From NCBI GenBank assembly GCA_012934845.2, contig WNNJ02001120.1, positions 62,001 to 126,000 of the forward strand: DNA of 64,000 nucleotides, read 5' to 3'. Of this stretch, positions 1 to 64,000 are shown in pieces. A program made the translations under genes and the position numbers. Under the pieces are notes generated by a model. The model was not told the DNA's origin, did no database searches, and was given only the letters and a program-made list of their open reading frames with translations. This stretch comes from Pomphorhynchus laevis. Its lineage: Eukaryota; Acanthocephala; Palaeacanthocephala; Echinorhynchida; Pomphorhynchidae. Every line of letters starts with the position of its first letter. Positions within the stretch are counted from its first letter, which is position 1.

Positions 1-1
1 C

Positions 2-643
2 ATCTCTGATCAACCGATTCAACACCCCGCTCCTGTCACACTTGCTCCAACCAATATTAATTCTTTATCAAGCACCCCTGTCATTTCCACTTCTATCTGC
101 TCATCTACCTCGACTCCAACCAGCTCTGTCCGTCCACCACTTCCACGAAATCGTTTTCCTTCGCGCGATCGCTGTATAATCATATCAAACTTAAAGCTTT
201 CCGAATCTGCTTCTCCACAATCTCGCCTCGATGATGATGTATCTGCTTTCAGGTCTATCCTAGCAACCATTCTTCCTGATGATAACCCATCACTCTTCAA
301 TAATATCGCTCCTGTATCCTTTATTCGTTTAAACAAATCCACTAAATCAAATCATCTCAGTCCTCCACTCTTAAAAATCGTTTTCCGACATAGTTCACAT
401 GCCTCTTCGGTACTCTCCCAACGTTTTAAACTTCTTACCACTTCATCTACTTGCCGTATCTTTCCTGACCGCTCCCCTTCTGATATTGCCCAGCTCAATT
501 TAGCTCGCATTGAAAAACATCGACGTGAAACAAACGGCGAGTCATCCTTATCTATACGTAAAATCAACGGAAATTTTCACGTTCTTCACACAAGGCCAAA
601 AATTCGATGGCGTCCCATCTCTCCCCCTTGTCTTCTTCGCTAG
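2..643 (+). CDS. Element A ORF1, 5' truncated by window edge
   Basis: An open frame runs from base 2 to a TAG at 641-643 without a stop. The first ~50 codons are Ser/Thr/Pro-rich. They are followed by a stretch (about bases 165-560) with the pattern of the RRM-like nucleic-acid-binding region of non-LTR retrotransposon ORF1 proteins: an IISNLKLSES strand, Asp-rich DDDVSAFRSIL helix, an FIRLNK segment, an FPDRSPSDIAQ loop and a basic IEKHRRETNGE end. The product would bind element RNA as a chaperone/gag-like protein. The frame overlaps ORF2 by 37 nt in another phase, so ORF2 translation would need reinitiation or shifting. The N terminus lies outside the window. The frame is seen directly; the RRM assignment rests on pattern. 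Confidence 0.75.
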   Translation: MSDQPIQHPAPVTLAPTNINSLSSTPVISTSICSSTSTPTSSVRPPLPRNRFPSRDRCIIISNLKLSESASPQSRLDDDVSAFRSILATILPDDNPSLFNNIAPVSFIRLNKSTKSNHLSPPLLKIVFRHSSHASSVLSQRFKLLTTSSTCRIFPDRSPSDIAQLNLARIEKHRRETNGESSLSIRKINGNFHVLHTRPKIRWRPISPPCLLR

Positions 644-3516
644 TCGATCTCGCTCCTAAGCATACTTTTCGTCTTAGTCTATTCAATACTCGCTCCATTC
701 TTCATAAAGCTGATATGCTTCTAGATATCTTCGATCAATTATCTATCGATATTCTCTGCATTACCGAATCCTGGCACACTGACTCCAACGATCTTGCTAT
801 TCGTCGTCTATGTCGCTCTGGTTGTTCTCTAGTTAAATCAGCTCGTCAAATTACATCTCATACATCTACTGCGTCTAACCATGGCGGTATTGTTGCCATT
901 GCTCGTCACCCAATGTCTTTACGTAAAATCAACGTTAACATCCGTTACACCTCGTTCGAATTACTCATATGCAGATTATCAACTCCTTTCCCTCTGGAAC
1001 TTGTGATTGTATACCGTCCAGGTTCAGTTGCCCCATCACGTATCTTCTTTAACGACCTTGCAGATCTAATGTCTCACTGTTCATTGTCTTATACTCCTTC
1101 TTTTGTTCTCGGTGACTTTAACATTCGTCTTGATCGCCCGTCTGACTCTGACTCTATCACTTTAACTAATCTTTTTTCTGATTTTAACTATAAATTACTT
1201 TCAACAAGCCCAACTCATATTCTCGGCGGTGCTCTCGACATCATTGCTGTTCCTAACTGCTTCAATGACTATACCTCCTTGTCAATTACTGATCCTGGTT
1301 TGTCCGATCATTTCCTTGTCACTCTTACTCTTACTCGTCCCCATCCTCCTTCTCCGCCTTTACCATTATCTACACCAAGTCGACCCTGGAAGCTTCTCGA
1401 TATCCCTATTCTCTGCACATCCTTACTCAATTCTTCACTCTTTTCACTTCCTCTTAACTATCTCTCTCCCGATGATCTCTGCATTCTGTTTGATTCTGAA
1501 CTTACGTCGATCCTCAATAACCTTCTACCTAGTCGACTTCGACGTTCCCAGCGCTTGCGCCATGCTCCCTGGTTCGATTCTGACTGTAGTCTTTCTAAGC
1601 GTCGACTCCATCACTCTTTTCGTATGTATAAACGCTTTCTTAAACGTTCACCCAACTCACTCCCTCCAAATCTTCGTGATTCCTACTTTTCTCAACGCCG
1701 TTCACATCTCATTCTTATACGTACTAAACGTACTCTCTTTTGGCAAAATCAACTCGAGTCATCTTCCAACTCGAAATCTCATTGGAAAATCTTAAACTCA
1801 ATTCTTTCACGATCATCTACCCCTTGTAATATAAATCCTGATGAATTTTCTTCTTATCTACAAACTAAGCTATCTAATTTACTTTCCCTACTACCCATAG
1901 CCCCCTTGTACCCACTCTTATCTTTAAATACTTCCCTCCCAGAACTATTCCACCTTCTTCCCGTTTCGTCTGATGAAGTTTCTTCGGTTCTGCTGTCATT
2001 ACCTAATAAAACCTCTCCTTCTGACCCAATTCCCACTCACTTACTTAAAAATATCTGCACTTTTATCTTACCCTTCCTAACCACATTGTTCAACTCGTCC
2101 ATCCGTAGCTGTACATTTCCTTCCATCTGGAAATGCGCCACTGTTCGTCCTATCATCAAAAAGCAATCTCTCGACTCTTCACTACCATCTTCGTACCGTC
2201 CAATCTCACTTCTCCCAACCCTCTCTAAACTCCTTGAGCGTCTCGTTCTTAAGCAAGTTAATACATATCTCTATTCCTCTAACTTATTTCCTCCCTTCCA
2301 AGCCGCTTTTCGCTCTAATTACTCTACCGAAATTGCATGTCTTAAAGTTTATAACGACTTACTCATATCGCGCGATCATAAATTATGTAGTGTCATAGTT
2401 TCTCTTGATCTATCGTCTGCTTTTGACATCGTCGATCACTCGATTCTTCTCCATCGCCTTCGTCATGATTATGGCTTCTCTTTACCCACTGCATCATGGT
2501 TTTCTTCATATCTATCAAACCGTACATTTCGCGTATATTCTAACTCTTCTCTCTCCCATCCTTCGTCCATTCCGTCCGGTGTTCCGCAAGGCTCCGTATT
2601 AGGCCCTATACTTTTCTCTCTTCTTCTTGGTGATTTGTCTTCGATTTCTCATAAATTTAACTTCCATGTTATGCAATATGCTGATGACATTCTCATCTAT
2701 GCTCATGCACCTGTTTATCGTATTCGCGATCTTAGTGTTTCTGCTTCCGACTGTCTTGTCTCAATTTCCAATCATCTTTCTTCCCTTCGCCTTTCTCTGA
2801 ATCCTGATAAATCCAAAATTATGTGGATCCTACCTCGACGCCTCGGCGTAGAACCTCCCTCCGTATCATTAAATTCTACAATTCTTCCTATCGTTGATAA
2901 TCTCGTTTTCATAGGCTTCCATTTTGACAACCGACTTTTACTTAAACCTTTCGTTAGAGATAAAGTACGCTCATCTACCTTGATACTCCGCAACCTCCGT
3001 CAAGTTCGTAGATTGATCGATTTCCCTTCTTGTATGACTCTCATATCATCTCTCCTTTTTTCTAGACTCGATTATTGTCTTAGTCTATTTTCCAACTCAC
3101 CTAAATCCACTCTTCTTCCCCTACAACGCATCGTCAACGCAGCTGTCCGAATTCTCCTCCGTCTTCGTCGTTTTGATCACACATCCTACCATCTTGCTTC
3201 TCTCGATTTGCCTACAATTTATTGTCGTGTTCAAATTCGTCTTCTTATCGTTGCTTTCCGCCTTGTAACTTTTCATACCCCTTCATTTCTCAACCTTCCT
3301 TTTCTTGATAATTCCCGTCCTGTTTACTGTTCCTTGCGTTCCTGTAATTCCCTTCTTTTACATGTCCCAAACTACTCTACCTCCTTTGGACTCCGCTCCT
3401 TCCTGGTGGCTGCTCCTCTATCGTGGAATCATCTGCCCATTCATATACGCCAATCAACTTCCCTGCAGTGCTTCAAACGACAAATCCGATCCCATCTGAA
3501 CAATTTAACTGCTTGA
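607..3516 (+). CDS. Element A ORF2: endonuclease-reverse transcriptase (intact, 969 aa)
   Basis: Uninterrupted polyprotein of a non-LTR retrotransposon of the CR1/L2/Jockey group. The N-terminal AP-type endonuclease (about residues 20-240) keeps FNTRS, ITESW, IVYRPG, LGDFNIRLD near residue 169 and SDHF near 234. The reverse transcriptase (about 470-760) shows SLDLSSAFDIVDHS near 600, GVPQGSVLGP near 658 and MQYADD near 692, so the catalytic Asp residues are present. A C-terminal region with APLSWNHLPIHIR closes the protein, as in other members. Length is normal for a full ORF2. The ATG at 607 lies inside ORF1. The lack of stops or frameshifts, unlike nearly every other copy here, suggests a young and perhaps competent copy. 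Confidence 0.92.
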   Translation: MASHLSPLSSSLVDLAPKHTFRLSLFNTRSILHKADMLLDIFDQLSIDILCITESWHTDSNDLAIRRLCRSGCSLVKSARQITSHTSTASNHGGIVAIARHPMSLRKINVNIRYTSFELLICRLSTPFPLELVIVYRPGSVAPSRIFFNDLADLMSHCSLSYTPSFVLGDFNIRLDRPSDSDSITLTNLFSDFNYKLLSTSPTHILGGALDIIAVPNCFNDYTSLSITDPGLSDHFLVTLTLTRPHPPSPPLPLSTPSRPWKLLDIPILCTSLLNSSLFSLPLNYLSPDDLCILFDSELTSILNNLLPSRLRRSQRLRHAPWFDSDCSLSKRRLHHSFRMYKRFLKRSPNSLPPNLRDSYFSQRRSHLILIRTKRTLFWQNQLESSSNSKSHWKILNSILSRSSTPCNINPDEFSSYLQTKLSNLLSLLPIAPLYPLLSLNTSLPELFHLLPVSSDEVSSVLLSLPNKTSPSDPIPTHLLKNICTFILPFLTTLFNSSIRSCTFPSIWKCATVRPIIKKQSLDSSLPSSYRPISLLPTLSKLLERLVLKQVNTYLYSSNLFPPFQAAFRSNYSTEIACLKVYNDLLISRDHKLCSVIVSLDLSSAFDIVDHSILLHRLRHDYGFSLPTASWFSSYLSNRTFRVYSNSSLSHPSSIPSGVPQGSVLGPILFSLLLGDLSSISHKFNFHVMQYADDILIYAHAPVYRIRDLSVSASDCLVSISNHLSSLRLSLNPDKSKIMWILPRRLGVEPPSVSLNSTILPIVDNLVFIGFHFDNRLLLKPFVRDKVRSSTLILRNLRQVRRLIDFPSCMTLISSLLFSRLDYCLSLFSNSPKSTLLPLQRIVNAAVRILLRLRRFDHTSYHLASLDLPTIYCRVQIRLLIVAFRLVTFHTPSFLNLPFLDNSRPVYCSLRSCNSLLLHVPNYSTSFGLRSFLVAAPLSWNHLPIHIRQSTSLQCFKRQIRSHLNNLTA

Positions 3517-3536
3517 CTTTCTCATTTTTGTTTGTG

Positions 3537-3603
3537 GACTTGTAAGCGTACAGCTTGTACGCATTTGCCACATTAAATAAATTTGTATTATTATTATTAA
3601 TAG
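3537..3603 (+). promoter_or_regulatory. Element A 3' tail hairpin and TTA repeat
   Basis: The 3' UTR holds a stem of GCGTAC (3546-3551) and GTACGC (3557-3562) around AGCTT. It is followed by GCATTTGCCAC, a TTAAATAAAT block resembling a polyadenylation signal, and TATTATTATTATTA. The same hairpin-plus-GCATTTGCCACGTTAAA arrangement ends the otherwise different B elements, so it is probably the recognition end for target-primed reverse transcription. Confidence 0.75.
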
Positions 3604-4501
3604 AAATTATGACGATTCAATTCGAATATGTACACCCTTGTTAAATGGATTAAATGGAATTGATTTATCGGAAGAGCAAATAAAAATAAGAAAGCAAATA
3701 AACAATATAAAGATATTTTTCAAGAAATGATTGACAAATCCCAAAAAGACCAGTACTCAAAATTAATCAAAATGAAGGGGGCGTCGTCTTGGTTATCTGC
3801 CAAACCAATAAAGCGTATGGGGTATTACCTGTCAAGAAGAGAATTTCGTGATGCAATTGCAGCCAGATATGGCATGAAACCGCCGGAGGCACCAAAATTA
3901 TGCCGATGTGGGGAAAATTCAACATACATCATTCACTTTTGTGCAAAACAGGTGGCATGCCAACAGTACACCACAATATCGTGAGAGATTTATTAGCGAG
4001 AGAGCTTACAAAAGTATGTCGTTCTGTATCTGTGGAGTCACATTTGATACTTTTGAGTGATAAGGTTGTTTTCGACAATTCCGCTACATCAACTGATAAG
4101 AATGCAAGGGTGGATGTTGCCTGTCATGGTTTATATAGTGATCTGTCTGACCGGTCCTTAATGGACATTTGTATTTTCAGTCAGCCTTGTCGTACTCATC
4201 TGACCGAATAGGAAACCCATTCAATTACCATGAATCAAGGAAAATAAGTAAATATGGAGAGAGAATTGCACTTTATGAACGGACAACTTTTTACCCGATT
4301 GTGATTGCGGCAAATGGTGCACTTGGTTTATCAACCCAATGTGTTCTTAAACAAATAGCAAGACTATCGAGGAATTACATCGAAACCATCAAACATTTAA
4401 GATGCAAAATAAGTTTTGCACTAGCGAAAGCGACGTCTATGTGTGTTCGAGCCAGTCGTTCAACTTATAATTTTCCGGTCTACGCTAGGACTCTGGAATA
4501 A
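3604..4501 (+). pseudogene. Element H relic: C-terminal domain of an RT polyprotein
   Basis: Three reading frames are needed to follow the protein (breaks near 3900-3980 and 4170-4210). Visible parts are SSWLSAKPIKRMGYYLSRREFRD, a CRCGEN..HSLLCKTGG Cys/His cluster, a KNARVDVACHG segment and SKYGERIALYERTTFYPIV near the end. This order (WL..P..., FRDA, CxCG, H..C, RLDV, YG..., F.P.V) recurs in the H copies at 25.1 and 35.2 kb and is known as the C-terminal region of a widespread family of animal non-LTR polyproteins. The RT itself is absent here. Confidence 0.7.
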
Positions 4502-4616
4502 ACATGGAAAAGATTTTCCAGATCTTTATTAAACAAATTTTTTTCACATTTTTTTATCTCTTTCTTTATGTTTTAATAAATAAATTGATTTATTGTATTT
4601 GATTGCATCTGTGAGC

Positions 4617-4857
4617 TGAAATTTTTCCGATTGTGGCACGATATTATCCTCACAGGTATTGATCTTATTTTTGATACAGCAGGACGCTACTAATCAGTCT
4701 GGGTGGGTCTCATCAGCTGCTGACCCAGACCTACATTTCACGTTTCGACCCTTATTTTCTGTTTTCTCCGTTGACTGATACTGATCGGATTTGAACTCAG
4801 GACGTCTGTATCGTGATTCAACGCAACATCCACTAAGCTGGCTGCTCCAGTGGTGTA
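4617..4857 (-). repeat. tRNA-derived SINE, minus copy of an inverted pair
   Basis: Reverse complement of the SINE at 5061-5297, nearly identical over ~235 bp. On the minus strand it starts with a tRNA-like head holding a box A-like CAGCTTAGTGG and a box B-like GTTCAAATCC, followed by a unique body and tail. The 5' ends of the two copies face each other across an AT-rich palindromic centre. Confidence 0.75.
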
Positions 4858-5060
4858 GATATACATTTCTGTATATTACTTTTAGTAAAGTATATTACTA
4901 AAAGTAATATACAGAAATGTATATCTACACGACTGGAGCAGCCAGCTTAGTGGATGTTGCGTTGAATCACTAAAAGTAATGTATATTAATTACTATACAT
5001 TACTAAAAGTAATGTATAGTAAAGTATATTACTAAAAGTAATATACAGAAATGTATATCT
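4858..5060. repeat. AT-rich palindromic centre with a SINE head fragment
   Basis: Repeated blocks of ACTAAAAGTAATATAC and its complement form local palindromes around 4866-4925 and 4970-5055. Positions ~4930-4970 hold a third, truncated SINE head on the plus strand that stops after GAATCAC and passes into the same AT repeat. No coding potential is visible. Confidence 0.7.
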
Positions 5061-5297
5061 ACACCACTGGAGCAGCCAGCTTAGTGGATGTTGCGTTGAA
5101 TCACGATACAAACGTCCTGAGTTCAAATCCGATCAGTATCAGTCAACGGAGAAAACAGATAATAAGGGTCGAAACGTGAAATGTAGGTCTGGGTCAGCAG
5201 CTGATGAGACCCACCCAGACTGATTAGTAGCGTCCTGCTGTATCAAAAATAAGATCAATACCTGTGAGGATAATATCGTGCCACAATCGGAAAAATT
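5061..5297 (+). repeat. tRNA-derived SINE, plus copy
   Basis: Box A-like CAGCTTAGTGG at 5077-5087 and box B-like GTTCAAATCC at 5121-5130 lie 33 nt apart (a tRNA-type spacing), so an internal RNA polymerase III promoter is likely. The body contains GGGTC-GAAAC at 5166-5175 and CTGATGA-GACCC at 5201-5212, and a further 8-bp complement GTCTGGGT (5187-5194) with ACCCAGAC (5213-5220). The tRNA head is established SINE architecture; the body module is treated as a separate finding. Confidence 0.75.
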
Positions 5298-5334
5298 GAT
5301 TTATCGTTAAAAAAATTATTATAGTAATTAGAGG

Positions 5335-5512
5335 AACGAAAAAGCAGAAAATATCCTTTATTTGATAAAAATTCTATATTTCGATAGTTCCTGCTATCGT
5401 CATCAGGATTACAATAAAATGTTTCACACATATTGTAATCCTGATGATGATAGCAAGAGCTATCAAAATATATAATTTTTATCAAATAAAGGATATTTTC
5501 TGCTTCTTTGTT
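5335..5512. repeat. Long palindrome with hammerhead-like cores (Penelope terminal type)
   Basis: Arms 5344-5420 and 5430-5505 are near-perfect reverse complements. On the minus strand the left arm reads CTGATGA (5406-5400), one extra C, a GATAG/CTATC stem and GAAA. On the plus strand the right arm reads CTGATGA (5441-5447), an extra T, a GATAGC-AAGA-GCTATC stem and AAAA in place of GAAA. This looks like a decayed hammerhead of the kind found in the terminal repeats of Penelope-like elements, present once per arm. Confidence 0.5.
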
Positions 5513-5569
5513 CCTGTAATGACTATATATTTGAAATGGAAGATTATGGGTTTAGTATTTATTATTAAA

Positions 5570-6935
5570 AAATTATGATAGAGTTTAAACGAAAAGGGAT
5601 AGATGTTAACATGATTCAACGCAAGACGTTCAAGAAGTTTAGAAACAGTTGGAAGGTAGAGATATGGCCATATGAGGAATGTAGAACGAGCCACTTCGAA
5701 TGGAAGAGTTAAACATTGAGTGAAAGAGCCACGTTCTAAATAGCTCTTTTCCTCCAAGCAGGAGGAAAAGAGCCACTTCGAATGAAAGAGTGAAACATTG
5801 AGGTTAGGATAGGAGTAAGTTAAATGACCAAAAGTGTTGTGCATAAGTAGAAAGATGATCAACATATATTTTTCTAGATAAAGATAAAAGCACACAAAAA
5901 GCCTCGTCGACAGATACTGGAATATGAAAGAATTCAGGAAGACGAATATCCAGCATAACAAGATAGGTGAAAAATAAAAGCCTATAATAATTGAATCGAA
6001 CTTAAATCGAAGATAAACAGAAAATTTATGGGGATCGAGAGTGCTAACAGAGGTAGAACGTCAGTATCTTATTGAGCGTATTCCATTTAAATATTGAATT
6101 TGGGGAAGATAGAAACTAGTTCTTCCAAAAAATAAGCAAATACTTATTACGCAGGAGAGAACGCTGAGATAGGGAAGAGCTAAATAATTGTGGTGAATAT
6201 CCATAAGGTAGAAGTGGGAGAAGGTTTGAGGAAACGGATATAAGTGCTAGACGAACGACGTAGAATACACTTCAAGCGCATTCAGTCAGAGCCAAAAGAT
6301 CGTGAATAGTACGTTCGATTGAGAGTAAAGAGTTGACAGGGAAGAATATTGTTGAGTATAGAAGAGAATTTAGAATCAAAGAGATTAAACAGATAGTCCT
6401 ATCATTGGAGAGTGAAATACGAGGACATGAGAGGAGAAACAGTTATTCGAGAAAAATAGGAAGATCGAGACGTTTTGATTGTCAACAGATAATAGGTGAA
6501 TCGGAGAAAGAAAGCGTCGAATAAGTAGAGAGGTTGATAAGAAAATGGTCGGATAGGCCGAGATCTAAATTAAAGAGAAAGGCGAAAAAGATAGGTACAA
6601 TCCGAGATATGTGAGATTAGATCAAATAGTTTAGCAAAGAAGTATTAGATGGAGAACAAGATCCATTACAATATAAACATATCGATGACAGTATAATTTA
6701 AAGAACGTAGAGGTTAAACCGATATTTTACTACTATCAAGATTCCAAGATTTAGTGAGGCAAAACAGATCCAAAGACTGTAGGGAGAATAGGTCAAGTAC
6801 TGAGTTGATTTTATTCGCCATGTAGTGAACGTTTAGAATCCAGAGATCGAATTGAGAGGTAGTCAGAAAAGTAGACGAAGAGGAAAAAGATTTTTTTCGA
6901 ATTTTGTGTAGGAGCCGGAAGACAAAAATTTTCAA
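5570..6935 (-). pseudogene. Degenerate A-like non-LTR retrotransposon
   Basis: On the minus strand an endonuclease start is readable near 6935-6710 (LDLFSLQSLDLFCLTKSW, equivalent to the ITESW region of element A). An RT segment near 5690-5600 reads LPTVSKLLERLALNHVNIY, matching SKLLERLVLKQVNTYL of A. The stretch between is riddled with stops. The 3' half is lost and replaced by the palindrome at 5335-5512. A Cys-free repeat of GAGCCACTTCGAATG at ~5687 and ~5770 marks a small internal duplication. Confidence 0.65.
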
Positions 6936-6944
6936 TTTATTTGA

Positions 6945-7908
6945 TTGCTAGTGAAGATTAGCTGTTACGTTCACAAGTTTTTCATAACGAGCATATTCGA
7001 GGGCAATTTGGAAACAATGTTACATTTAAGCAGTTGTCAATTAAATATAATACCTTCGTATTTAAATTCTAAACTCAAATTCAAAACACAACACATTATT
7101 GTAAATTTAATATTATTCGATATAATAAAATGCTATACGGCAAAACAGAACATTGGATTATATTCACAATAATATGATTTAAACTGTTTATGTTTTTATG
7201 CAAGAATACTAGATTATTTAAGTAAGGTTATCATAACAATGCTTGGAACAATTACGTTTTAATCCACGATGATTTGATCTTCCGATAATATTTCAATAAA
7301 ATGATTAAGTGTTTTTCAGTTGTGATTCAAAAAATAATTTAACGGACAATTTAATTTAATTATATGAGTACGAAACTAATACTGATAAACAGACGAAATA
7401 AATTGATCGATTGGTCGTTTAAATAATTGATTCATCAGTCAAATAATCGATTGATCGATCAAACAATCGATTAATTTTACAAATAAATTAATTGATCAAT
7501 TGATTGATAAAAAGATAACATCGTAGATATCAGTAAATCTTTAAATTCTTTTAAAATATTTAATAAATAAATCATTAGTTAATTGATTAATCATTAATAA
7601 GTGATTAATTATTAATAAATCAATGATAAATTGTCAGCACATTAATGATATTGACCAATCATTATTAATTGAACGGAGATAATAATCTGTCAGATAATTT
7701 AACTTGCTACCGTATATCAATATATTTTTAATGGGTTTATTAAACGACAAACTTGATAATTACATCACTGCATTTCTTCGAATTTCAAGTTTTTATTATT
7801 TCGTTGCCTAACGTGGTCCGTAAAAATGAGCTTAACTGGTAGAATTTATATTACTTATAAGCCAAAGTTGTGTATTTTCTCGCTAATGCATCTGTTTAGT
7901 GGATAGCC
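6945..7908. other. AT-rich intergenic DNA with a cryptic ATCGATTGATC repeat
   Basis: No gene is recognisable. Bases ~7390-7660 are built from overlapping ATTGATCGATTG and ATTAATTGATTAATAA-like words, a low-complexity region. The rest is plain AT-rich spacer downstream of the minus-strand gene at 7909. Confidence 0.6.
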
Positions 7909-8976
7909 TTAAAATATCACATTTACTTCGATCGGCGGTTCTCCAAATAGTCCGCCAGCATACATTAGTACTTCTCCATCAGATCGATAGCTCAAATCTG
8001 TTACATTCGCTTCATCGCTGATGTGTTCATTAACAATTACATCAAAATGTATCCAGTCTTGAAAGCATTTTAATAATAGCTTTTGTTTTTCAACAGATGT
8101 AGACGCTACCCACCGTTTTAGAGCATTGTACGCACCTGAACTAAGTAACACAGAATAACGTTTGGGTGGAAGCTGTGCACTATCATCTTCGGCAACGGCG
8201 CATTCAAATACTCCGAAAAACAAATCAAACGGGTAAATACTTTTCGCAAGATGTTGATTACAAATTCCTCCCAATATAAAGATTTCAGTGGAATGCTTAA
8301 CTTCAAAAAGATGTTTGAAGTGAGCTCGGAAAGTGCAAGCTTCGCTGGATCGATCTAGATGCAGTAAATAAAGGAAAAAGTAAACATAGCATGGGTATAG
8401 AATCTGCGAAAGCTCAATATGGCAATTATACAATATTCTACTATCTTCGTCATTCCTGCATCGAAAAGAATTAATAAAATCCATAAGTTCATATAATGCC
8501 TGGTAAACCTCGCTTTGCTTTCTGTTATCTGATGTTGACGTTACTAAAGATCGATCACCAGGCTGAACACCTCTCAGTTTACCCAACCTTTCCAATTCCT
8601 TAATGAAGACAAGTTGAGTTTCAGTGCAATTATTTGATCGTAGATAGTTTAATATTAACTCTGCTGATTCGACGTCGTTACTGTCCTTGTTTGTAAAACA
8701 CTTGGTTGTAGATGAGCACTGAATATCGAACGGGGATACCGTTTCTTTGACATCTGCGCCATTTCTCATATGAACAGGATCACTTATGTATTTTTTCATT
8801 GTTGTAGTGGTATTTATTTGAATAGAGTTGTTTTCAAATTTGCTACTTACAGGGTTAGCCGTTGGTGGACCTGGAGTAACATTGTTATTATTACGAAAGA
8901 ACATATTTCTACTGTTGTATTGACAAATAATGTGTTTTGTAATAAATGTGTTCTGGAAATAAAAATTCAAAAGCAT
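7909..8976 (-). CDS. TAF5-type N-terminal domain protein (LisH plus NTD2), no WD40 repeats seen
   Basis: Open frame of 355 codons. Residues ~105-130 form a LisH-like helix pair (LILNYLRSNNCTETQ). Residues ~155-290 match the NTD2 fold of TFIID subunit TAF5 and its SAGA paralogue TAF5L: helices with ELSQILYPCYVYFFLYLL, EACTFRAHFKHLFEVK, a long helix after a charged loop, and YSVLLSSGAYNALKRWV. TAF5 is a nuclear scaffold of the general transcription factor TFIID, with a C-terminal WD40 propeller. Here the frame stops after GLFGEPPIEV with no WD40 repeat in the next kilobase. The first residues are uncertain: the frame crosses a TTTATTTCCAG acceptor-like site, and GTAAGT lies at 8850-8845, so splicing may alter the N terminus. 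Either a shortened gene, a spliced gene with remote exons, or a truncated copy. Domain call is inference from pattern. Confidence 0.6.
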   Translation of the reverse strand: MLLNFYFQNTFITKHIICQYNSRNMFFRNNNNVTPGPPTANPVSSKFENNSIQINTTTTMKKYISDPVHMRNGADVKETVSPFDIQCSSTTKCFTNKDSNDVESAELILNYLRSNNCTETQLVFIKELERLGKLRGVQPGDRSLVTSTSDNRKQSEVYQALYELMDFINSFRCRNDEDSRILYNCHIELSQILYPCYVYFFLYLLHLDRSSEACTFRAHFKHLFEVKHSTEIFILGGICNQHLAKSIYPFDLFFGVFECAVAEDDSAQLPPKRYSVLLSSGAYNALKRWVASTSVEKQKLLLKCFQDWIHFDVIVNEHISDEANVTDLSYRSDGEVLMYAGGLFGEPPIEVNVIF

Positions 8977-8979
8977 CCA

Positions 8980-9250
8980 TAGTAGCTATTGCCAAAACGT
9001 TTTTGTAGAAGACTGCCAAAAGGTAAACATTATATTTTCGATTAAGGGATAAATATTTCTAGAGATTGATAATGAATGTAAATTGTAAACTAATAAATAA
9101 ATTTTAAATAAAACCTTTTATTGACCATTTAAACTAACCATTAATAAGTGAATCGAATTATTTGACTAACTCCGTATATTAATTGAACATTATAATTTAA
9201 AGTCTTTTAAGAATATAAGAATAAATTAACGAAAAGGATATATATAATAT
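8980..9250. other. Intergenic AT-rich spacer
   Basis: Upstream region of the minus-strand TAF5-like gene. No ORF or clear promoter element could be identified beyond AT-rich sequence. Confidence 0.5.
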
Positions 9251-9252
9251 CA

Positions 9253-9693
9253 GTGCACGGATGTGCTGAGTAAACAACGGTCCAGGATTTCTTACAAAAT
9301 ACGGCATTTATACTAAATGGTGTTGCTTGATAGACTGGACTTCGATTCACGACTTTCAGTCACCATGTCACTTCTAGACGACCAATGAGTACCCGGCAAC
9401 ACTCATCAGTAGAATGAAGTACCCACTGGCCGTTTTCGGTTGCCTCTGTGACATTGCGAATAAAAACGTTTCCGACACTTTGCTTAATTGTCTGAGGCTT
9501 ACGCTCTTAACCAGATCGAATTGCTGTGCGGACCATCCTTAAACACTAGGCAGAGGTTGTTGCTGAATTGTCGCTGCACTCGTTGGATCCTTAATGGATA
9601 CGGCAGGTATAATAGTAGTGCACGGATGTGCTGAGTAAACAACGGTGCAGGATTTCTTACGAAATACGGCATTTATACTAACTAGTGTTGCTC
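9253..9693 (-). repeat. 364-bp repeat family, minus-oriented tandem 1.2 units
   Basis: GTGCACGGATGTGCTGAGTAAAC occurs (in pieces under 20 nt: GTGCACGGATGTGCTG) at 9253 and again at 9618, a 365-bp period. The unit therefore repeats head to tail and is cut in the second copy. It contains on the minus strand the GAAAC / CTGATGA module described for the plus copies. No ORF. It is followed directly by the same unit in the opposite direction. Confidence 0.75.
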
Positions 9694-10209
9694 TATCAAG
9701 CAACACCATTTAGTATAAATGCCGTATTTCGTAAGAAATCCTGGACCGTTGTTTACACAGCACATCGGTGCACTACTATTATACCAGCCGTATCTATTAA
9801 ATGGTATCCACTAAATGGTGTTACTCTATCAAGCAACACCATTTAGTATAAATGCCATATTTCGTAAGAAATCCTGGACCGTTGTTTACTCAGCACATCC
9901 GTGCAATACTATTATACCTGCCGTATCCATTAATGATCCAACAAGTGCAGCGACAATTCAGCAACAACCTCTGCCCAGTGTTTAAGGATGGTCCGCACAG
10001 CAATTCGATCTGGTAAAGAGCGTATACCTCAGACAATTAAGCAAAGTGTCGGAAACGTTTTTATTCGCAATGTCACACAGGCAACCGAAACGGCTAGTGA
10101 GTACTTTATTCTACTGATGAGTGTTGCCGGGTACTCATTGGTCGTCTAGAAGTGACATGGTGACTGAAAGTCGTGAATCGAAGTCCAGTCTATCAAGCAA
10201 CACCATTTA

Positions 10210-10213
<4 letters not shown>
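9694..10213 (+). repeat. 364-bp repeat family, plus-oriented copies
   Basis: A partial plus copy (9694-~9800) precedes a complete unit from TATCAAGCAACACC at 9827 to the same words at 10191 (period 364). Inside are GGCAAC-C-GAAAC (10080-10091), CTGATGA (10114-10120), GTGTTGCC (10121-10128) and an arm GTACTCATTGGTCGTC from 10131. Together with 9253-9693 it forms a large inverted repeat. Confidence 0.75.

Positions 10214-10270
<57 letters not shown>
10213..10270. repeat. (TA)n microsatellite
   Basis: About 29 uninterrupted TA dinucleotides at the 3' boundary of the 364-bp repeat, beginning in its TTTAGTATA word. It probably arose by slippage at that site. Confidence 0.95.
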
Positions 10271-10271
<1 letters not shown>

Positions 10272-10289
10272 CAATTATCGGTTATCACA

Positions 10290-10412
10290 AAAGCAGTCGA
10301 AACACTAACTACTTCATCCGACTGACGATGACTGCTGGGTAATTAGGAACGTCTCGGAGTGATACATTAAACTGATGGAGTTGAAGATCGAAGTCCAGTT
10401 ATTTAGCAGCAA
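10290..10412 (+). repeat. Repeat fragment with GAAAC / CTGACGA module
   Basis: GCAGTC-GAAAC (10293-10303), CTAACTAC (10305-10312), CTGACGA (10322-10328), GACTGC (10330-10335) and GTAATTAG (10339-10346) occur in the same order as the equivalent parts of the 364-bp family. ATCGAAGTCCAGT at ~10387-10399 also matches that family's end. Likely a diverged relative; its paired segments differ but remain largely complementary. Confidence 0.5.
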
Positions 10413-10490
10413 ATATGGCTAAAAAATCGTGGCTAATTTCGACTTCTGGACCACAGTTTCAAGCAATTTTTCGCACTATATATATTAGTG

Positions 10491-10862
10491 TACTCATAAA
10501 TAAATCACAGTTTTTTTCTCATGAAGAGGCCTAAACACCAGGCAGCATTTTATATATCTTCATCCGACCAAGACATAGGACCGAATTATTCTCGCAGTAT
10601 TCAAAGTCGCTACGTACACCCAGTCATCCTATGTGTGACGACAAACTTCAACAACGATAGACGCGTTTCGCTCTCTTGGATTTCAGTACCGTGACTTCAA
10701 TAATCATTCACATGCACCTTAGCACACGCTTAAACAGTGTTTAAAGCTGGAAAAACAGAACTACCCTTAATCTGAATCATCAGAGGGAATTTAGCATAAG
10801 CTCTGTACATGGCAGCGCCTATTGCAGTTTAACCATGTATTAGGCACTAAATTCCTTTAAAT
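10491..10862 (-). repeat. Hammerhead repeat unit 1 (retrozyme-like)
   Basis: Direct repeat of 10952-11322, roughly 85% alike by eye, beginning with CATGAAGAGGC.. and ending at a GTTTAACCATG..AGGCACTAA block. The offset is ~461 bp. No ORF. Each unit carries a hammerhead at the equivalent place on the minus strand; this one has a damaged core. Confidence 0.7.
10654..10692 (-). ncRNA. Hammerhead ribozyme, degenerate copy
   Basis: On the minus strand stem I pairs ACGGTA (10692-10687) with TATCGT (10659-10654), including one T-G wobble. GAAACGCGTC follows, with the expected cleavage after GTC at 10660. The conserved CTGATGA box is reduced to CTGAAAT by a small deletion, so the core should be inactive. 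Confidence 0.65.
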
Positions 10863-10951
10863 AGAAATGCTGTTTTACAAGAACACTTTAAAGTATGCAA
10901 ATATATAAAATATAATTTGTTGTTACACCTGCCCCGGGACACCCAATGGTG

Positions 10952-11322
10952 CACTCGCAAATAAATCGCTATGTTTTCTTCATGAGGAGGCATGAAGACC
11001 AGGCGGCATTCTATATATCTTCATCCGACCAAGACATATAACCGAATTATTCTCGCAATATTTAAAGTCGCTACGTATACCCGGTCATTCTATGTGTGAC
11101 GACAAACTTCCATTACGGTATACGCGTTTCGCTCTAACGGAACTCATCAGTACCGTGACTTCAATAATCATCCATAGACACTGAATAGCATTAAACAGTG
11201 TTTAATGCTCGAAAAACAGAAATACCCTTAATCTGAATCGTCAGAGGGAATTTAGCATTTGCTCTGGGCATGACAGTGCGTATTGCAGTTTAACCATGCA
11301 TCAGGCACTAAGATAAAATATT
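10952..11322 (-). repeat. Hammerhead repeat unit 2 (retrozyme-like)
   Basis: Second unit of the tandem pair, in the same orientation as 10491-10862. It is bounded upstream by CTGCCCCGGGACACCC, a GC-rich block not seen in unit 1, and downstream by an AT-rich stretch leading into an A-like LINE relic. Confidence 0.7.
11115..11156 (-). ncRNA. Canonical hammerhead ribozyme
   Basis: Read on the minus strand: stem I ACGGTA (11156-11151), conserved CTGATGA (11150-11144), stem II GTTC-CGTTA-GAGC (four pairs, one G-U), conserved GAAA, a very short stem III within ACGCGT, cleavage triplet GTA ending at 11121, then TACCGT (11120-11115), which pairs perfectly over six bases with stem I. All core nucleotides of the hammerhead consensus are present. 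The two-pair stem III is the form known from newt satellite, Penelope and retrozyme hammerheads, which usually work as dimers. Confidence 0.88.
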
Positions 11323-11429
11323 TTAATTTTATACATTTCGGCGACATGCCTTTTTCAATAGTAAGTTTTTATAATCAAGAATTTTTTAATGCTTAAGATT
11401 GTCAATTTGAAAGGAGGTAGATAAGAGTA

Positions 11430-12200
11430 TAGGATAATGTCATCAACATATTGCATAACATAAAAATTGTGTTCTGGTATTTGAATAGAGATCACCCAGA
11501 AGTGAGAAAAATCCGGGACCTAGTACTGAGCCTTGAGGATCACCGTGTGTGGGAGAAGACGGTTGAGAGACAGAAGAAATTAAATGAACACCGAAAGAAT
11601 GGTCAGATAGATACGAGGAAAACCACTCCATAGCGAAGTTAGAGAATCAATAGTCATGACGGACCCAAAAAAATAATATAATGATTGACGATGCCAATGC
11701 AAATGAGGTCGAGGAAGATTATGACGCTGCAAAGCTTTTGCTCTCGTGATTGTAAAAGATCACCAAAGACTTTGTGATACGCTAGTTCTGTGGAATGATT
11801 AGAAAGAAAATCATATTGAAAAGGGGATATAAATTTGACTATAGAAGATATGTGTTAACCTGATTTAGCACAAAACGTTCGAAATTTTTTGATAAGGTTG
11901 GAAGAAATATAGAACGATATGTGGATGGAAGTGAACTTTTGAGAGAGTGCTTTTTCAGAAGTGGATGAACAATGGCAGATTTCCAGTTTGACAGAAAAGC
12001 GCTGCTGCTGATAAAAGAATTTAACAAGGTTGTCAAAAGCGAAGATACCGAATAGCAAATAAGCTTAAGTAAGTAAAAAGGAAGAGGGTTGACATTAGAA
12101 GATTTGTTGGGCAATGAAAGAACTTTTGAAACTTTGTCAGAATAAACGGGAAGGATATAGAAGAGTTAAGGAAGAGAGATATGTATTGAGTTAGTCGATG
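11430..12200 (-). pseudogene. A-like non-LTR retrotransposon relic (RT domain)
   Basis: Minus-strand RT pieces are readable in several frames. Near 12110-11840 there is NWKSAIVHPLLKKHSLKSSL, then TLSKNFERFVLNQVNTYL. Near 11630-11445 there is WFSSYLSDHSFGVH and GDPQGSVLGPGFFSLLGDL. The catalytic SAFD region near 11700 is disrupted, and YADD is reduced to a stop-bearing CYAIC. The copy is 3' truncated next to the hammerhead repeats and abuts element B at 12227. Confidence 0.7.
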
Positions 12201-12288
12201 ATGAGAGAGTAGAAAAAAATATTTATTTTAACGTTGCAAATGCGTGCCAGCGCACGCTTACATGACCACAACAAAACAAAACTGTAAA

Positions 12289-14760
12289 TCAGGTGTCGAT
12301 AAGGTGTGAGCGGAGGAGGTATTTTAATGTGATACAGGAGCGAGCGCGGCGGACGTAGAGAGGGAGTTGATACCAGTTAAGTGGGGCGGTGACGAGGAAG
12401 GATCGGAGACCGTAATTGTTGGAGTAATTGGGAATGTGGAGTAAGAGCGTATTACGAGAATACAGCGATAGCGAGGTGGGGCGAGTGTCGTCAAAGAAAG
12501 GAAAGTTGATGAACGATGGAGAGCCGACAGCGATGAGACGAAAATTTACGAGAAGGCGGAGTATGATGCTGATGTGGATGGTGGGCCAGGAGAGTTAGGC
12601 AAGATATGTGAATGTGTGGTCGAAGCGACGAAGACGAGAGAGCACTCGAACGGCGGAGTTGATTATTCGTTGTAGGGGTAGGATGATGGATTTTGGAGAA
12701 TGTGCGAAAAGGCTGAGGCAGTAATCGATTTTAGGGTAAAGAAGCGATGAAAGAAGATACATACAAGAACGGAAGTCGATAAGGAGGCGGATACGGCGGA
12801 TGTCACGGAGAATTAAGTTCGATTAGCGGACCTTGTCACGGACGAAGGGTTTAAGGGAAAGGTGATCATCGAAATGGAAGCCTAAGAAAGTGAGATTGTG
12901 AACTATAGGGATGATCGATGAGGCAAAAGATACAATGGGAGGAGATATGCTTGGTTTACGGGGAAGGATCCACATTATTTTGGACTTTTCGGCGTTTAGA
13001 ACGAGATGGAGATTGGAGAGACGTTTGTAGATAGAAGAAAGACAGTTGGAGGCAGAAATGCCGATATCGTGTATGCGATGTGCGGGTGCATGAGCATAGA
13101 TTAGAATATCATCGGCGCATTGCATGACGTTAAAGGAGTAAGGTTTAATAAATGGAGAGAGATCGCCAAGCAAAAGAGAGAAAAGCAGGGGACCTAGGAC
13201 TGAACCTTGTGGAACCCCGCAAAAAATAGGGATGGGAGTGGTCGAGCGATTGTTTCTTTAAGATTGGACGAACGATTGCGGATTTCTAGTGTGAAGGAAA
13301 GTTACGACTGCGGATGGACGAGTTAAACAAGGTGGTGAGAAAAGATTATATCGATGAGCATATTGATTTAAGTATATGGGTAGGCAGTGGATCGGCAGGT
13401 GAGGTTTTGCTGGGCAAGGACATGAGAACAGATGAGATTTCGGAAGGTGAGACAAGGAGAAGATGAAAGATTTTCAGGAGGATAAGGTTAGGCGGGGCAG
13501 AGTGGGATAGGATGGAGACCGGGGTGTTAGAGAGCAACGTGGATACTTTGTCTGGAGAAATGACGAATATTCATGGGGATTGATGTTGCACGGCGGAGAG
13601 GAGCTAGCAAGGATTGAGTTAAAAGTATGCCAGAGAGTCTTAGAGTTGAATGAAGTGATGATTTTATGCTGCCAGAAGGAGTTGCATTTGGTACGTAGTA
13701 GATTGAGATGAGACCGGCGAAGAGCAAGATAGGAATCACGGAAAGACGGAGTGATCGAGCGGAAATCACTTCTGAGAGAGCGGTGATAGACTCGAAAAGC
13801 ATGACGGAGTCGACGCTTTGAGAGTAGGCATTTGATGTCAAACCATGGGGCACGGTGAGGCTTGAAGGGCAAGAGAAGATCGAGAATGGATTGGAGTTCC
13901 GAGTCGAAAAGAAATGCGAGATCGTGAGGAGAGGAATATGTTATTGTGGGATAGGATAGAGACAATTTGAGTAAGGCAGAGCGGAGAAGGGAGAGAGCAA
14001 GATTTCTCCAAGGGCGACGTAGGATTGTAGGTTAGTGAGAAGGGGTGTGGTTGTGAGTAAGATCAAGGGTGACGAGAAAGTGATCGGATAGACCAGGATC
14101 GAAGATGGACAGTGAGGTGTAGGCAGCAAAATGATCGGGGACAGCGATGATGTCGAGTGCCCCGCCAAGGATATGTGTGGGGGCAGTTGAGATGGGTTTG
14201 TAGTTATAGTTGATAAGAATTTTGATGAACTGAATGGACTCGGTGGCAGGATGGCGGTCGAGGCGGATGTTGAAGTCGCCAAGAACGATTAAAGGGATGG
14301 AGGACAAAGAACAGTGGGACTGAAGGTCAGCGAGTTCGGTAAAAAATAAGGAAGTAGGAGCATATGAATCTGGACGGTATACAATGGCGAGATCTAGCGT
14401 GATCGGGTTAGAATAATAAGTGAGCACTTTAAAAAAGCAAGGACTGAAAGGGGAAGTGATTTTGCGAATAGACGCGGGGTGACGGGCGAATGCGACAATG
14501 CCGGAATGATTAGAGAATTTAGAAGGGGATGATCTGAGGGGGCGAGCGGATTGGACTAGTAAGCAACCGGCAGAGAGCAAACGACGGATGGAGAGATCGT
14601 CAGAGTCGGAGTGTCTGGATTCGGTGAGGTAGAAGAGATCGATGGATTGCTTGGTGAATAGGTTGATGATTATATCGGATTTATTGAGAATAGATCTAGT
14701 GTTGAGGAGGCCGAGGCGGACACCGTGTGGTGGTGATAGGGGCTAGTGGAGAAGACACAT
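12289..14760 (-). pseudogene. Element B ORF2 endonuclease-RT, broken
   Basis: The endonuclease begins near 14745 (GLLNTRSILNKSDIIINLF, then YLTESR) and continues with AIVYRPDS, LGDFNIRLD, LDIIAVPD and LSDHFLVTLD, in more than one frame. The RT N terminus is present (PSKTSPADPLPTHILK near 13440). At ~13250 the frame jumps from the KKQS region straight into the GVPQGS motif, removing the SAFD catalytic Asp. Downstream, MQCADDILIY replaces the usual YADD (Tyr to Cys). The C terminus LRSFLVA.. to HLLRS..DT is recognisable. Non-functional. Confidence 0.8.
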
Positions 14761-15767
14761 AGGGGAGATGAAGCGCCATCGAATTTTTGGGCGGGTGGGG
14801 ACAACTTGAAAATTTCCGTCGATGTTTGGATGGAGAGAGATGTTTCGCCGTTTTCCTCGCGATGGCGTTTTTCGATGCCGGCAGACGAGAGTTGAGCGAT
14901 TTCGGCGGGGGTGCGATCGGGGAAAATGCGAGTGGCTGAAGATGACATGCGTTTGAATCGTTGGGTAAGACAGAGGACGCGTTAGAGCCAAGCTTGAAAA
15001 CAATTTTTAGGAGAGGGGACTTAAAAGGATTAGATTGAGAAGATTTGTTTAGGCGGATGAATGCGACAGGAGAGATGATGTTGAAAAAGAATGGTTTATC
15101 CGCAGGAACAAGATACAATAGGATGGATCTGAATGCGGAAACATCGTGGTCGAAAAGTGCTTATGGATATAAAGATGTGGAAGGAGTGATATTAGTGACG
15201 ATGACGCAACGTTCGCGAAAAGGAAAGCGCTTCCCTAAAGGAGGACGTGTGACGTGAGTGGGTGAGATCACGATAGGAAAGCTGGCAGTTGAGGATGTTG
15301 AAGGAGTAGGTTTGACGACGAAAGACATAGTAGCTATTGATAATAAACAGGGTGGCAAGCGATGTGAGGAAAGGTTATGCGTAGAAGCATCGTGGAGGTT
15401 GGTGAAGGTTATTTGGTTGATGGATGTAGGTTATTGAGAAACGAGACAGGAGAGACGGGACGGGGGTGTCGGGGAGTGGAGATGACATGGGATGTGAAGT
15501 GTATATGGTGACATGATCAGTGGGTGAAGAAAATACATTGGAAACGACGGGGGTAGTTTGAGTGGACACGTTGAAGGTTTATATGTTCCTATGAGAGAGG
15601 TCACGTTTGAGTTTGTTGGCACCAAAGCCGCGTAGGAAGTCTTCTTTAGACTTACTGTTGTCGCATGCGATTGTAGTTCGGACGCTGCAGTCGTGTGTCG
15701 AGTACTGTAGTTGTAGTTGAGCACAGTTGGTGTCGGTCGTAGCTGTCTTTTTACGTCCTCCCATCAA
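14720..15767 (-). pseudogene. Element B ORF1, frameshifted
   Basis: An ATG at 15767 opens MMGGRKKTATTDTN.. The frame breaks near 15580 and 15430. The RRM-like part is readable at ~15120-14800: FNIISPVAFIRLNKSSQSN, then SSATRIFPDRTPAEIAQLSS and IEKRHREENGETSLSI. These match the ORF1 pattern of element A piece for piece, so both families encode homologous RNA-binding ORF1 proteins. At least three frameshifts are needed. Confidence 0.65.
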
Positions 15768-15880
15768 CGTCGTTGTGTGTTAAAACTGTTAAATTTGCTA
15801 CTGATTGAAATGATAGGTTTTTCAGCGAGCGGAACTGTAGTCAGCTGTAATTTGTTTTAATAATTAAATAGGTTAACTCT

Positions 15881-16868
15881 AAAACTGGATTGATCTAGAA
15901 CTGGATTGATCTGGAACTGGATTGATCTGGAACTGGATTGATCTGGAACTGGATTGATCTGGATTGATCTGGAACGATTGATCTGGAACTGGATTGATCT
16001 GGAACTGGATTGATCTGGAACTGGATTGATCTGGAACTGGATTGATCTGGAACTGGATTGATCTGGAACTGGATTGATCTGGAACTGGATTGATCTGGAA
16101 CTGGATTGATCTGGAACTGGATTGATCTGGAACTGGATTGATCTGGAACTGGATTGATCTGGAACTGGATTGATCTGGAACTGGATTGATCTGGAACTGG
16201 ATTGATCTGGAACTGGATTGATCTGGAACTGGATTGATCTGGAACTGGATTGATCTGGAACTGGATTGATCTGGAACTGGATTGATCTGGAACTGGATTG
16301 ATCTGGAACTGGATTGATCTGGAACTGGATTGATCTGGAACTGGATTGATCTGGAACTGGATTGATCTGGAACTGGATTGATCTGGAACTGGATTGATCT
16401 GGAACTGGATTGATCTGGAACTGGATTGATCTGGAACTGGATTGATCTGGAACTGGATTGATCTGGAACTGGATTGATCTGGAACTGGATTGATCTGGAA
16501 CTGGATTGATCTGGAACTGGATTGATCTGGAACTGGATTGATCTGGAACTGGATTGATCTGGAACTGGATTGATCTGGAACTGGATTGATCTGGAACTGG
16601 ATTGATCTGGAACTGGATTGATCTGGAACTGGATTGATCTGGAACTGGATTGATCTGGAACTGGATTGATCTGGAACTGGATTGATCTGGAACTGGATTG
16701 ATCTGGAACTGGATTGATCTGGAACTGGATTGATCCGGAACTGGATTGATCCGGAACTGGATTGATCCGGAACTGGATTGATCCGGAACTGGATTGATCC
16801 GGAACTGGATTGATCTGGAACTAGATTGATCTGGAACTGGATTGATCTGGAACCGGATTGATCTGGAA
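15881..16868. repeat. 16-bp minisatellite, ~60 copies
   Basis: Unit GGAACTGGATTGATCT repeated for about 988 bp. The first units are variant (AAAACTGGATTGATCT, TAGAACTGG) and one short irregularity lies near 15955-15980. A run of five GATCCGG variants occupies ~16725-16805, and the last units carry CTAGATTG and ACCGGATTG changes. Homogeneous in the middle and degenerate at the edges, as expected of unequal exchange or slippage. It begins ~110 bp upstream of element B's ORF1 start. Confidence 0.97.
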
Positions 16869-16879
16869 TGTATGTTATT

Positions 16880-18045
16880 TATCTCAAACTTTTTTAGATT
16901 TAGATTGGAGATAAGAAAATCAAGTTTGGATCGATGTTACTATGTGTTGAAGAACGTGAGATGAGTGAGTTTAAAGTGCTCCAGGTAGACTTTGGGTTCG
17001 AAGAAGCGAGTTTATTCTGCCAGAACAGTGTGCATGTACTTCGAATGAGAGAGTAATATGAACGACGAATATTTATATAGTTATCACGATACTTGGAAGA
17101 GACAGAAGTAGAACCTCGTTTGAGGAAACGGAGATAGATGCGAAAAGCGTAACGTACGCGGCGCTTGGAAATTACAGTCAAAATCAAACCATGGTGTGAA
17201 GCGTACAAGTGTGTGATCGGCTAGGTAATATGTAATCGAGAATTATTGTAAGCTCAGAGTCAAATAGAGAGGATAGAAAATCCTAAAATTGCACGGAGTT
17301 GCAATGGTATCAAGGGTACTGCCAAGTAAATGAGTAGGAGGGGTCAGAAGTAAATGGATATTTTTGTCGGAATTTTTACAAGTTTGATGGAATCTGAATT
17401 GGAATGGCGGTTCAAGCTAATGAACCGGTTTAACTAATTCAAGCTAATCACCTAGTACAAACATTGGGAGTGCTGAAAGTGAACAACAAGAAAGGAGATC
17501 AGCTACTTAATCGAAGAACGTAAATGAAGGATGGGAAGATCATGGACAATATATGATAGCGAATTCAGGTGGAAAATGAGACGATCTATAGATAAATAAT
17601 TCGAAAGATTCGGGTGCTAGAGAATAATTATTTTTTATAAGAGACGAATGAGCGATGGCAAAGGCTATAATCTCACCGTAATTCGACGTGGATGTTGATA
17701 ACACATTAGAAGAGCCGTCAGAATCAACGAGAGAAACTCCTGTTAAAGTAGACGATGAATAGAGAGATAATAACAACTGGTATACCAAGATTAAGTTATA
17801 ACGCAAATGTCAAACGATTGTTGGGCAAATGCGTTGATAAGAAGGTCAGTTTTATTTCGGCTAAAAAGTGAGGTTGAGAAGACCAATGCTATACGAGCGA
17901 TAATCGGAATTGACTAGAGGAGACAATGAGGAGAAACTGGTGGCCATCGAATTTCATGACGATTGTGAACAAGACGAAAATTTCCATTTAAATTTTTTCT
18001 TGTAATGGAAGATTCTTCTTTAATTTTACGTATACGTTTTTCTTT
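16880..18045 (-). pseudogene. A-like LINE relic: ORF1 end, endonuclease and linker
   Basis: Minus strand, 5' part near 18045-17940 (ORF1 tail with KFDGHQF), endonuclease pieces at ~17806-17540 (ESFELFIYRSSHFPPEFAIIY) and the EN-RT linker at 17208-16900 (SKRRVRYAFRIYLRFLKRG, NIRRSYYSLIRSTCTLFWQNKL). The linker is very close to that of A and B. Many stops. The RT is absent; the relic ends at the minisatellite. Confidence 0.65.
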
Positions 18046-18107
18046 ACGGGCCAAGGAAAGCTAAGTGACTTCAGACACTTAGCTTTCACTCAGACAGGGT
18101 GAAAGTT

Positions 18108-18315
18108 TCTTTTTTTGGACTCTGCTTGAATAGCCTTTTGGCTTTGGTATGTATTGGAATAATAATAAATAAATAATTCAATATTTCAATGGTAATTGTC
18201 ATCATTGATCTCTTAACATATATCTAATCATATTGAACCTCTTTCGTGTATAGTAAACTTAAATTTAATGCACGGTATCATCATGTATAGTTCAGTTATG
18301 GGTCCATTGAAACTT
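18108..18315 (+). repeat. 208-bp direct repeat, copy 1 (LINE 3' tail plus flank)
   Basis: Matches 23124-23331 almost base for base. It starts with a T-run and GGACTCTGCTTGAATAGC, contains a LINE tail TAATAATAAATAAATAAT, then ~140 bp that is not LINE sequence, ending in CATTGAAACTT. Confidence 0.85.
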
Positions 18316-18780
18316 ATTCTTACACTCAGACGGGGACCGATCAGGAAGGATGCGACAAGTATATGATGAGAGGAGTTTAAAACGCCAAGACAGGATCGAC
18401 GTCGCTTGAGTATGATCACTGAGAACCACATTTAAAAGTGGAGGACGAACTGAGTGGGAAGAATAAACGCTTGATGCAAGGCGATGTATAGAAACTGGAG
18501 ATATGTTATTGAAAAGAGATGGATTATCAGCAGTTCAGATTATCGAAAGAAGAGATCGAAAGGGAAGACATCAGCATCGAGATGATTTTGGGCGAAAGAG
18601 GAGTCTGAGACCTCGACTAGTGAGAGCCTTTGATTGATAAAAAGAGATCAGTATTAGAAGAACGTTGGGGAGTGCGCAATGTAGATTAATGGGAGTAATT
18701 TTGATGGATGGTAAATTGAACAGGCGAACTGACACGACGAATGAGTAGACGTAACATATGTGTTACTTAATGTCATATTT
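18316..18780 (-). pseudogene. Probable ORF1 remnant of the A-like LINE
   Basis: Minus-strand fragments such as DVDPVLAF, SSSTFKCGSQ and several Ser-rich segments resemble the ORF1 of A/B, but stops are dense. It probably continues the relic at 16880-18045, interrupted by the 208-bp repeat. Confidence 0.35.
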
Positions 18781-18809
18781 ATCTAATCAAAGTTAAACAG
18801 TAGTTATTG

Positions 18810-19530
18810 AGCAAATACACTCATATTAAAGATATACGCATCGAGGAGTAACACAAGCAGGATCCTTATCGCTACTTTTTTTCAACGTGCATTTAAATTA
18901 TCTAGCCCTGAATTCAAATGAATGTATGTTCGCTAAATACACTGATGATTTAAGTATAGTGGCGAATACGGAAGTTTCATGAAGCTGTTTTGTTGCCCAG
19001 TGTCAACTGGACGAAGTAATAAAATGGTCAGTTGATAACAGTAGTTTTTAAATATCATAAAGTGATGTGAACTAGTTCCTTATTTAAGGAGAAGGCATGA
19101 TGAACTGATCATTACCTTGAAAATAAATGCAACCGAGTTACAACGAATTTCAGCATTAAGAATTCTTGGAGTCAGTATTACAAGTAATCTATCATGGGAT
19201 ATGCACATAAAGAATAATCTTAACAAATCCTGTTCATGATTGTTTATTTTAAAACGCCTTAAATATTTAGGTATCAATCCATCGTATATGTCACTCTTAT
19301 ATAAGAGTCTAAGTGGGTAGTCTATGTCTACCCACTTTTTATTAACATGGCATATTGAACAAGTAAATTGTCTGCACAAAACAGCTTTGAAACTCCGTAC
19401 GAAAACTCCCTTAAACCTTACAATTCAATTTGAAAAGCCACCCGAAGAGATATCACTGTTGCAAAAAGTTTCAAAAATATGTTATAGCAACATTTAATAG
19501 ATACGACCTGAAACATAAACGGATATAGAA
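18810..19530 (+). pseudogene. Non-LTR RT relic (palm to thumb)
   Basis: Plus-strand pieces read GVTQAGSLSLLFFNVHLNYL, FAKYTDDLSIVA (TDD in place of ADD), QLDEVIKWSVDN, then in other frames LRILGVSITSNLSWDMHIKNNL, LKYLGINPSYMSLLYKSL and HIEQVNCLHKTALKLR. This is the end of an RT and its C-terminal region in at least four frames. Which family is unclear; it differs from A, B and C. Confidence 0.65.
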
Positions 19531-19944
19531 TTTGCCTCATACTTGAAGATTAATTTACAAAAATTCATTTATTCAAAAGCCTTGCGGTTTTTAAACAGCA
19601 ACATAACAATGCTTATTTTTACTCTACTCTTTAGCCGTTAAGATAGATGATATCCAATAATTTATGTTGCAACAGTCAGTCTAACATTTAGTTTTGATTG
19701 TTTTTTACGTTTTTGCTTAATGCTGTTTTTATTCAGTTTCTATTTCTTGTGACTTAACTTTCTATGAGCCCTTGGCTCTCAAGTTGTTCATGTAATAATA
19801 AAATATTCAATACGTGAAATAATACTTATCAAATGGATTAAGTAAAAATATCAATTTTGAGGGTAAAATTTTAATATTCGGCAGTTAAATTCAAGGAGTT
19901 AAAAGCTAAAAGAAAGATAAAATTAAATTTTAGCAACTTGAAGA

Positions 19945-19950
19945 TTTATT
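19945..19950 (-). terminator. Polyadenylation signal for the SDR gene
   Basis: AATAAA on the minus strand, about 32 nt after the stop codon of the dehydrogenase. Confidence 0.5.
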
Positions 19951-19982
19951 TTGGCTTTTTTACGAGTGTTCCAGTTTAGCTA

Positions 19983-20750
19983 TTATACTCGTCCTCCACC
20001 GTCAACACGCCAGCAAGCACCATTTACGACTTTGCATTCGATAATAAATTTGATGACCTGTCCTATTTCTTTAGCAGAGCAGCATCGTTCTGGAAATAAA
20101 GTAGGGACTTTATAATCTTTATATATGGAGATGAATTGTTTGAGTGCTGGAGTTTCTGTAGCACCAGGGCATATCGTTGTGACTCGAATTCCAATAGATG
20201 CCAAATCCTTTGCCATAGATAATGTCATACCATTTATGGCAGCTTTACTAGAACTGTAGGCTACTTGTCCAGCAGTGCTTTCGAAAGCACTCGTACTTGA
20301 AATATTAATTATTAGTCCCCGTTGCTGATCCTCATCCGGCTCGTTTTTAGACATCGCCTGAGCAGCCAATCTAGACATGTTAAATGTACCTACTGTATTG
20401 ATTTCAATAATCCTACGAAAACTTTCAAGGTCATGCACTTTATCGTTACTCAAGTCGTATGTAAATTCCAAAGTGCCAGTACCTGCGTTATTCACAAGAA
20501 TATCAAGTTTCCCAAAATAATTTATGCATTCATTGATGGCTTGACGACCGTCATTTTCATCTGAAACATTTCCGACAGCGAAGTGAATATGCAGTTCACT
20601 GTATTTCTTTGATAACTCTGTGATCGCCTCGTTTAGGGCTTTGCGATTTAAATCAAACATCATTACACTATAGCCGCATGACAGAAGCAAATCTGAAATA
20701 CTTAATCCAATACCAGAGGCTGCTCCTGTAATCAAAACGACTGAATTCAT
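19983..20750 (-). CDS. Short-chain dehydrogenase/reductase, HSD10-like, intronless
   Basis: Complete 255-residue classical SDR. TGAASGIG (8-15) is the dinucleotide-binding loop, Asp33 at the end of strand 2 favours NAD(H), NNAG sits at 87-90, and the catalytic set is Ser151/152 with Tyr165-x3-Lys169 (YSSSK). A PGATETP segment follows at 195-201. The region AFEST.GQVAYSSSKAA..GMTLSMAKDLASIGIRV resembles 3-hydroxyacyl-CoA dehydrogenase type 2 (HSD10) and bacterial FabG-like enzymes, so oxidation of a hydroxyacyl or alcohol substrate is likely; the exact substrate cannot be told. The ATG at 20750 puts the first glycine motif at the normal distance. No signal peptide or membrane segment. No introns are needed, which fits a compact gene or a retrocopy. 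Confidence 0.88.
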   Translation of the reverse strand: MNSVVLITGAASGIGLSISDLLLSCGYSVMMFDLNRKALNEAITELSKKYSELHIHFAVGNVSDENDGRQAINECINYFGKLDILVNNAGTGTLEFTYDLSNDKVHDLESFRRIIEINTVGTFNMSRLAAQAMSKNEPDEDQQRGLIINISSTSAFESTAGQVAYSSSKAAINGMTLSMAKDLASIGIRVTTICPGATETPALKQFISIYKDYKVPTLFPERCCSAKEIGQVIKFIIECKVVNGACWRVDGGGRV

Positions 20751-20759
20751 TTAGCCCGA

Positions 20760-21425
20760 TTCTAAGTTAAGTCAATACTACAAGTGAAATAATTTTTGAA
20801 TATATGCATTTTTCAATTAGTAAGCACATAACACATATTTTTGAAATTGCTATCTGCAATGCGGTTTATTTCGCCTATGCTTTTTGCATGGTTTTTAAAA
20901 AAGGTATGAATAATTTATAAATAATATATCATTCGATCTATTTTAGTATATTCATGTAATATTCTCGTGTTATGTTCCTACAACACTTTAAGTGATCATT
21001 TGATCTGGAGAGATACTAAAACTAAAGTGTCTTCGGAAATGTGCCTTCATTAAAATTTTATATTAAATTTAATATCTGAAAATGTGAGATAATAATTTAT
21101 TATACTTACTCTGACCTGTAATGCTGAGTTGTAACGAATGGAATACGATTTATTTCGCATTTACTTTTTTGCATGCGTTTTATTATTAATTTGGGCAACA
21201 TAGTGAGCATAAAAAGTAATAAAAATCACACATAATTCAAAATAAAGCGTCGTTTGAATATCATAACGGAAGTTAAGGAGAAAGTCTGTTTGCTAAAACG
21301 GTTTCATGGATCTAAAATTCTCTTATCATTGTGTAGTTATAGTTCGGATAAGTACGCAAACGAGGGTAATTAATCATACTTGTGACAAAAATCAAATTAA
21401 TGTCTTCAGAACAAACTATGTTGTT
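20760..21425. other. Intergenic region upstream of the SDR gene
   Basis: AT-rich. A ~35-bp block GATTTATTTCGCATTTACTT (21148) resembles GGTTTATTTCGCCTATGCTT (20862), a small imperfect direct repeat with TTTTTGCATG after each. No gene is visible. Confidence 0.45.
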
Positions 21426-23123
21426 ATTGCATACATACTGGCAAGGGGATGCTGGCCCGATCCAGCTGTTATCGGAGTTGACGTGGCATTAAATCATTTT
21501 CGCGTGACTCTCTATTCTCTACTTGTTAAATTCTCACTACTGAGCTTTAAGACTCGTCAAAGAGGCTCTTTTTGGTTTGATACTAAGCTGGCTACAACGA
21601 TGAAAGCTCATGACTCCACTTTCAAATGTTTTAAGGCTAGGGTTTGTGAATACGGTGTTTATAAGCGGGCTGGAAATTTATTTAATTCATTACAAATACA
21701 AGCGCTGTGTTTGAAAATGGTCTAGCTAACAGTTGTAAACACGATCCCAAACCTCACTTTCAATATTTTGATAGCCTTATGATAAGGACCTTGCTGAATT
21801 GCTCTCAGCGCATTTGGATGGAGAGCCTACAAATCGACCTTGAAAGAATTGCTCTATCATATGGATGGAGAGCCTACAAACGAGTACTCTGAACCCCTAT
21901 ACCATAGTTATATGATAAGATGTGTTTGTAATGCATATTTTGGTTTTGGTATAACTAATTTGATAATTCATTCCAAAGTTTTAGCTGAGCTACATCGCCT
22001 GAAAGAAATAAGCTTGAAAGGTACTGATTTGTTGCCTTCAATGTATCTTCGTAGATTATCAAGTTCAATATGTACTCCTCTTTGTGCCATATTTCGGCAA
22101 TCTATTATTGATACAACTCTTCCAAAAGAGTAGAAACAATCAGTCATTCACCGTATCTTTAAAAAAGGAGATATGTCTCTTTAAAAAGAGACATCTTCAA
22201 AAAAGGACAATGTTATAATAAAACTTCTACAAGTTTCATGACACTTATGAAAACAGTCTAAATTAAAATTTTTGATGACTTATGGAAAGTTTCCTCAATG
22301 AAAAAGTGAAGTTTAAAGAATATTTTTATAATTTTTCAAATGGCCATAAAAAATAAAATTAACTCCAGTCTATGTTCGTATTTTAGTGCCAAATATTTTA
22401 ATATTAATATATTAGTCTTTAAAACTATATATTTCCTTTGTTTTAATTTATAGGAACAAACGAAAATCCAATCAAATAAGGATTAGGGATTATTGTCCAT
22501 CGATCCTTGAAAACAAAGTTGAACACCGACTTCTTTCTAGGTAAAGCTACTAGGGCGTTATATTGTATTAAAAATGCATTCCTCAGGTTAAGCTGTCATA
22601 TGTTCAAGAGGTTATTCATCTCCATCGTCAGGCCACACTTGAAGTACTGCATTCAGGCTTGTTTCCCTGTCACTCAGCAAGAACTATTAGACCTGGAGTC
22701 TATTCTTAGGCGCGGATCGATGCTCTGTATTGGCTTAAGTGGTATTGACTATTATGTACGTCTAAGTCGTATTGGGATGTTGTCGGTACGTGAGAGTTCA
22801 TATCCTTGGAAATGCTATGTCTATGGCATATGTCGAATGATGCGGTGGGTTATCCCACCGATGTAATCACTAGGCCGGTAGGTAAGTTTCGGGGACATAG
22901 CAAAGTCTTGTATAAATTTAGATTTGGCAGATTACCAAAAGTGTATAGACTCTCAAGGAGAGGAATTAATATGTGGAATTCGTTGCCTGAGGAAGTCGTT
23001 GCAGCCCCCAGTTTGAGAACGTTTAAATCACAATGCTACAAATGGATACGTGAACAATGCCGCCATTCAACACTACTAATGGAATACCCTAATTAGCTAC
23101 GTTGACTGACTATTTGCTTTTCT
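21426..23123 (+). pseudogene. CR1-like non-LTR retrotransposon relic
   Basis: Pieces in order: an EN-RT linker (FWFDTKLATTMKAHDSTFKCFKARV, quoted in part as FWFDTKLATTMKAHD), an RT start near 21940-22135 (LHRLKEISLKGTDLLPSMYL, PLCAIFRQSIIDTTLP), an AT-rich gap at 22140-22480 where the RT core is lost, then the C-terminal region 22507-23090 (KATRALYCIKNAFLR, HLKYCIQACFPV, FRGHSKVLYKF, NMWNSLPEEVVAAPS). Several frameshifts. The 3' end runs into the 208-bp repeat. Confidence 0.75.
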
Positions 23124-23331
23124 TCTTTTTTTGGACTCTGCTTGAATAGCCTTTTGGCTTTGGTATGTATTGGAATAATAATAAATAAATAATTCAATAT
23201 TTCAATGGTAATTGTCATCATTGATCTCTTAACATATATCTAATCATATTGAACCTCTTTCGTGTATAGTAAACTTAAATTTGATGCACGGTATTATCAT
23301 GTATAGTTTAGTTATGGGTTCATTGAAACTT
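23124..23331 (+). repeat. 208-bp direct repeat, copy 2
   Basis: Counterpart of 18108-18315. Here it directly follows the C-terminal codons of a CR1-like relic, so its first ~60 bp are that LINE's 3' UTR and tail. The remaining ~140 bp is shared flank. Confidence 0.85.
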
Positions 23332-23837
23332 TTTTATCTAAAAATCGACCGTATTTATTGACTTGTAATCCTTTTTAAGTTACCATATCCTCGAAATTAG
23401 TAAATGTTAATTTATAGAAACAACGGAAAATCAAAGGCTAAAGGAATTATTCAATATTTTGGCAACTGTCATCACCAGGAAAAAATTTTACAGTTTTGTA
23501 AAAAATATATAATTATATTATTATATGATTATTTCATATTATTTTTTGTGGTTCGCACTACAAAATTGATTAAAGAAAAAACACAACAAAAGAAAACGAT
23601 CAAACACTAAAAATATCACATAATAAAACAAAACATTAACATTATCAACCATGAGACTAAAATCAAAAATAAAACAGTAAAACACAAAATTATAGCAATT
23701 ATATAATAAAATCAAGAATTTTGTCGAATAAAGAAAAATTATTTTCTTCTTTAACAGTTGCGCTATTTGCTAACAGCAGAAAATTTAGCGACGCAGAGTG
23801 AAAGAAGCATATTACTGATAATTAAGAAAAAGTTGGC
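23332..23837. other. AT-rich spacer
   Basis: Strongly A+T-rich with A- and T-runs. Nothing recognisable on either strand. Confidence 0.5.
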
Positions 23838-24650
23838 ATGAATTTAAAAATGAGCGAAGTTGTTTGCGGTACATCAATCAATCTCAATTCTGGTGCAGAA
23901 ATGGATGCTGACTATGGTAGAAATTCTTCAGATCAATTGTGAGTAAATCAGGAATCCATTTTCCCATCGGCTTTTGTTCCACCTCGGTGAATCAAGGGGA
24001 AATTCTAACGAATTCTCGATTCAACCCCTTTATGGGTTTTAATTTAAATTTTACACTAATTTACAGGGACGAGTTTACGTTTCCACACTGCAGCCGATGT
24101 CACAAATGGGGGCACTGGGCCTCCAGCTGCAGTGTGGCGCCAACCTGTGGGAAGTGTGGTCTTTCCAATTGTTCATTACTTCAGGCTAGTCATCCCTGCG
24201 ATACCCCATCCTGCTCGAACTGTGGGGGGGAGCCTTCCTGCATGGAGCAGGAAGTGTGGATGTTTTAAGGCCTACAAGGCAAAGTTCTTACACTCAGGCC
24301 CATCGCCGAGACCTGTTTCTACTTCGTTTTCCGCTGCCGCCTCCCCTGTATGGGGAATACTGAATTATTAAATATTAGACGATCGCATCGCACCCGTTTA
24401 TAAACAAATGAAAGAACTAATTTATCATCTTCCTTCGGCCTTATACATAAGCAAGACTGCCAATTTCGACGGTTTAAGCTTCAAACAAAAGGGGGCATCG
24501 GCTCACGCCGTCCCTCCCATCAAGATTGGAAAACTAATACAGGAACGCTGGGGAAATGGAGATAAAATTGCCCAGGGGCAAGTACCTACCCCTGATGGAG
24601 CTAGTGGTGGGAAGGGTAACCTTCCTGCACCTAGCTTCGTCTAGGTAGGC
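23838..24650 (+). pseudogene. Gag-like ORF1 with CCHC zinc knuckles
   Basis: A start at 23838 opens a short frame. The main homology is at ~24080-24270: CSRCHKWGHWASSC is a proper C-x2-C-x4-H-x4-C knuckle, followed by CGKCG...HPC and CSNCGG. A frameshift is needed to continue into PAWSRKCGCFKAYK, the usual end of the third knuckle, where the His appears lost. This is the ORF1 nucleocapsid-like region of Jockey/I-type elements. The tail at 24408-24644 is a linker without known motifs. Confidence 0.65.
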
Positions 24651-24677
24651 AATCCCCCATCCAACTAATCCATCACG

Positions 24678-25135
24678 ATGCATTGTACTCGTGAGCCTTT
24701 TTCACTGAGTATCCTTCAGTGGAATTCGGGAGGTGCTTCTGCCCTTAGACTTCTATCCGGTAGAGATGCAGATGTAATAGTCTTTCAGGAGACGCGGTCT
24801 AACCGTCTCCCCCAGGACATTACTCGACTTATTCCAAAGCACATTTGTTCCCACTATACTCCGTACATAACCCCACCTCACTCCTCCTCATCTCAAGGAC
24901 ACTTGACCTTAGTTAAGTGCTCCTTAAGGTCCTCCCTCCTTTTAAGCTACTCATTTCCAGCCATGTCTTGTTTTGTAGTTTCACTTTGTAAGAATGGTAA
25001 ACGCCTCAGTCTAGCCAATGTCTACATCCGTCCTGGTGAGATACACAATAACCGTGTTACCCTGGATAGTATTATCGACAGCGGCTACGACATGATACTT
25101 GGGGATTTCAACAACAGAACTGGTCGTTGGATCAA
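24678..25135 (+). pseudogene. AP endonuclease domain of a Jockey/I-like element, truncated
   Basis: An open frame reads LSILQWNSGGAS, DADVIVFQETRS, LANVYIRPGE and YDMILGDFNNRTGRW, the standard endonuclease motifs including the catalytic Asn, Glu and Asp. At about 25135 it runs without a stop into the reverse complement of an element H C-terminal region, so the rest of the frame (to 25298) is not endonuclease. The final SDH motif and the RT are missing. Confidence 0.75.
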
Positions 25136-27640
25136 CGCAGCACTTCGCAGAGCTAGGAGCGGTTATCTTATTCACAAACCACCTTTTCCTAGGTCCGCCA
25201 CGCTTACATGCCAAAGCGTGACTCACATTGAGGATTTCACCACACTTACATTTGGTCCCTACCAGTTCGCCTGGAGTCCACCCATATTTTGCACATAACC
25301 CATCTCTGAACTGGTTCGAAGGTAGCTGAACACGGTGCTGGACAAGTAACAATGAACTCAGCCATGCAGAAGTTCCGTCTCTTGATGCATGTAAAATCAC
25401 TCGAGATACTACTCCATCACACTGCGCCAGTGCCTGCTGAAATCGCACGGTGAATTTATTATAACGTTGTGTGCCCAACTGTTTCAACGTGTTCGTCTGT
25501 AGATCGCGTAACTTGTTACCGGATTTCGCGCTCTTGAAGGTGTCACTAAGAACTAATGATGAGCTATAGACACTCGTTATAGAAAGCACCGGATCTACGA
25601 TGCCAAGTCCTCCCAAACTTAAAGGCGATGTTAAGATACAGTTCTACGTCTCGTTTAAATTTTGTTTTGTTATTGCGGGTAATTATCGATCTTTTGAAGC
25701 TCTTTGTAGGCTCTCCATATATGTATGCTCACATGGTTTCGTTCTCATGTAATAAGTCCACTTGAATTGTACTTATTTCGTTAAGACGGTATATGCCGCT
25801 TGAAGATCCAGTTTTGCAATGCACGTCAATTTGTCAATAACCTCTGACCATTTTAGCGATTCATTCCTTGTGGTTGATGAAACGTAAGAAGCCGATTCTA
25901 ATGGGAACTCCCAAAATTCTTATACCTATTCTTATGTATTATTCTTAGGGATTTAATGGCGTTGGTGAGAGTAGCTGTGTTTTTGTTACGTTCACGTGAT
26001 AACCATACTCTGGGCATATGTCATTTAGTATATTCCATACTGTACGTAAATTTCGAATACGGCCAACGAAGTTTGCATCGTCCGCGAACCACCGCTGTTT
26101 GATGTCAGGAACCGCTTTCCGAATTTCCATAATAAGAGACATCGATGCCATAACAAAGCCGGCCATCGCGAAGGGATCGCCTTGTGTGAATCCTTCGGTG
26201 CGGTAAATACTGTCGCCTCCGAGTACAAGTTGAGAGGGTGAGGTAGATAGGTTATTGAGAACAGTAGCCATCGATGGAGCAATAAATTTCATGTTATGCA
26301 AGGCGGCAATCCGATTCATGGAATTAAACGCGTTCTTGGCGTCTATTGCTAATATGCGTCTGTTCTGTCCCTTCTCGAATTCCTCTCGCAGCAAATGAAT
26401 TGCAAATTCAATACCCCCGCTTTGGCATGCACATAACTGTTCGTTACCTGCCACATCATGAAGAACCGGCCTTATCTTGCATAATATCGTTTTAGAGATT
26501 ATGCGTCTCACAACATCAGAGCGATAAGTTTACTTGTGATAAATGCTTCCAGAGCTTCGGGACATATATTTTCAGTTGATAATCTTATCCAGAAATCTGC
26601 AAGTGATCTTGCTAAAGTTTGAGAATGAACTCCAAAGCAACTCAGAAGTTGATTCCACATGGTAGAGTTCAATCTGGATGAACCGGCCCCATCTTTGGTT
26701 CTTCTAGCTGCGCGCATAATATCCGCCGCTTCGATATCGCTAAATTTAACTGGGTGATGAGGTTGTATATTTGGAAGATGATGCTGTTAGAGTACTTTTT
26801 GATCAGGAATATTTGCAGCTGGGTGTAGATCCTGCAGAATTTCTCTGACTAATCTTCCATTAAATAAAGAGACCGGCTTTAGGACAGCAGATGAAAACGA
26901 TTCTTCCAAGACAACTCTACTAGCATGTACTTTACCTCCACTTAATAAACGACAGTAGGCTTTTTTTCCAATCTTCATGTGAGATTTTCGTTACTCTTTG
27001 AGCTAATTTCGACTGTAAATACTGGGATTCTTCAAATAATTCTCTGAATTTTTTTCGTGCCAAAGTTGCAACCTCCGTTGTAAAGCCTTGCATGTTACTG
27101 AAACTTTGCTTGAGTTCACGGATTGAAGAATAAGCTGACAAAACACGACTGCCGTCTTGAGTGCAGATTTTTCATCTGCAGCTTTATTCGCCACTGTCGT
27201 AAAACGAAGCTAATATATTCACGAACGTGTTGCTTACCGAGCATTGAGGTAGGTGAAATAGATTTGGTCTCCATTGTAGTACCATTTGATAAATATTGGT
27301 CGGATTGTAAAATGAGGCATTATCGTGTATGATGCCTCTATTGATGGGCATCCTGATAGAGTTTACTTTATTATTGGCTCGGTCACTCCTTGTCAGAACG
27401 TGCTCATAAAAATGTGTTACTTGACCCTCTTGTGATAGAGTGATGGAGTCGTACCTTTTATTAGAGTAGTTTGGTGCCCTGCAGTTTGTGCAAGAACGTT
27501 TTGCCTAGGCACATTTGCATTCCTTGCACTTGGCCGCCTGCCCGTTACAAGTGCAACAAAGGATTATGTTTGAGGGTTTTCACTTAGTCATTGATGTACA
27601 GCTTGAACTGTGCACCCCGGGAAATGACCTGGGCGTACGG
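25011..27640 (-). pseudogene. Element H polyprotein relic (Cys-rich N terminus, RT, C-terminal domain)
   Basis: Minus strand. A Cys-rich start near 27560-27470 (CNGQAAKCKECKC, then SCTNCRAPN) is followed by a Lys-rich linker, an RT N terminus near 26700-26530 (MWNQLLSCFGVHS, CPEALEAFITSKLIAL), an RT core at 26511-25945 (LAIDAKNAFNSMNR, TEGFTQGDPFAMAG, QRWFADDANF) and a C-terminal domain at 25616-~25140 (SSLVLSDTF, LPSNQFRDGLCAKYGW, CKCG..LNVSHALACKRGG). The catalytic D of DAKNAF and FADD are intact within one frame, but the full protein needs several frameshifts. The lineage is distinct from A-D. The last ~120 bp overlap the reversed junction with the upstream endonuclease fragment. Confidence 0.78.
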
Positions 27641-27960
27641 CTTCGTTGTAGTTATAATTGTAAGTAGTTACTGACTGTATGTATGTTAGATTATAAGGGT
27701 GCTTTGTAAGTATTAAAAGAAATGGCTTGTATATATTATTTGAGATTGTATGTAGTTACTGATTGATATATTGTAATTTGCTTGAACACATAAATTTTCT
27801 TCAGTCAATGCAGATTCGATGACGACATAGTGCTTTGATTGTAATAACTTATATATATTGGATTGTAAGTATTTGTTATCAAGATAGTTTAAATATAATA
27901 TAATAATAACAGCTACCAAGTTCTATCGAAATTTAGAACATATTTTGTACGTCTTACGCC
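27641..27960. other. AT-rich spacer
   Basis: No gene or repeat recognised. Contains several GTATGTAGTTACTGA-like words at 27665-27760 repeated loosely. Confidence 0.4.
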
Positions 27961-27963
27961 GAA

Positions 27964-28262
27964 ATCTTACGTCTTGATCCTCGTATGGTGTATACTTCAT
28001 GACAGTAGCCATCATTTTAGTACCCCGCTACGTCTTCGATATTGGCCTCACTTGCTCAGTCACCCTTTGATGCTGCAAACCCCTCGAATCCAGCACACCA
28101 GGACACGCCGTCCATCTAAGCGTGTTGTTGGTTTTTGGAACGGACATCCGCCGTTGACAGTATGCTAATCTACTGTGAACAAGTTTAAGAAGTGTCTCGA
28201 TAGAGACCCTTATATGGTTATTATACGATCTATACTGGATTAATGCTTTGTTGGGTCATGTC
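27964..28262 (+). pseudogene. LINE C-terminal fragment
   Basis: A frame reads RLRYWPHLLSHPLMLQTPRI, RRPSKRVVGFWNGHPPLTVC, a TGA/TAA stop region, then STVNKFKKCLDRD. The pattern (basic segment, W/FWN.LP.., FK..L) is that of the end of CR1-like ORF2 proteins. It is 5' truncated with no RT. Confidence 0.55.
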
Positions 28263-28678
28263 TGTAATTAATTTAATTGTTTGTAATCCCATCTTTTAAC
28301 GAGCTTTTGTTCAACTGGTGGCGACAGAAAGTTTATTCTGATGATCAAGCACTTTTGATTGTTGCATTTGGAAAAACACTGATATATAAATATTTCTAGT
28401 ATTTTTAAAATTATCTCGTGCATTGATTGTCACATTGTGATATAACATTGAGCGTAAATTACACTACTAATTTTACCAAATCTAATAATAAGATTTTATT
28501 ACATGCAAAACAACAGAAAAACGATTAACATGAGGATTAAATAGGAACACAAAAAATTAGAAATATCGTCAAAATGTATTGAGTGTCGTCTTCTATAAAG
28601 ATGGGCAAAAGCGATTATATTAATTATATTATTATATTATTATAATATTATTAATAATAATATTATATATAATATTAA
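28263..28678. other. AT-rich spacer with an AT palindrome
   Basis: No ORF of note. Bases ~28615-28678 are almost pure A+T and form a long imperfect TAATATTATTA palindrome next to the first LINE-tail repeat. Confidence 0.5.
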
Positions 28679-29170
28679 TGTAGTGATTTATTAAAGCCAC
28701 TCCGCCTTTCGGCTTGGGCATATAAAAAAGATTATAAGATAACAAATAATTTTATGATGTGATAAAATAAATATGATGAAATAAAATAATAAAATAATAA
28801 TGTAGTGATTTATTAAAGCCACTCCGCCTTCCGGCTTGGGTATATAAAAAAATCTTTGAAAGTTTATTCGGTAATTTTAATATTTTATATTTATTTTAAA
28901 TAGATGATAATGATCCGTAAATGATAAATAATTATTTGAGCTGGATCGAAGAAAAGAGGATTTTTTAAATGAAACAAGTAACCATATATTATTTGCGATA
29001 TGAATCGTGCATATATGCTATATATTGAAGTAAATATGATGTGATAAAATAAATATGATGAAATAAAATAATAAAATATTATATATTTATGTGATAAAAT
29101 GTAGTGATTTATTAAAGTCACTCCGCCTTTCGGCTTGGGCATATAAAAAAGATTATAAGATAACAAATAT
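28679..29170 (-). repeat. Three direct copies of a LINE-tail-like repeat
   Basis: GTAGTGATTTATTAAAG followed by CCACTCCGCCTTTCGGCTTGG and ATATAAAAAA occurs at ~28680, ~28801 and ~29100 (the second with CTTCCGG). On the minus strand this reads AGCCGAAAGGCGGAGTGG then AATAAATCACTACA, a hairpin plus AATAAA, like a LINE or transcript 3' end. Between copies lies a shared GATGTGATAAAATAAATATG block. Confidence 0.6.
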
Positions 29171-29470
29171 AAAGTCAGAACAGTTGTCTTTCTTCTTATT
29201 TCTTGAGCTGCTTAAAATTTCATTGATTGGCTCTAATTGATTGTACGTGACACATGTACGCACGTCAGCCGAAATAAGCCTATAAGCCTACCCCCCCACT
29301 TCAGCGTATCTATTGTTTTTAAAGATAAACAAGACAAGTGAGCACAGGAAAATACAGGTAAGAGTGATGAGCATGCTGTGTTGCAAAAAACAGCGTACAC
29401 AGGTTGATGATCGTTCATGTATGATTCTTCCTTTTTTACAGAACTTGGGGTGATATCCGTCAAGCAAAGC
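29171..29470. other. Spacer, nothing recognised
   Basis: Mixed composition, including a C8 run at ~29291. A short open frame on the minus strand has no recognisable domain and is probably chance. Confidence 0.35.
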
Positions 29471-31174
29471 TCTCCAAATTAAAGTGCGCTTACTTGCGAG
29501 AGGGCTACGCCAAGCTGTTTAAAGAAAAGCAGGAGTCTGATAGATATCCTGATCAAGTTTAAGTACTTTGCCGTAGAATAAATTTAGATTTTTAAGAAAA
29601 CCATCAGTCAAAGGAAGATTCATCTCTTTTTGCAATGAAACTGATAAAGGAGGCAGCCTTGCTAAAACTTGAACAGCCGTGGATGAAGATTTTGTAGATA
29701 CGCCTACCAACCTTTTTATAAATCTTTACAGGCACTTATCTAACTGGTACACTTATCTAACTGGTAAAAGTTTTCTGAAGTCAAGTCTACCCAATACAAG
29801 CTAGTCCATATTGTAGTCTTGGAAGCAACATTATATAAAATATCGTAACCCTGCCTCAAAAGATAATTTGCCTAGTTTGGACAGTTCAGATGTTGCCTTC
29901 ACAATTTTATCACATTTAAGTTCAAAATGTTAAGAAAAAGACCATCTAGATGTGATTAACATTCCAAGATACAGATACTTCGATTCAAAATCGAGCGGAG
30001 CGTCTTGATAGCATAGAATGTCCAATCGACTTAGTCGAGCTCCTCTTCAGAACTTAATTACCTTGGACTTTTCACGGTTCACTCGAATACGATTAGTAAA
30101 ACACAACGCTGAGAGCGATTTTAAAGCTACTTGGGCATTAGAAATAGATTTGGAAATAATAGCAAGATCGTCTGCATATAATACACATGAAATATCTAAA
30201 AGATTGTGACTTAGACTGCTAGGAAGATCAGCAATGAAGAAACTGAATAACAAAGGATTTAGAGAGTCGCCCTGAAGGACACCACGATCGGCAAGAAACT
30301 CATTCGAATAATTTATGCCGTCAAAAATGCGAAGAACGTTTGGTTGCAAAATAGAATTCAATAAATAAAGAATAGGACCGCCTAAACCAACACTACGGGC
30401 TAACTTTTCCTAGAGAAGTTTTTTATCAACTGAGTCAAAAGCTTTTTGGAAATCAATAAAAATAACATAAATAGATCGATGTTGTTGAAATGCGTCTATT
30501 ACAGATCGTCTAAAAGTGTTTATTGCATTTATCGTTGATCTATTAGGTCGAAAACCATACTGCTCTTATGGGAGAGAATCATGACAATGTTGAATTAATC
30601 TGGAAGCGATAACGTGTGTTAAAAATTTATAGCAATGATTCAGAAGTGTAATTCCACGATAGGAGTTTTCTGATTCTGGGTTGCCTTTACCTTTATAAAG
30701 TAATTTGATAATACCATCTCTCCAACCACATGGAAATGGATCACCTAATAAAAGACAATTAAAGAAGTAAGTCCAAAAATGAGCAAGACAAAGGAAAGAT
30801 TGTTTAATTTGCTCGACACAAAGAAGATCGGATCCCGCAGCTTTACGAGGAGCCATATTGCGAAGAGCTATTGACAGCTCACTAACTGAGAATAACTTGT
30901 TTAGCGGATCAACGTTTAACGGTACAAATGAATATATTGAGATTGATGTCAAATCCACAAAGTCTGGATCGTAGAGTAACGTGGAAAAGTGTGTAAACCA
31001 CTTAAAGAGAGGAATGTGAGAACTTAGGTGATTCTTATTATAAGAGATCTTCCATGGTTTCTTTTCAGCTTTTTCCAGAAGATTTATTTCGTCATTAAGC
31101 TTGACACCTCTAAATTTCTCTCTTCGAAGTAAAAAAAATGGATGCGTAAAAAATCCAGTAATTTTACATATCAT
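29471..31174 (-). pseudogene. Non-LTR retrotransposon relic F (RT and C-terminal part)
   Basis: Minus-strand RT: LSIALRNMAPRKAAGSDLL and GIIKLLYKGKGNPESENSYR near 30900-30670, YGFRPNRSTINAINTF and YVIFIDFQKAFDSVDKKLL near 30560-30420 (in another frame, with a stop), then GVLQGDSLNPLLFSFFIADL and VLYADDLAIISKS near 30290-30160. C-terminal pieces reach ~29520 (LARLPPLSVSLQKE). Catalytic D of FQKAFD and YADD remain. The motif style differs from A-D and H. Confidence 0.75.
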
Positions 31175-31925
31175 ATCGGCGATGTTCTTCTCACTGAAGT
31201 ATCACATCATAAGGATTTAGGAATGATCGTGCGGGCATCATTAAAAACTAAACTTAATAGTGAAAGAGCAATAAAAAGCGCTACGCGTGCTCTATATATT
31301 GTAAAGAACTCATTTCTTAAGATTACCACTAATGTCTTTAGAAATTTGTTTAAAACGTTGATTCGTCTGCATTTATAGTATGCTGTTCAGGCTTCTTTCC
31401 CGGTCACCAAACAAGAAAGGACAGATATTGAGTCAGTCCTCAGGCGAAGTTCTCGTTTATGTTTGAATGCGAGAGTGGATTACGCATCTCGATTAGATTT
31501 GCTAAGAATTCAACCGATGTCATCGCGATTTTTGTTTTTTGACTTGATAGGACTGTATGCGCTTGTACACCGGTTGGACGGTTATCCGAGTGGTTCGATC
31601 ACATTACGTTCATCGATTTTGAGAGGTCACAGCAAAACTGTCTATAAAGCAAGGCATGATAGGTATCCAAAATGCTGGAGACTGTCGCACGGGGTACTTA
31701 ATATGTGGAATTCTCTGCCTGAGGAAATTGCTTCCGCCCGGAGTCTGCATTTGTTCAAAAAAAATTATTAAAGACATGGATCATCAAAAAGACGAGAAAC
31801 GATTCATGTACATATTTGCAGTGATTTGTTCTTTTTTGCTTGTTGACTTCTTTTTCTTCGTTTCTTATTTTATAGTTTCATTTTTTTAACTGTGATCAGG
31901 CAAAATAGCCTTATGGTTAAGCCTT
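31142..31925 (+). pseudogene. CR1-like C-terminal relic
   Basis: LTEVSHHKDLGMIVRASLKT, KSATRALYIVKNSFLKIT, a TAG where the 22.5-kb copy continues, then YAVQASFPVTKQE, LRRSSRLCLNARVDYASRLD, LRGHSKTVYKARHDRYPKCW and NMWNSLPEEIASARSLHLFK. Closely related to the element at 21.4-23.1 kb. The 3' UTR has GCAAAATAGCCTTATGG and an AAGAATAAGAATAATTATA tail. Confidence 0.7.
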
Positions 31926-32162
31926 GTAAGAATAAGAATAATTATAGCTACGAAATGGCTTATGTCAGATTTGACATCTTGTATTTTATTAAAAATAAAG
32001 TATGTTTAAATATTGTACATTATTTTAAATGTATAATTAATAATGTTTTATGAACATTTCAACTTTTCAATGATTATTACAAAACAATATTATAAATAAA
32101 ACATTCAAAAATATTTTAAATATTATTTAAAAATAATATTTATTTTATTATTAATATTTATT
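31926..32162. other. AT-rich spacer
   Basis: Almost entirely A+T. No feature seen. Confidence 0.5.
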
Positions 32163-32730
32163 ATTTATTTCTCAACCGTTCTAGGATATGAACATTGATA
32201 TACATACATTAAATAACTGGGAATGAATGCATTTGCAAGTGATTTAAATGACCAGGGATTCAGAAAACTAAAGGTTCGGCGAATCAGACCTACAAACACG
32301 CATAGCTTTGGATCATGCATAATCAGTGTGTCGGCGAGTAGACAAATCGTTAGCGATCCATTTACCAAGATTTTTTACGTGTGAAACTATTTCGATGAGC
32401 TGACCACCTAGATGATATGTTGGCTCTGGAGCATCATTACTTGAACGTATACGCACGCAAACACACTTCGATACGTTGATAGACAAGAACTTGGAACAAG
32501 CCCACTTAGAAACGCTGTCAATATCTAATTGAATGATATACATATCTAAATTCGACCTAATTTCTCGTCAAATTTTAATATCATCTGAATACAAAAGTGA
32601 ATCTGAACTCAAGATACCAGGTAAATCATTCACATAAATACAGAATAGCAGTAGACCCAATACCGAACCTTGATGGACGCCAGCATGAACGGGGTATCGA
32701 TCAGAGAAAATACCATGGTCACCTTAAAGT
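32163..32730 (-). pseudogene. C-like RT relic
   Basis: Minus strand: GVHQGSVLGLLLFCIYVNDL near 32690-32630, a YADD equivalent YSDDIKI (Ala to Ser), then DIDSVSKWACSKFLSINVSK and PTYHLGGQLIEIVSHVKNLG, and GLIRRTFSFLNPWSFKSLANA to 32165. Alignment with element C (DIDSISNWAYMNGLSLNISK, PTYHLEDQNIKVVTRLSDLG) is clear. 5' and 3' truncated. Confidence 0.72.
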
Positions 32731-33369
32731 AGGAGAGGTGCGACCGAGAGTGCACGGAATAGTATTAAAAATGATTAATAATTTATATTTTATTAGTAAA
32801 TTAATAAATTATATTAATAAGTTATAATATTTGTAATACGACAACTATAAATAAAGAATACGTAATAATTAATAGCATATGAATTCACGTCATTCCTTCA
32901 TCCGTATAATATTATAATTTAGTACAACAGCGACAAAAGAGCGCGAGGCTCGTACAGGTTGGATAAAAAATAAAATCAATCAGAAAATTGTAAAGTATAT
33001 AAATCAAAGTATTTATATATTAATAAAGATATGTATACAGAACTTACTAAATTAAATCATAAGGACTTAAGTTCTTACTTTGGTAAGCTGATTAATAGCG
33101 ATAGCTTAAATACATTGAAATTGGAATTTTGAAAGTTAGAATAAGTTAGCATTTCTATAGTTCAGGCATTTAGCCTAAACTAGAAAATAATCAATAGAAC
33201 GACAAAAATAAAATTTACAATTCGTTATATAATAACTTAAATGCTTACTTTGGCAAGCTGATTAATAGTTAAAGCTTAAATACATCAAAGATAAACATTT
33301 TGAAAGATTATATATTAGATAAAATTAGAGAGAAAATAAAAATAACAAACAATTACAAAAGGAAAGATA
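32731..33369. other. AT-rich region with a local duplication
   Basis: The stretch ~33090-33135 (CTTACTTTGGTAAGCTGATTAATAG in part) recurs at ~33245-33290 with few changes. It may be a duplicated upstream part of the Penelope-like element that follows. No ORF. Confidence 0.45.
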
Positions 33370-35110
33370 AAATTAATAAAGATATGTATAAAGAACTTAC
33401 TAAATTAAAGGATAACTATATATTAACTTTCTTACTCAATTAAAACATAACTATTTAATAACAACTATTGATAAAGCTAGTAATAACTAGCTTTACCCCG
33501 ATTAATTAAATTACACGAATATACTAAATTATATATACTAAGAACTAGTATATAAGAACATTATAAGAACATTATATATACTAAAAACTTACTAAATTAA
33601 AGGATAACTATATAATAACAACTATTGATAAAGCTAGTAATAACTTTGTCTTCATATGCAAAAAGCTTTATTATGATATACTAATGAAAGAGGTTAATTC
33701 TAATGATTTAAATGTAAATCCAACATATGAACGTAGTGAGTTGAGTTTAGAAACAATTATTACAAGTTATGTTCTATATTGGATAAAAAGTGTATAAAGG
33801 TTGAATTAGATAATAAAACTATACCTATATTATATTGGAATCCAAAATTACATAAAAATCCAATAAAACCTAGGTTCATATGTAGTGCGTTTAAATGTAC
33901 ATTAAAACCACTTTCTGTCTATATGAATAAAATACTTAAAGTAATTAAAGCGCACTTTAAAAAATATTGTAAAGTAATCGAAATTAATACCGGTATAAAA
34001 CACTATTTCAGTATTAATCCTACAAAAGAATTTTTAGAACAGACAAAGGAATAAATTTTCAAAATATAAATACATACAATTTTAGTACGCTTTACACAAA
34101 TCTAGATTTAGTAGATATTAAAGAAACGTTAGTAAAATTAATTAATTTTATATTCGAAAAAATATACATATATATGTTATAATAACTATAACTTATATCT
34201 ACCAAAAATTAAACCATCAAGTAAATATAAATATATGGATAAAATCGAATAAACAGAATCCTTAAATATTTTAATCAATCTAAATTATTTAAAGGTTGGG
34301 ATATCTATATTTAGACAAGTAAAAGGTGTTCCAATGGGTGGTAATAGTAGCCCAATTATAGCTGACTTGTTTTTAAGCTTTATAGAGTATGAATTTGTTC
34401 ATAACTGTTTAAAAGATAAATCTAAATTATATAAAGATATGAAATATATGTATCGATATATTGATAATATATGTGTATGATATTGTTCGCTTATTTGTTC
34501 AATAAGCGAACAATATGATATATTGCTTTATATGATATAATTTGTTCATTTAATTTGTTGAATTAATAGAATCCTTAAATATTTTAATAAATCAAAATCA
34601 TTAAAAGGTAGAGACATCTATATTTAGACAAGTAAAAGGTGTTCCAATGGGTGGTAATAGTAGCCCAATTATAGCTGACTTGTTTTGAAGCTTTATAGAA
34701 TATGAATTTGTTCTTAACTGTTTAAAAAATAAATCTAAAAAATGAGTTGAATAAACAATTAATTGAAATAAATCTAAAAATTGAATCTACAAAATCTAAT
34801 TTTATAGATTCAATTAACGATTACAGAAGCTATCCAAATATTGTATTTTTTAAATAAAGGGAAATATATGATAAATCAAAATTATTTAAAAGTAGGGACA
34901 TTTATATTTAGCCAAATTAAAGGTCTTTCAATGGGAGGTAACAGTAGCCCATTTATAGCTGACTTAATTTTAAGCCTGTAAAGAATATGAATTTGTTTAT
35001 AACTGTTTAAAAAATAAATCTAAATTATATATAGATTTGGTAGCATAATTCTTAATAAAATCAATATTAATGATAAAGACGGTATATATCTAGATATGAA
35101 TATTTAATTA
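33370..35110 (+). pseudogene. Penelope-like element RT, duplicated and decayed
   Basis: Plus strand. The N-terminal RT reads IITTIDKASNNFVFICKKLYY and NPTYERSELS (33600-33760), then, after a frameshift, IPILYWNPKLHKNPIKPRFI (33810-33870), INTGIKHYFSIN, FSTLYTNLDLVDIKETL near 34080, and VKGVPMGGNSSPIIADLFL with YMYRYIDNICV at 34320-34475. These are hallmark Penelope motifs (PKLHK, DFSTLYT, G.P.G, YIDD, here YIDN). Extra partial copies of the VKGVPMGGNSSP block occur at ~34620-34740 and ~34880-34990, and an earlier degenerate N-terminal copy at 33370-33490. No GIY-YIG domain follows. Confidence 0.8.
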
Positions 35111-35228
35111 ATATCAATTTAAACTACTTTTAGTTTATATCGTAAAGATGGCATATTCATGGAGTTTTCAGATTAATAACAAATTTATCTACGATATAGC
35201 TTGTGGCTAAAATAGAGTCACACTTTAA

Positions 35229-35640
35229 TTGTCTTTGAAAATAAATTATTCTTTCAAAAAAGCAACCAGAGATGAGCAAGCACGACTCGATAGTGTTTGC
35301 TCTAGGCTGTATATTCAACGTTTTGAGCGGAGTTTTGTAACGTCACAGTCTTTCCCACACAAGCTCAATCGTACGCAAGTCGCAGTCTCAGCTCTCGAAG
35401 GCAAAGTAGCAAAGTATGGACAGCGGATCGAGTTGGTCGAACATGCCAGTTTTATGCCGCTTGTATTTTTAAAACGATGTTTAAGCTTCGCTATTATGAG
35501 CTTGGGATCGGATTGCCTTCGTGAACTCGGTCTACGCAATCAAATCCTATTTAACGGACTGTTGAGTGTTTGATGATTCTATAACAACTACGATTTTATA
35601 ATTGTAAATGTTTTCGCAAATAAATGATGACTATTAAAAA
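35229..35640 (+). pseudogene. Element H C-terminal end and 3' tail
   Basis: A frame of 114 codons ends with KVAKYGQRIELVEHASFMPL and ELGLRNQILFNGLLSV, matching the KYGERIALYERTTFYPIV region of the 3.6-kb relic. After the stop come a TAATTGTAAATG region and an AATAAATGATG..ATTATTATATTATC tail. Confidence 0.55.
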
Positions 35641-35749
35641 ATATTATTATATTATCACTCAATGCATGTTACAGTTCCGTCCAGAATTTCTGGAATTCCG
35701 TCCAGAAAAATTTCACATATCAGTAAAACTCTTGAACGGAGTTTTAAAA

Positions 35750-36425
35750 CTCTTACCAATGTCAACAAAACGATTTAAAGGCCCTATTTGAAGCAGCTTA
35801 CTTACAGCCCTGCATAAATATACGCTCATGTACCAGTGACATATATTGGGTAAGGCGCTACCGAAAATTGCTGACGCGAGCAAAAATAACTGCCAGTGTC
35901 ACAGTTCTTGAAGAAAAACAATTTGTCTGTCATTTCACCTAATTCTTCAATCAACGAAGAATCAGTAATATCCTTGCTACAAAATCATCACCCACTTCCC
36001 CGCAGAATCACAACCTGAAGTTCTAATGCCAGCCCCGTTTCGTAATTCTGCCGACCACTACTACACCCGCTTCCTGACTCTTGATGAAACATCAATTGTA
36101 AGAGCAAGTGAACACACAAAAGGCGGTGCCGGACCATAATGGCTCGATGCACTTGCTTGGCACAATATGCTTACTCGGCTTGGTTTACAATAGCAGATTT
36201 TAGCTAAGTTACTAGCATAGTTCGCAATCCGCATCACAATTGAGCCTGTTAACCCACAAACACTAGATGCCTTCACAGCTTGCGGACTGGTAGCGCTGGA
36301 AAAGAAATCAGGTGGAATTAGACATATAAGAATATGTAACACCGCAAGACGTATTACAACCAGGGCTATTTTACAAATAGTCCGAAGGGATGTAGAGGAC
36401 GTATGCGAAAAGGTACAGCTGGCAT
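35750..36425 (+). pseudogene. Element H RT N-terminal fragment
   Basis: Readable plus-strand pieces are PAPFRNSADHYYTRFLTLDE, a WLDALAWHNMLTRLGLQ segment, LAKLLA then FAIRITIEPVNPQTLDAFTA, and LVALEKKSGGIRHIRI..RRITTRAI. They line up with SSRLNSTMWNQLLSCFGVHS, LARSLADFWIRL and LEAFITSKLIAL of the minus-strand H copy at 26.6 kb. The catalytic RT core is missing. Confidence 0.65.
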
Positions 36426-36512
36426 GACCACTGTACAGCTGGTACAGTGGTCATGTAAGCGCGCATTTTGCACGCATTTGCCACGTTAAATAAATTATTG
36501 TATTATTATCAG
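36423..36512 (+). repeat. Solo A/B-type 3' tail preceded by a perfect 14-bp hairpin
   Basis: CATGACCACTGTAC (36423-36436) and GTACAGTGGTCATG (36442-36455) form a perfect inverted repeat around AGCTG. The second arm is the normal GTGGTCATG that precedes the tail in B copies. It is followed by TAAGCGCGC..GCACGCATTTGCCACGTTAAATAAAT and TATTATTAT. A heavily 5'-truncated copy with a fold-back start. Confidence 0.7.
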
Positions 36513-38366
36513 CATATTGCATAACATGGAAGTTAAATTTTAAGAAATCGAAGACAAGTCACCGAGAAGAAGAGAGAAAAGCATAGGGCCTAATACGGAG
36601 CCTTGTGGAACACCGTTCGGGACGGATGAAGGATGGGAGAGAGAAGAGTTAGAATAGACTCGAAATGTAGGTGTTGATAGATATGAAGAAAACCATGATA
36701 CAGTTGGTAAAGAGAAGCCATAATCATGACCAAGGCGATGGAGAAGAATCGAGTGATCGACGATGCCAAAAGCTCGCGATAGATCAAAAGAAACTATGAC
36801 ACTACATAATTTATGATCGCGCGATATGAGCAAGTCGTAATAAACTTTAAGACATGCAATTTTAATAGAGTAATTAGAGCAAAAAGCGGCTTGGAAGGGA
36901 TGAAATAAGTTGGAGGAAAAGAGGTATGTATTAACTTGCTTGAGAACGAGACGCTCAAGGAGTTTAGAGAGGGTTGGGATAAGTGAGATAGAACGTACGA
37001 AGATGGTAGTGAAGAGTCGAGAGGTTGCTGTTTGATTTGAGGACGAACAGTGACGCATTTTCAGATGGAATGAAATGTACGGCTACGGATGGACGAGTTG
37101 AACAATGTGGTTAGGAAGGGTGAGATAGAGGAACAGATATTTTTAAGCAAGTGAGTGAAAATCGGGTCAGAAGGAGAGGTTTTATTAGGTAATGACAGCA
37201 GAACCGAAGAAACTTGATCAGACGAAACGGGAAGAAGGTGGAATAGTTCTGGGAGAGAAGTATTTAAAGAGAAGAGTGGGTACAAGGGGGCTACGGGTAG
37301 TAGGGAAAGTAAATTAGATAGCTTAGTTTGTAGATAAGAAGAAAATTCATCAGGATTTATATTACAAGAAGTAGATGATCGTGAAAGAATTGCGTTTAAG
37401 ATTTTCCAATGTGATTTAGAGTTGGAAGATGACTCGAGTTGATTTCGCCAAAAGATAGTACGTTTAGTACGTATAAGAATAAGATGTGAACGGTGTAGAG
37501 AAAAGTAGGAATCACGGAGATTTGGAGGGAGTGAGTTGGGAGAATGTTTAAGAAAACAATTATACACACGAAAAGAGTGACGGAGTCGACGCTTAGAAAG
37601 ACTAGTCAGAATCGAACCAGGGAGCATGGGGCAAGCGCTGAGAGCGTCGGAGTCGACTAGGCAGAAGTTTATTGATGATAGACATAAGTTCGGAATCAAA
37701 CAGAATGCAGAGATCATTGGGAGAGATAGTTAAGGGGAAGTGAAAAGAGTGAAGAATTGAGTAAGGCTGTGCAGAGAATAGGGATATCAAGAAATTTCCA
37801 GGGTCGACTTGGTGTGGATATTGGTAAAGGCGGAGAAGGAGGGTAGTGACGATTAAGAGTAAGAGTGACAAGGAAATGATCGGACAAACCAGAATCAGTA
37901 ATTGACAAGGATGTATAGTCATTGAAGCAGTTAGGAACAGCAATGATGTCGAGAGCACCGCCGAGAATATGAGTTGGGCTTGTTGAAAGTAATTTATAGT
38001 TAAAATCAGAAAAAAGATTAGTTAAAGTGATAGAGTCAGAGTCAGCCGGTCGATCAAGACGAATGTTAAAGTCACCGAGAACAAAAGAAGGAGTATAAGA
38101 CAATGAACAGTGAGACATAAGATCTGCAAGGTCGTTAATGAAGATACGTGAGGGGGCAACTGAACCTGGACGGTATACAATCACAAGTTCAAGAGGGAAA
38201 GGAGTTGATAATCTGCATATGTGTAATTCGAACGAGGTGTAACGGATGTTAACATTAATTTTACGTAAAGACATTGGGATACGGGCAATGGCAACTATAC
38301 CGCCATGGTTAAAAGCAGTAGATGTATGAGAGTCAATTGGACGAGCTGATTCAACTAAAGAACAAT
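36513..38366 (-). mobile_element. Element A copy, inverted 5' segment
   Basis: Minus-strand equivalent of A bases ~822-2685: endonuclease from AFNHGGIVAIAR, IVYRPGS, LGDFNIRLDRPADS, LSDHFLVTL, linker and RT up to GVPQGSVLGPMLFSLLLGDL and MQYADD start. Frames break near 37715 and 37060. It stops exactly where the plus-strand segment at 38394 begins in element coordinates, so the two are halves of one insertion. Confidence 0.85.
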
Positions 38367-38393
38367 GATGGCAATGATGACATAGATGAGAAT

Positions 38394-39297
38394 GATGAAA
38401 TTCTCATCTATGATCATGCATCTGCTTATCGTATTAACGATCTTAGTGTGTCTGCTTCCGACTGTCTTGTCTTAATTTCCAATAATCTTTCCTCCCTTCG
38501 CCTTTCTCTGAATCCTGATAAATCCAAAATTATGTGGATTCTACCTTGACGCCTCGGCTTAGCACCTCCTTCCGTATCATTATCTTCTTATTGTTGATAA
38601 TCTCGTTTTCCTAGGCTTCCATTTCAAAAACCGACTTTCACTTAAACCTTTCGTTAGAGATACAGTACGATCATCTACCTTGATACTCCGCAAACTCCGT
38701 CATGTTCGTAGATTGATCGATTTCCCTTTTTGTATGACTCTCATATCTTCTATCCCTTTTTCTAGACTCGATTATTGTCTTAGTCTATTTTCCAACTCAC
38801 CTAAATCCACTCTTCTTCCCCTACAACGCATCGTCAACGCAGCCGTCCGAATTCTTCTTCGTCTTCGTCGTTTTGATCATACATCCTACCATCTTGCTTC
38901 TCTCGATTTGCCTACAATTTATTGTCGTGTTCAAATTCGTCTTCTTCTTGTTGCTTTCCGCTTTGTAACTTTTCATACCCCTTCATTTCTCAACCTTCCT
39001 TTTCTTGATAATTCTCGTCCTGTTTATTGTTCCCTGCGTTCCTGTAATTCCCTTCTTTTACATGTCCCAAACTACTCTACCTCCTTTGGATTCCGCTCCT
39101 TCCTGGTGGCTGCTCCTCTATCGTGGAATTATCTGCCCATTCATATACGCCAATCAACTTCCCTGCAGTGCTTTAAACGACAAATCCGATCCCATTTAAA
39201 CGATTTATCTGCTTGACTTTTTCATTTTTGTTTGTGGACTTGTAAGCGTGCAGCCGCCACGCATTTGCCACGTTAAATAAATTTGTATTATTATCGC
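38394..39297 (+). mobile_element. Element A copy, 3' segment with tail
   Basis: Plus-strand continuation from A base ~2683 through the RT thumb and C-terminal region (RIVNAAVRILLRLRRFDHTS, APLSWNYLPIHIRQS) to a stop near 39216 and the hairpin tail and TATTATTAT at 39240-39297. A TGA interrupts at 38548 and a ~10-bp deletion lies near 38580. Sequence identity to the intact A copy is high. Confidence 0.85.
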
Positions 39298-39299
39298 GT

Positions 39300-39920
39300 T
39301 CATATCCGGAGAATAACTTAGGACGGTGTTTAATCATCTCTTTCAATATAGAATCAAACCACGGCGTTGCTTAATTGCTGGTGGAAGTATTATTTAGGGG
39401 AGAAAACCAATAAAGTGCAGTGGCAAGTACATGTGTAAAAAATGACCAAGATTATTTTAGGCCACTTTTAAATGGGTCACTAATATCAGCTGATGCTAGG
39501 AATTGGGTGACGGCGATAAAGTTTGTTTTGTAAGGATTCACACAAGGCGCGGATGGTTGAGGCAGTTTTATGCTAATAGGCAGATGAATAAATAGAAACG
39601 ATGATTGTTCAAACCCAAAGCGTCACTATAATAAAGAGAAATATTGCATTCCAAACTAGATAAGCACAGATAGAGCAGACTTTTAGTTCCCTCTAAATCT
39701 AGTAAAATCCCTTACGTGCTGGGTTAGATGACAAACGTTAGTATCAAGAAGGAGAGAGAACTGAAAATCACAGCATGATGATCACAAATAACTGTTCCAA
39801 TTAATGCGAGGAGCGTTAAAATCACCCAAAATGCAAACATTGTATTAAGCGAAAATCGTGTAATACCATTCCTAATGCTTTGTGAGTCAGCCAAAACATT
39901 AGAGATCATTCTTCTGATGA
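39300..39920 (-). pseudogene. CR1-like endonuclease relic
   Basis: Minus strand: CILGDFNAPRINWNSYL near 39840, TQHVRDFTRFRGN, then linker words ATPWFDSILKEMIKHRPKLF near 39360. The GDFN and DFTRF pattern matches the endonucleases of C and D (GDFNLATVDW, SKFTRFS). Stops are frequent and no RT follows. Confidence 0.6.
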
Positions 39921-40500
39921 CCTCTAATCCTTATTCTGATACAACGTATGTTATTTAAATTTCAAATTTTTTATTTAAACTTGATATAAAATCTTATAAC
40001 AATTATTTATTATTTATAATTTTTTAATTAGTAAATTTTGATTTAGCATTATTATTGTTTTTATAACTATTGAATACGTCGACTCAGTTCGTTGATTTGA
40101 TTCATTATCATTTACTGGTATAAACTTTGGAATAAAATTTTATCTCAAAAGATTGTGTCAAATTTTTTGTTCGCAAATATTTAATTTCATTTTCAGTATT
40201 ACGTAATTATTTCAAATTAACTGTTGATTTAGCTGCTGAAAATGCGTAAACAAGAAAATTTGCTTAATTTTCTTGATACAATTAAGAATGAATGGTGAAA
40301 TGCATGGATAAACTGGCATGGACACATTTTGAAATTGGCAATAAAATGCGTAATTTAAATTTATATGTTAAAAGTAAGTAATAACTTCAAATTTATTAAA
40401 CGATTTTGACCATAAGTGGGTAAAGATACTATGACAAAAATCACTATCTCACTTACATTGAAAAGCGAATAAAATTACGTTTGTATTCAATAATAAATAG
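39921..40500. other. AT-rich spacer
   Basis: Long A+T-rich stretch without ORFs. Nothing recognised. Confidence 0.5.
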
Positions 40501-40820
40501 AGTACAAGACAGCCTGAAGGCTGTTTTATTCGATCAAATCAGCTAACTGAGTCTACGTATTTAATATAATTATAAAAATAAATAAATAAAAATAAATAAT
40601 ATATTATTATTAATAAAAGTATAAATAAAAATATAATGTGATTAACTTCTAGTGAAGTAATATTCATTGTATTTCAACCATTCATCGACTCTTATCCAAC
40701 TCAATAATTGAGTTTTAGATTTCGCACTAGGAGCAGTAGCTACTTATGCCAAAAGGCTGTTCCAGACACCCGCCGCTCTTTAGATAGTCTATTTTAATAT
40801 GTCAAAAGTATGGGATTTTT
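40501..40820 (-). pseudogene. CR1-like LINE 3' end
   Basis: Minus strand near 40800-40650 reads RAAGVWNSLLA then VATAPSAKSKTQLLSWIRVD and EWLKYNEYY before a stop, the usual end of CR1 ORF2 (WNSLP..V..A.S...FK). A TTATTATTAATAAA tail and a CAGCCTGAAGGCTG hairpin (40511-40524) complete a 5'-truncated copy. Confidence 0.6.
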
Positions 40821-41329
40821 CTTTGTCACGTTCATAAGAAAGATAGGTGTTTTCATAAGAAAGCTAGGTGTTATAAAATAAATGTTTTATTTAGTAAATT
40901 AACTATTGATATTTTTGCAAACGCATATGAAACAATTGTAAAAGAACGTCGCTTTAATTTTTAATGTAAAAAATAAAAAAATATTCTCAAGTATATATTT
41001 TAATCGTTAACCAATATTCGGTATGTATAACTGGCTTGTAGTTTTTCAAAATTTTGTAACATATCGTCATTTTTATCAAAATCTACAATTGTAAGGATAG
41101 AACGATACTCCAGTGACGATAGAAGTTTAGAATGCTTAATCGTAGAGGCGATGCTACAGGAATTCAAATTACCAGTAGATGTATTTTACAGCTCACTAAA
41201 CTCGACATATTTCGATGACAAAATTAAGACAATATTTTTGGGTCCATGGATGTTGAGCTGCCCATATCTCAAAAAAGTTTGAGATAAAATAACATACAAT
41301 TTCAGTTCCGCTCGCTTCGCTCGCGGAAA
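40821..41329. other. AT-rich spacer upstream of element C
   Basis: No gene seen. A repeated AAGAAAG(A/C)TAGGTGTT word at ~40848 and ~40862 is a small duplication. Confidence 0.4.
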
Positions 41330-41513
41330 ATCTTGTCCACCAAGATTGTAAAACAATCAAACTACAATCTTCGACGACAACCAACGACAACCTTCGACGA
41401 CAACTAACGACAACCATCGACAACCATCCGCTTGACAATTATCGACAACCATCGACGACATCCGAAGTTAAACCATCACTGAAGTTAAACTGACAATATC
41501 AAATTGGATATAT

Positions 41514-42729
41514 ATGGTGGGGAAAAAGTGTAAGAAGCAAGTTAAAAGCCAATGTTTCGCAAGTCCTGTTAAGGACCAATATGTAGAGATAGAGGTGGCA
41601 TGTTGCTCTGTGAATTGTAACATATGGTCTAAAATTAATGTTAAAGCGGATGATATTAAAGTAGTTCAATCCGGTAAATTTTGTTGTGGTGTGTGCGGCT
41701 CGTAATTGTGAATGGAACACTATTCTTGAGGAAAAATTACAAAATAATATTAAAATGGTGTCAGAGCTTAAGGAGATCGTAACTATGCTACAGAATAGTA
41801 TTCTCTCTAGTGCATCTGAGGTAAATTTACAACGAAAAATACAGCATAAGTTACCTGAGGTGGTGGGTGAGGTGAATTCTATAACTTCGAATAAATCCTT
41901 CAATAATGCAGATATCGATCCAAATGCACATCGATACCCACATGCAGTTAGCAAGACTACATCGTCAGTTACGGGTTTCACTCCTGTTCGTATCTGGAAG
42001 AGAGGTCACTCAAAATCGTATACTGTTCGTCAAACAGAAAATGAACGAACGCTGACTGTCAACAATCACACAGGCAATGATGTTATACAGAACTCAGCTA
42101 CTAGTAATGACAGTGTGGTTCTACATAAAGAGTGCGTAAACGAGCACATTAAGGAAGCTCATTTCATATCATCTCAATCAATGAATGCCTCTAGAGCGAG
42201 TTCTCCGGTGCAGCAAATGTCTACTTTCTCACAACTGCGTAAACAGCATGATCCTTTGCGTTCTATTATTTTCGCCAATGTGTCGGAATCAAGCTCTGTC
42301 AATATCCAAAACCGACTAAATGAAGATTTGTCTAGGGTACGTAATATTCTCACGATCGTTTTGGCACAATCCCCAGAAGAGATAGTATCTAGTATTAAAA
42401 TAGTTGCTTTATTCCGCATAGGGAGAAAAATTAACGATCGTCCTAGACTGCTAAAAGCCATTCTGACAGATCCAAAAGCCGTTAAGACCATCTTTAGGAA
42501 CTCTTATCGTCTCCAAGGTTCGTCTGCAAGATTGTTAAAAGATCTCGACGTGAATGAACGTAAGCTTCTACGTGAAGCTAAACAATGTTTGAAGTCTCGT
42601 ATTGAAGCTGGTGAGTCAAACTTGACAATTCGAAATTTTCAGGTTGTGCGGAGGAAGACTCAAATACATTGGATGCCTCTACAGGTAGATCATTCAATCC
42701 TTCCTCCGCCGCTCATAAGTCATTGGTAA
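41514..42729 (+). pseudogene. Element C ORF1 (PHD-like Cys cluster plus RRM-like region), one frameshift
   Basis: The first frame (41514-41705) starts MVGKKCKKQ and has CCSVNCNIW..KINVK..KFCCGVC, a PHD-finger-like Cys arrangement seen in CR1-type ORF1 proteins. A +1 shift near 41690 leads into the second frame, which reads EEKLQNNIKMVSELKEIV (a likely coiled coil). It then has an RRM-like half with SIIFANVSESSS, VRNILTIVLAQ, IKIVALFRIGRK, RPRLLKAIL and LDVNERKLLREA. It ends at 42729, overlapping ORF2 by 61 nt. Confidence 0.65.
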
Positions 42730-45618
42730 TTTCAAATATTTCATATGTGGATAATAAATGTTTAAGAAATATTGTCCATTACTCCTCCCCATTGTGGTCG
42801 GCTCTTGAGCGACGTAGCGAGGATTATCAGTCATACATACCGATATCGTTGGCTCAGCAGACTCTACCCTTAAGCTTAGAATGTTTGTTATTATATACGA
42901 ACGCCCGTAGTCTTCTTCCAAAAATTGACGAATTAAAACTCCGCATTGAGAATTCGCATCCGCTATTAGTTGCTATTACTGAAACATGGCTTCATGATAG
43001 AATTACTGATGCTGAGATCTGGATTGAAAATTATACATCTTATCGAGTTGACAGATCTATCTGCAAGGGTGGTGGAGTGATTATCTATGTGCATAATAGT
43101 TTAGTGTTTAAATTGCTAGATGTACGAGCGTCCGATGGAATCGAGTTATTGTGGGGTAGTGTGTCTCTTCCTACCCTTGGTTCAGTGACTTTAGGCTTAA
43201 TCTATCGCAATCCCACTTCAGATGTCTGTTGCTTGATCGATTACATTCTAGAGTTTGGTTCCAAACCAAATCTTTTTATAGTTGGTGATTTCAACTTAGC
43301 GACAGTAGATTGGAACACCTACACATCTTCTGTGTGTAGTCCGTCCACATCATTATTTCTTGATATGATTAACTCGCTAAACCTTACCCAACATGTTTCA
43401 AAATTTACCCGATTTTCCCAAGAAAATCAATCGCTACTTGATATTTGTCTAACATCGAATAAATACATTATACACAAAGTTACGTACTCCGATCCTTTGG
43501 GTAGGTCAGATTACTGTGTTCTCAATTTCTACTCAGATTTTACACGTCCTTCAGCTTGTAGATTACAACAGAATTCTTTAAATTATTTTAAAACTAACTT
43601 CGAACTTGTGCGTCAGAATCTATTAAGTATTTCATGGCTCAGTCCGTTTTATGTTGGGGTTGATAAGGCATGCTATCAGTTAGAAGCCACCCTTAAGGAA
43701 TTACTCATACGATTTTCGCCCCGTAAAACCGTTGCAAATCGTATACACCATAAACCTTGGTTTGACAAAGAGTTAAAGAATGCTTTAAAATTAAAAAAAA
43801 ATGAAATTCCAGTTGTTTTCTAATAATAGTATTGATTACTGTAGGTATAAAGAGGCCAGAAATCGGTTCACATTTCTTAAACGCTTCAAACAATGTCAAT
43901 TTGAAGAGAAAATTGCTCAAATGTCAATTCATAATCCTAAATCCGTATTCAATTATGCTAATTTCAACAACAAAAATAAACACATTGGTTCACTTGTTGA
44001 TACTGATGGTTGCACATTGATTAAATATGATGACATAGCGAATGCTTTCGCTCAACATTTTTGCATAGGAGTTCGTAAATCCTCCTCCGTCACCAATGCC
44101 TCGTACTGTCCATCGAATATAAACATTCTTCAGATGTTTTCTGTTAATGATGTAGTGCTAGAGCTCAAGCGGCTTAAATCGTCAGGTTCTATTTGTCCTG
44201 ATCGTTTACCACCGGTATTTCTCAAGAATATCGCTGATGTTATCGGCATACCACTATATTGGATTTGTGTCGCCTCCTTGTACTTCGGTTGTGTCCCGAT
44301 GAATTGGAAACTTTCGTTGATAAGGCCCATTTTGAAGAAAGGTGATCCATCTTCAGTTGAAAATTATCGCCCGATAAGTCTAACGTGTGTATTCTGTCGA
44401 GTTTTGGAAAGGATAATATACCGCATTCTAAGCGATTATCTAGAATCCAACAAATTATTGTGTAACAATCAACATGGATTTCGAAGGGATCGCTCAACAA
44501 TCACTAATCTCTTGATTGCCCAGAATAGCTGGGGTTCGTTAGTTGATAAGGGCTTTGATGTTGATATATTATTTTTTGATTTTTCAAAAGCGTTTGATAT
44601 GGTTCCATATGACATCTTGATTCAGAAAATGCGTGCTCTAAACATTGATCCACTTATTATTCGCTGGATAAAAGAATTTTTATCTAACAGATTCTATCAG
44701 GTTTTTGTAAATGGTTCTCTTTCTGATCCTTATCCGGTCAATGTTGGAGTTCCGCAGGGTTCGGTCCTCGGCCCATTGTTATTCTGTATTTTCATTAATG
44801 ACCTTCCTTCCATTTTGAACTCACACTCTCTTTTATATGCAGACGACCTAAAAATTTGGCAGGCTATCCGGTCAGATTCGGACACGGTGCTAGTTCAATC
44901 GGATATCGACAGCATTTCCAACTGGGCTTATATGAATGGTCTGTCACTGAATATATCAAAGTGTGCATGTATGCGTTTACAATCACGCAGTCATAGTGTG
45001 TATCCAACTTATCATCTTGAGGATCAGAACATTAAAGTAGTAACTCGTCTTAGCGACCTTGGAATAGTAGTTGCGAATGATTTTTCGACTAGTTGGAATA
45101 CTGAGTTGGCTTGCTCGAAAGCAAATCGAATGGTTGGGATGATTCGTAGAACTTTTAGTGTGTTGAGTCCAGTTTCATTTAGAGCACTCGCCAACGCATT
45201 TGTGATCAGTCATCTTACCTATGCATCACAATGTTTGTTCCCAAGAACAGTATACGAGAAAAGTAGAATTGAAAATGTGCTGCGCCGGGCAACAAAGCTC
45301 GTAAATTCAGTTAAAGCCTTACCTTATAATGAAAGGCTAAAAAAACTTGGTATGGTTTCTATAAGCGATTTTCGGTTTCGGCGAGATATGTGTTAAACAT
45401 GGGAAGCTTTACACAAGGAAAATCACGTCTTAAGAGAATTGATGACTGTTCGGAAAAGTCGGGCTTTGCGTGGACACAATTTTACTTTAGCCCATCGCCG
45501 AGTTATACGCTCTAAAACTGTACAATTTGGACACCGAATCGTAGGTAAGTGGAACCGATTAAGTGAAGAAATTGTCAACTCAAGATCGGTTTCAGCATTC
45601 AAACATAAACTTTTGTGA
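42669..45618 (+). pseudogene. Element C ORF2 endonuclease-RT with frameshift and nonsense
   Basis: Endonuclease 42669-43823: YTNARSLLPKIDEL, AITETWLHD, VDRS...GGGVIIYV, VGDFNLATVDW and LLDICLTS. The catalytic SDH motif reads SDY (His to Tyr) near 43510. Nine A residues at 43793-43801 coincide with a frameshift into the RT frame (43801-45396), which holds FFDFSKAFDMVPYD, GVPQGSVLGPLLFCIFINDL and LYADDLKIWQ, all intact. A TAA at 45394 truncates the frame; the 61.8-kb copy has a Ser codon there (CSTWEAL). The C-terminal region then continues to 45618 (WNRLSEEIVNSRSVSAFKHK). Confidence 0.85.
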
Positions 45619-45729
45619 CTTTTGTTTGTGAGTCTTTTTTTTCTTTACTTTTCCTTTTCTTTTTTTAACAGTGCAACTGTGAGATTTGCTCGTCTGTTTG
45701 TCGAAATAATAATAATATGTTCTTGTTAA

Positions 45730-46595
45730 TTACTTCAATATACCGAATATACCTTCTGAGATCAAGGGATCACTGATAACTTGACATGTATTGACAAGAA
45801 TTTGGACTCGTGTTTTGGAGATTTTTAACCCAAGAACTACTTTCGTTTCAGCACGTGTGTGGTGAGATTAAGTTCAGTGGATTGAGTTCTATGCTGGACT
45901 TGATATTTTCGAAAAGCGAAACCCAAGTTCATGATCTTAAGCATCTACCTCCTTTAGGGTCTAATGATCATAAGGTGCTCACATTCTTGATTCCTTCATG
46001 CTCCGAAGTTATTTCGGACGATATCGAAATCGGTAGTTCGTAAGCGACTATGGCATATTGTTGATACTTCCAGACTCTTGTCGTTTGCTAATACTATTGA
46101 TTTTTCACTACGTCGCCGTTCTACTGTTGATGATTGCTAGATTTAACTAAAGCCAAAAATTATATTCAGCGCAGATGAATTTGCACCATTGAAAATAATT
46201 TATAAGAAAACATGTTTACGACCTAATTGGTTTGATTCTACCTCGTAGGGCCTCCTTGTGGTATCGTAACACAATGTTTAAGACATATCAAAGGGATTTA
46301 ACGAAATCTCATTTATATAAGGCTGCTCGGAATGCTTATCGACGACTGCAAATCGCTATACGCCGTGCCTATAAATCTGTTGTCATTTATTCGATTTATT
46401 CACAACCTAAGAGTATATAATATATATGCATCATTGGAAATAATTTATAAGAAAACATTTTACGACCTAATTGATTTGATATACTCTAAGGGCCTCGTTG
46501 CGGAATCGTAACACACTGTTTAAAGCATATCAAAGGGATCTAACGAAAGCTATTTTATATAAATTGCTCGGAATGCTAATCGACGACATCATCAT
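45730..46595 (+). pseudogene. Element G relic, 5' part (endonuclease end and linker)
   Basis: SSMLDLIFSKSETQVHDLKH and PPLGSNDHKVLTFLIP near 45885-45995 are the end of an endonuclease (LDLIF, SDH-type NDH). The linker follows with RPNWFDST, YQRDLTKSHLYKAARNAYRR and AIRRAYKSVVI. About 155 bp around 46185-46340 is repeated with changes at 46433-46590, a tandem duplication. The relic is interrupted at ~46595 by B insertions and resumes at 48612. Confidence 0.65.
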
Positions 46596-48096
46596 TCGTC
46601 CTCTCCTTAAGAAACAATTGCTCGAGCACTAAATTCCTTCAAGCTATCGCACGATATCACTCCTCCTTACTCTATACAAACTCTTAGAGCGCTTTATCTT
46701 AATACATATCAACGTTTATCTTTCTTAATACAATCTGTACCCTCCTTTCCAATCCGATTTCCGCTCAAATCACTCCACATAAATCGCCTGCATGAAAGTT
46801 TACAACGACCTACTCATTTCTCGTGACAAGGCTCTATATAGTGGTTTTATCTCCATCGACCTCTCCTCCGCCTTCGACATCGTCGACCACTCCATCCTTT
46901 TTCTCGCCTTCGTGATGATGATGAATTTGAACAGACGCGAAAAGAACGGTCAGATAAATATGAGGTAAGCAATGCTATAGAGGTGGAAAACAAGTTGTAA
47001 GGATTTTCTTCCTCATTCGTAGCATGGTTTGACTTATATCTATCCGACCGTCCTTTTCGCGTCTGTTCAAATTCATCATTCTCTTATCCAATCCTTATTT
47101 TCTGCGGTGTTCTCCAAAGATCAGTCCTAGTTCAACAGATTTTCTCTCTTCTACTTGGCGATCTTACTCCGTTTATCAAACCTTACTAATTTAACGTCAT
47201 GCAATACGCCGATGACATCCTCATATATGATCATGCACTCCGCCTATCTCATACACAATATCGCGATTTCTGCATCCAATTGTCTTTTTTCTATCTACAA
47301 ACGTCTATCTCATATTTGTATCGTTCTAAACCAAGTCCAAAATAATGTCGATCCTCCCTATCAACTTAACATATCTTCTCCCACTGTATATTTTGCCTCA
47401 TCAATCATCCCCATAGTCTACAATATCACTTTCTTAGGATTCCATTTCGATGACCACCATTCCCTTAAACCCTTCATCCGTGACAAGGTCCGCTCTTCTA
47501 ACTTAATTCTATGTGACATCCGCCGTATCCACCCCCTTAACGACTTCCGTTTTTGTATGTATCTTCTTTCAACGATTCTTTTCTCTAAAATCGATTATAG
47601 CCTTTTCACCAATTCTCCAAAATCCATCATCCTACCCCTACAACGAATAATCAACACCGCCGTTCGAGTGCTCTTTCGTCTCCGTCGCTTCGACCACACA
47701 TCCACATATTTTGCCCAACTCTCCTGGCCCACCATCCACATCCGCATCAAACTCCGCCTTCTTCTCGTTACCTTTCGTCTCATCGCTGTCGGCTCCCCAT
47801 CGTTCATCAACCTTCCTTTCTTAGACGATACTCGCCTCACCTCGCTATTGCTTCGTTCCTGTCATACCCTCTTACTCCACGTTCCTAATTACTCCAACAA
47901 CTACGGTCTCCGATCCTTCCTCGTCGCCGCCTCACTCGCATGGAATCAACTCCCTCTCGACGTCCGCCGCGCCCCCTCCTTTATCATATTCAAACACCTC
48001 CTCCGTTCACACCTTCTCGACACCTGATTCACAGTTTTGTTTTGTTGTGGTCATGTAAGCGTGCGCTGGCACGCATTTGCCACGTTAAAATAAATC
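46596..48096 (+). mobile_element. Element B copy (RT to tail), degraded 5' half
   Basis: Starts at the IIRPLLKKQLLEH region, passes SLDLSSAFD-like ISIDLSSAFDIVDHSIL (46850-46905), a local ~70-bp inverted duplication (46920-47090), the GVPQGS equivalent with substitutions, QYADDILIY at ~47205 and a long open C-terminal half (47155-48027, ending HLLRSHLLDT). Stop at 48025-48027, hairpin tail at 48052-48096. It is inserted into relic G. Confidence 0.8.
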
Positions 48097-48611
48097 GTTT
48101 TTTATTGCCTCAGCCTTTTCACCAATTCTCCAAAATCCATCATCCTACCCCTACAACTCATCATCAACTCCGCCGTTCGAGTGCACCTACGTCTCCATCG
48201 CTTCGACCACACATCTACATATCTTACCCGACTCTCCTGGTCATCCATCCACATCCGCATCCAACTCCACATTCTTGTAACTTTTCGTCTCATCACTGTC
48301 GGCTCCCATCGTTCATTAACACCCTGTTCTAAGACGACACTCACCCCATCGCTCTATCGCCGCGTTTCCGTCATACCCTCTTACTCCACGTTCCCAATTA
48401 CTCCAACAACTACGGTCTCCGATTCTTCCTGGTCGCCGCCCCTCTCGCCTGGAATTAGCTCCCTCTCGCCGCGCTCCCTCATTTATTACATTCAAATACT
48501 GCCTTCGAACCCACCTTATCGACAAATGATTTAGATTTCTGTTCTTTTTTGTTGTCATGTTAGCGTGCGCCGGCACGCATTTGCCACGTAAAAATAAATC
48601 TTTATTTTTCA
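48097..48611 (+). mobile_element. Second, 5'-truncated B copy in tandem
   Basis: Immediately after the first tail, sequence restarts at CCTCAGCCTTTTCACC, equivalent to the FTNSPKSIILPLQ region, and runs to another hairpin tail at 48559-48600. Several frameshifts and a TAG replace the WNQLPL segment. Tandem placement suggests a second insertion at or in the first tail. Confidence 0.75.
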
Positions 48612-49830
48612 TATCATTAAACGCCGTGCCTATGAATCCGCTGTCATTAATTCGATTTATTTACACTCTAAGAGATTTTGGTCATATGTCTGGCTTAGTA
48701 GGCGAGTCAATTGTTATATTCAATCTCTCAATGTAGGTTCTCAACTAATCAATTCTTAATTTGATATTGCGAATGAATTCGCAAATGCATTTAAGTTGTA
48801 CGCACCCACTTTTGTTTTAAACAATTTTATTTTCAAACATTTACTTCATGTTTGTCTACTCCGATAATTGTGAATATAGAGGAAGTTTTGATTCACTTGC
48901 TAAGTCTTCCTTCCTCATCTGCTGCTGGTCCTGACAGAATATGTCCGTTTATTCTGCGTGTGTTAGCTAGTCACCTCGCGGGTCCGCTTTGTGATTTATT
49001 CCAAATGTCATTGGATTCCTGTACTGTTCTAATGATTGGCGTTTAGCCACTATTGTTCCTATTCAAAAAAAGCCGATCAGTCGAATCCCAGTCCCATCAA
49101 GTCTTATGTTGACTTGATCTTTACTGGGAACTGTGTAGATGCTATATTAATTGACATCAGCCGGGCATTTGATCGAGTGCCTCGTTCCCTACTAAACTGC
49201 GTATTGATTTCTTACGGCATTCACCTCAGTGTTGTTGGTTGGGTCAACAATTTCCTCAGTGATCGTCAATTTTATGTCCGTATTAGTGAAAGCCTATCTG
49301 TCCCTAGAGATTTAAATACCGGCGTTCCTCAATGTACAGTGTGTGGGCCTCACTTATTTACAATTCTCGTTGACTCCTTGTTGCATAAAATTAATTGTGG
49401 ATGTCTTACGTACGCTGATGATATGAAAATATGAGCCAAAATTGATATATTAACTGACCGTGTGAAATTTCATATGGAAGTTAATAACATTTATGAATGG
49501 AGTTGTCAGACCGGTTTATTGATTAATATATCGAAATGTGCTTACATGCGCTTTGGAAGGTCTTCAATTATATCTTCATATATGCTTCGGTTACAATAGA
49601 TCGAAACAGTTGTTCGTGCTTGGGATTTGGTAATAATTTGGGATCGGACCTTGATAACTAGAGTTGATGCTGATCGGAGATGTGCTGAAGCTAGGAGGAA
49701 ACTTTACATTATTAAGAATGTTCTCAAGCACCTATCACCTTCATGTTTCGAGGTATTATATAAATATCTAATAAGTCCTCATTTAGAATACATACTTTAT
49801 CAATGATTTGTTGTGATCGAGTAAATAACC
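48612..49830 (+). pseudogene. Element G relic, RT part
   Basis: Resumes with IKRRAYESAVINSIYLHSKR, matching the segment cut at ~46355-46412. The RT follows: AGPDRICPFILRVLASHLAG, AILIDISRAFDRVPRSLLNC, GVPQCTVCGPHLFTILVDSL (Gly to Cys at GVPQG) and CLTYADDMKI with a TGA, then INISKCAYMRFGR and YKYLISPHLEYILY. Related to C and D. Frames change at least four times. Confidence 0.72.
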
Positions 49831-50535
49831 CTTGTGGGTTAAACTCTGCATAGTAATAATATTTTAAATTTAATAATTAAAATTAAATTAAAATGCTTTT
49901 AAATTCATACTATTTTATAAAATAAAAATATTTTATGGGTTTTCATTTATTTTTATAAAATGTCTGTAATGATAAACATTTGTAACCGTGATTACTTGTA
50001 AATTTTGGTAATGATAAATATCTGGGACCGTGATTATTTGTTCGTAGATTGCATATCAAACCCCTCTATCTCATTATATATTCAATTGCTCGCTTATGGA
50101 GAAACTGATATCTCATGGTATAATGAATTTTGAGCCTGCTGCAGACGCATCGAACTTATGGTCAAATAGGAAATTTTCTTTTTTATCATTCCTGGATTCA
50201 ATTACTGATATATCATCTGATATGAAATTCAAGCTGCTCGTCAATTAGTGTCAACCATACATTTTTTAATGATTTCAAAATCAAATTTATTCGATCATGC
50301 ACTAGTCGAATTAAAAAAATCTTTTACAAACATTAAAATATTACATTCACGTGCTTCAAACCCATACACTTGCTTTAAACTCGTCCCTCTACACCTTCGT
50401 TCCGCTGGCATCCAAGATTCTTGGTGTTGTCGAACCAAGCACCGCCGCTTTCTAGCAAAAATGGAAGAATGCTGATCTTGACAACGAATGATCTTCGAGT
50501 CGCAACGCATTTCACACAACGACTAAGTTAAAAAA
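49831..50535. other. AT-rich spacer; an orphan 75-codon frame at 50248
   Basis: 49831-50230 is AT-rich without features. An open frame at 50248-50475 (KSFTNIKILHSRASN.., ending FLAKMEEC) has no domain I recognise; it could be chance or a relic of a host exon. TTCTTGGTGTTGTCGAACC at ~50420 is not repeated elsewhere here. Confidence 0.35.
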
Positions 50536-50536
50536 A

Positions 50537-51810
50537 AGAATTTATTTTAACGTGGCAAATGCGTGCCAGCGCACGCTTACATGACCACAACAAAACAAAA
50601 CTGTGAATCAGGTGTCGAGAAGGTGTGAACGGAGGAGGTGTTTGAATGTGATAAAGGAGGGAGCGCGGCGGACGTCGAGAGGGAGTTGATTCCAGGCGAG
50701 TGAGGCGGCGACGAGAAAGGATCGGAGACCGTAGTTGTTGGAGTAATTAGGAACGTGGAGTAAGAGGGTATGACATAAACGAAGCGATAGCGAGGTGGGG
50801 CGAGTATCGTCTAAGAAAGGAAGGTTGATGAACGATGGGGAGCCGACAGCGATGAGACAAAAAGTAACGAGAAGAAGGCGGAGTTTGATGCGGATGTGGA
50901 TGGTGGGCTAGGAGAGTTGGGCAAAATATGTGGATGTGTGGTCGAAGCGACGGAGACGAAAGAGCACTCGAACGGCGGTGTTGATTATTCGTTGTAGGGG
51001 TAGGATGATGGATTTTGGAGAATTGGCGAAAAGGCTGAGGCAGTAATCGATTTTACCGAAAAGAAGCGATGAAAGAAGAGACATACAAGAACGGAAGTCG
51101 ATAAGGGGGCGGATACGGCGGATGTCACTGAGAATTAAGTTAGATGAGCGGACCTTGTCACGGACGAAGGGTTTAAGGGAAAGGTGATCATCGAAATGGA
51201 AGCCTAAGAAAGTGAGATTGTGGACTATGGGGATGATCGATGAGGCAAAATATACAGTGGGAGGAGATATGTTTGGTTTACGGGGGAGGATCCACATTAT
51301 TTTGGACTTTTCGGGGTTTAGAACGAGATGGAGATTGGAGAGACGTTTGTAGATAGAAGAAAGACAGTTGGAGGCAGAAATGCCGATATCGTGTATGCGA
51401 TGTGCGGGTGCATGAACATAGATTAGAATGTCATCGGCGTATTGCATGACCTTAAAGGAGTAAGGTTTGATAAACGGAGAGAGATCGCCAAGCAAAAGAG
51501 AGAAAAGCAGGGGACCTAGGACTGAACTTTGTGGAACCCCACAAAAAATAGGGATGGGAGGGGAGGATGATGAATTAGAACAGACGCGAAAGGAACGGTC
51601 GGATAGATATGAGGCGAACCAAGCTACGGAGGAGGAAGAAAAGCCGTAATCATAACGAAGGCGAGAAAGGAGGACGGAGTGGTCGACAATGTCGAATGCG
51701 GAGGAGAGGTCGAGGGAGATGAGAACACTATATAGAGCCTTGTCTCGAGAAATGAGTAAGTCGTTGTACACTTTAAGTTGTGCGTTGTAGAAGGTAAACA
51801 AACCATGCAT
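50537..51810 (-). mobile_element. Element B copy, RT to tail, nearly open
   Basis: Minus strand from LKVYNDLLISRDKALYSVLI through SLDLSSAFDIVDHSVLL, FCGVPQSSVLGPLLFSLLLG (Gly to Ser in GVPQG), VMQYADDILIY to HLLRSHLLDT and a stop at 50610-50608. The only premature stop is a TAG at 50908-50910, where other B copies have TGG (Trp) in QLSWPTIH. The tail hairpin is at 50584-50537. 5' truncated just upstream of the FR.. / KVYND segment. Confidence 0.85.
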
Positions 51811-52129
51811 TCTGCCATCAGCGCATGACCGGGGTGTTCCTGCCTTCCAGGAACAAAGTTTTCTCGCAATTACATTTTATATTTTTACAATTATATTCTT
51901 ACAAACAATGAACTCAAAAAGAAAACTACAAAATTGCACTGAAAATATACTGAATGCTTTTAGGGTAATAATTTCGTTATATTAAGTGACTTATCTGTAT
52001 TTCATAAAATTATTCACCCAAAACAGATCTCGAAATATACGACAATTATTTAAAAACAGTTTTCGAGTTACAACTTTTAATTTATTTTACTAAAAAGAAA
52101 TTTTTTATCTTACAATTTTGAGTGAGCTT
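51811..52129. other. AT-rich spacer
   Basis: Begins with a GC-richer CATGACCGGGGTG block at the B truncation point and then turns A+T-rich. Nothing else recognised. Confidence 0.45.
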
Positions 52130-53885
52130 TTCTTTGAAGCCGATACAGTTTTGTCCTAAGTGTCGTTTGCAATTGGAGAATTGTGCGAACGAGCAAGATC
52201 GGACGTTGATACCGTTGTTTCCTTTTCACTGGGGCGTCTGATTCTTCCATAATTTTACGTTGAATTGATTATCTCTAGTGGTACAGCCAGAGGGTGCGAT
52301 TTTGATCGGCGTTACGAAATTTCGCAGTATAGGCGGTTCTGAAATCAATCAGTCTGGAACGGAACACCAATTGAGCGAGTTTCTAGGATAGTTATACACA
52401 CGGTCGTGGGGCGTCGTGTTCGTAGATGTACATAATAACAAAAGCATTGAGTGTAACGCAGACTCCAGTACGCTTTTCCATTTGAATTCAGGGTGGCCTC
52501 TGGATTGGAGAGCCAATAAAATCGTTTCTAATTCACTCCGTCGTTTTTTACATTGTCCGTTATCAATAGGATTATATGGAGTAGTATGAGTGATAACCGT
52601 AACGTGACTCCATAGTAATTATCGAAATTCTTTTAATGTGCACTAAACGCGCCTATTTGAATGTATGGCCTCAGGGGGCGGCACCGAAAATAGATAACAG
52701 ATTCTGTTGACATTGTATAGCTCTTGTGGAAACGTCTGGACATGAGTATACAAAAGGGTACCTCGAATATTCGTCGATGATTACTAATAAGTATTTATTA
52801 TCGTCTAATAAGGGTTTAGGCCCGATTTAATCAATGGATAACGGTTCAAATGTAATTCGAGCCGTGATCATAGTCATCTGCCTAGGGTGATAGAACGAGG
52901 ATTTTATTTAGCGCACACAGAACACTGAGCTCAGACTCAGTTTATCTCCACGATTGAGAACGGAAGATTTTTTTACAAAATAATTTAAACGTGCTATTCC
53001 GGGATGACATAAGGTATCATTAAGATCTTTAAAAGAAGTACAGCTCATTGCGCAACATTGGAGGAATATGGCGTCGGTCACAGTGTTAATTATCCATATC
53101 CTGAATTTGATTTCGTACCAATAATTTGATAGTTATAACTTTCAATGTTGTTTTTGGCTTGACTTTTCTCCGTAATTATTGCATGTTGATTTGTCACAAT
53201 CGAATTTTTCCCCCATTAGTATATCGTTCCATTTACGTATATACTCAATTATGGTCGCTACTTCAAGCTCGATTGACAACTGTGATTGCTCGAATTTTGT
53301 TAATGAACGTGAAAAAATGCAGTGGATCTTTCATACTGTGAGAGAATTGCAGCTAACGCACATCCTGAGGTATCTGTCTCGACAGTAAAGTGGAGGTCGT
53401 CTATAGCTGCCATCGCTGCATTGCCGATTTGTCTATCAACTTTCGGAAGCAATGAATTTGACCGAAATCCAATGGAAACGATTTGACATTGAGTAGCCGG
53501 TGTATCTTAGTGGAATAGTTAGATATCCAGTGGCTTTAGTATAAAAGTAAGCACAAGGTTCTATTAAGTGCATTAAATGAGTAGGAGCAGATAACTTTTT
53601 CAAGGGTAGCAACCGCTCGGGGACAGGCCTTAGTTTCACATACGAGATCAGATATCCAAGATAGCTCAATTGCGTAACAGAATACATGCATTTTGATTTG
53701 TTCAATTTCATGCAATATTTATAAAGTACTTTACACTAAGGATATTGTCATGATCCTCTGTTTTCAATCCAGCCACAACAATATCATCGATGTAAGCATA
53801 AGTTGAATGTAGGTTATTTAATTCTAGTCATAACTCTGAGAAATGCCGCCACTGTATTCGTTAGATCAAATGGCATTCATTTGTA
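52130..53885 (-). pseudogene. Ty3/Gypsy-type LTR retrotransposon pol relic (RT, RNase H, integrase)
   Basis: Minus strand, many frames. The RT has an N-terminal AFDLTNTVAAFLRVMTRI-type segment and a YAYIDDIVVAG-like block near 53880-53760, then LNKSKCMYSVTQLSYLGYLI and SYVKLRPVPERLLPLKKLSA near 53700-53600. RNase H reads TVETDTSGCALAAILSQ near 53390. Integrase has an HPG..R zinc-like start near 53020 and GPKPLLDDNKYLLVIIDEYS with RYPFVYS near 52800, the first catalytic Asp region. A TPHDRVYNYPRNSLNW segment lies near 52400. No LTRs, gag or protease are visible. Domain order RT-RH-INT is that of Ty3/Gypsy. Described as found; it is too broken to function. Confidence 0.72.
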
Positions 53886-53894
53886 TTGGTATAA

Positions 53895-54555
53895 TTGGAT
53901 TTCGATGATCACCATTCCCTTAAATCCTTGGTCCGCGACAAGCTCCGCTCATCTAACTTAATTCTCCGTGACATCCGCCGCATCCGCCCCCTTATCGACT
54001 TCCGTTCCTGTATGTATCTTCTTTCATCGCTTTTCTTCCCTAAAATCGATTACTGCCTCAGCATTTTCGCAAATTTTCCAAAATCCATCATCCTACCCCT
54101 ACAATGAAAAATCAACTCCGCCGTTCGAGTGCTTTTACGTCTCCGTCGCTTCGACCACACATCCACATATTTTGTCCAACTCTCCTGGCCCACCATCCAC
54201 ATCCTCATCAAACTCCGCCTTCTCGTAATTTTTCGTCTCATCGCTGTCGGCTCCCCATCGTTCATCAATCTTCCTTTCTTAGACGACACTCACCCAACCT
54301 CGCTATCGCTGCGTTCCCGTCATACCCTTCTACTCCACGTTCCTAATTACTCCAACAACTACGGTCTCCGATCCTTCCTCGTCGCCGCCTCCCTCGCATG
54401 GAATCAACTCCCTCTCGACGTCCGCCGCGCCCCCTCCTTTATCACATTCAAACACCTCCTCCGTTCACACCTTCTCGACACCTGATATACAGTTTTGTTT
54501 TGTTGTGGTCATGTAAGCGTGCGCTGACACGCATTTGCCACGTTTAAATAATTTT
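53895..54555 (+). mobile_element. Element B copy, 3' fragment
   Basis: Starts at the FDDHHSLKSLVRDKLRSSNL region, continues CMYLLSSLFF.KIDYCLS.FAN, a frameshift near 54105, and YGLRSFLVAASLAWNQLPLD to LLRSHLLDT (stop 54485). Tail hairpin GCGTGCGCTGACACGC at ~54517 with TTTGCCACGTTTAAA. 5' truncated into the Gypsy relic. Confidence 0.82.
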
Positions 54556-54584
54556 TTATATATACAAAATTGTGTTGCTTGTTA

Positions 54585-55318
54585 CACTGAACTTTGATTC
54601 ACGACTTTCAGTCACTATGTCACTTCTAGACAACCAATGTGTACCTGGCAATACTCATCAGTAGAATGAAGTACTCACTGGTCGTATTGGTTGTCTGTGT
54701 GACATTGTGAATAAAGGCTTTTCCGACACTTTGCAATGTCACACAGGCAACAGAAACGACCAGTGAGTAATTCATTCTACTGATGAGTGTTGCCGGGTAC
54801 TCATTGGTCGTCTAGAAGTGACATGGTGACTGAAAGTCGTGAATCAAAGTCCAATCTAATAATCAATAGCATTTTGTGTAAATGCCGTATTTCGAAAGAA
54901 ATCCTGGACGGTTGTCTACTCAGCACATCCGTGCTCTACTATTATACATGCTGTATCCATTAAGGATCCAACAAGTGCAGCTACAACTCAGCAACAACCT
55001 CTGCCTAGTGTTTAAGGATGGTCCGCACAGCTTTTTATCTGGTAAAGAGCGTATACCTCAGACAATTAAGCAAAGTGTCGGAAACGCCTTTATTCACAAT
55101 GTCACACAGACAACCGAAACGACCAGTGAGTACTTCATTCTACTGATGAGTGTTGCCGGGTACTTATTGGTCGTCTAGAAGTGACATGGTGACTGAAAGT
55201 CGCGAATCAAAGTCCAGTCTAACAAGCAACATCATTTTGTATAAATGCCGTATTTCGAAAGAAATCATGTACCGTTGTCTACTCAGCACATCGGTGCACT
55301 ACTATTATATACGGTAAA
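54585..55318. repeat. 364-bp repeat family: inverted fragment plus tandem plus-oriented units
   Basis: A minus-oriented fragment (54585-~54725) is followed by plus-oriented sequence with CTGATGA at 54780-54786 and again at 55143-55149, a 363-bp period. GAAACGACCAGTGAGTAC precedes each CTGATGA, and TGTTGCCGGG follows. Same layout (inverted then tandem) as at 9253-10213, 45 kb away. Confidence 0.75.
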
Positions 55319-55319
55319 A

Positions 55320-55985
55320 TATGGTTACACCTGTTGTTCCGTCCTACGCAATCTTATATATGGCTAATTATGAAGAAAACTTATTCGAACAAATTGATCA
55401 ACCACTAATCTAGTTACGATATATCGACGATATATTTATGTTATGGAACATAGTGAAGAATTTCTACAAATATTCTTAGTATAAGAATATTTATATTGAA
55501 TAATATTAACGTTGGCTAATAATATTAAACGAGATGCGGTGTGCCAATCTACAGGGGATATATATGTGTGTGAACATGTAGATTGTGCAAAATGCAGTAT
55601 GTAGGCGAGACAAAATGTATCATGAACGTTAGACATAATAATCATCGTAGCGATATAAACAAGGTATATAAATGAAGAGACGCGATTGTGAACCACTGTA
55701 TTTATGCTTATGATAAGAAAGAAGATTTATTTGAATACGTAATCGTAGAGAACAATGCTTACGACACGGCTTTACGACGACGGCATGAGCAAATATGGAT
55801 TGGACAGCTATGTACGGATGAGTCAAGTAGACTGAATACGGAACGCGTCTAAATTGAAGGGACATAAGATAAAAATATTTTTAATTTATTTTTTGCTTGT
55901 TAATGATCGGCTAATTTAACTGTTTTTTTTTGTATTGTATATTATAAAGGCCTAGAGGCCGAAACGTCAAAATAAATCCTTGTTT
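55320..55985 (+). pseudogene. Penelope-like element 3' part: RT end, GIY-YIG endonuclease, terminal motif
   Basis: VVPSYAILYMANYEENLFEQ then LRYIDDIFMLWN (55340-55450) is the RT palm with the catalytic YIDD. After a deletion, IYVCEHVDCAK and QYVGETKC (one base shift) with VRHNNHRSDINK and LRRRHEQIWIGQL..SSRLN (55540-55850) is the GIY-YIG nuclease end. The 3' sequence AAGGCCTAGAGGCCGAAACGTC (quoted core GGCCTAGAGGCCGAAACGTC, ~55948-55967) resembles stem II and the GAAAC core of Penelope hammerheads, but no CTGATGA precedes it. A different Penelope subfamily from 33.4-35.1 kb. Confidence 0.82.
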
Positions 55986-56264
55986 GTCCGGTAAAAAAAC
56001 AATTATTTAGCTTTACTATTGAGTACTCCTGTGTAAGTCCCTGACCTCAGTGAAAAAAAAACAAGCTTTATACAAACTACAAATATTTCAATATATATAG
56101 TACAAATATTTATCATATTTCCAGGATTCTATTAATTCAATTTTATCCATATATTTATTATTATTGTTACAACAGCCCAGGAGCATAAGCTCAAATTGGC
56201 TGGATCACATAGCTCAAAACATAAAAAAAAACAGAAAATAAAGAAATAAAAGGTGAAACTGTCA

Positions 56265-57084
56265 TTATCGTGATTTAATAATTGCCTTGAACTTCTGGAC
56301 GGATTCGCTGTCGATTGTCGATGCATGAAGATTGTTCCACAGGTCAGCAATGCGATCACTTATCGGAACACAATTTGTTTTGGGACGGAGCCTGCGCTTT
56401 ATCATAAGTCTGTGGCCTCGTAGTCGACCCGGTGGACGAATTGTAAACATAGACTTCGAAACATGTCCAGGTATAGACAGTGACCGCCATACATACACTA
56501 GGTCGGCGTCAGACAGCGAACGTTCAACAGTGTGTACATTCAACAATGCCAGTCTCTGGGTATAGTTGACACCACGCACTGAGGACATAAGATGGGTTGC
56601 TTGTCGTAATATCCGTTCGTATATTTCCAATTCGTCACGGAGCTGTGGGTGTATTGCAGGGGACGCGTATAACATGTGCGATTTTATAAGGGCAGAGTAG
56701 GCAATGCGAAAACTAACTGGATCGAGTTGGCCAAACGAGCGTCTTAACATACCTAGCATACGTCGACATTTGGATGTGACATATTGGACGTGGACTCGTG
56801 CCTTTATATCTTCACTTACGATCACGCACAGATCACTGAAACATGAAACCTTCTCGATGTTTACATCTTCTATCGCATATGTCCCTACGATTTTTATGGG
56901 ACCTATGTGCATATGACTACACTTGTTAGGATTCAAAACCAGTCCCTTTGCACGACACCATTTGGTGATTGAGTCTACGTCGCGTTGCAACTCAATTACA
57001 TCGTGCGTGCTTTGTATTGGACGCCAAATCTTTAAATCATCGGCATATAGAGCGCACTCACTGGATATGACATCAATCATATCA

Positions 57085-57122
<38 letters not shown>

Positions 57123-58925
57123 TAACAAATATATTTTATAATATAACAAATTATATTATATATATAGAAAAGCATTGGACTCAGAACGCAGCCTTGTGGT
57201 ACACCACAGGTGATTGCTGACCACTTAGATATACAACCTTTGATGCGCACGGCAAAGTAACGATCAGTTAGGAATGACTGAATCCAAGTTTTAACGCGAC
57301 CGTCAATCCCACATAGCGATAGTTGATTGATAAAAATACGGTGTACGACCCTATCAAAAGCTTTTGATAAATCGAAGAAAAGCGTATCCACTCCCGTTCC
57401 TGCTTGAACCGCATTCGACCAACTATTCCTGGAGAATACAAGGTTAGTTACCGTAGAACGGTGAGGTCTGAAACCGTGCTGGGCATCGTTGAGAATGTTA
57501 TTGTCTTCTAGATGTGAACTTACTGTACGAAGCAGAATCTTCTCCATTACTTTGCACGCAATAGAAGTTAGACTTATGGGACGATAATTGTTAGTCTTAT
57601 TGCGATCATTCTTTTTGAACACAGGGCAGATTATAGATCTTTTCCAGTCATCCGGTAAACTTCCAGAGTATAGAGAACTCTGGAATATAGCACATAGCGG
57701 ACTTGTCAACACTGTAGCCAGCTCGCGGAAAAGTATAGATGGAAGGCCATCCGGTCCGGAAACGCGAGTACGTGGAAGCTTAAGTAGCTCTGTACGGACG
57801 TCCTCTTCGCTAATAAATATGTCATTAAGACATGATCGAATGAATCTGGGAGTGTAATGGGACAAATAGTCGTAATCCAACTTCGATTCTTGAATTGCAA
57901 AATGAGCGGAAAAGAGCTCTGTAACTTCGATAGGGTCAACAATTAAATCACCCGCGTTGTTCACAATGCTGTAAAATTTATCTGACGCAGTATTACGGCG
58001 CAGTAGGTGATTGAATAACTGCTTAGGGTTCGAGGATGCAGCCCGACATATGTTAGAAATGAAATTCTTCCTCTTCAGTCTCTTAATATAAGTTACCTTG
58101 TTTCTCATAAACGATATTTATCAAAGGATAGTCTACCATCTTTGTACGCAGAAAATAAGATATCCCGTGATCTGATTTCATGCTTAATTTCAGAGTCAAA
58201 CCAAATTGGAATCCGGATGCTCGTTTTCTTATGTTGAATTGGTGAGAAGAATGTCAATAACTCAATCAGAGTACGTTTTAGATGGTTCCATGCAGGGTTA
58301 GTACCAATGATAAAAGGATTAGGCCATGCTACCGTACTGAGTATACGTTCCATACTGAAAAAGTTAGCCTTCATTAAATTGAGTTGTGGAACTGTTTTGA
58401 TTGAACGAGGGCATCTGAGCGAAACTACAATATCAATCACACGATGGTCACTAGAACTGATTGGTGGATCATAATTAATCCGGTCAATGATAGAGGCATC
58501 AACCGATAGGCATATATCAAGTAAAGACGCACTATGTCCACGAGCGCGTGTAAATTCGTGAATTAGCTGATTAAGGTTCAAGTCATTAATAGCGTCGAGA
58601 AGATTTGCTGATTCAGGGTCACAACCAGGTAGAGGCACGAAGTTTATCCAGTCAACGTGGGGCATATCGAAATAACCAAGAAATCACCGACAAAGAATCT
58701 CGCGCGAAGATGATGACTCCGCCACCTCTTGAAGATAACCGATCCATACGAACAAGAGAATATCCATCTAGACTAATTTCATCATCACATATTTGTGCAT
58801 TAAGCCAGGTTTCCGTGAGTGCTACAATATCCGCATTTTTTTGCTTGACAACAAAGGAAAGTTCGGATAAATTAGTTGATATACTAAGTATATTTGTACA
58901 TAAGAGACGCAAGTTAGATATATGG
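56265..58925 (-). pseudogene. Element D ORF2 endonuclease-RT, two breaks
   Basis: Endonuclease: LLCTNILSISTNLSEL, IVALTETWLNAQ, GYSLVRMDR, GGGVIIFARDS (58912-58655); after a break, MPHVDWINFVPLPGCD, FTRARGHSASLLDICLS and ISSSDHRVID (58665-58420), with SDH intact. The GDFN block falls in the break. RT (58108-57170): GPDGLPSILF, NYRPISLTSIACKV, QHGFRPHRSTVTNL, LFFDLSKAFDRV, GVPQGCVLSPMLFYIY. A TA-rich insertion then shifts the frame, and the protein resumes at 57080 with CALYADDLKIWRP and continues to 56265 (DLWNNLHASTIDSESVQKFK). Confidence 0.85.
57088..57166. repeat. (TA)n and AT-rich expansion inside RT codons
   Basis: About 15 TA units (57088-57118) plus an AT-rich stretch to 57166 sit between codons for MLFYIY and NDMIDV. 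The uninterrupted family motif is FSIYINDL, so ~80 bp has been added at a TATATA site. Confidence 0.9.
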
Positions 58926-59109
58926 TAGTCTTGTTGATCACAAATAGGTGTGTTGTGAGATTAAAAATCTTCCGAATGACGGCGATCACGAAAATGGAGT
59001 GAACTCGTCATTATTGTTGGCCCGATAGCTAGTTTAATGCGGCGCAACGCAAGGTGACAGGGTCTACTTGCTGCGCAAGAACAAGAGGCGTCATTTATAT
59101 TTAATTGAT

Positions 59110-59600
59110 GTTTAATTTTTGTTAGATAGGCGTTATAGGTTAATTGTAAGGTTTTTTAATTATAAGGTTAATTTATAGCATATATATGCATATGTATTAT
59201 TAATACATATATATTATAATACCTATAACACCTATCTAGCAAAAATTAAACATCGATTAAATAAATATATGAATAAAATTGAATTAATACTTATGGTCTT
59301 CTATTTATTGCGATAAATTTCTGCTATTTATTTAATTTTATCCATATATTTATATTTACTTGAAGGATTAATTTTTGTTAGATATGCGTTATAGTTATTA
59401 TAAGATATATATGTATATCTTTTTCCGAATATAAGATTAATTAATTTTACTAACGCTTCTTTAATATGTACTAAATCTATATTTGGATAAAGCGTACTAA
59501 AATCGTATGTATTTATATTTTGAAAATTTATTCGCTAATTATTAATATAATTAACCTTATATAACATATGATTTTTATAACGACTATTATCAGTTTATTA
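59110..59600 (-). pseudogene. Penelope-like RT fragments
   Basis: Minus strand near 59560-59440 reads INTYDFSTLYPNIDLVHIKE with ALVKLINLIF, equivalent to the 34.1-kb copy. The plus stretch 59180-59290 and its reverse near 59330-59400 repeat a Penelope spacer (CATCGATTAAATAAATATATG) in opposite directions. Very AT-rich and rearranged. Confidence 0.6.
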
Positions 59601-59990
59601 ACGTCTCAATCTGGTGAATCAACGACCATATGATTACTACAACGATTATAAATAGTCCATTCAATTCCGCCTTCGAAATTCTCCGGGGTAGTTCCTTACG
59701 TTTTGAACGAGGCGACTAGACCGACTGCTGATTGGGTTTTATCGCGACACACAGTTGACGATTATCCCGCATTTAGTATTGAACCGAATGGTTTTCTCGA
59801 ACCAATATCAAGAGCGATATGTGTAAGCGTACAACTGGATACCGCTGTCATCTCGAATTTTGCTTGTGATTCTCTTCATGCCCTGTATTTTTATCCTTCC
59901 TTTCGGCGCGAGACGAGTGATCACATTGTGGATCACTCGCCTCGAGTGATCACATTATATCTTTATAGATATAATAAAATATATTTTATA
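59601..59990. other. Unclassified repeat with GTGATCAC palindromes
   Basis: A GC-richer block (59640-59960). Its end CCTTCCTTTCGGCGCGAGA then GAGTGATCACATTGTGGATCACTC recurs inverted at 60925-60985. No protein motif is visible in the 105-codon frame here. Confidence 0.4.
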
Positions 59991-60270
59991 GATATATATC
60001 ATATCTTTTTCCAAATATAAGATTAATTAATTTTTCTAATGCTTCTTTAATATCTGCTAAATCTAGATTTGTATAAAGCGTACTAAAATCGTACGTATTT
60101 ATATTCTGAAAATTTATTCCTTTTGTGTGTTCTAAAAATTCTTTTGTAGAATTAATACTGAAATAGTGTTTTATACCAGTATTAATTTCGATTATCCTAC
60201 AATATTTTTTGAAGTGTGCTTTTATTACATTAAGTATTTTATTACTTAAATAAAGTAATATTTTTTACTT
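59991..60270 (-). pseudogene. Penelope-like RT fragment
   Basis: Minus strand: NKILNVIKAHFKKYC, IEINTGIKHYFSINSTKEFL, NINTYDFSTLYTNLDLADIK with EALEKLINLIFGK. This is the fingers-palm block of the 33.8-kb Penelope RT in one almost open frame. Confidence 0.75.
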
Positions 60271-60289
60271 TTATTTTATAACATATATC

Positions 60290-60900
60290 TTTTTCCAGTC
60301 AATAAAGTTGAATTAATAGAATCCTTAAATATTTTGATAAATCAGAATTATTTAAAAGTAGGGGCGGCATCTATATTTAGACAAATAAGGTTTATTATAA
60401 GGTTAATTTATAACGCATATATGCGTATGTATTATTAATACATATATTATAATAACTATAACGCATTACACACAAAAATTAAACCATCAATTAAATATAA
60501 ATATATGTATAAAATTGAATTATTTATAAATCAAAATTATTTAAAAATAATTATTTAAAAATAATCTATATTTAGACAAATAAAAGGTGTTCCAATGGAG
60601 GTAATAGTAGTCCAATTATAGTTGACTATTTTTAAGCTTTATAGAATGTGAATTTATTTAACTTTTTAAAAAATAAATCCGAATTATTTAAAGATATGAA
60701 ATATATGTTTTGATATATTGATTATTTGTGTGTATTTAACTCTAACATTTTTTATTCAATAAGCGAACAAATTTATCCAGTAGCATTATTCTTGATCAAA
60801 CCAATATTGATGATAAAGAAGGTATATATCTACATATATATTTGCATGACCACAATTCATACCATATAATATTAAATATATAAAAAAGATTTATTTTTTC
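60290..60900 (+). pseudogene. Penelope-like RT fragments, plus strand
   Basis: Pieces ASIFRQI at ~60370, NKRCSNGGNSSPIIVDYF near 60580-60630 (equivalent to KGVPMGGNSSPIIADLF) and FKDMKYMF then YIDYLCV near 60690-60730 (YIDD region changed). In opposite orientation to 59991-60270, so the element has been broken and inverted. Confidence 0.65.
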
Positions 60901-60904
60901 GTAT

Positions 60905-60990
60905 CACATTATTATTATTATTATTTCGAGGCAAGTGATCACAATGTGATCACTCGCCTCGCGCCGAAAGGAAGGATAAAATGATAATAG
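60905..60990. repeat. Inverted partner of 59880-59960 with a long hairpin
   Basis: CGAGGCAAGTGATCACAATG and GTGATCACTCGCCTCG form a ~16-bp-arm hairpin. The following CGCCGAAAGGAAGGATAAAA is the reverse complement of the block at 59888-59912. The pair brackets the Penelope fragments. Confidence 0.65.
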
Positions 60991-61145
60991 CCCCGCGTGG
61001 CCGAATGGTGGAGGCGTGTGCATTGCAAACTCTATGTACGTGTTTCAAACCTCGAGCATGCACTCTCTATTGACTTCTCTGTAAGCACACGTCAAAGCCA
61101 CAAGATCGCGTTGTCGAAAGACGTAGGGGCACCCGATGGTGAAGC
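60991..61145 (+). repeat. tRNA-derived SINE (Leu/Ser-like head)
   Basis: GTGGCCGAATGGTGGAGGCG (60997-61016) is a box A of class II tRNA style and GTTTCAAACCT (61042-61052) a box B; TTGCAAA between them sits where an anticodon loop would. The anticodon stem does not pair, so it is not a working tRNA gene. A ~90-bp body follows, ending against the AATAAT tail of a C relic. Different from the SINE at 4.6-5.3 kb. Confidence 0.55.
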
Positions 61146-61917
61146 GGGACCACTCTTCACTATTATTATTTCGACAAACAGACGAGCAAAGCTCACAGTT
61201 GCACTGTTAAAAAAAGAAAAAGTAAAGAAAAAAAAAGACTCACAAACAAAAGTCAAAAAAGTTCATGTTTGAATGCTGAAACCGATCTTGAGTTGACAAT
61301 TTCTTCACTTAATCGGTTCCACTTACCTAGATTCTGTGTCCAAATTGTACAGTTTTAGAGCGTATAACTTGTAAGCGTACAGCTAGTACGCATTTGTCAC
61401 ATTAAATAAATTTGTATTATTATAACTCGGCGATTGGCTAAAGTAAAATTGTGTCCACGCAAATCCCGACTTTTCCGAACAGTCATCAATTCTCTTAAGA
61501 CGTGATTTCCCTTGTGTAAAGCTTCCCATGTTGAACACATATCTCGCCGAAACCGAAGGTCGCTTATAGAAACCATACCAAGTTTTTTTAGCCTTTCATT
61601 ATAAGGTAAGGCTTTAACTGAATTTACGAGCTTTGTTGCCCGGCGCAGCACATTTTCAATTCTACTTTTCTCGTATACTGTTCTTGGGAACGAACATCGT
61701 GATGCATAGGTAAGATGACTGATCACAAATGCGTTGGCGAGTGCTCTAAATGAAACTAGACTCAACACACTAAAAGTTCTACAAATCATCCCAACCATTC
61801 GATTTGCTTTCGAGCAAGCCAACTAAGTATTCCAACTAGTCAAAAAATCATTCGCAACTACTATTCCAAGGTGCTAAGACGAGTTACTACTTTAATGTTC
61901 TGATCCTCAAGATGATA
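61146..61917 (-). pseudogene. Element C copy, 3' part
   Basis: Minus strand: from the HLEDQNIKVVTRL region (61917) through ACSKANRMVGMICRTFSVLS, LTYASRCSFPRTVYEKSRIE, RRDMCSTWEALHKGNHVLRE to AHRRV..SKTVQFGHR and the 3' UTR with tail at ~61150. It keeps Ser where the main C copy has a stop. Interrupted at 61370-61420 by a solo A tail. Confidence 0.82.
61370..61420 (+). mobile_element. 51-nt insertion consisting only of the A 3' tail
   Basis: TGTAAGCGTACAGCTAGTACGC, the GCATTTGTCAC block, TTAAATAAAT and TATTAT, flanked on both sides by TATAACT (61363-61369 and 61421-61427). The uninterrupted C element has a single TATAACT at the equivalent place, so this is a clean, extremely 5'-truncated retrotransposition event. 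Confidence 0.88.
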
Positions 61918-61927
61918 AAAAAACGAT

Positions 61928-62145
61928 TTATTTTAACGTGGCAAATGCGTGCCAGCGCACGCTTACATGACCACAACAAAACAAGACTGTGAATCAGGTG
62001 TCGAGAAGGTGTGAACGGAGGAGGTGTTTGAATGTGATAAAGGAGGGAGCGCGGCGGACGTCGAGAGGAAGTTGATTCCAGGCGAGTGAGGCGGCGACGA
62101 GGAAGGATCGGAGACCGTAGTTGTTGGAGTAATTTGGAAATGAGG
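61928..62145 (-). mobile_element. Element B copy, last ~215 bp
   Basis: Minus strand: tail hairpin at 61975-61928, stop, and codons for LRSFLVAASLAWNQLPLDV-like sequence up to SNYGL (62140). 5' truncated; upstream sequence is unrelated AT-rich DNA. Confidence 0.8.
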
Positions 62146-62189
62146 GTACAGATTGGATGAGGATAAATGTATCATTTAATATAATACAT

Positions 62190-62460
62190 TATATAAGAAG
62201 GTGTATATCTAGATATCACATGTTCATAATGTTCATATCACATATAGATATGAACTATTAATTTATATAGGAAAGATGAGAAATGTGTCTAGGTAGCCAT
62301 ATTATTAATAAAGCCAATATTAATGATAAAGAAGGTATATATTTAGATATTATTATTATTATCAATAGACAACAAAGTGAGCAGCAAGGCTCATTACAAG
62401 TTGCGTCACAATCAGAAAAAGTAAATGTAGAAAATGAAAATGTAGAGTGTACTTTCTATT
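62190..62460 (+). pseudogene. Penelope-like fragment and AT-rich DNA
   Basis: INKANINDKEGIYLDI near 62300-62350 matches words at ~35050-35095 and 60800-60830 that follow the YIDD block of the local Penelope elements. No more can be read. Confidence 0.45.
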
Positions 62461-62462
62461 GT

Positions 62463-64000
62463 TCATATGTTCTCTGACTCGATCTTCGTCTTCAAGAAGG
62501 GATCTTCCTCCAGATTTCGTTTAAAAGAAGCCAGATTCGAGGATGCTACTGTTGTGTCAGCAAGGTGGTTCCAAGTATTAACGATTCGTTGGAAGTATAG
62601 GGATGTTCGTTTGTAGCGTAATCGTTGTGTTTTTAGCATGAACTGATGACCACGAAGTGAGGTTATATCGCGCGTATGCATTAGCGATCTGAGTGGATGG
62701 CGATTGTCGTGTAAAATCTGCCAGGCTAGGCACAGGTCCGCCTTGTCGCGCAGATACTGAAGCGATCTCATTCCCAAACTCGAGAGCCGATCTTGATATT
62801 CCATATGTCTAACCGCTTTTACCATTTTAGTTGCTGATCGGAATACAGACTCTAGATTATAACGTTCTCGTAAGGTGATTGGGTAACAAGCTGGCGAAGC
62901 ATATAGGAGGATGCTCAAAATAAGTGCTTGTGAGATTGTTTTAAAGCATGAGATGTCAATATGAACAAGAGCTCGGCGAATCAGGCCGATGACTCTTCTC
63001 ACTTTGGAACATGTAGTGTCAGTATGTAAACGTGTCGATAAGTTAGAACATACATAAACACCTAAATCCCTGTATGAGTTCGTCCTAAGAATAACACTGT
63101 TGTTTATATGATAAATATGAGCTGACTCGGCCGGACGTCTTGATATACAAATGTAGGCACACTTTTTCAAATTGAATTTTAACCCGTTCAAAATCGACCA
63201 GTCATTTATGGTGTTAATATCATACTGCAAGATGTCAACATCTGAGTCCAAATATATGGGGCGCCAAATTTTTAAATCATCAGCATAAAGAACACACTCA
63301 GATCCAGGTTTAGGAATGAGGTCGTTAATGTATATGCTGAAAAGAACTGGACCGAGTATAGTTCCTTGAGGTACTCCAAGATTTGTAGGGAAGCGATCAG
63401 ATAATTCGTCGTTTACCCTTACGAAGCAATGACGGTCAGACAGAAATTCAATAATCCAGCGAACTAAACACTCATCAAGGTTGATATTACGCAGTTTTTG
63501 AATTAAATTAGCATGAAGGACTGTATCAAATGCCTTAGAGAAGTCGAAGAAGATGGCGTCAACCGGAATACCAGAATCATAATATCTGGTCCAGCTATCG
63601 TGTGATAACAACAAATTCGTTAGCGTTGAATGATTTTTTCGAAAACCATGTTGTTCAGGGGCTAGAATATGGTTCGTTTCTAGGTGAGTGGTGACTTTTC
63701 GCAGAAGTAAGCGTTCCAGTACGCGACAGCAGACACATGTGAGGCTAATCGGTCTGTAGTTACAGATGTCAGAACGAGACCCCTGTTTTAATATTGGGCA
63801 GATAATAGAGCGCTTCCAGTCTGAGGGAATCTTTCCTAGCACAAGTGTTGCACAGAAGATATTATATAGAGGTAGGTATATGATGTCAGCTAGGTTGCGA
63901 AGATATGCTGACGGCAATAGATCCGGACCAGCACTTAATGTGCATTTCAGACGGGACAACTCGCTGTACACTAAGTCAGGTCTAATGAAGTTATCAAGGT
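62463..64000 (-). CDS. CR1/Jockey-like RT polyprotein, open to the window edge
   Basis: The minus-strand frame is open from the window end (LDNFIRPDLVYSELS at 64000-63957) to a stop at 62463, over 510 codons. RT motifs: GPDLLPSAYLRNLADI, NYRPISLTCVCCRVLERLLL, QHGFRKNHSTLTNL, IFFDFSKAFDTVLHANL, GVPQGTILGPVLFSIYINDL and VLYADDLKIWRP. The C-terminal region has LGVYVCSNLSTRLHTD, LYASPACYPIT, LRGHQFMLKTQRLRYKR and NTWNHLADTTV. All catalytic Asp residues are present and there is no break, so this may be a young copy; the endonuclease and 5' end are outside. Closest local relatives are C and D. Confidence 0.9.
   Translation of the reverse strand, partial: LDNFIRPDLVYSELSRLKCTLSAGPDLLPSAYLRNLADIIYLPLYNIFCATLVLGKIPSDWKRSIICPILKQGSRSDICNYRPISLTCVCCRVLERLLLRKVTTHLETNHILAPEQHGFRKNHSTLTNLLLSHDSWTRYYDSGIPVDAIFFDFSKAFDTVLHANLIQKLRNINLDECLVRWIIEFLSDRHCFVRVNDELSDRFPTNLGVPQGTILGPVLFSIYINDLIPKPGSECVLYADDLKIWRPIYLDSDVDILQYDINTINDWSILNGLKFNLKKCAYICISRRPAESAHIYHINNSVILRTNSYRDLGVYVCSNLSTRLHTDTTCSKVRRVIGLIRRALVHIDISCFKTISQALILSILLYASPACYPITLRERYNLESVFRSATKMVKAVRHMEYQDRLSSLGMRSLQYLRDKADLCLAWQILHDNRHPLRSLMHTRDITSLRGHQFMLKTQRLRYKRTSLYFQRIVNTWNHLADTTVASSNLASFKRNLEEDPFLKTKIESENI

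Follow-up and report, generated by a model that had tools for sequence, protein, structure and literature searches.

The closest described systems are the metazoan non-LTR retrozymes, Penelope elements and a permuted hammerhead ribozyme from a bacterium. In the available part of their description, metazoan non-LTR retrozymes are non-coding tandem units of 150–450 bp with low GC content, carrying one type I hammerhead per unit and forming dimers to multimers (Cervera and de la Pena 2020, PMC7229834). The same part reports that newt and axolotl hammerheads of the palindromic, short-stem-III shape act as dimers. For Penelope, the consulted parts of two sources give two alternative 3′ ends (the “tail”), AT-rich targets, internal initiation and the extension of both strands (PMC11167929; PMC3846280). 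The hammerhead of type GCS was the weakest of the six block orders. In the accessible part of Eckert et al. 2023 (PMC10085705), it was represented by one sequence, GCS-1 from Caballeronia peredens, which cleaved slowly in vitro (kobs 0.014 per min) and lacked covariation; its authors urge scepticism. Judged from the listing, this was the sole relevant paper found in a literature search on the type-GCS hammerhead. The literature searches returned no paper joining acanthocephala with the hammerhead ribozyme, and none joining Pomphorhynchus with a ribozyme.

The window studied here is a 64,000-nucleotide stretch of Pomphorhynchus laevis DNA, and the genome searches covered a 249-Mb eukaryote assembly of 3242 contigs. 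One protein encoded in the window, which we label HSD17B10-like, shares 93% identity with GJ496_009561 of P. laevis. On the sequence evidence, we assign a probability of about 0.82 to the reading that the locus flagged in the initial annotation is a 5′-truncated, decayed copy of a non-LTR retrozyme (F1), lying beside retrozyme-like families with a hammerhead in G-C-S order. As a retrozyme family, F1 falls within a described class; what had not been expected is that the neighboring repeats carry a permuted hammerhead.

The F1 array and its neighbors in the window

The flagged stretch contains two direct units offset by 461 bp, as the initial annotation had described. The copies were 84% alike over 198 nt (10488–10685 versus 10949–11146) and 89% alike over a second stretch of 121 nt at the same offset (10730–10850 versus 11191–11311). 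The hammerhead proposed in one unit was recovered. On the minus strand, CTGATGA (11150–11144) is followed by a GTTC/GAGC stem II and then GAAA, so that CUGAUGA, GAAA and GUA are all present, with 6 bp in stem I and 4 bp in stem II. The substrate GTA^TACCGT pairs with ACGGTA, and the predicted cut site matches the one given earlier (11121/11120). The minimal stem III (ACGCGT in the DNA) is nothing but the palindrome ACGCGU. The other unit was correctly described as broken: its hammerhead lost essential bases, because its core reads CTGAAATCC. No open reading frame of at least 120 aa lies within 10488–11311, and the array is non-coding by that measure. The flagged repeat is thus confirmed as a decayed, 1.8-unit copy of F1.

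Taken alone, the F1 motif of the window is not far above chance. At its loosest setting, the descriptor gave one type I (CGS) match in the window, as compared with 0.061 per random window. In an Rfam scan, a check of the kind that had been suggested, no window match to the hammerhead families reached the gathering score; the best score for F1 was 20.4 bits (E 0.56), versus a gathering score of 48.5. We accept the motif as real because of its family, whose units and ribozyme pattern are matched genome-wide. The window copy is 5′-truncated and unable to release a monomer itself, because a monomer needs two cuts and one of the two hammerheads in this copy is broken. The earlier proposal of a 461-nt circle, produced now or in the past from this locus, is therefore unsupported for the window copy, and the candidate source becomes the family.

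Copies of families A and B adjoin the F1 copy, and family C lies further off (Table 1). The two family A arms together account for a palindrome at 9500–10024. In the hammerhead at 10072–10156, the blocks follow the order IIb-GAAA-IIIa, Ia-CUGAUGA-IIa, IIIb-GUC-Ib, and all hammerhead letters are present. As read from these letters, it is of type GCS in the block naming found in the consulted part of Eckert et al. 2023 (PMC10085705). In family A, stem II requires a bulged U, and stem III of the family B fragment is partly decayed. The right arm of family C also has its hammerhead in G-C-S order. By the descriptor, the window copies of family C have 6 bp in stem I, 5 bp in stem II and 4 bp in the inner part of stem III.

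The descriptor treats all six block orders alike. With at least 4 bp in stem I, 4 in stem II and 3 in stem III, it found five GCS matches in the window and none for the other five orders. Random windows (order-1 Markov) gave a mean of 0.085 with the same descriptor, and 0 of 1000 reached five; the five matches are not due to chance. The stricter descriptor setting was applied to 230 kb of loci (L009–L073), which, except for L071–L073, had been fetched for reasons other than G-C-S. It yielded 23 GCS, 2 SCG, 1 SGC and 1 CGS matches. A type-SGC candidate at L035 843 was rejected; it lies in a common repeat, and on visual reading its stem II pairs only with an offset and with two G-U pairs. Rfam miRNA matches at 9641–9750 (MIR1319 and others), all below gathering, are explained by the head-to-head family A palindrome.

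Table 1. Positions of the F1 array, of the neighboring repeats with their predicted hammerheads (window coordinates) and, in the last row, of a family A variant at four other loci
Feature	Position	Strand	Details
Family C repeat (398-bp unit), left arm	4589–4887	−	G-C-S hammerhead, CTGATGA at 4716, H17 at 4683
Family C repeat, right arm	4896–5297 (4896–4970 + 5030–5297)	+	CTGATGA at 5201, H17 at 5234
Family A repeat, left arm of head-to-head array	9243–9692	−	G-C-S hammerhead, CTGATGA at 9409, H17 at 9377
Family A repeat, right arm	9692–10217 (9692–9798 + 9825–10217)	+	Terminates in (TA)30 tract
G-C-S hammerhead of family A	10072–10156	+	Predicted cleavage after 10146; P0 10072–10076/10152–10156; IIb 10080–10085; GAAA 10087–10090; IIIa 10090–10104; Ia 10109–10113; CTGATGA 10114–10120; IIa 10121–10128; IIIb 10131–10145; H17 10146; Ib 10147–10151
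(TA)30 tract	10211–10270	.	Family A 3′ junction
Family B fragment (391-bp unit)	10281–10478	+	G-C-S hammerhead, CTGACGA at 10322, H17 at 10353
F1 array (putative retrozyme)	10488–11311	−	~1.8 units of 461–464 bp; sense 3′ end 10488, 5′ end 11311
Decayed F1 hammerhead	10654–10692	−	Core bases lost
Intact minimal type I F1 hammerhead	11115–11156	−	Predicted cleavage between 11121 and 11120
Family A repeat, left arm	54558–54734	−	Ribozyme with CTGATGA at 54661, GAAA changed to AATA
Family A repeat, right arm	54734–55309	+	Two G-C-S hammerheads, CTGATGA at 54780 and 55143, H17 at 54812 and 55175
UUCG-hairpin variant of family A	L010 1004–1121; L041 3889–4006; L059 997–1115; L060 606–724		

G-C-S families across the genome

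All seven G-C-S families (A1, A2, A3, B, B2, C and D) keep CUGANGA, GAAA and the cleavage site. The spacing of neighbors gave unit lengths of 364 bp for A1, 360 bp for A2, 357 bp for A3, 398 bp for C, 365 bp for D and 390–392 bp for B; the 393-bp spacing of B2 was found once. Genome searches returned at least 41 matches for family A (40 of 1450 candidates scored), at least 202 for B (39 of 1008), at least 41 for C (40 of 2068) and at least 41 for D (40 of 1351). The core pattern GAAACGN{10,14}TTCANNNNACTGANGA, which contains no complete stem strand, had 4375 genome matches versus 2 for its reversal. Family D was reached via this pattern; the letters of its stems III and I were new, and their pairing was kept. 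The covariance model R1, which omits stems I and II, was run on the sequence already collected. It gave 51 matches to E 10, of which 46 fell at E < 0.01, and these copies were mostly known before.

Covariation was examined in 24 copies from A1, A2, A3, B, B2 and D, hand-chosen mostly for their intact look; family C stood outside the alignments. Paired letters filled 95.8% of the cells, as compared with 24–50% when the partners were slid. Two-sided changes occurred at 11 of the 24 pairs (two in stem I, three in stem II, five in stem III and one in the outer helix). Five measures were run on this set. The covariation score was 0.406 versus 0.159 after shuffling, and 87 cells had a two-sided change versus 31.2; none of 500 shuffles reached as high in either case. 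Two measures did not beat the shuffles: the number of pairs with a two-sided change, reached in 158 of 500, and the number of pair types, reached in 423 of 500. They fail because the changes represent few events between related families. An earlier set of 15 copies had shown two-sided changes at 10 of 25 pairs and a score of 0.355 (0.158 shuffled). With one representative per family and the strands typed from copies, own strands paired at 165 of 166 positions. On these alignments, the six families appear to covary in stems I, II and III, and it is on these stems, not on the outer helix, that the argument rests. Another 20 loci were picked because their letters deviate; a stem I of at least 4 bp survives in 10 of them, so many G-C-S copies are decaying.

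These hammerheads share the G-C-S order and the conserved letters with GCS-1 as presented in the available part of PMC10085705. Unlike that single bacterial sequence, they occur in seven animal families, match the core pattern at thousands of places and show covariation in all three stems. On the same partial view of the source, the outer helix and the retrozyme-like arrays belong to the P. laevis families and not to GCS-1. The order thus gains covariation and an animal host, and such arrays are a context where self-cutting RNA has a known role. The permuted hammerhead of families A, B, C and D is, in turn, absent from the consulted part of the retrozyme description (PMC7229834).

Two further features of the repeats were recorded. 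A small UUCG-capped hairpin is inserted in stem IIIb of some family A copies (Table 1), and this insert may give stem III a hinge. In one family C unit (L072), the ribozyme is preceded upstream by an A-box/B-box-like pair that recalls a Pol III promoter of the tRNA type. The pair has three mismatches in total; 33 of 2000 shuffles did as well, and family C gave no tRNA with ARAGORN. The pair could be a hint of Pol III transcription.

Folding and a proposed cutting between units

Seven short representatives were folded. The minimum-energy fold included stem III in six of them, the exception being the decayed family B copy of the window. The outer helix formed as drawn in four of the seven (A2, A3, B and C), and it did so too when the A unit was folded whole as a circle; in the two A1 pieces, a second GTGAC a few nucleotides downstream captured the 5′ strand of this helix. 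The hairpin loop closed by 2–5 further pairs in six of the seven representatives, and these would have to open for the catalytic strand. Stem III has 12–17 bp in the intact-looking copies, and the linker between IIa and IIIb leaves 0–2 free nucleotides.

In known hammerheads, stems II and III are stacked end to end. By our estimate, their far ends would lie ~60 Å apart in the G-C-S fold, and a linker of at most 2 nt should therefore not allow closure within one unit. Closure between two units should be feasible. We tentatively propose, at somewhat short of even odds, that the G-C-S hammerhead is an inter-unit ribozyme, whose units dock and cut each other. Each unit would form a long stem III hairpin, with the catalytic strand Ia-CUGANGA-IIa in the loop and the substrate strands IIb-GAAA...C17-Ib at the base. 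The loop of one unit would dock into the base of its neighbor and restore the ordinary hammerhead connectivity (C1-G2-S2 or G1-S1-C2). Docking would also bring stems I and II together at their distal ends, under the partner's hairpin. Since cutting would need two units, multimers would be cut to monomers and single circles would stay whole. The shape thus suggests that a restriction of cutting to multimers is built in. If true, this would answer a question raised in the available part of PMC7229834, namely how animal retrozyme circles avoid cutting themselves. The palindromic stem III of F1 may, by analogy, point the same way.

It is also conceivable that a single unit suffices for cutting if stem III opens in its outer part, as the published GCS-1 would do. 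According to the accessible part of PMC10085705, that sequence cleaved as one short transcript, in a reaction that was slow and incomplete. Against this, a stem III of 12–17 bp with a linker of 0–2 nt leaves no slack, and all four of the outer stem III pairs counted were kept by two-sided changes. We regard cutting within one unit as unlikely.

The presence of stem III in nearly all of the folds would suit yet another reading, in which a conserved stem-loop made of stem III and the outer helix has some other role, for example as a landing site for reverse transcriptase, and the hammerhead letters are inherited relics; the outer helix was drawn in the folds less often. We find this improbable, because stems I and II, which are dispensable for a hairpin, also change in pairs (5 pairs). 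In these two stems, own-family strands of the representatives paired at 75 of 76 positions, as compared with 237 of 332 across families. CUGANGA and GAAA were invariant in the 24 copies, and H17 was C, or U in three D copies. We infer from this pairing and conservation that the G-C-S motif probably cleaves.

Dispersal and insertion of the repeats

The further tandem copies that the initial annotation had called for were found. A search with the F1 unit gave at least 97 matches, mostly in tandem at ~464 bp (39 of 1383 candidates scored). The F1 ribozyme pattern with at most one mismatch had 1074 genome matches and its reversed control had none. In 36 complete units, selected by an intact-looking ribozyme at both ends, the mean likeness was 93.5% and the GC content 0.39. 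One long array (C487) comprised at least 19 matches at steps of 463 bp or double, over ~21 unit lengths.

Array ends were read in 44 distinct F1 arrays, which remained of 47 after three with duplicate flanks were removed. Their length ranged from 0.22 to 5.16 units, with a median of 1.72. The 3′ ends peaked at unit positions 163 and 225, with 20 of 52 no more than 2 nt from one or the other; the majority (32 of 52) lay away from both peaks. The 5′ ends were scattered, with 0 of 33 within 2 nt of these positions and at most three sharing any place. TATATA or ATATAT occurred at 32 of 55 3′ ends versus 9 of 35 5′ ends (counts that include duplicate arrays) and 7.2% of background 28-mers. Head-to-head arms were present in nine of the 44 arrays; two of these (L046 and L058) have 225 on one arm and 163 on the other, and the remaining seven have other pairs of end positions. 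This pattern bears the apparent marks of reverse transcription from preferred points on TA-rich DNA.

These results support the assignment of F1 to the non-LTR retrozymes. Its units are short and tandem, its arrays run from dimers to multimers, and its insertions are dispersed with retro-type ends. With the metazoan retrozymes as described in the available part of PMC7229834, F1 shares non-coding tandem units, low GC content and one type I hammerhead per unit. Its unit of 461–464 bp is slightly above the length given there. Its stem III resembles that of the newt and axolotl hammerheads in the same source, a single pair closed by a tetraloop that is palindromic; F1 differs from them in sequence, in the length of its unit and in its host. 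The class proposed by the initial annotation thus held, with many dispersed tandem arrays, recurrent 3′ and scattered 5′ ends, and no long reading frame in the window array; its 461-nt circle from the window copy and its Penelope elements in the window did not.

In the proposed mechanism, the minimal type I hammerhead would cleave multimeric F1 RNA at one site in every unit; given its palindromic stem III, it should act only when two ribozymes lie next to each other. Ligation would then close the monomers into circles. On AT-rich target DNA, a reverse transcriptase of the Penelope type would initiate at fixed internal positions and run round the circular template, producing tandem copies. Sometimes, both cut strands would be primed, giving head-to-head arms. 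Transcription, cleavage, the circles and the mobilizing enzyme are all deduced, and Penelope-type machinery is perhaps what inserted F1.

Past insertions can be read from the arrays. Only two TATA sites exist in the family A unit, at 65 and 131. The ten family A 3′ ends read (window, L010, L040, L041 and L065) fell at 68–71 or 134–138, at or a few nucleotides from these sites; this set leaves out a rearranged copy in L060, whose ends lie near 97 and 190, as well as copies in L035 and L059 that have diverged further (75%). Three head-to-head family A arrays each have one arm per alternative 3′ end. In family B, the matches short at the 3′ side (at least 11) ended at query positions 211–216 of 391, and the 5′ starts varied. 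The family A record resembles in vitro measurements on a Penelope enzyme. With Penelope elements, as far as the consulted parts of PMC11167929 and PMC3846280 go, the repeats would share AT-rich targets, an internal start of reverse transcription, two 3′ ends, and tandem and inverted arms; a minimal hammerhead is common to Penelope-like elements and F1. In the same part of PMC11167929, the start site and the cut DNA lack homology, but the family A ends share TATA with the flank. Unlike Penelope elements, the F1, A, B and C units (364–464 bp) are too short for a reverse transcriptase and an endonuclease.

Penelope elements, said by the initial annotation to be present here as well, were not found in the window. 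Nine of its reading frames were tested, and the retroelement domains were LINE-type Exo_endo_phos and/or RVT_1. A tblastn search of the window with 20 reading frames from GIY-YIG loci, one of them (L011) UvrC-like, gave no match at E 1e-5. A Penelope-like arrangement occurs elsewhere, at L107, where RVT_1 below the cut-off is followed by GIY-YIG; the putative presence of Penelope in the genome rests on this locus. A motif at 5406 (−) of the window has CTGATGA, a 6-bp stem II and GAAA, and its stem I looks broken. It resembles sequences in GIY-YIG loci L014, L016, L019, L023, L024 and L027, and is possibly the relic of a Penelope hammerhead.

The minimal stem III, the similar minimal motif at position 2561 of GIY-YIG locus L106 and the Penelope-like ends of F1 would also fit a reading of its units as pseudo-LTRs of a Penelope element with its body lost or elsewhere. 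We consider this highly improbable, because blastn at E 1e-3 found no match of F1 in the 20 GIY-YIG loci, in keeping with the initial statement that the unit was not recognized, and none was found in L106–L109. No F1 unit was found flanking a reverse transcriptase and GIY-YIG frame in the loci examined or in the window, whose F1 array lacks a frame of at least 120 aa. In the arrays, F1 units follow at about unit spacing, which leaves no room for a Penelope body between them. That F1 is an ordinary satellite or dead tandem repeat with hammerhead relics, spread by DNA and not RNA processes, would agree with the dead window copy (one core deleted, units 84–89% alike) and with the occurrence of long arrays such as that in C487, but is very doubtful given the dispersed short arrays, the recurrent 3′ and scattered 5′ ends and the head-to-head arms as traces of reverse transcription, and a core kept at about a thousand places.

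Further hammerhead repeats were noted in the genome. Rfam Hammerhead_1 gave at least 65 matches, 62 of them over the cut-off (73 of 40608 candidates scored), and 0 of 14 control genomes (bacteria and archaea) had any. The inspected loci L009, L010, L041, L069 and L070 represent a tandem family of ~296 bp (F2). The ribozymes of F1 and F2 show paired differences in stems I and II; one F1 unit compared with one F2 unit had no convincing similarity among the matches listed. A third type I hammerhead repeat, with stems I, II and III paired, lies at L051 (3150–3400 and 3529–3687), with a hammerhead at 3287 and a second copy ~348 bp off. Minimal type I hammerhead-like motifs were also seen near a GIY-YIG reading frame in L106, at 2561 (+) and 1451 (−). 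The UvrC-like frame of L011 (394–1770, minus strand) has UvrC RNase H and GIY-YIG domains, and its contig is possibly a bacterial contaminant. At 15883–16868 of the window, 62 copies of a 16-bp tandem unit with 97% match probably form a minisatellite; the repeat is open in three minus-strand frames, which encode a repetitive peptide.
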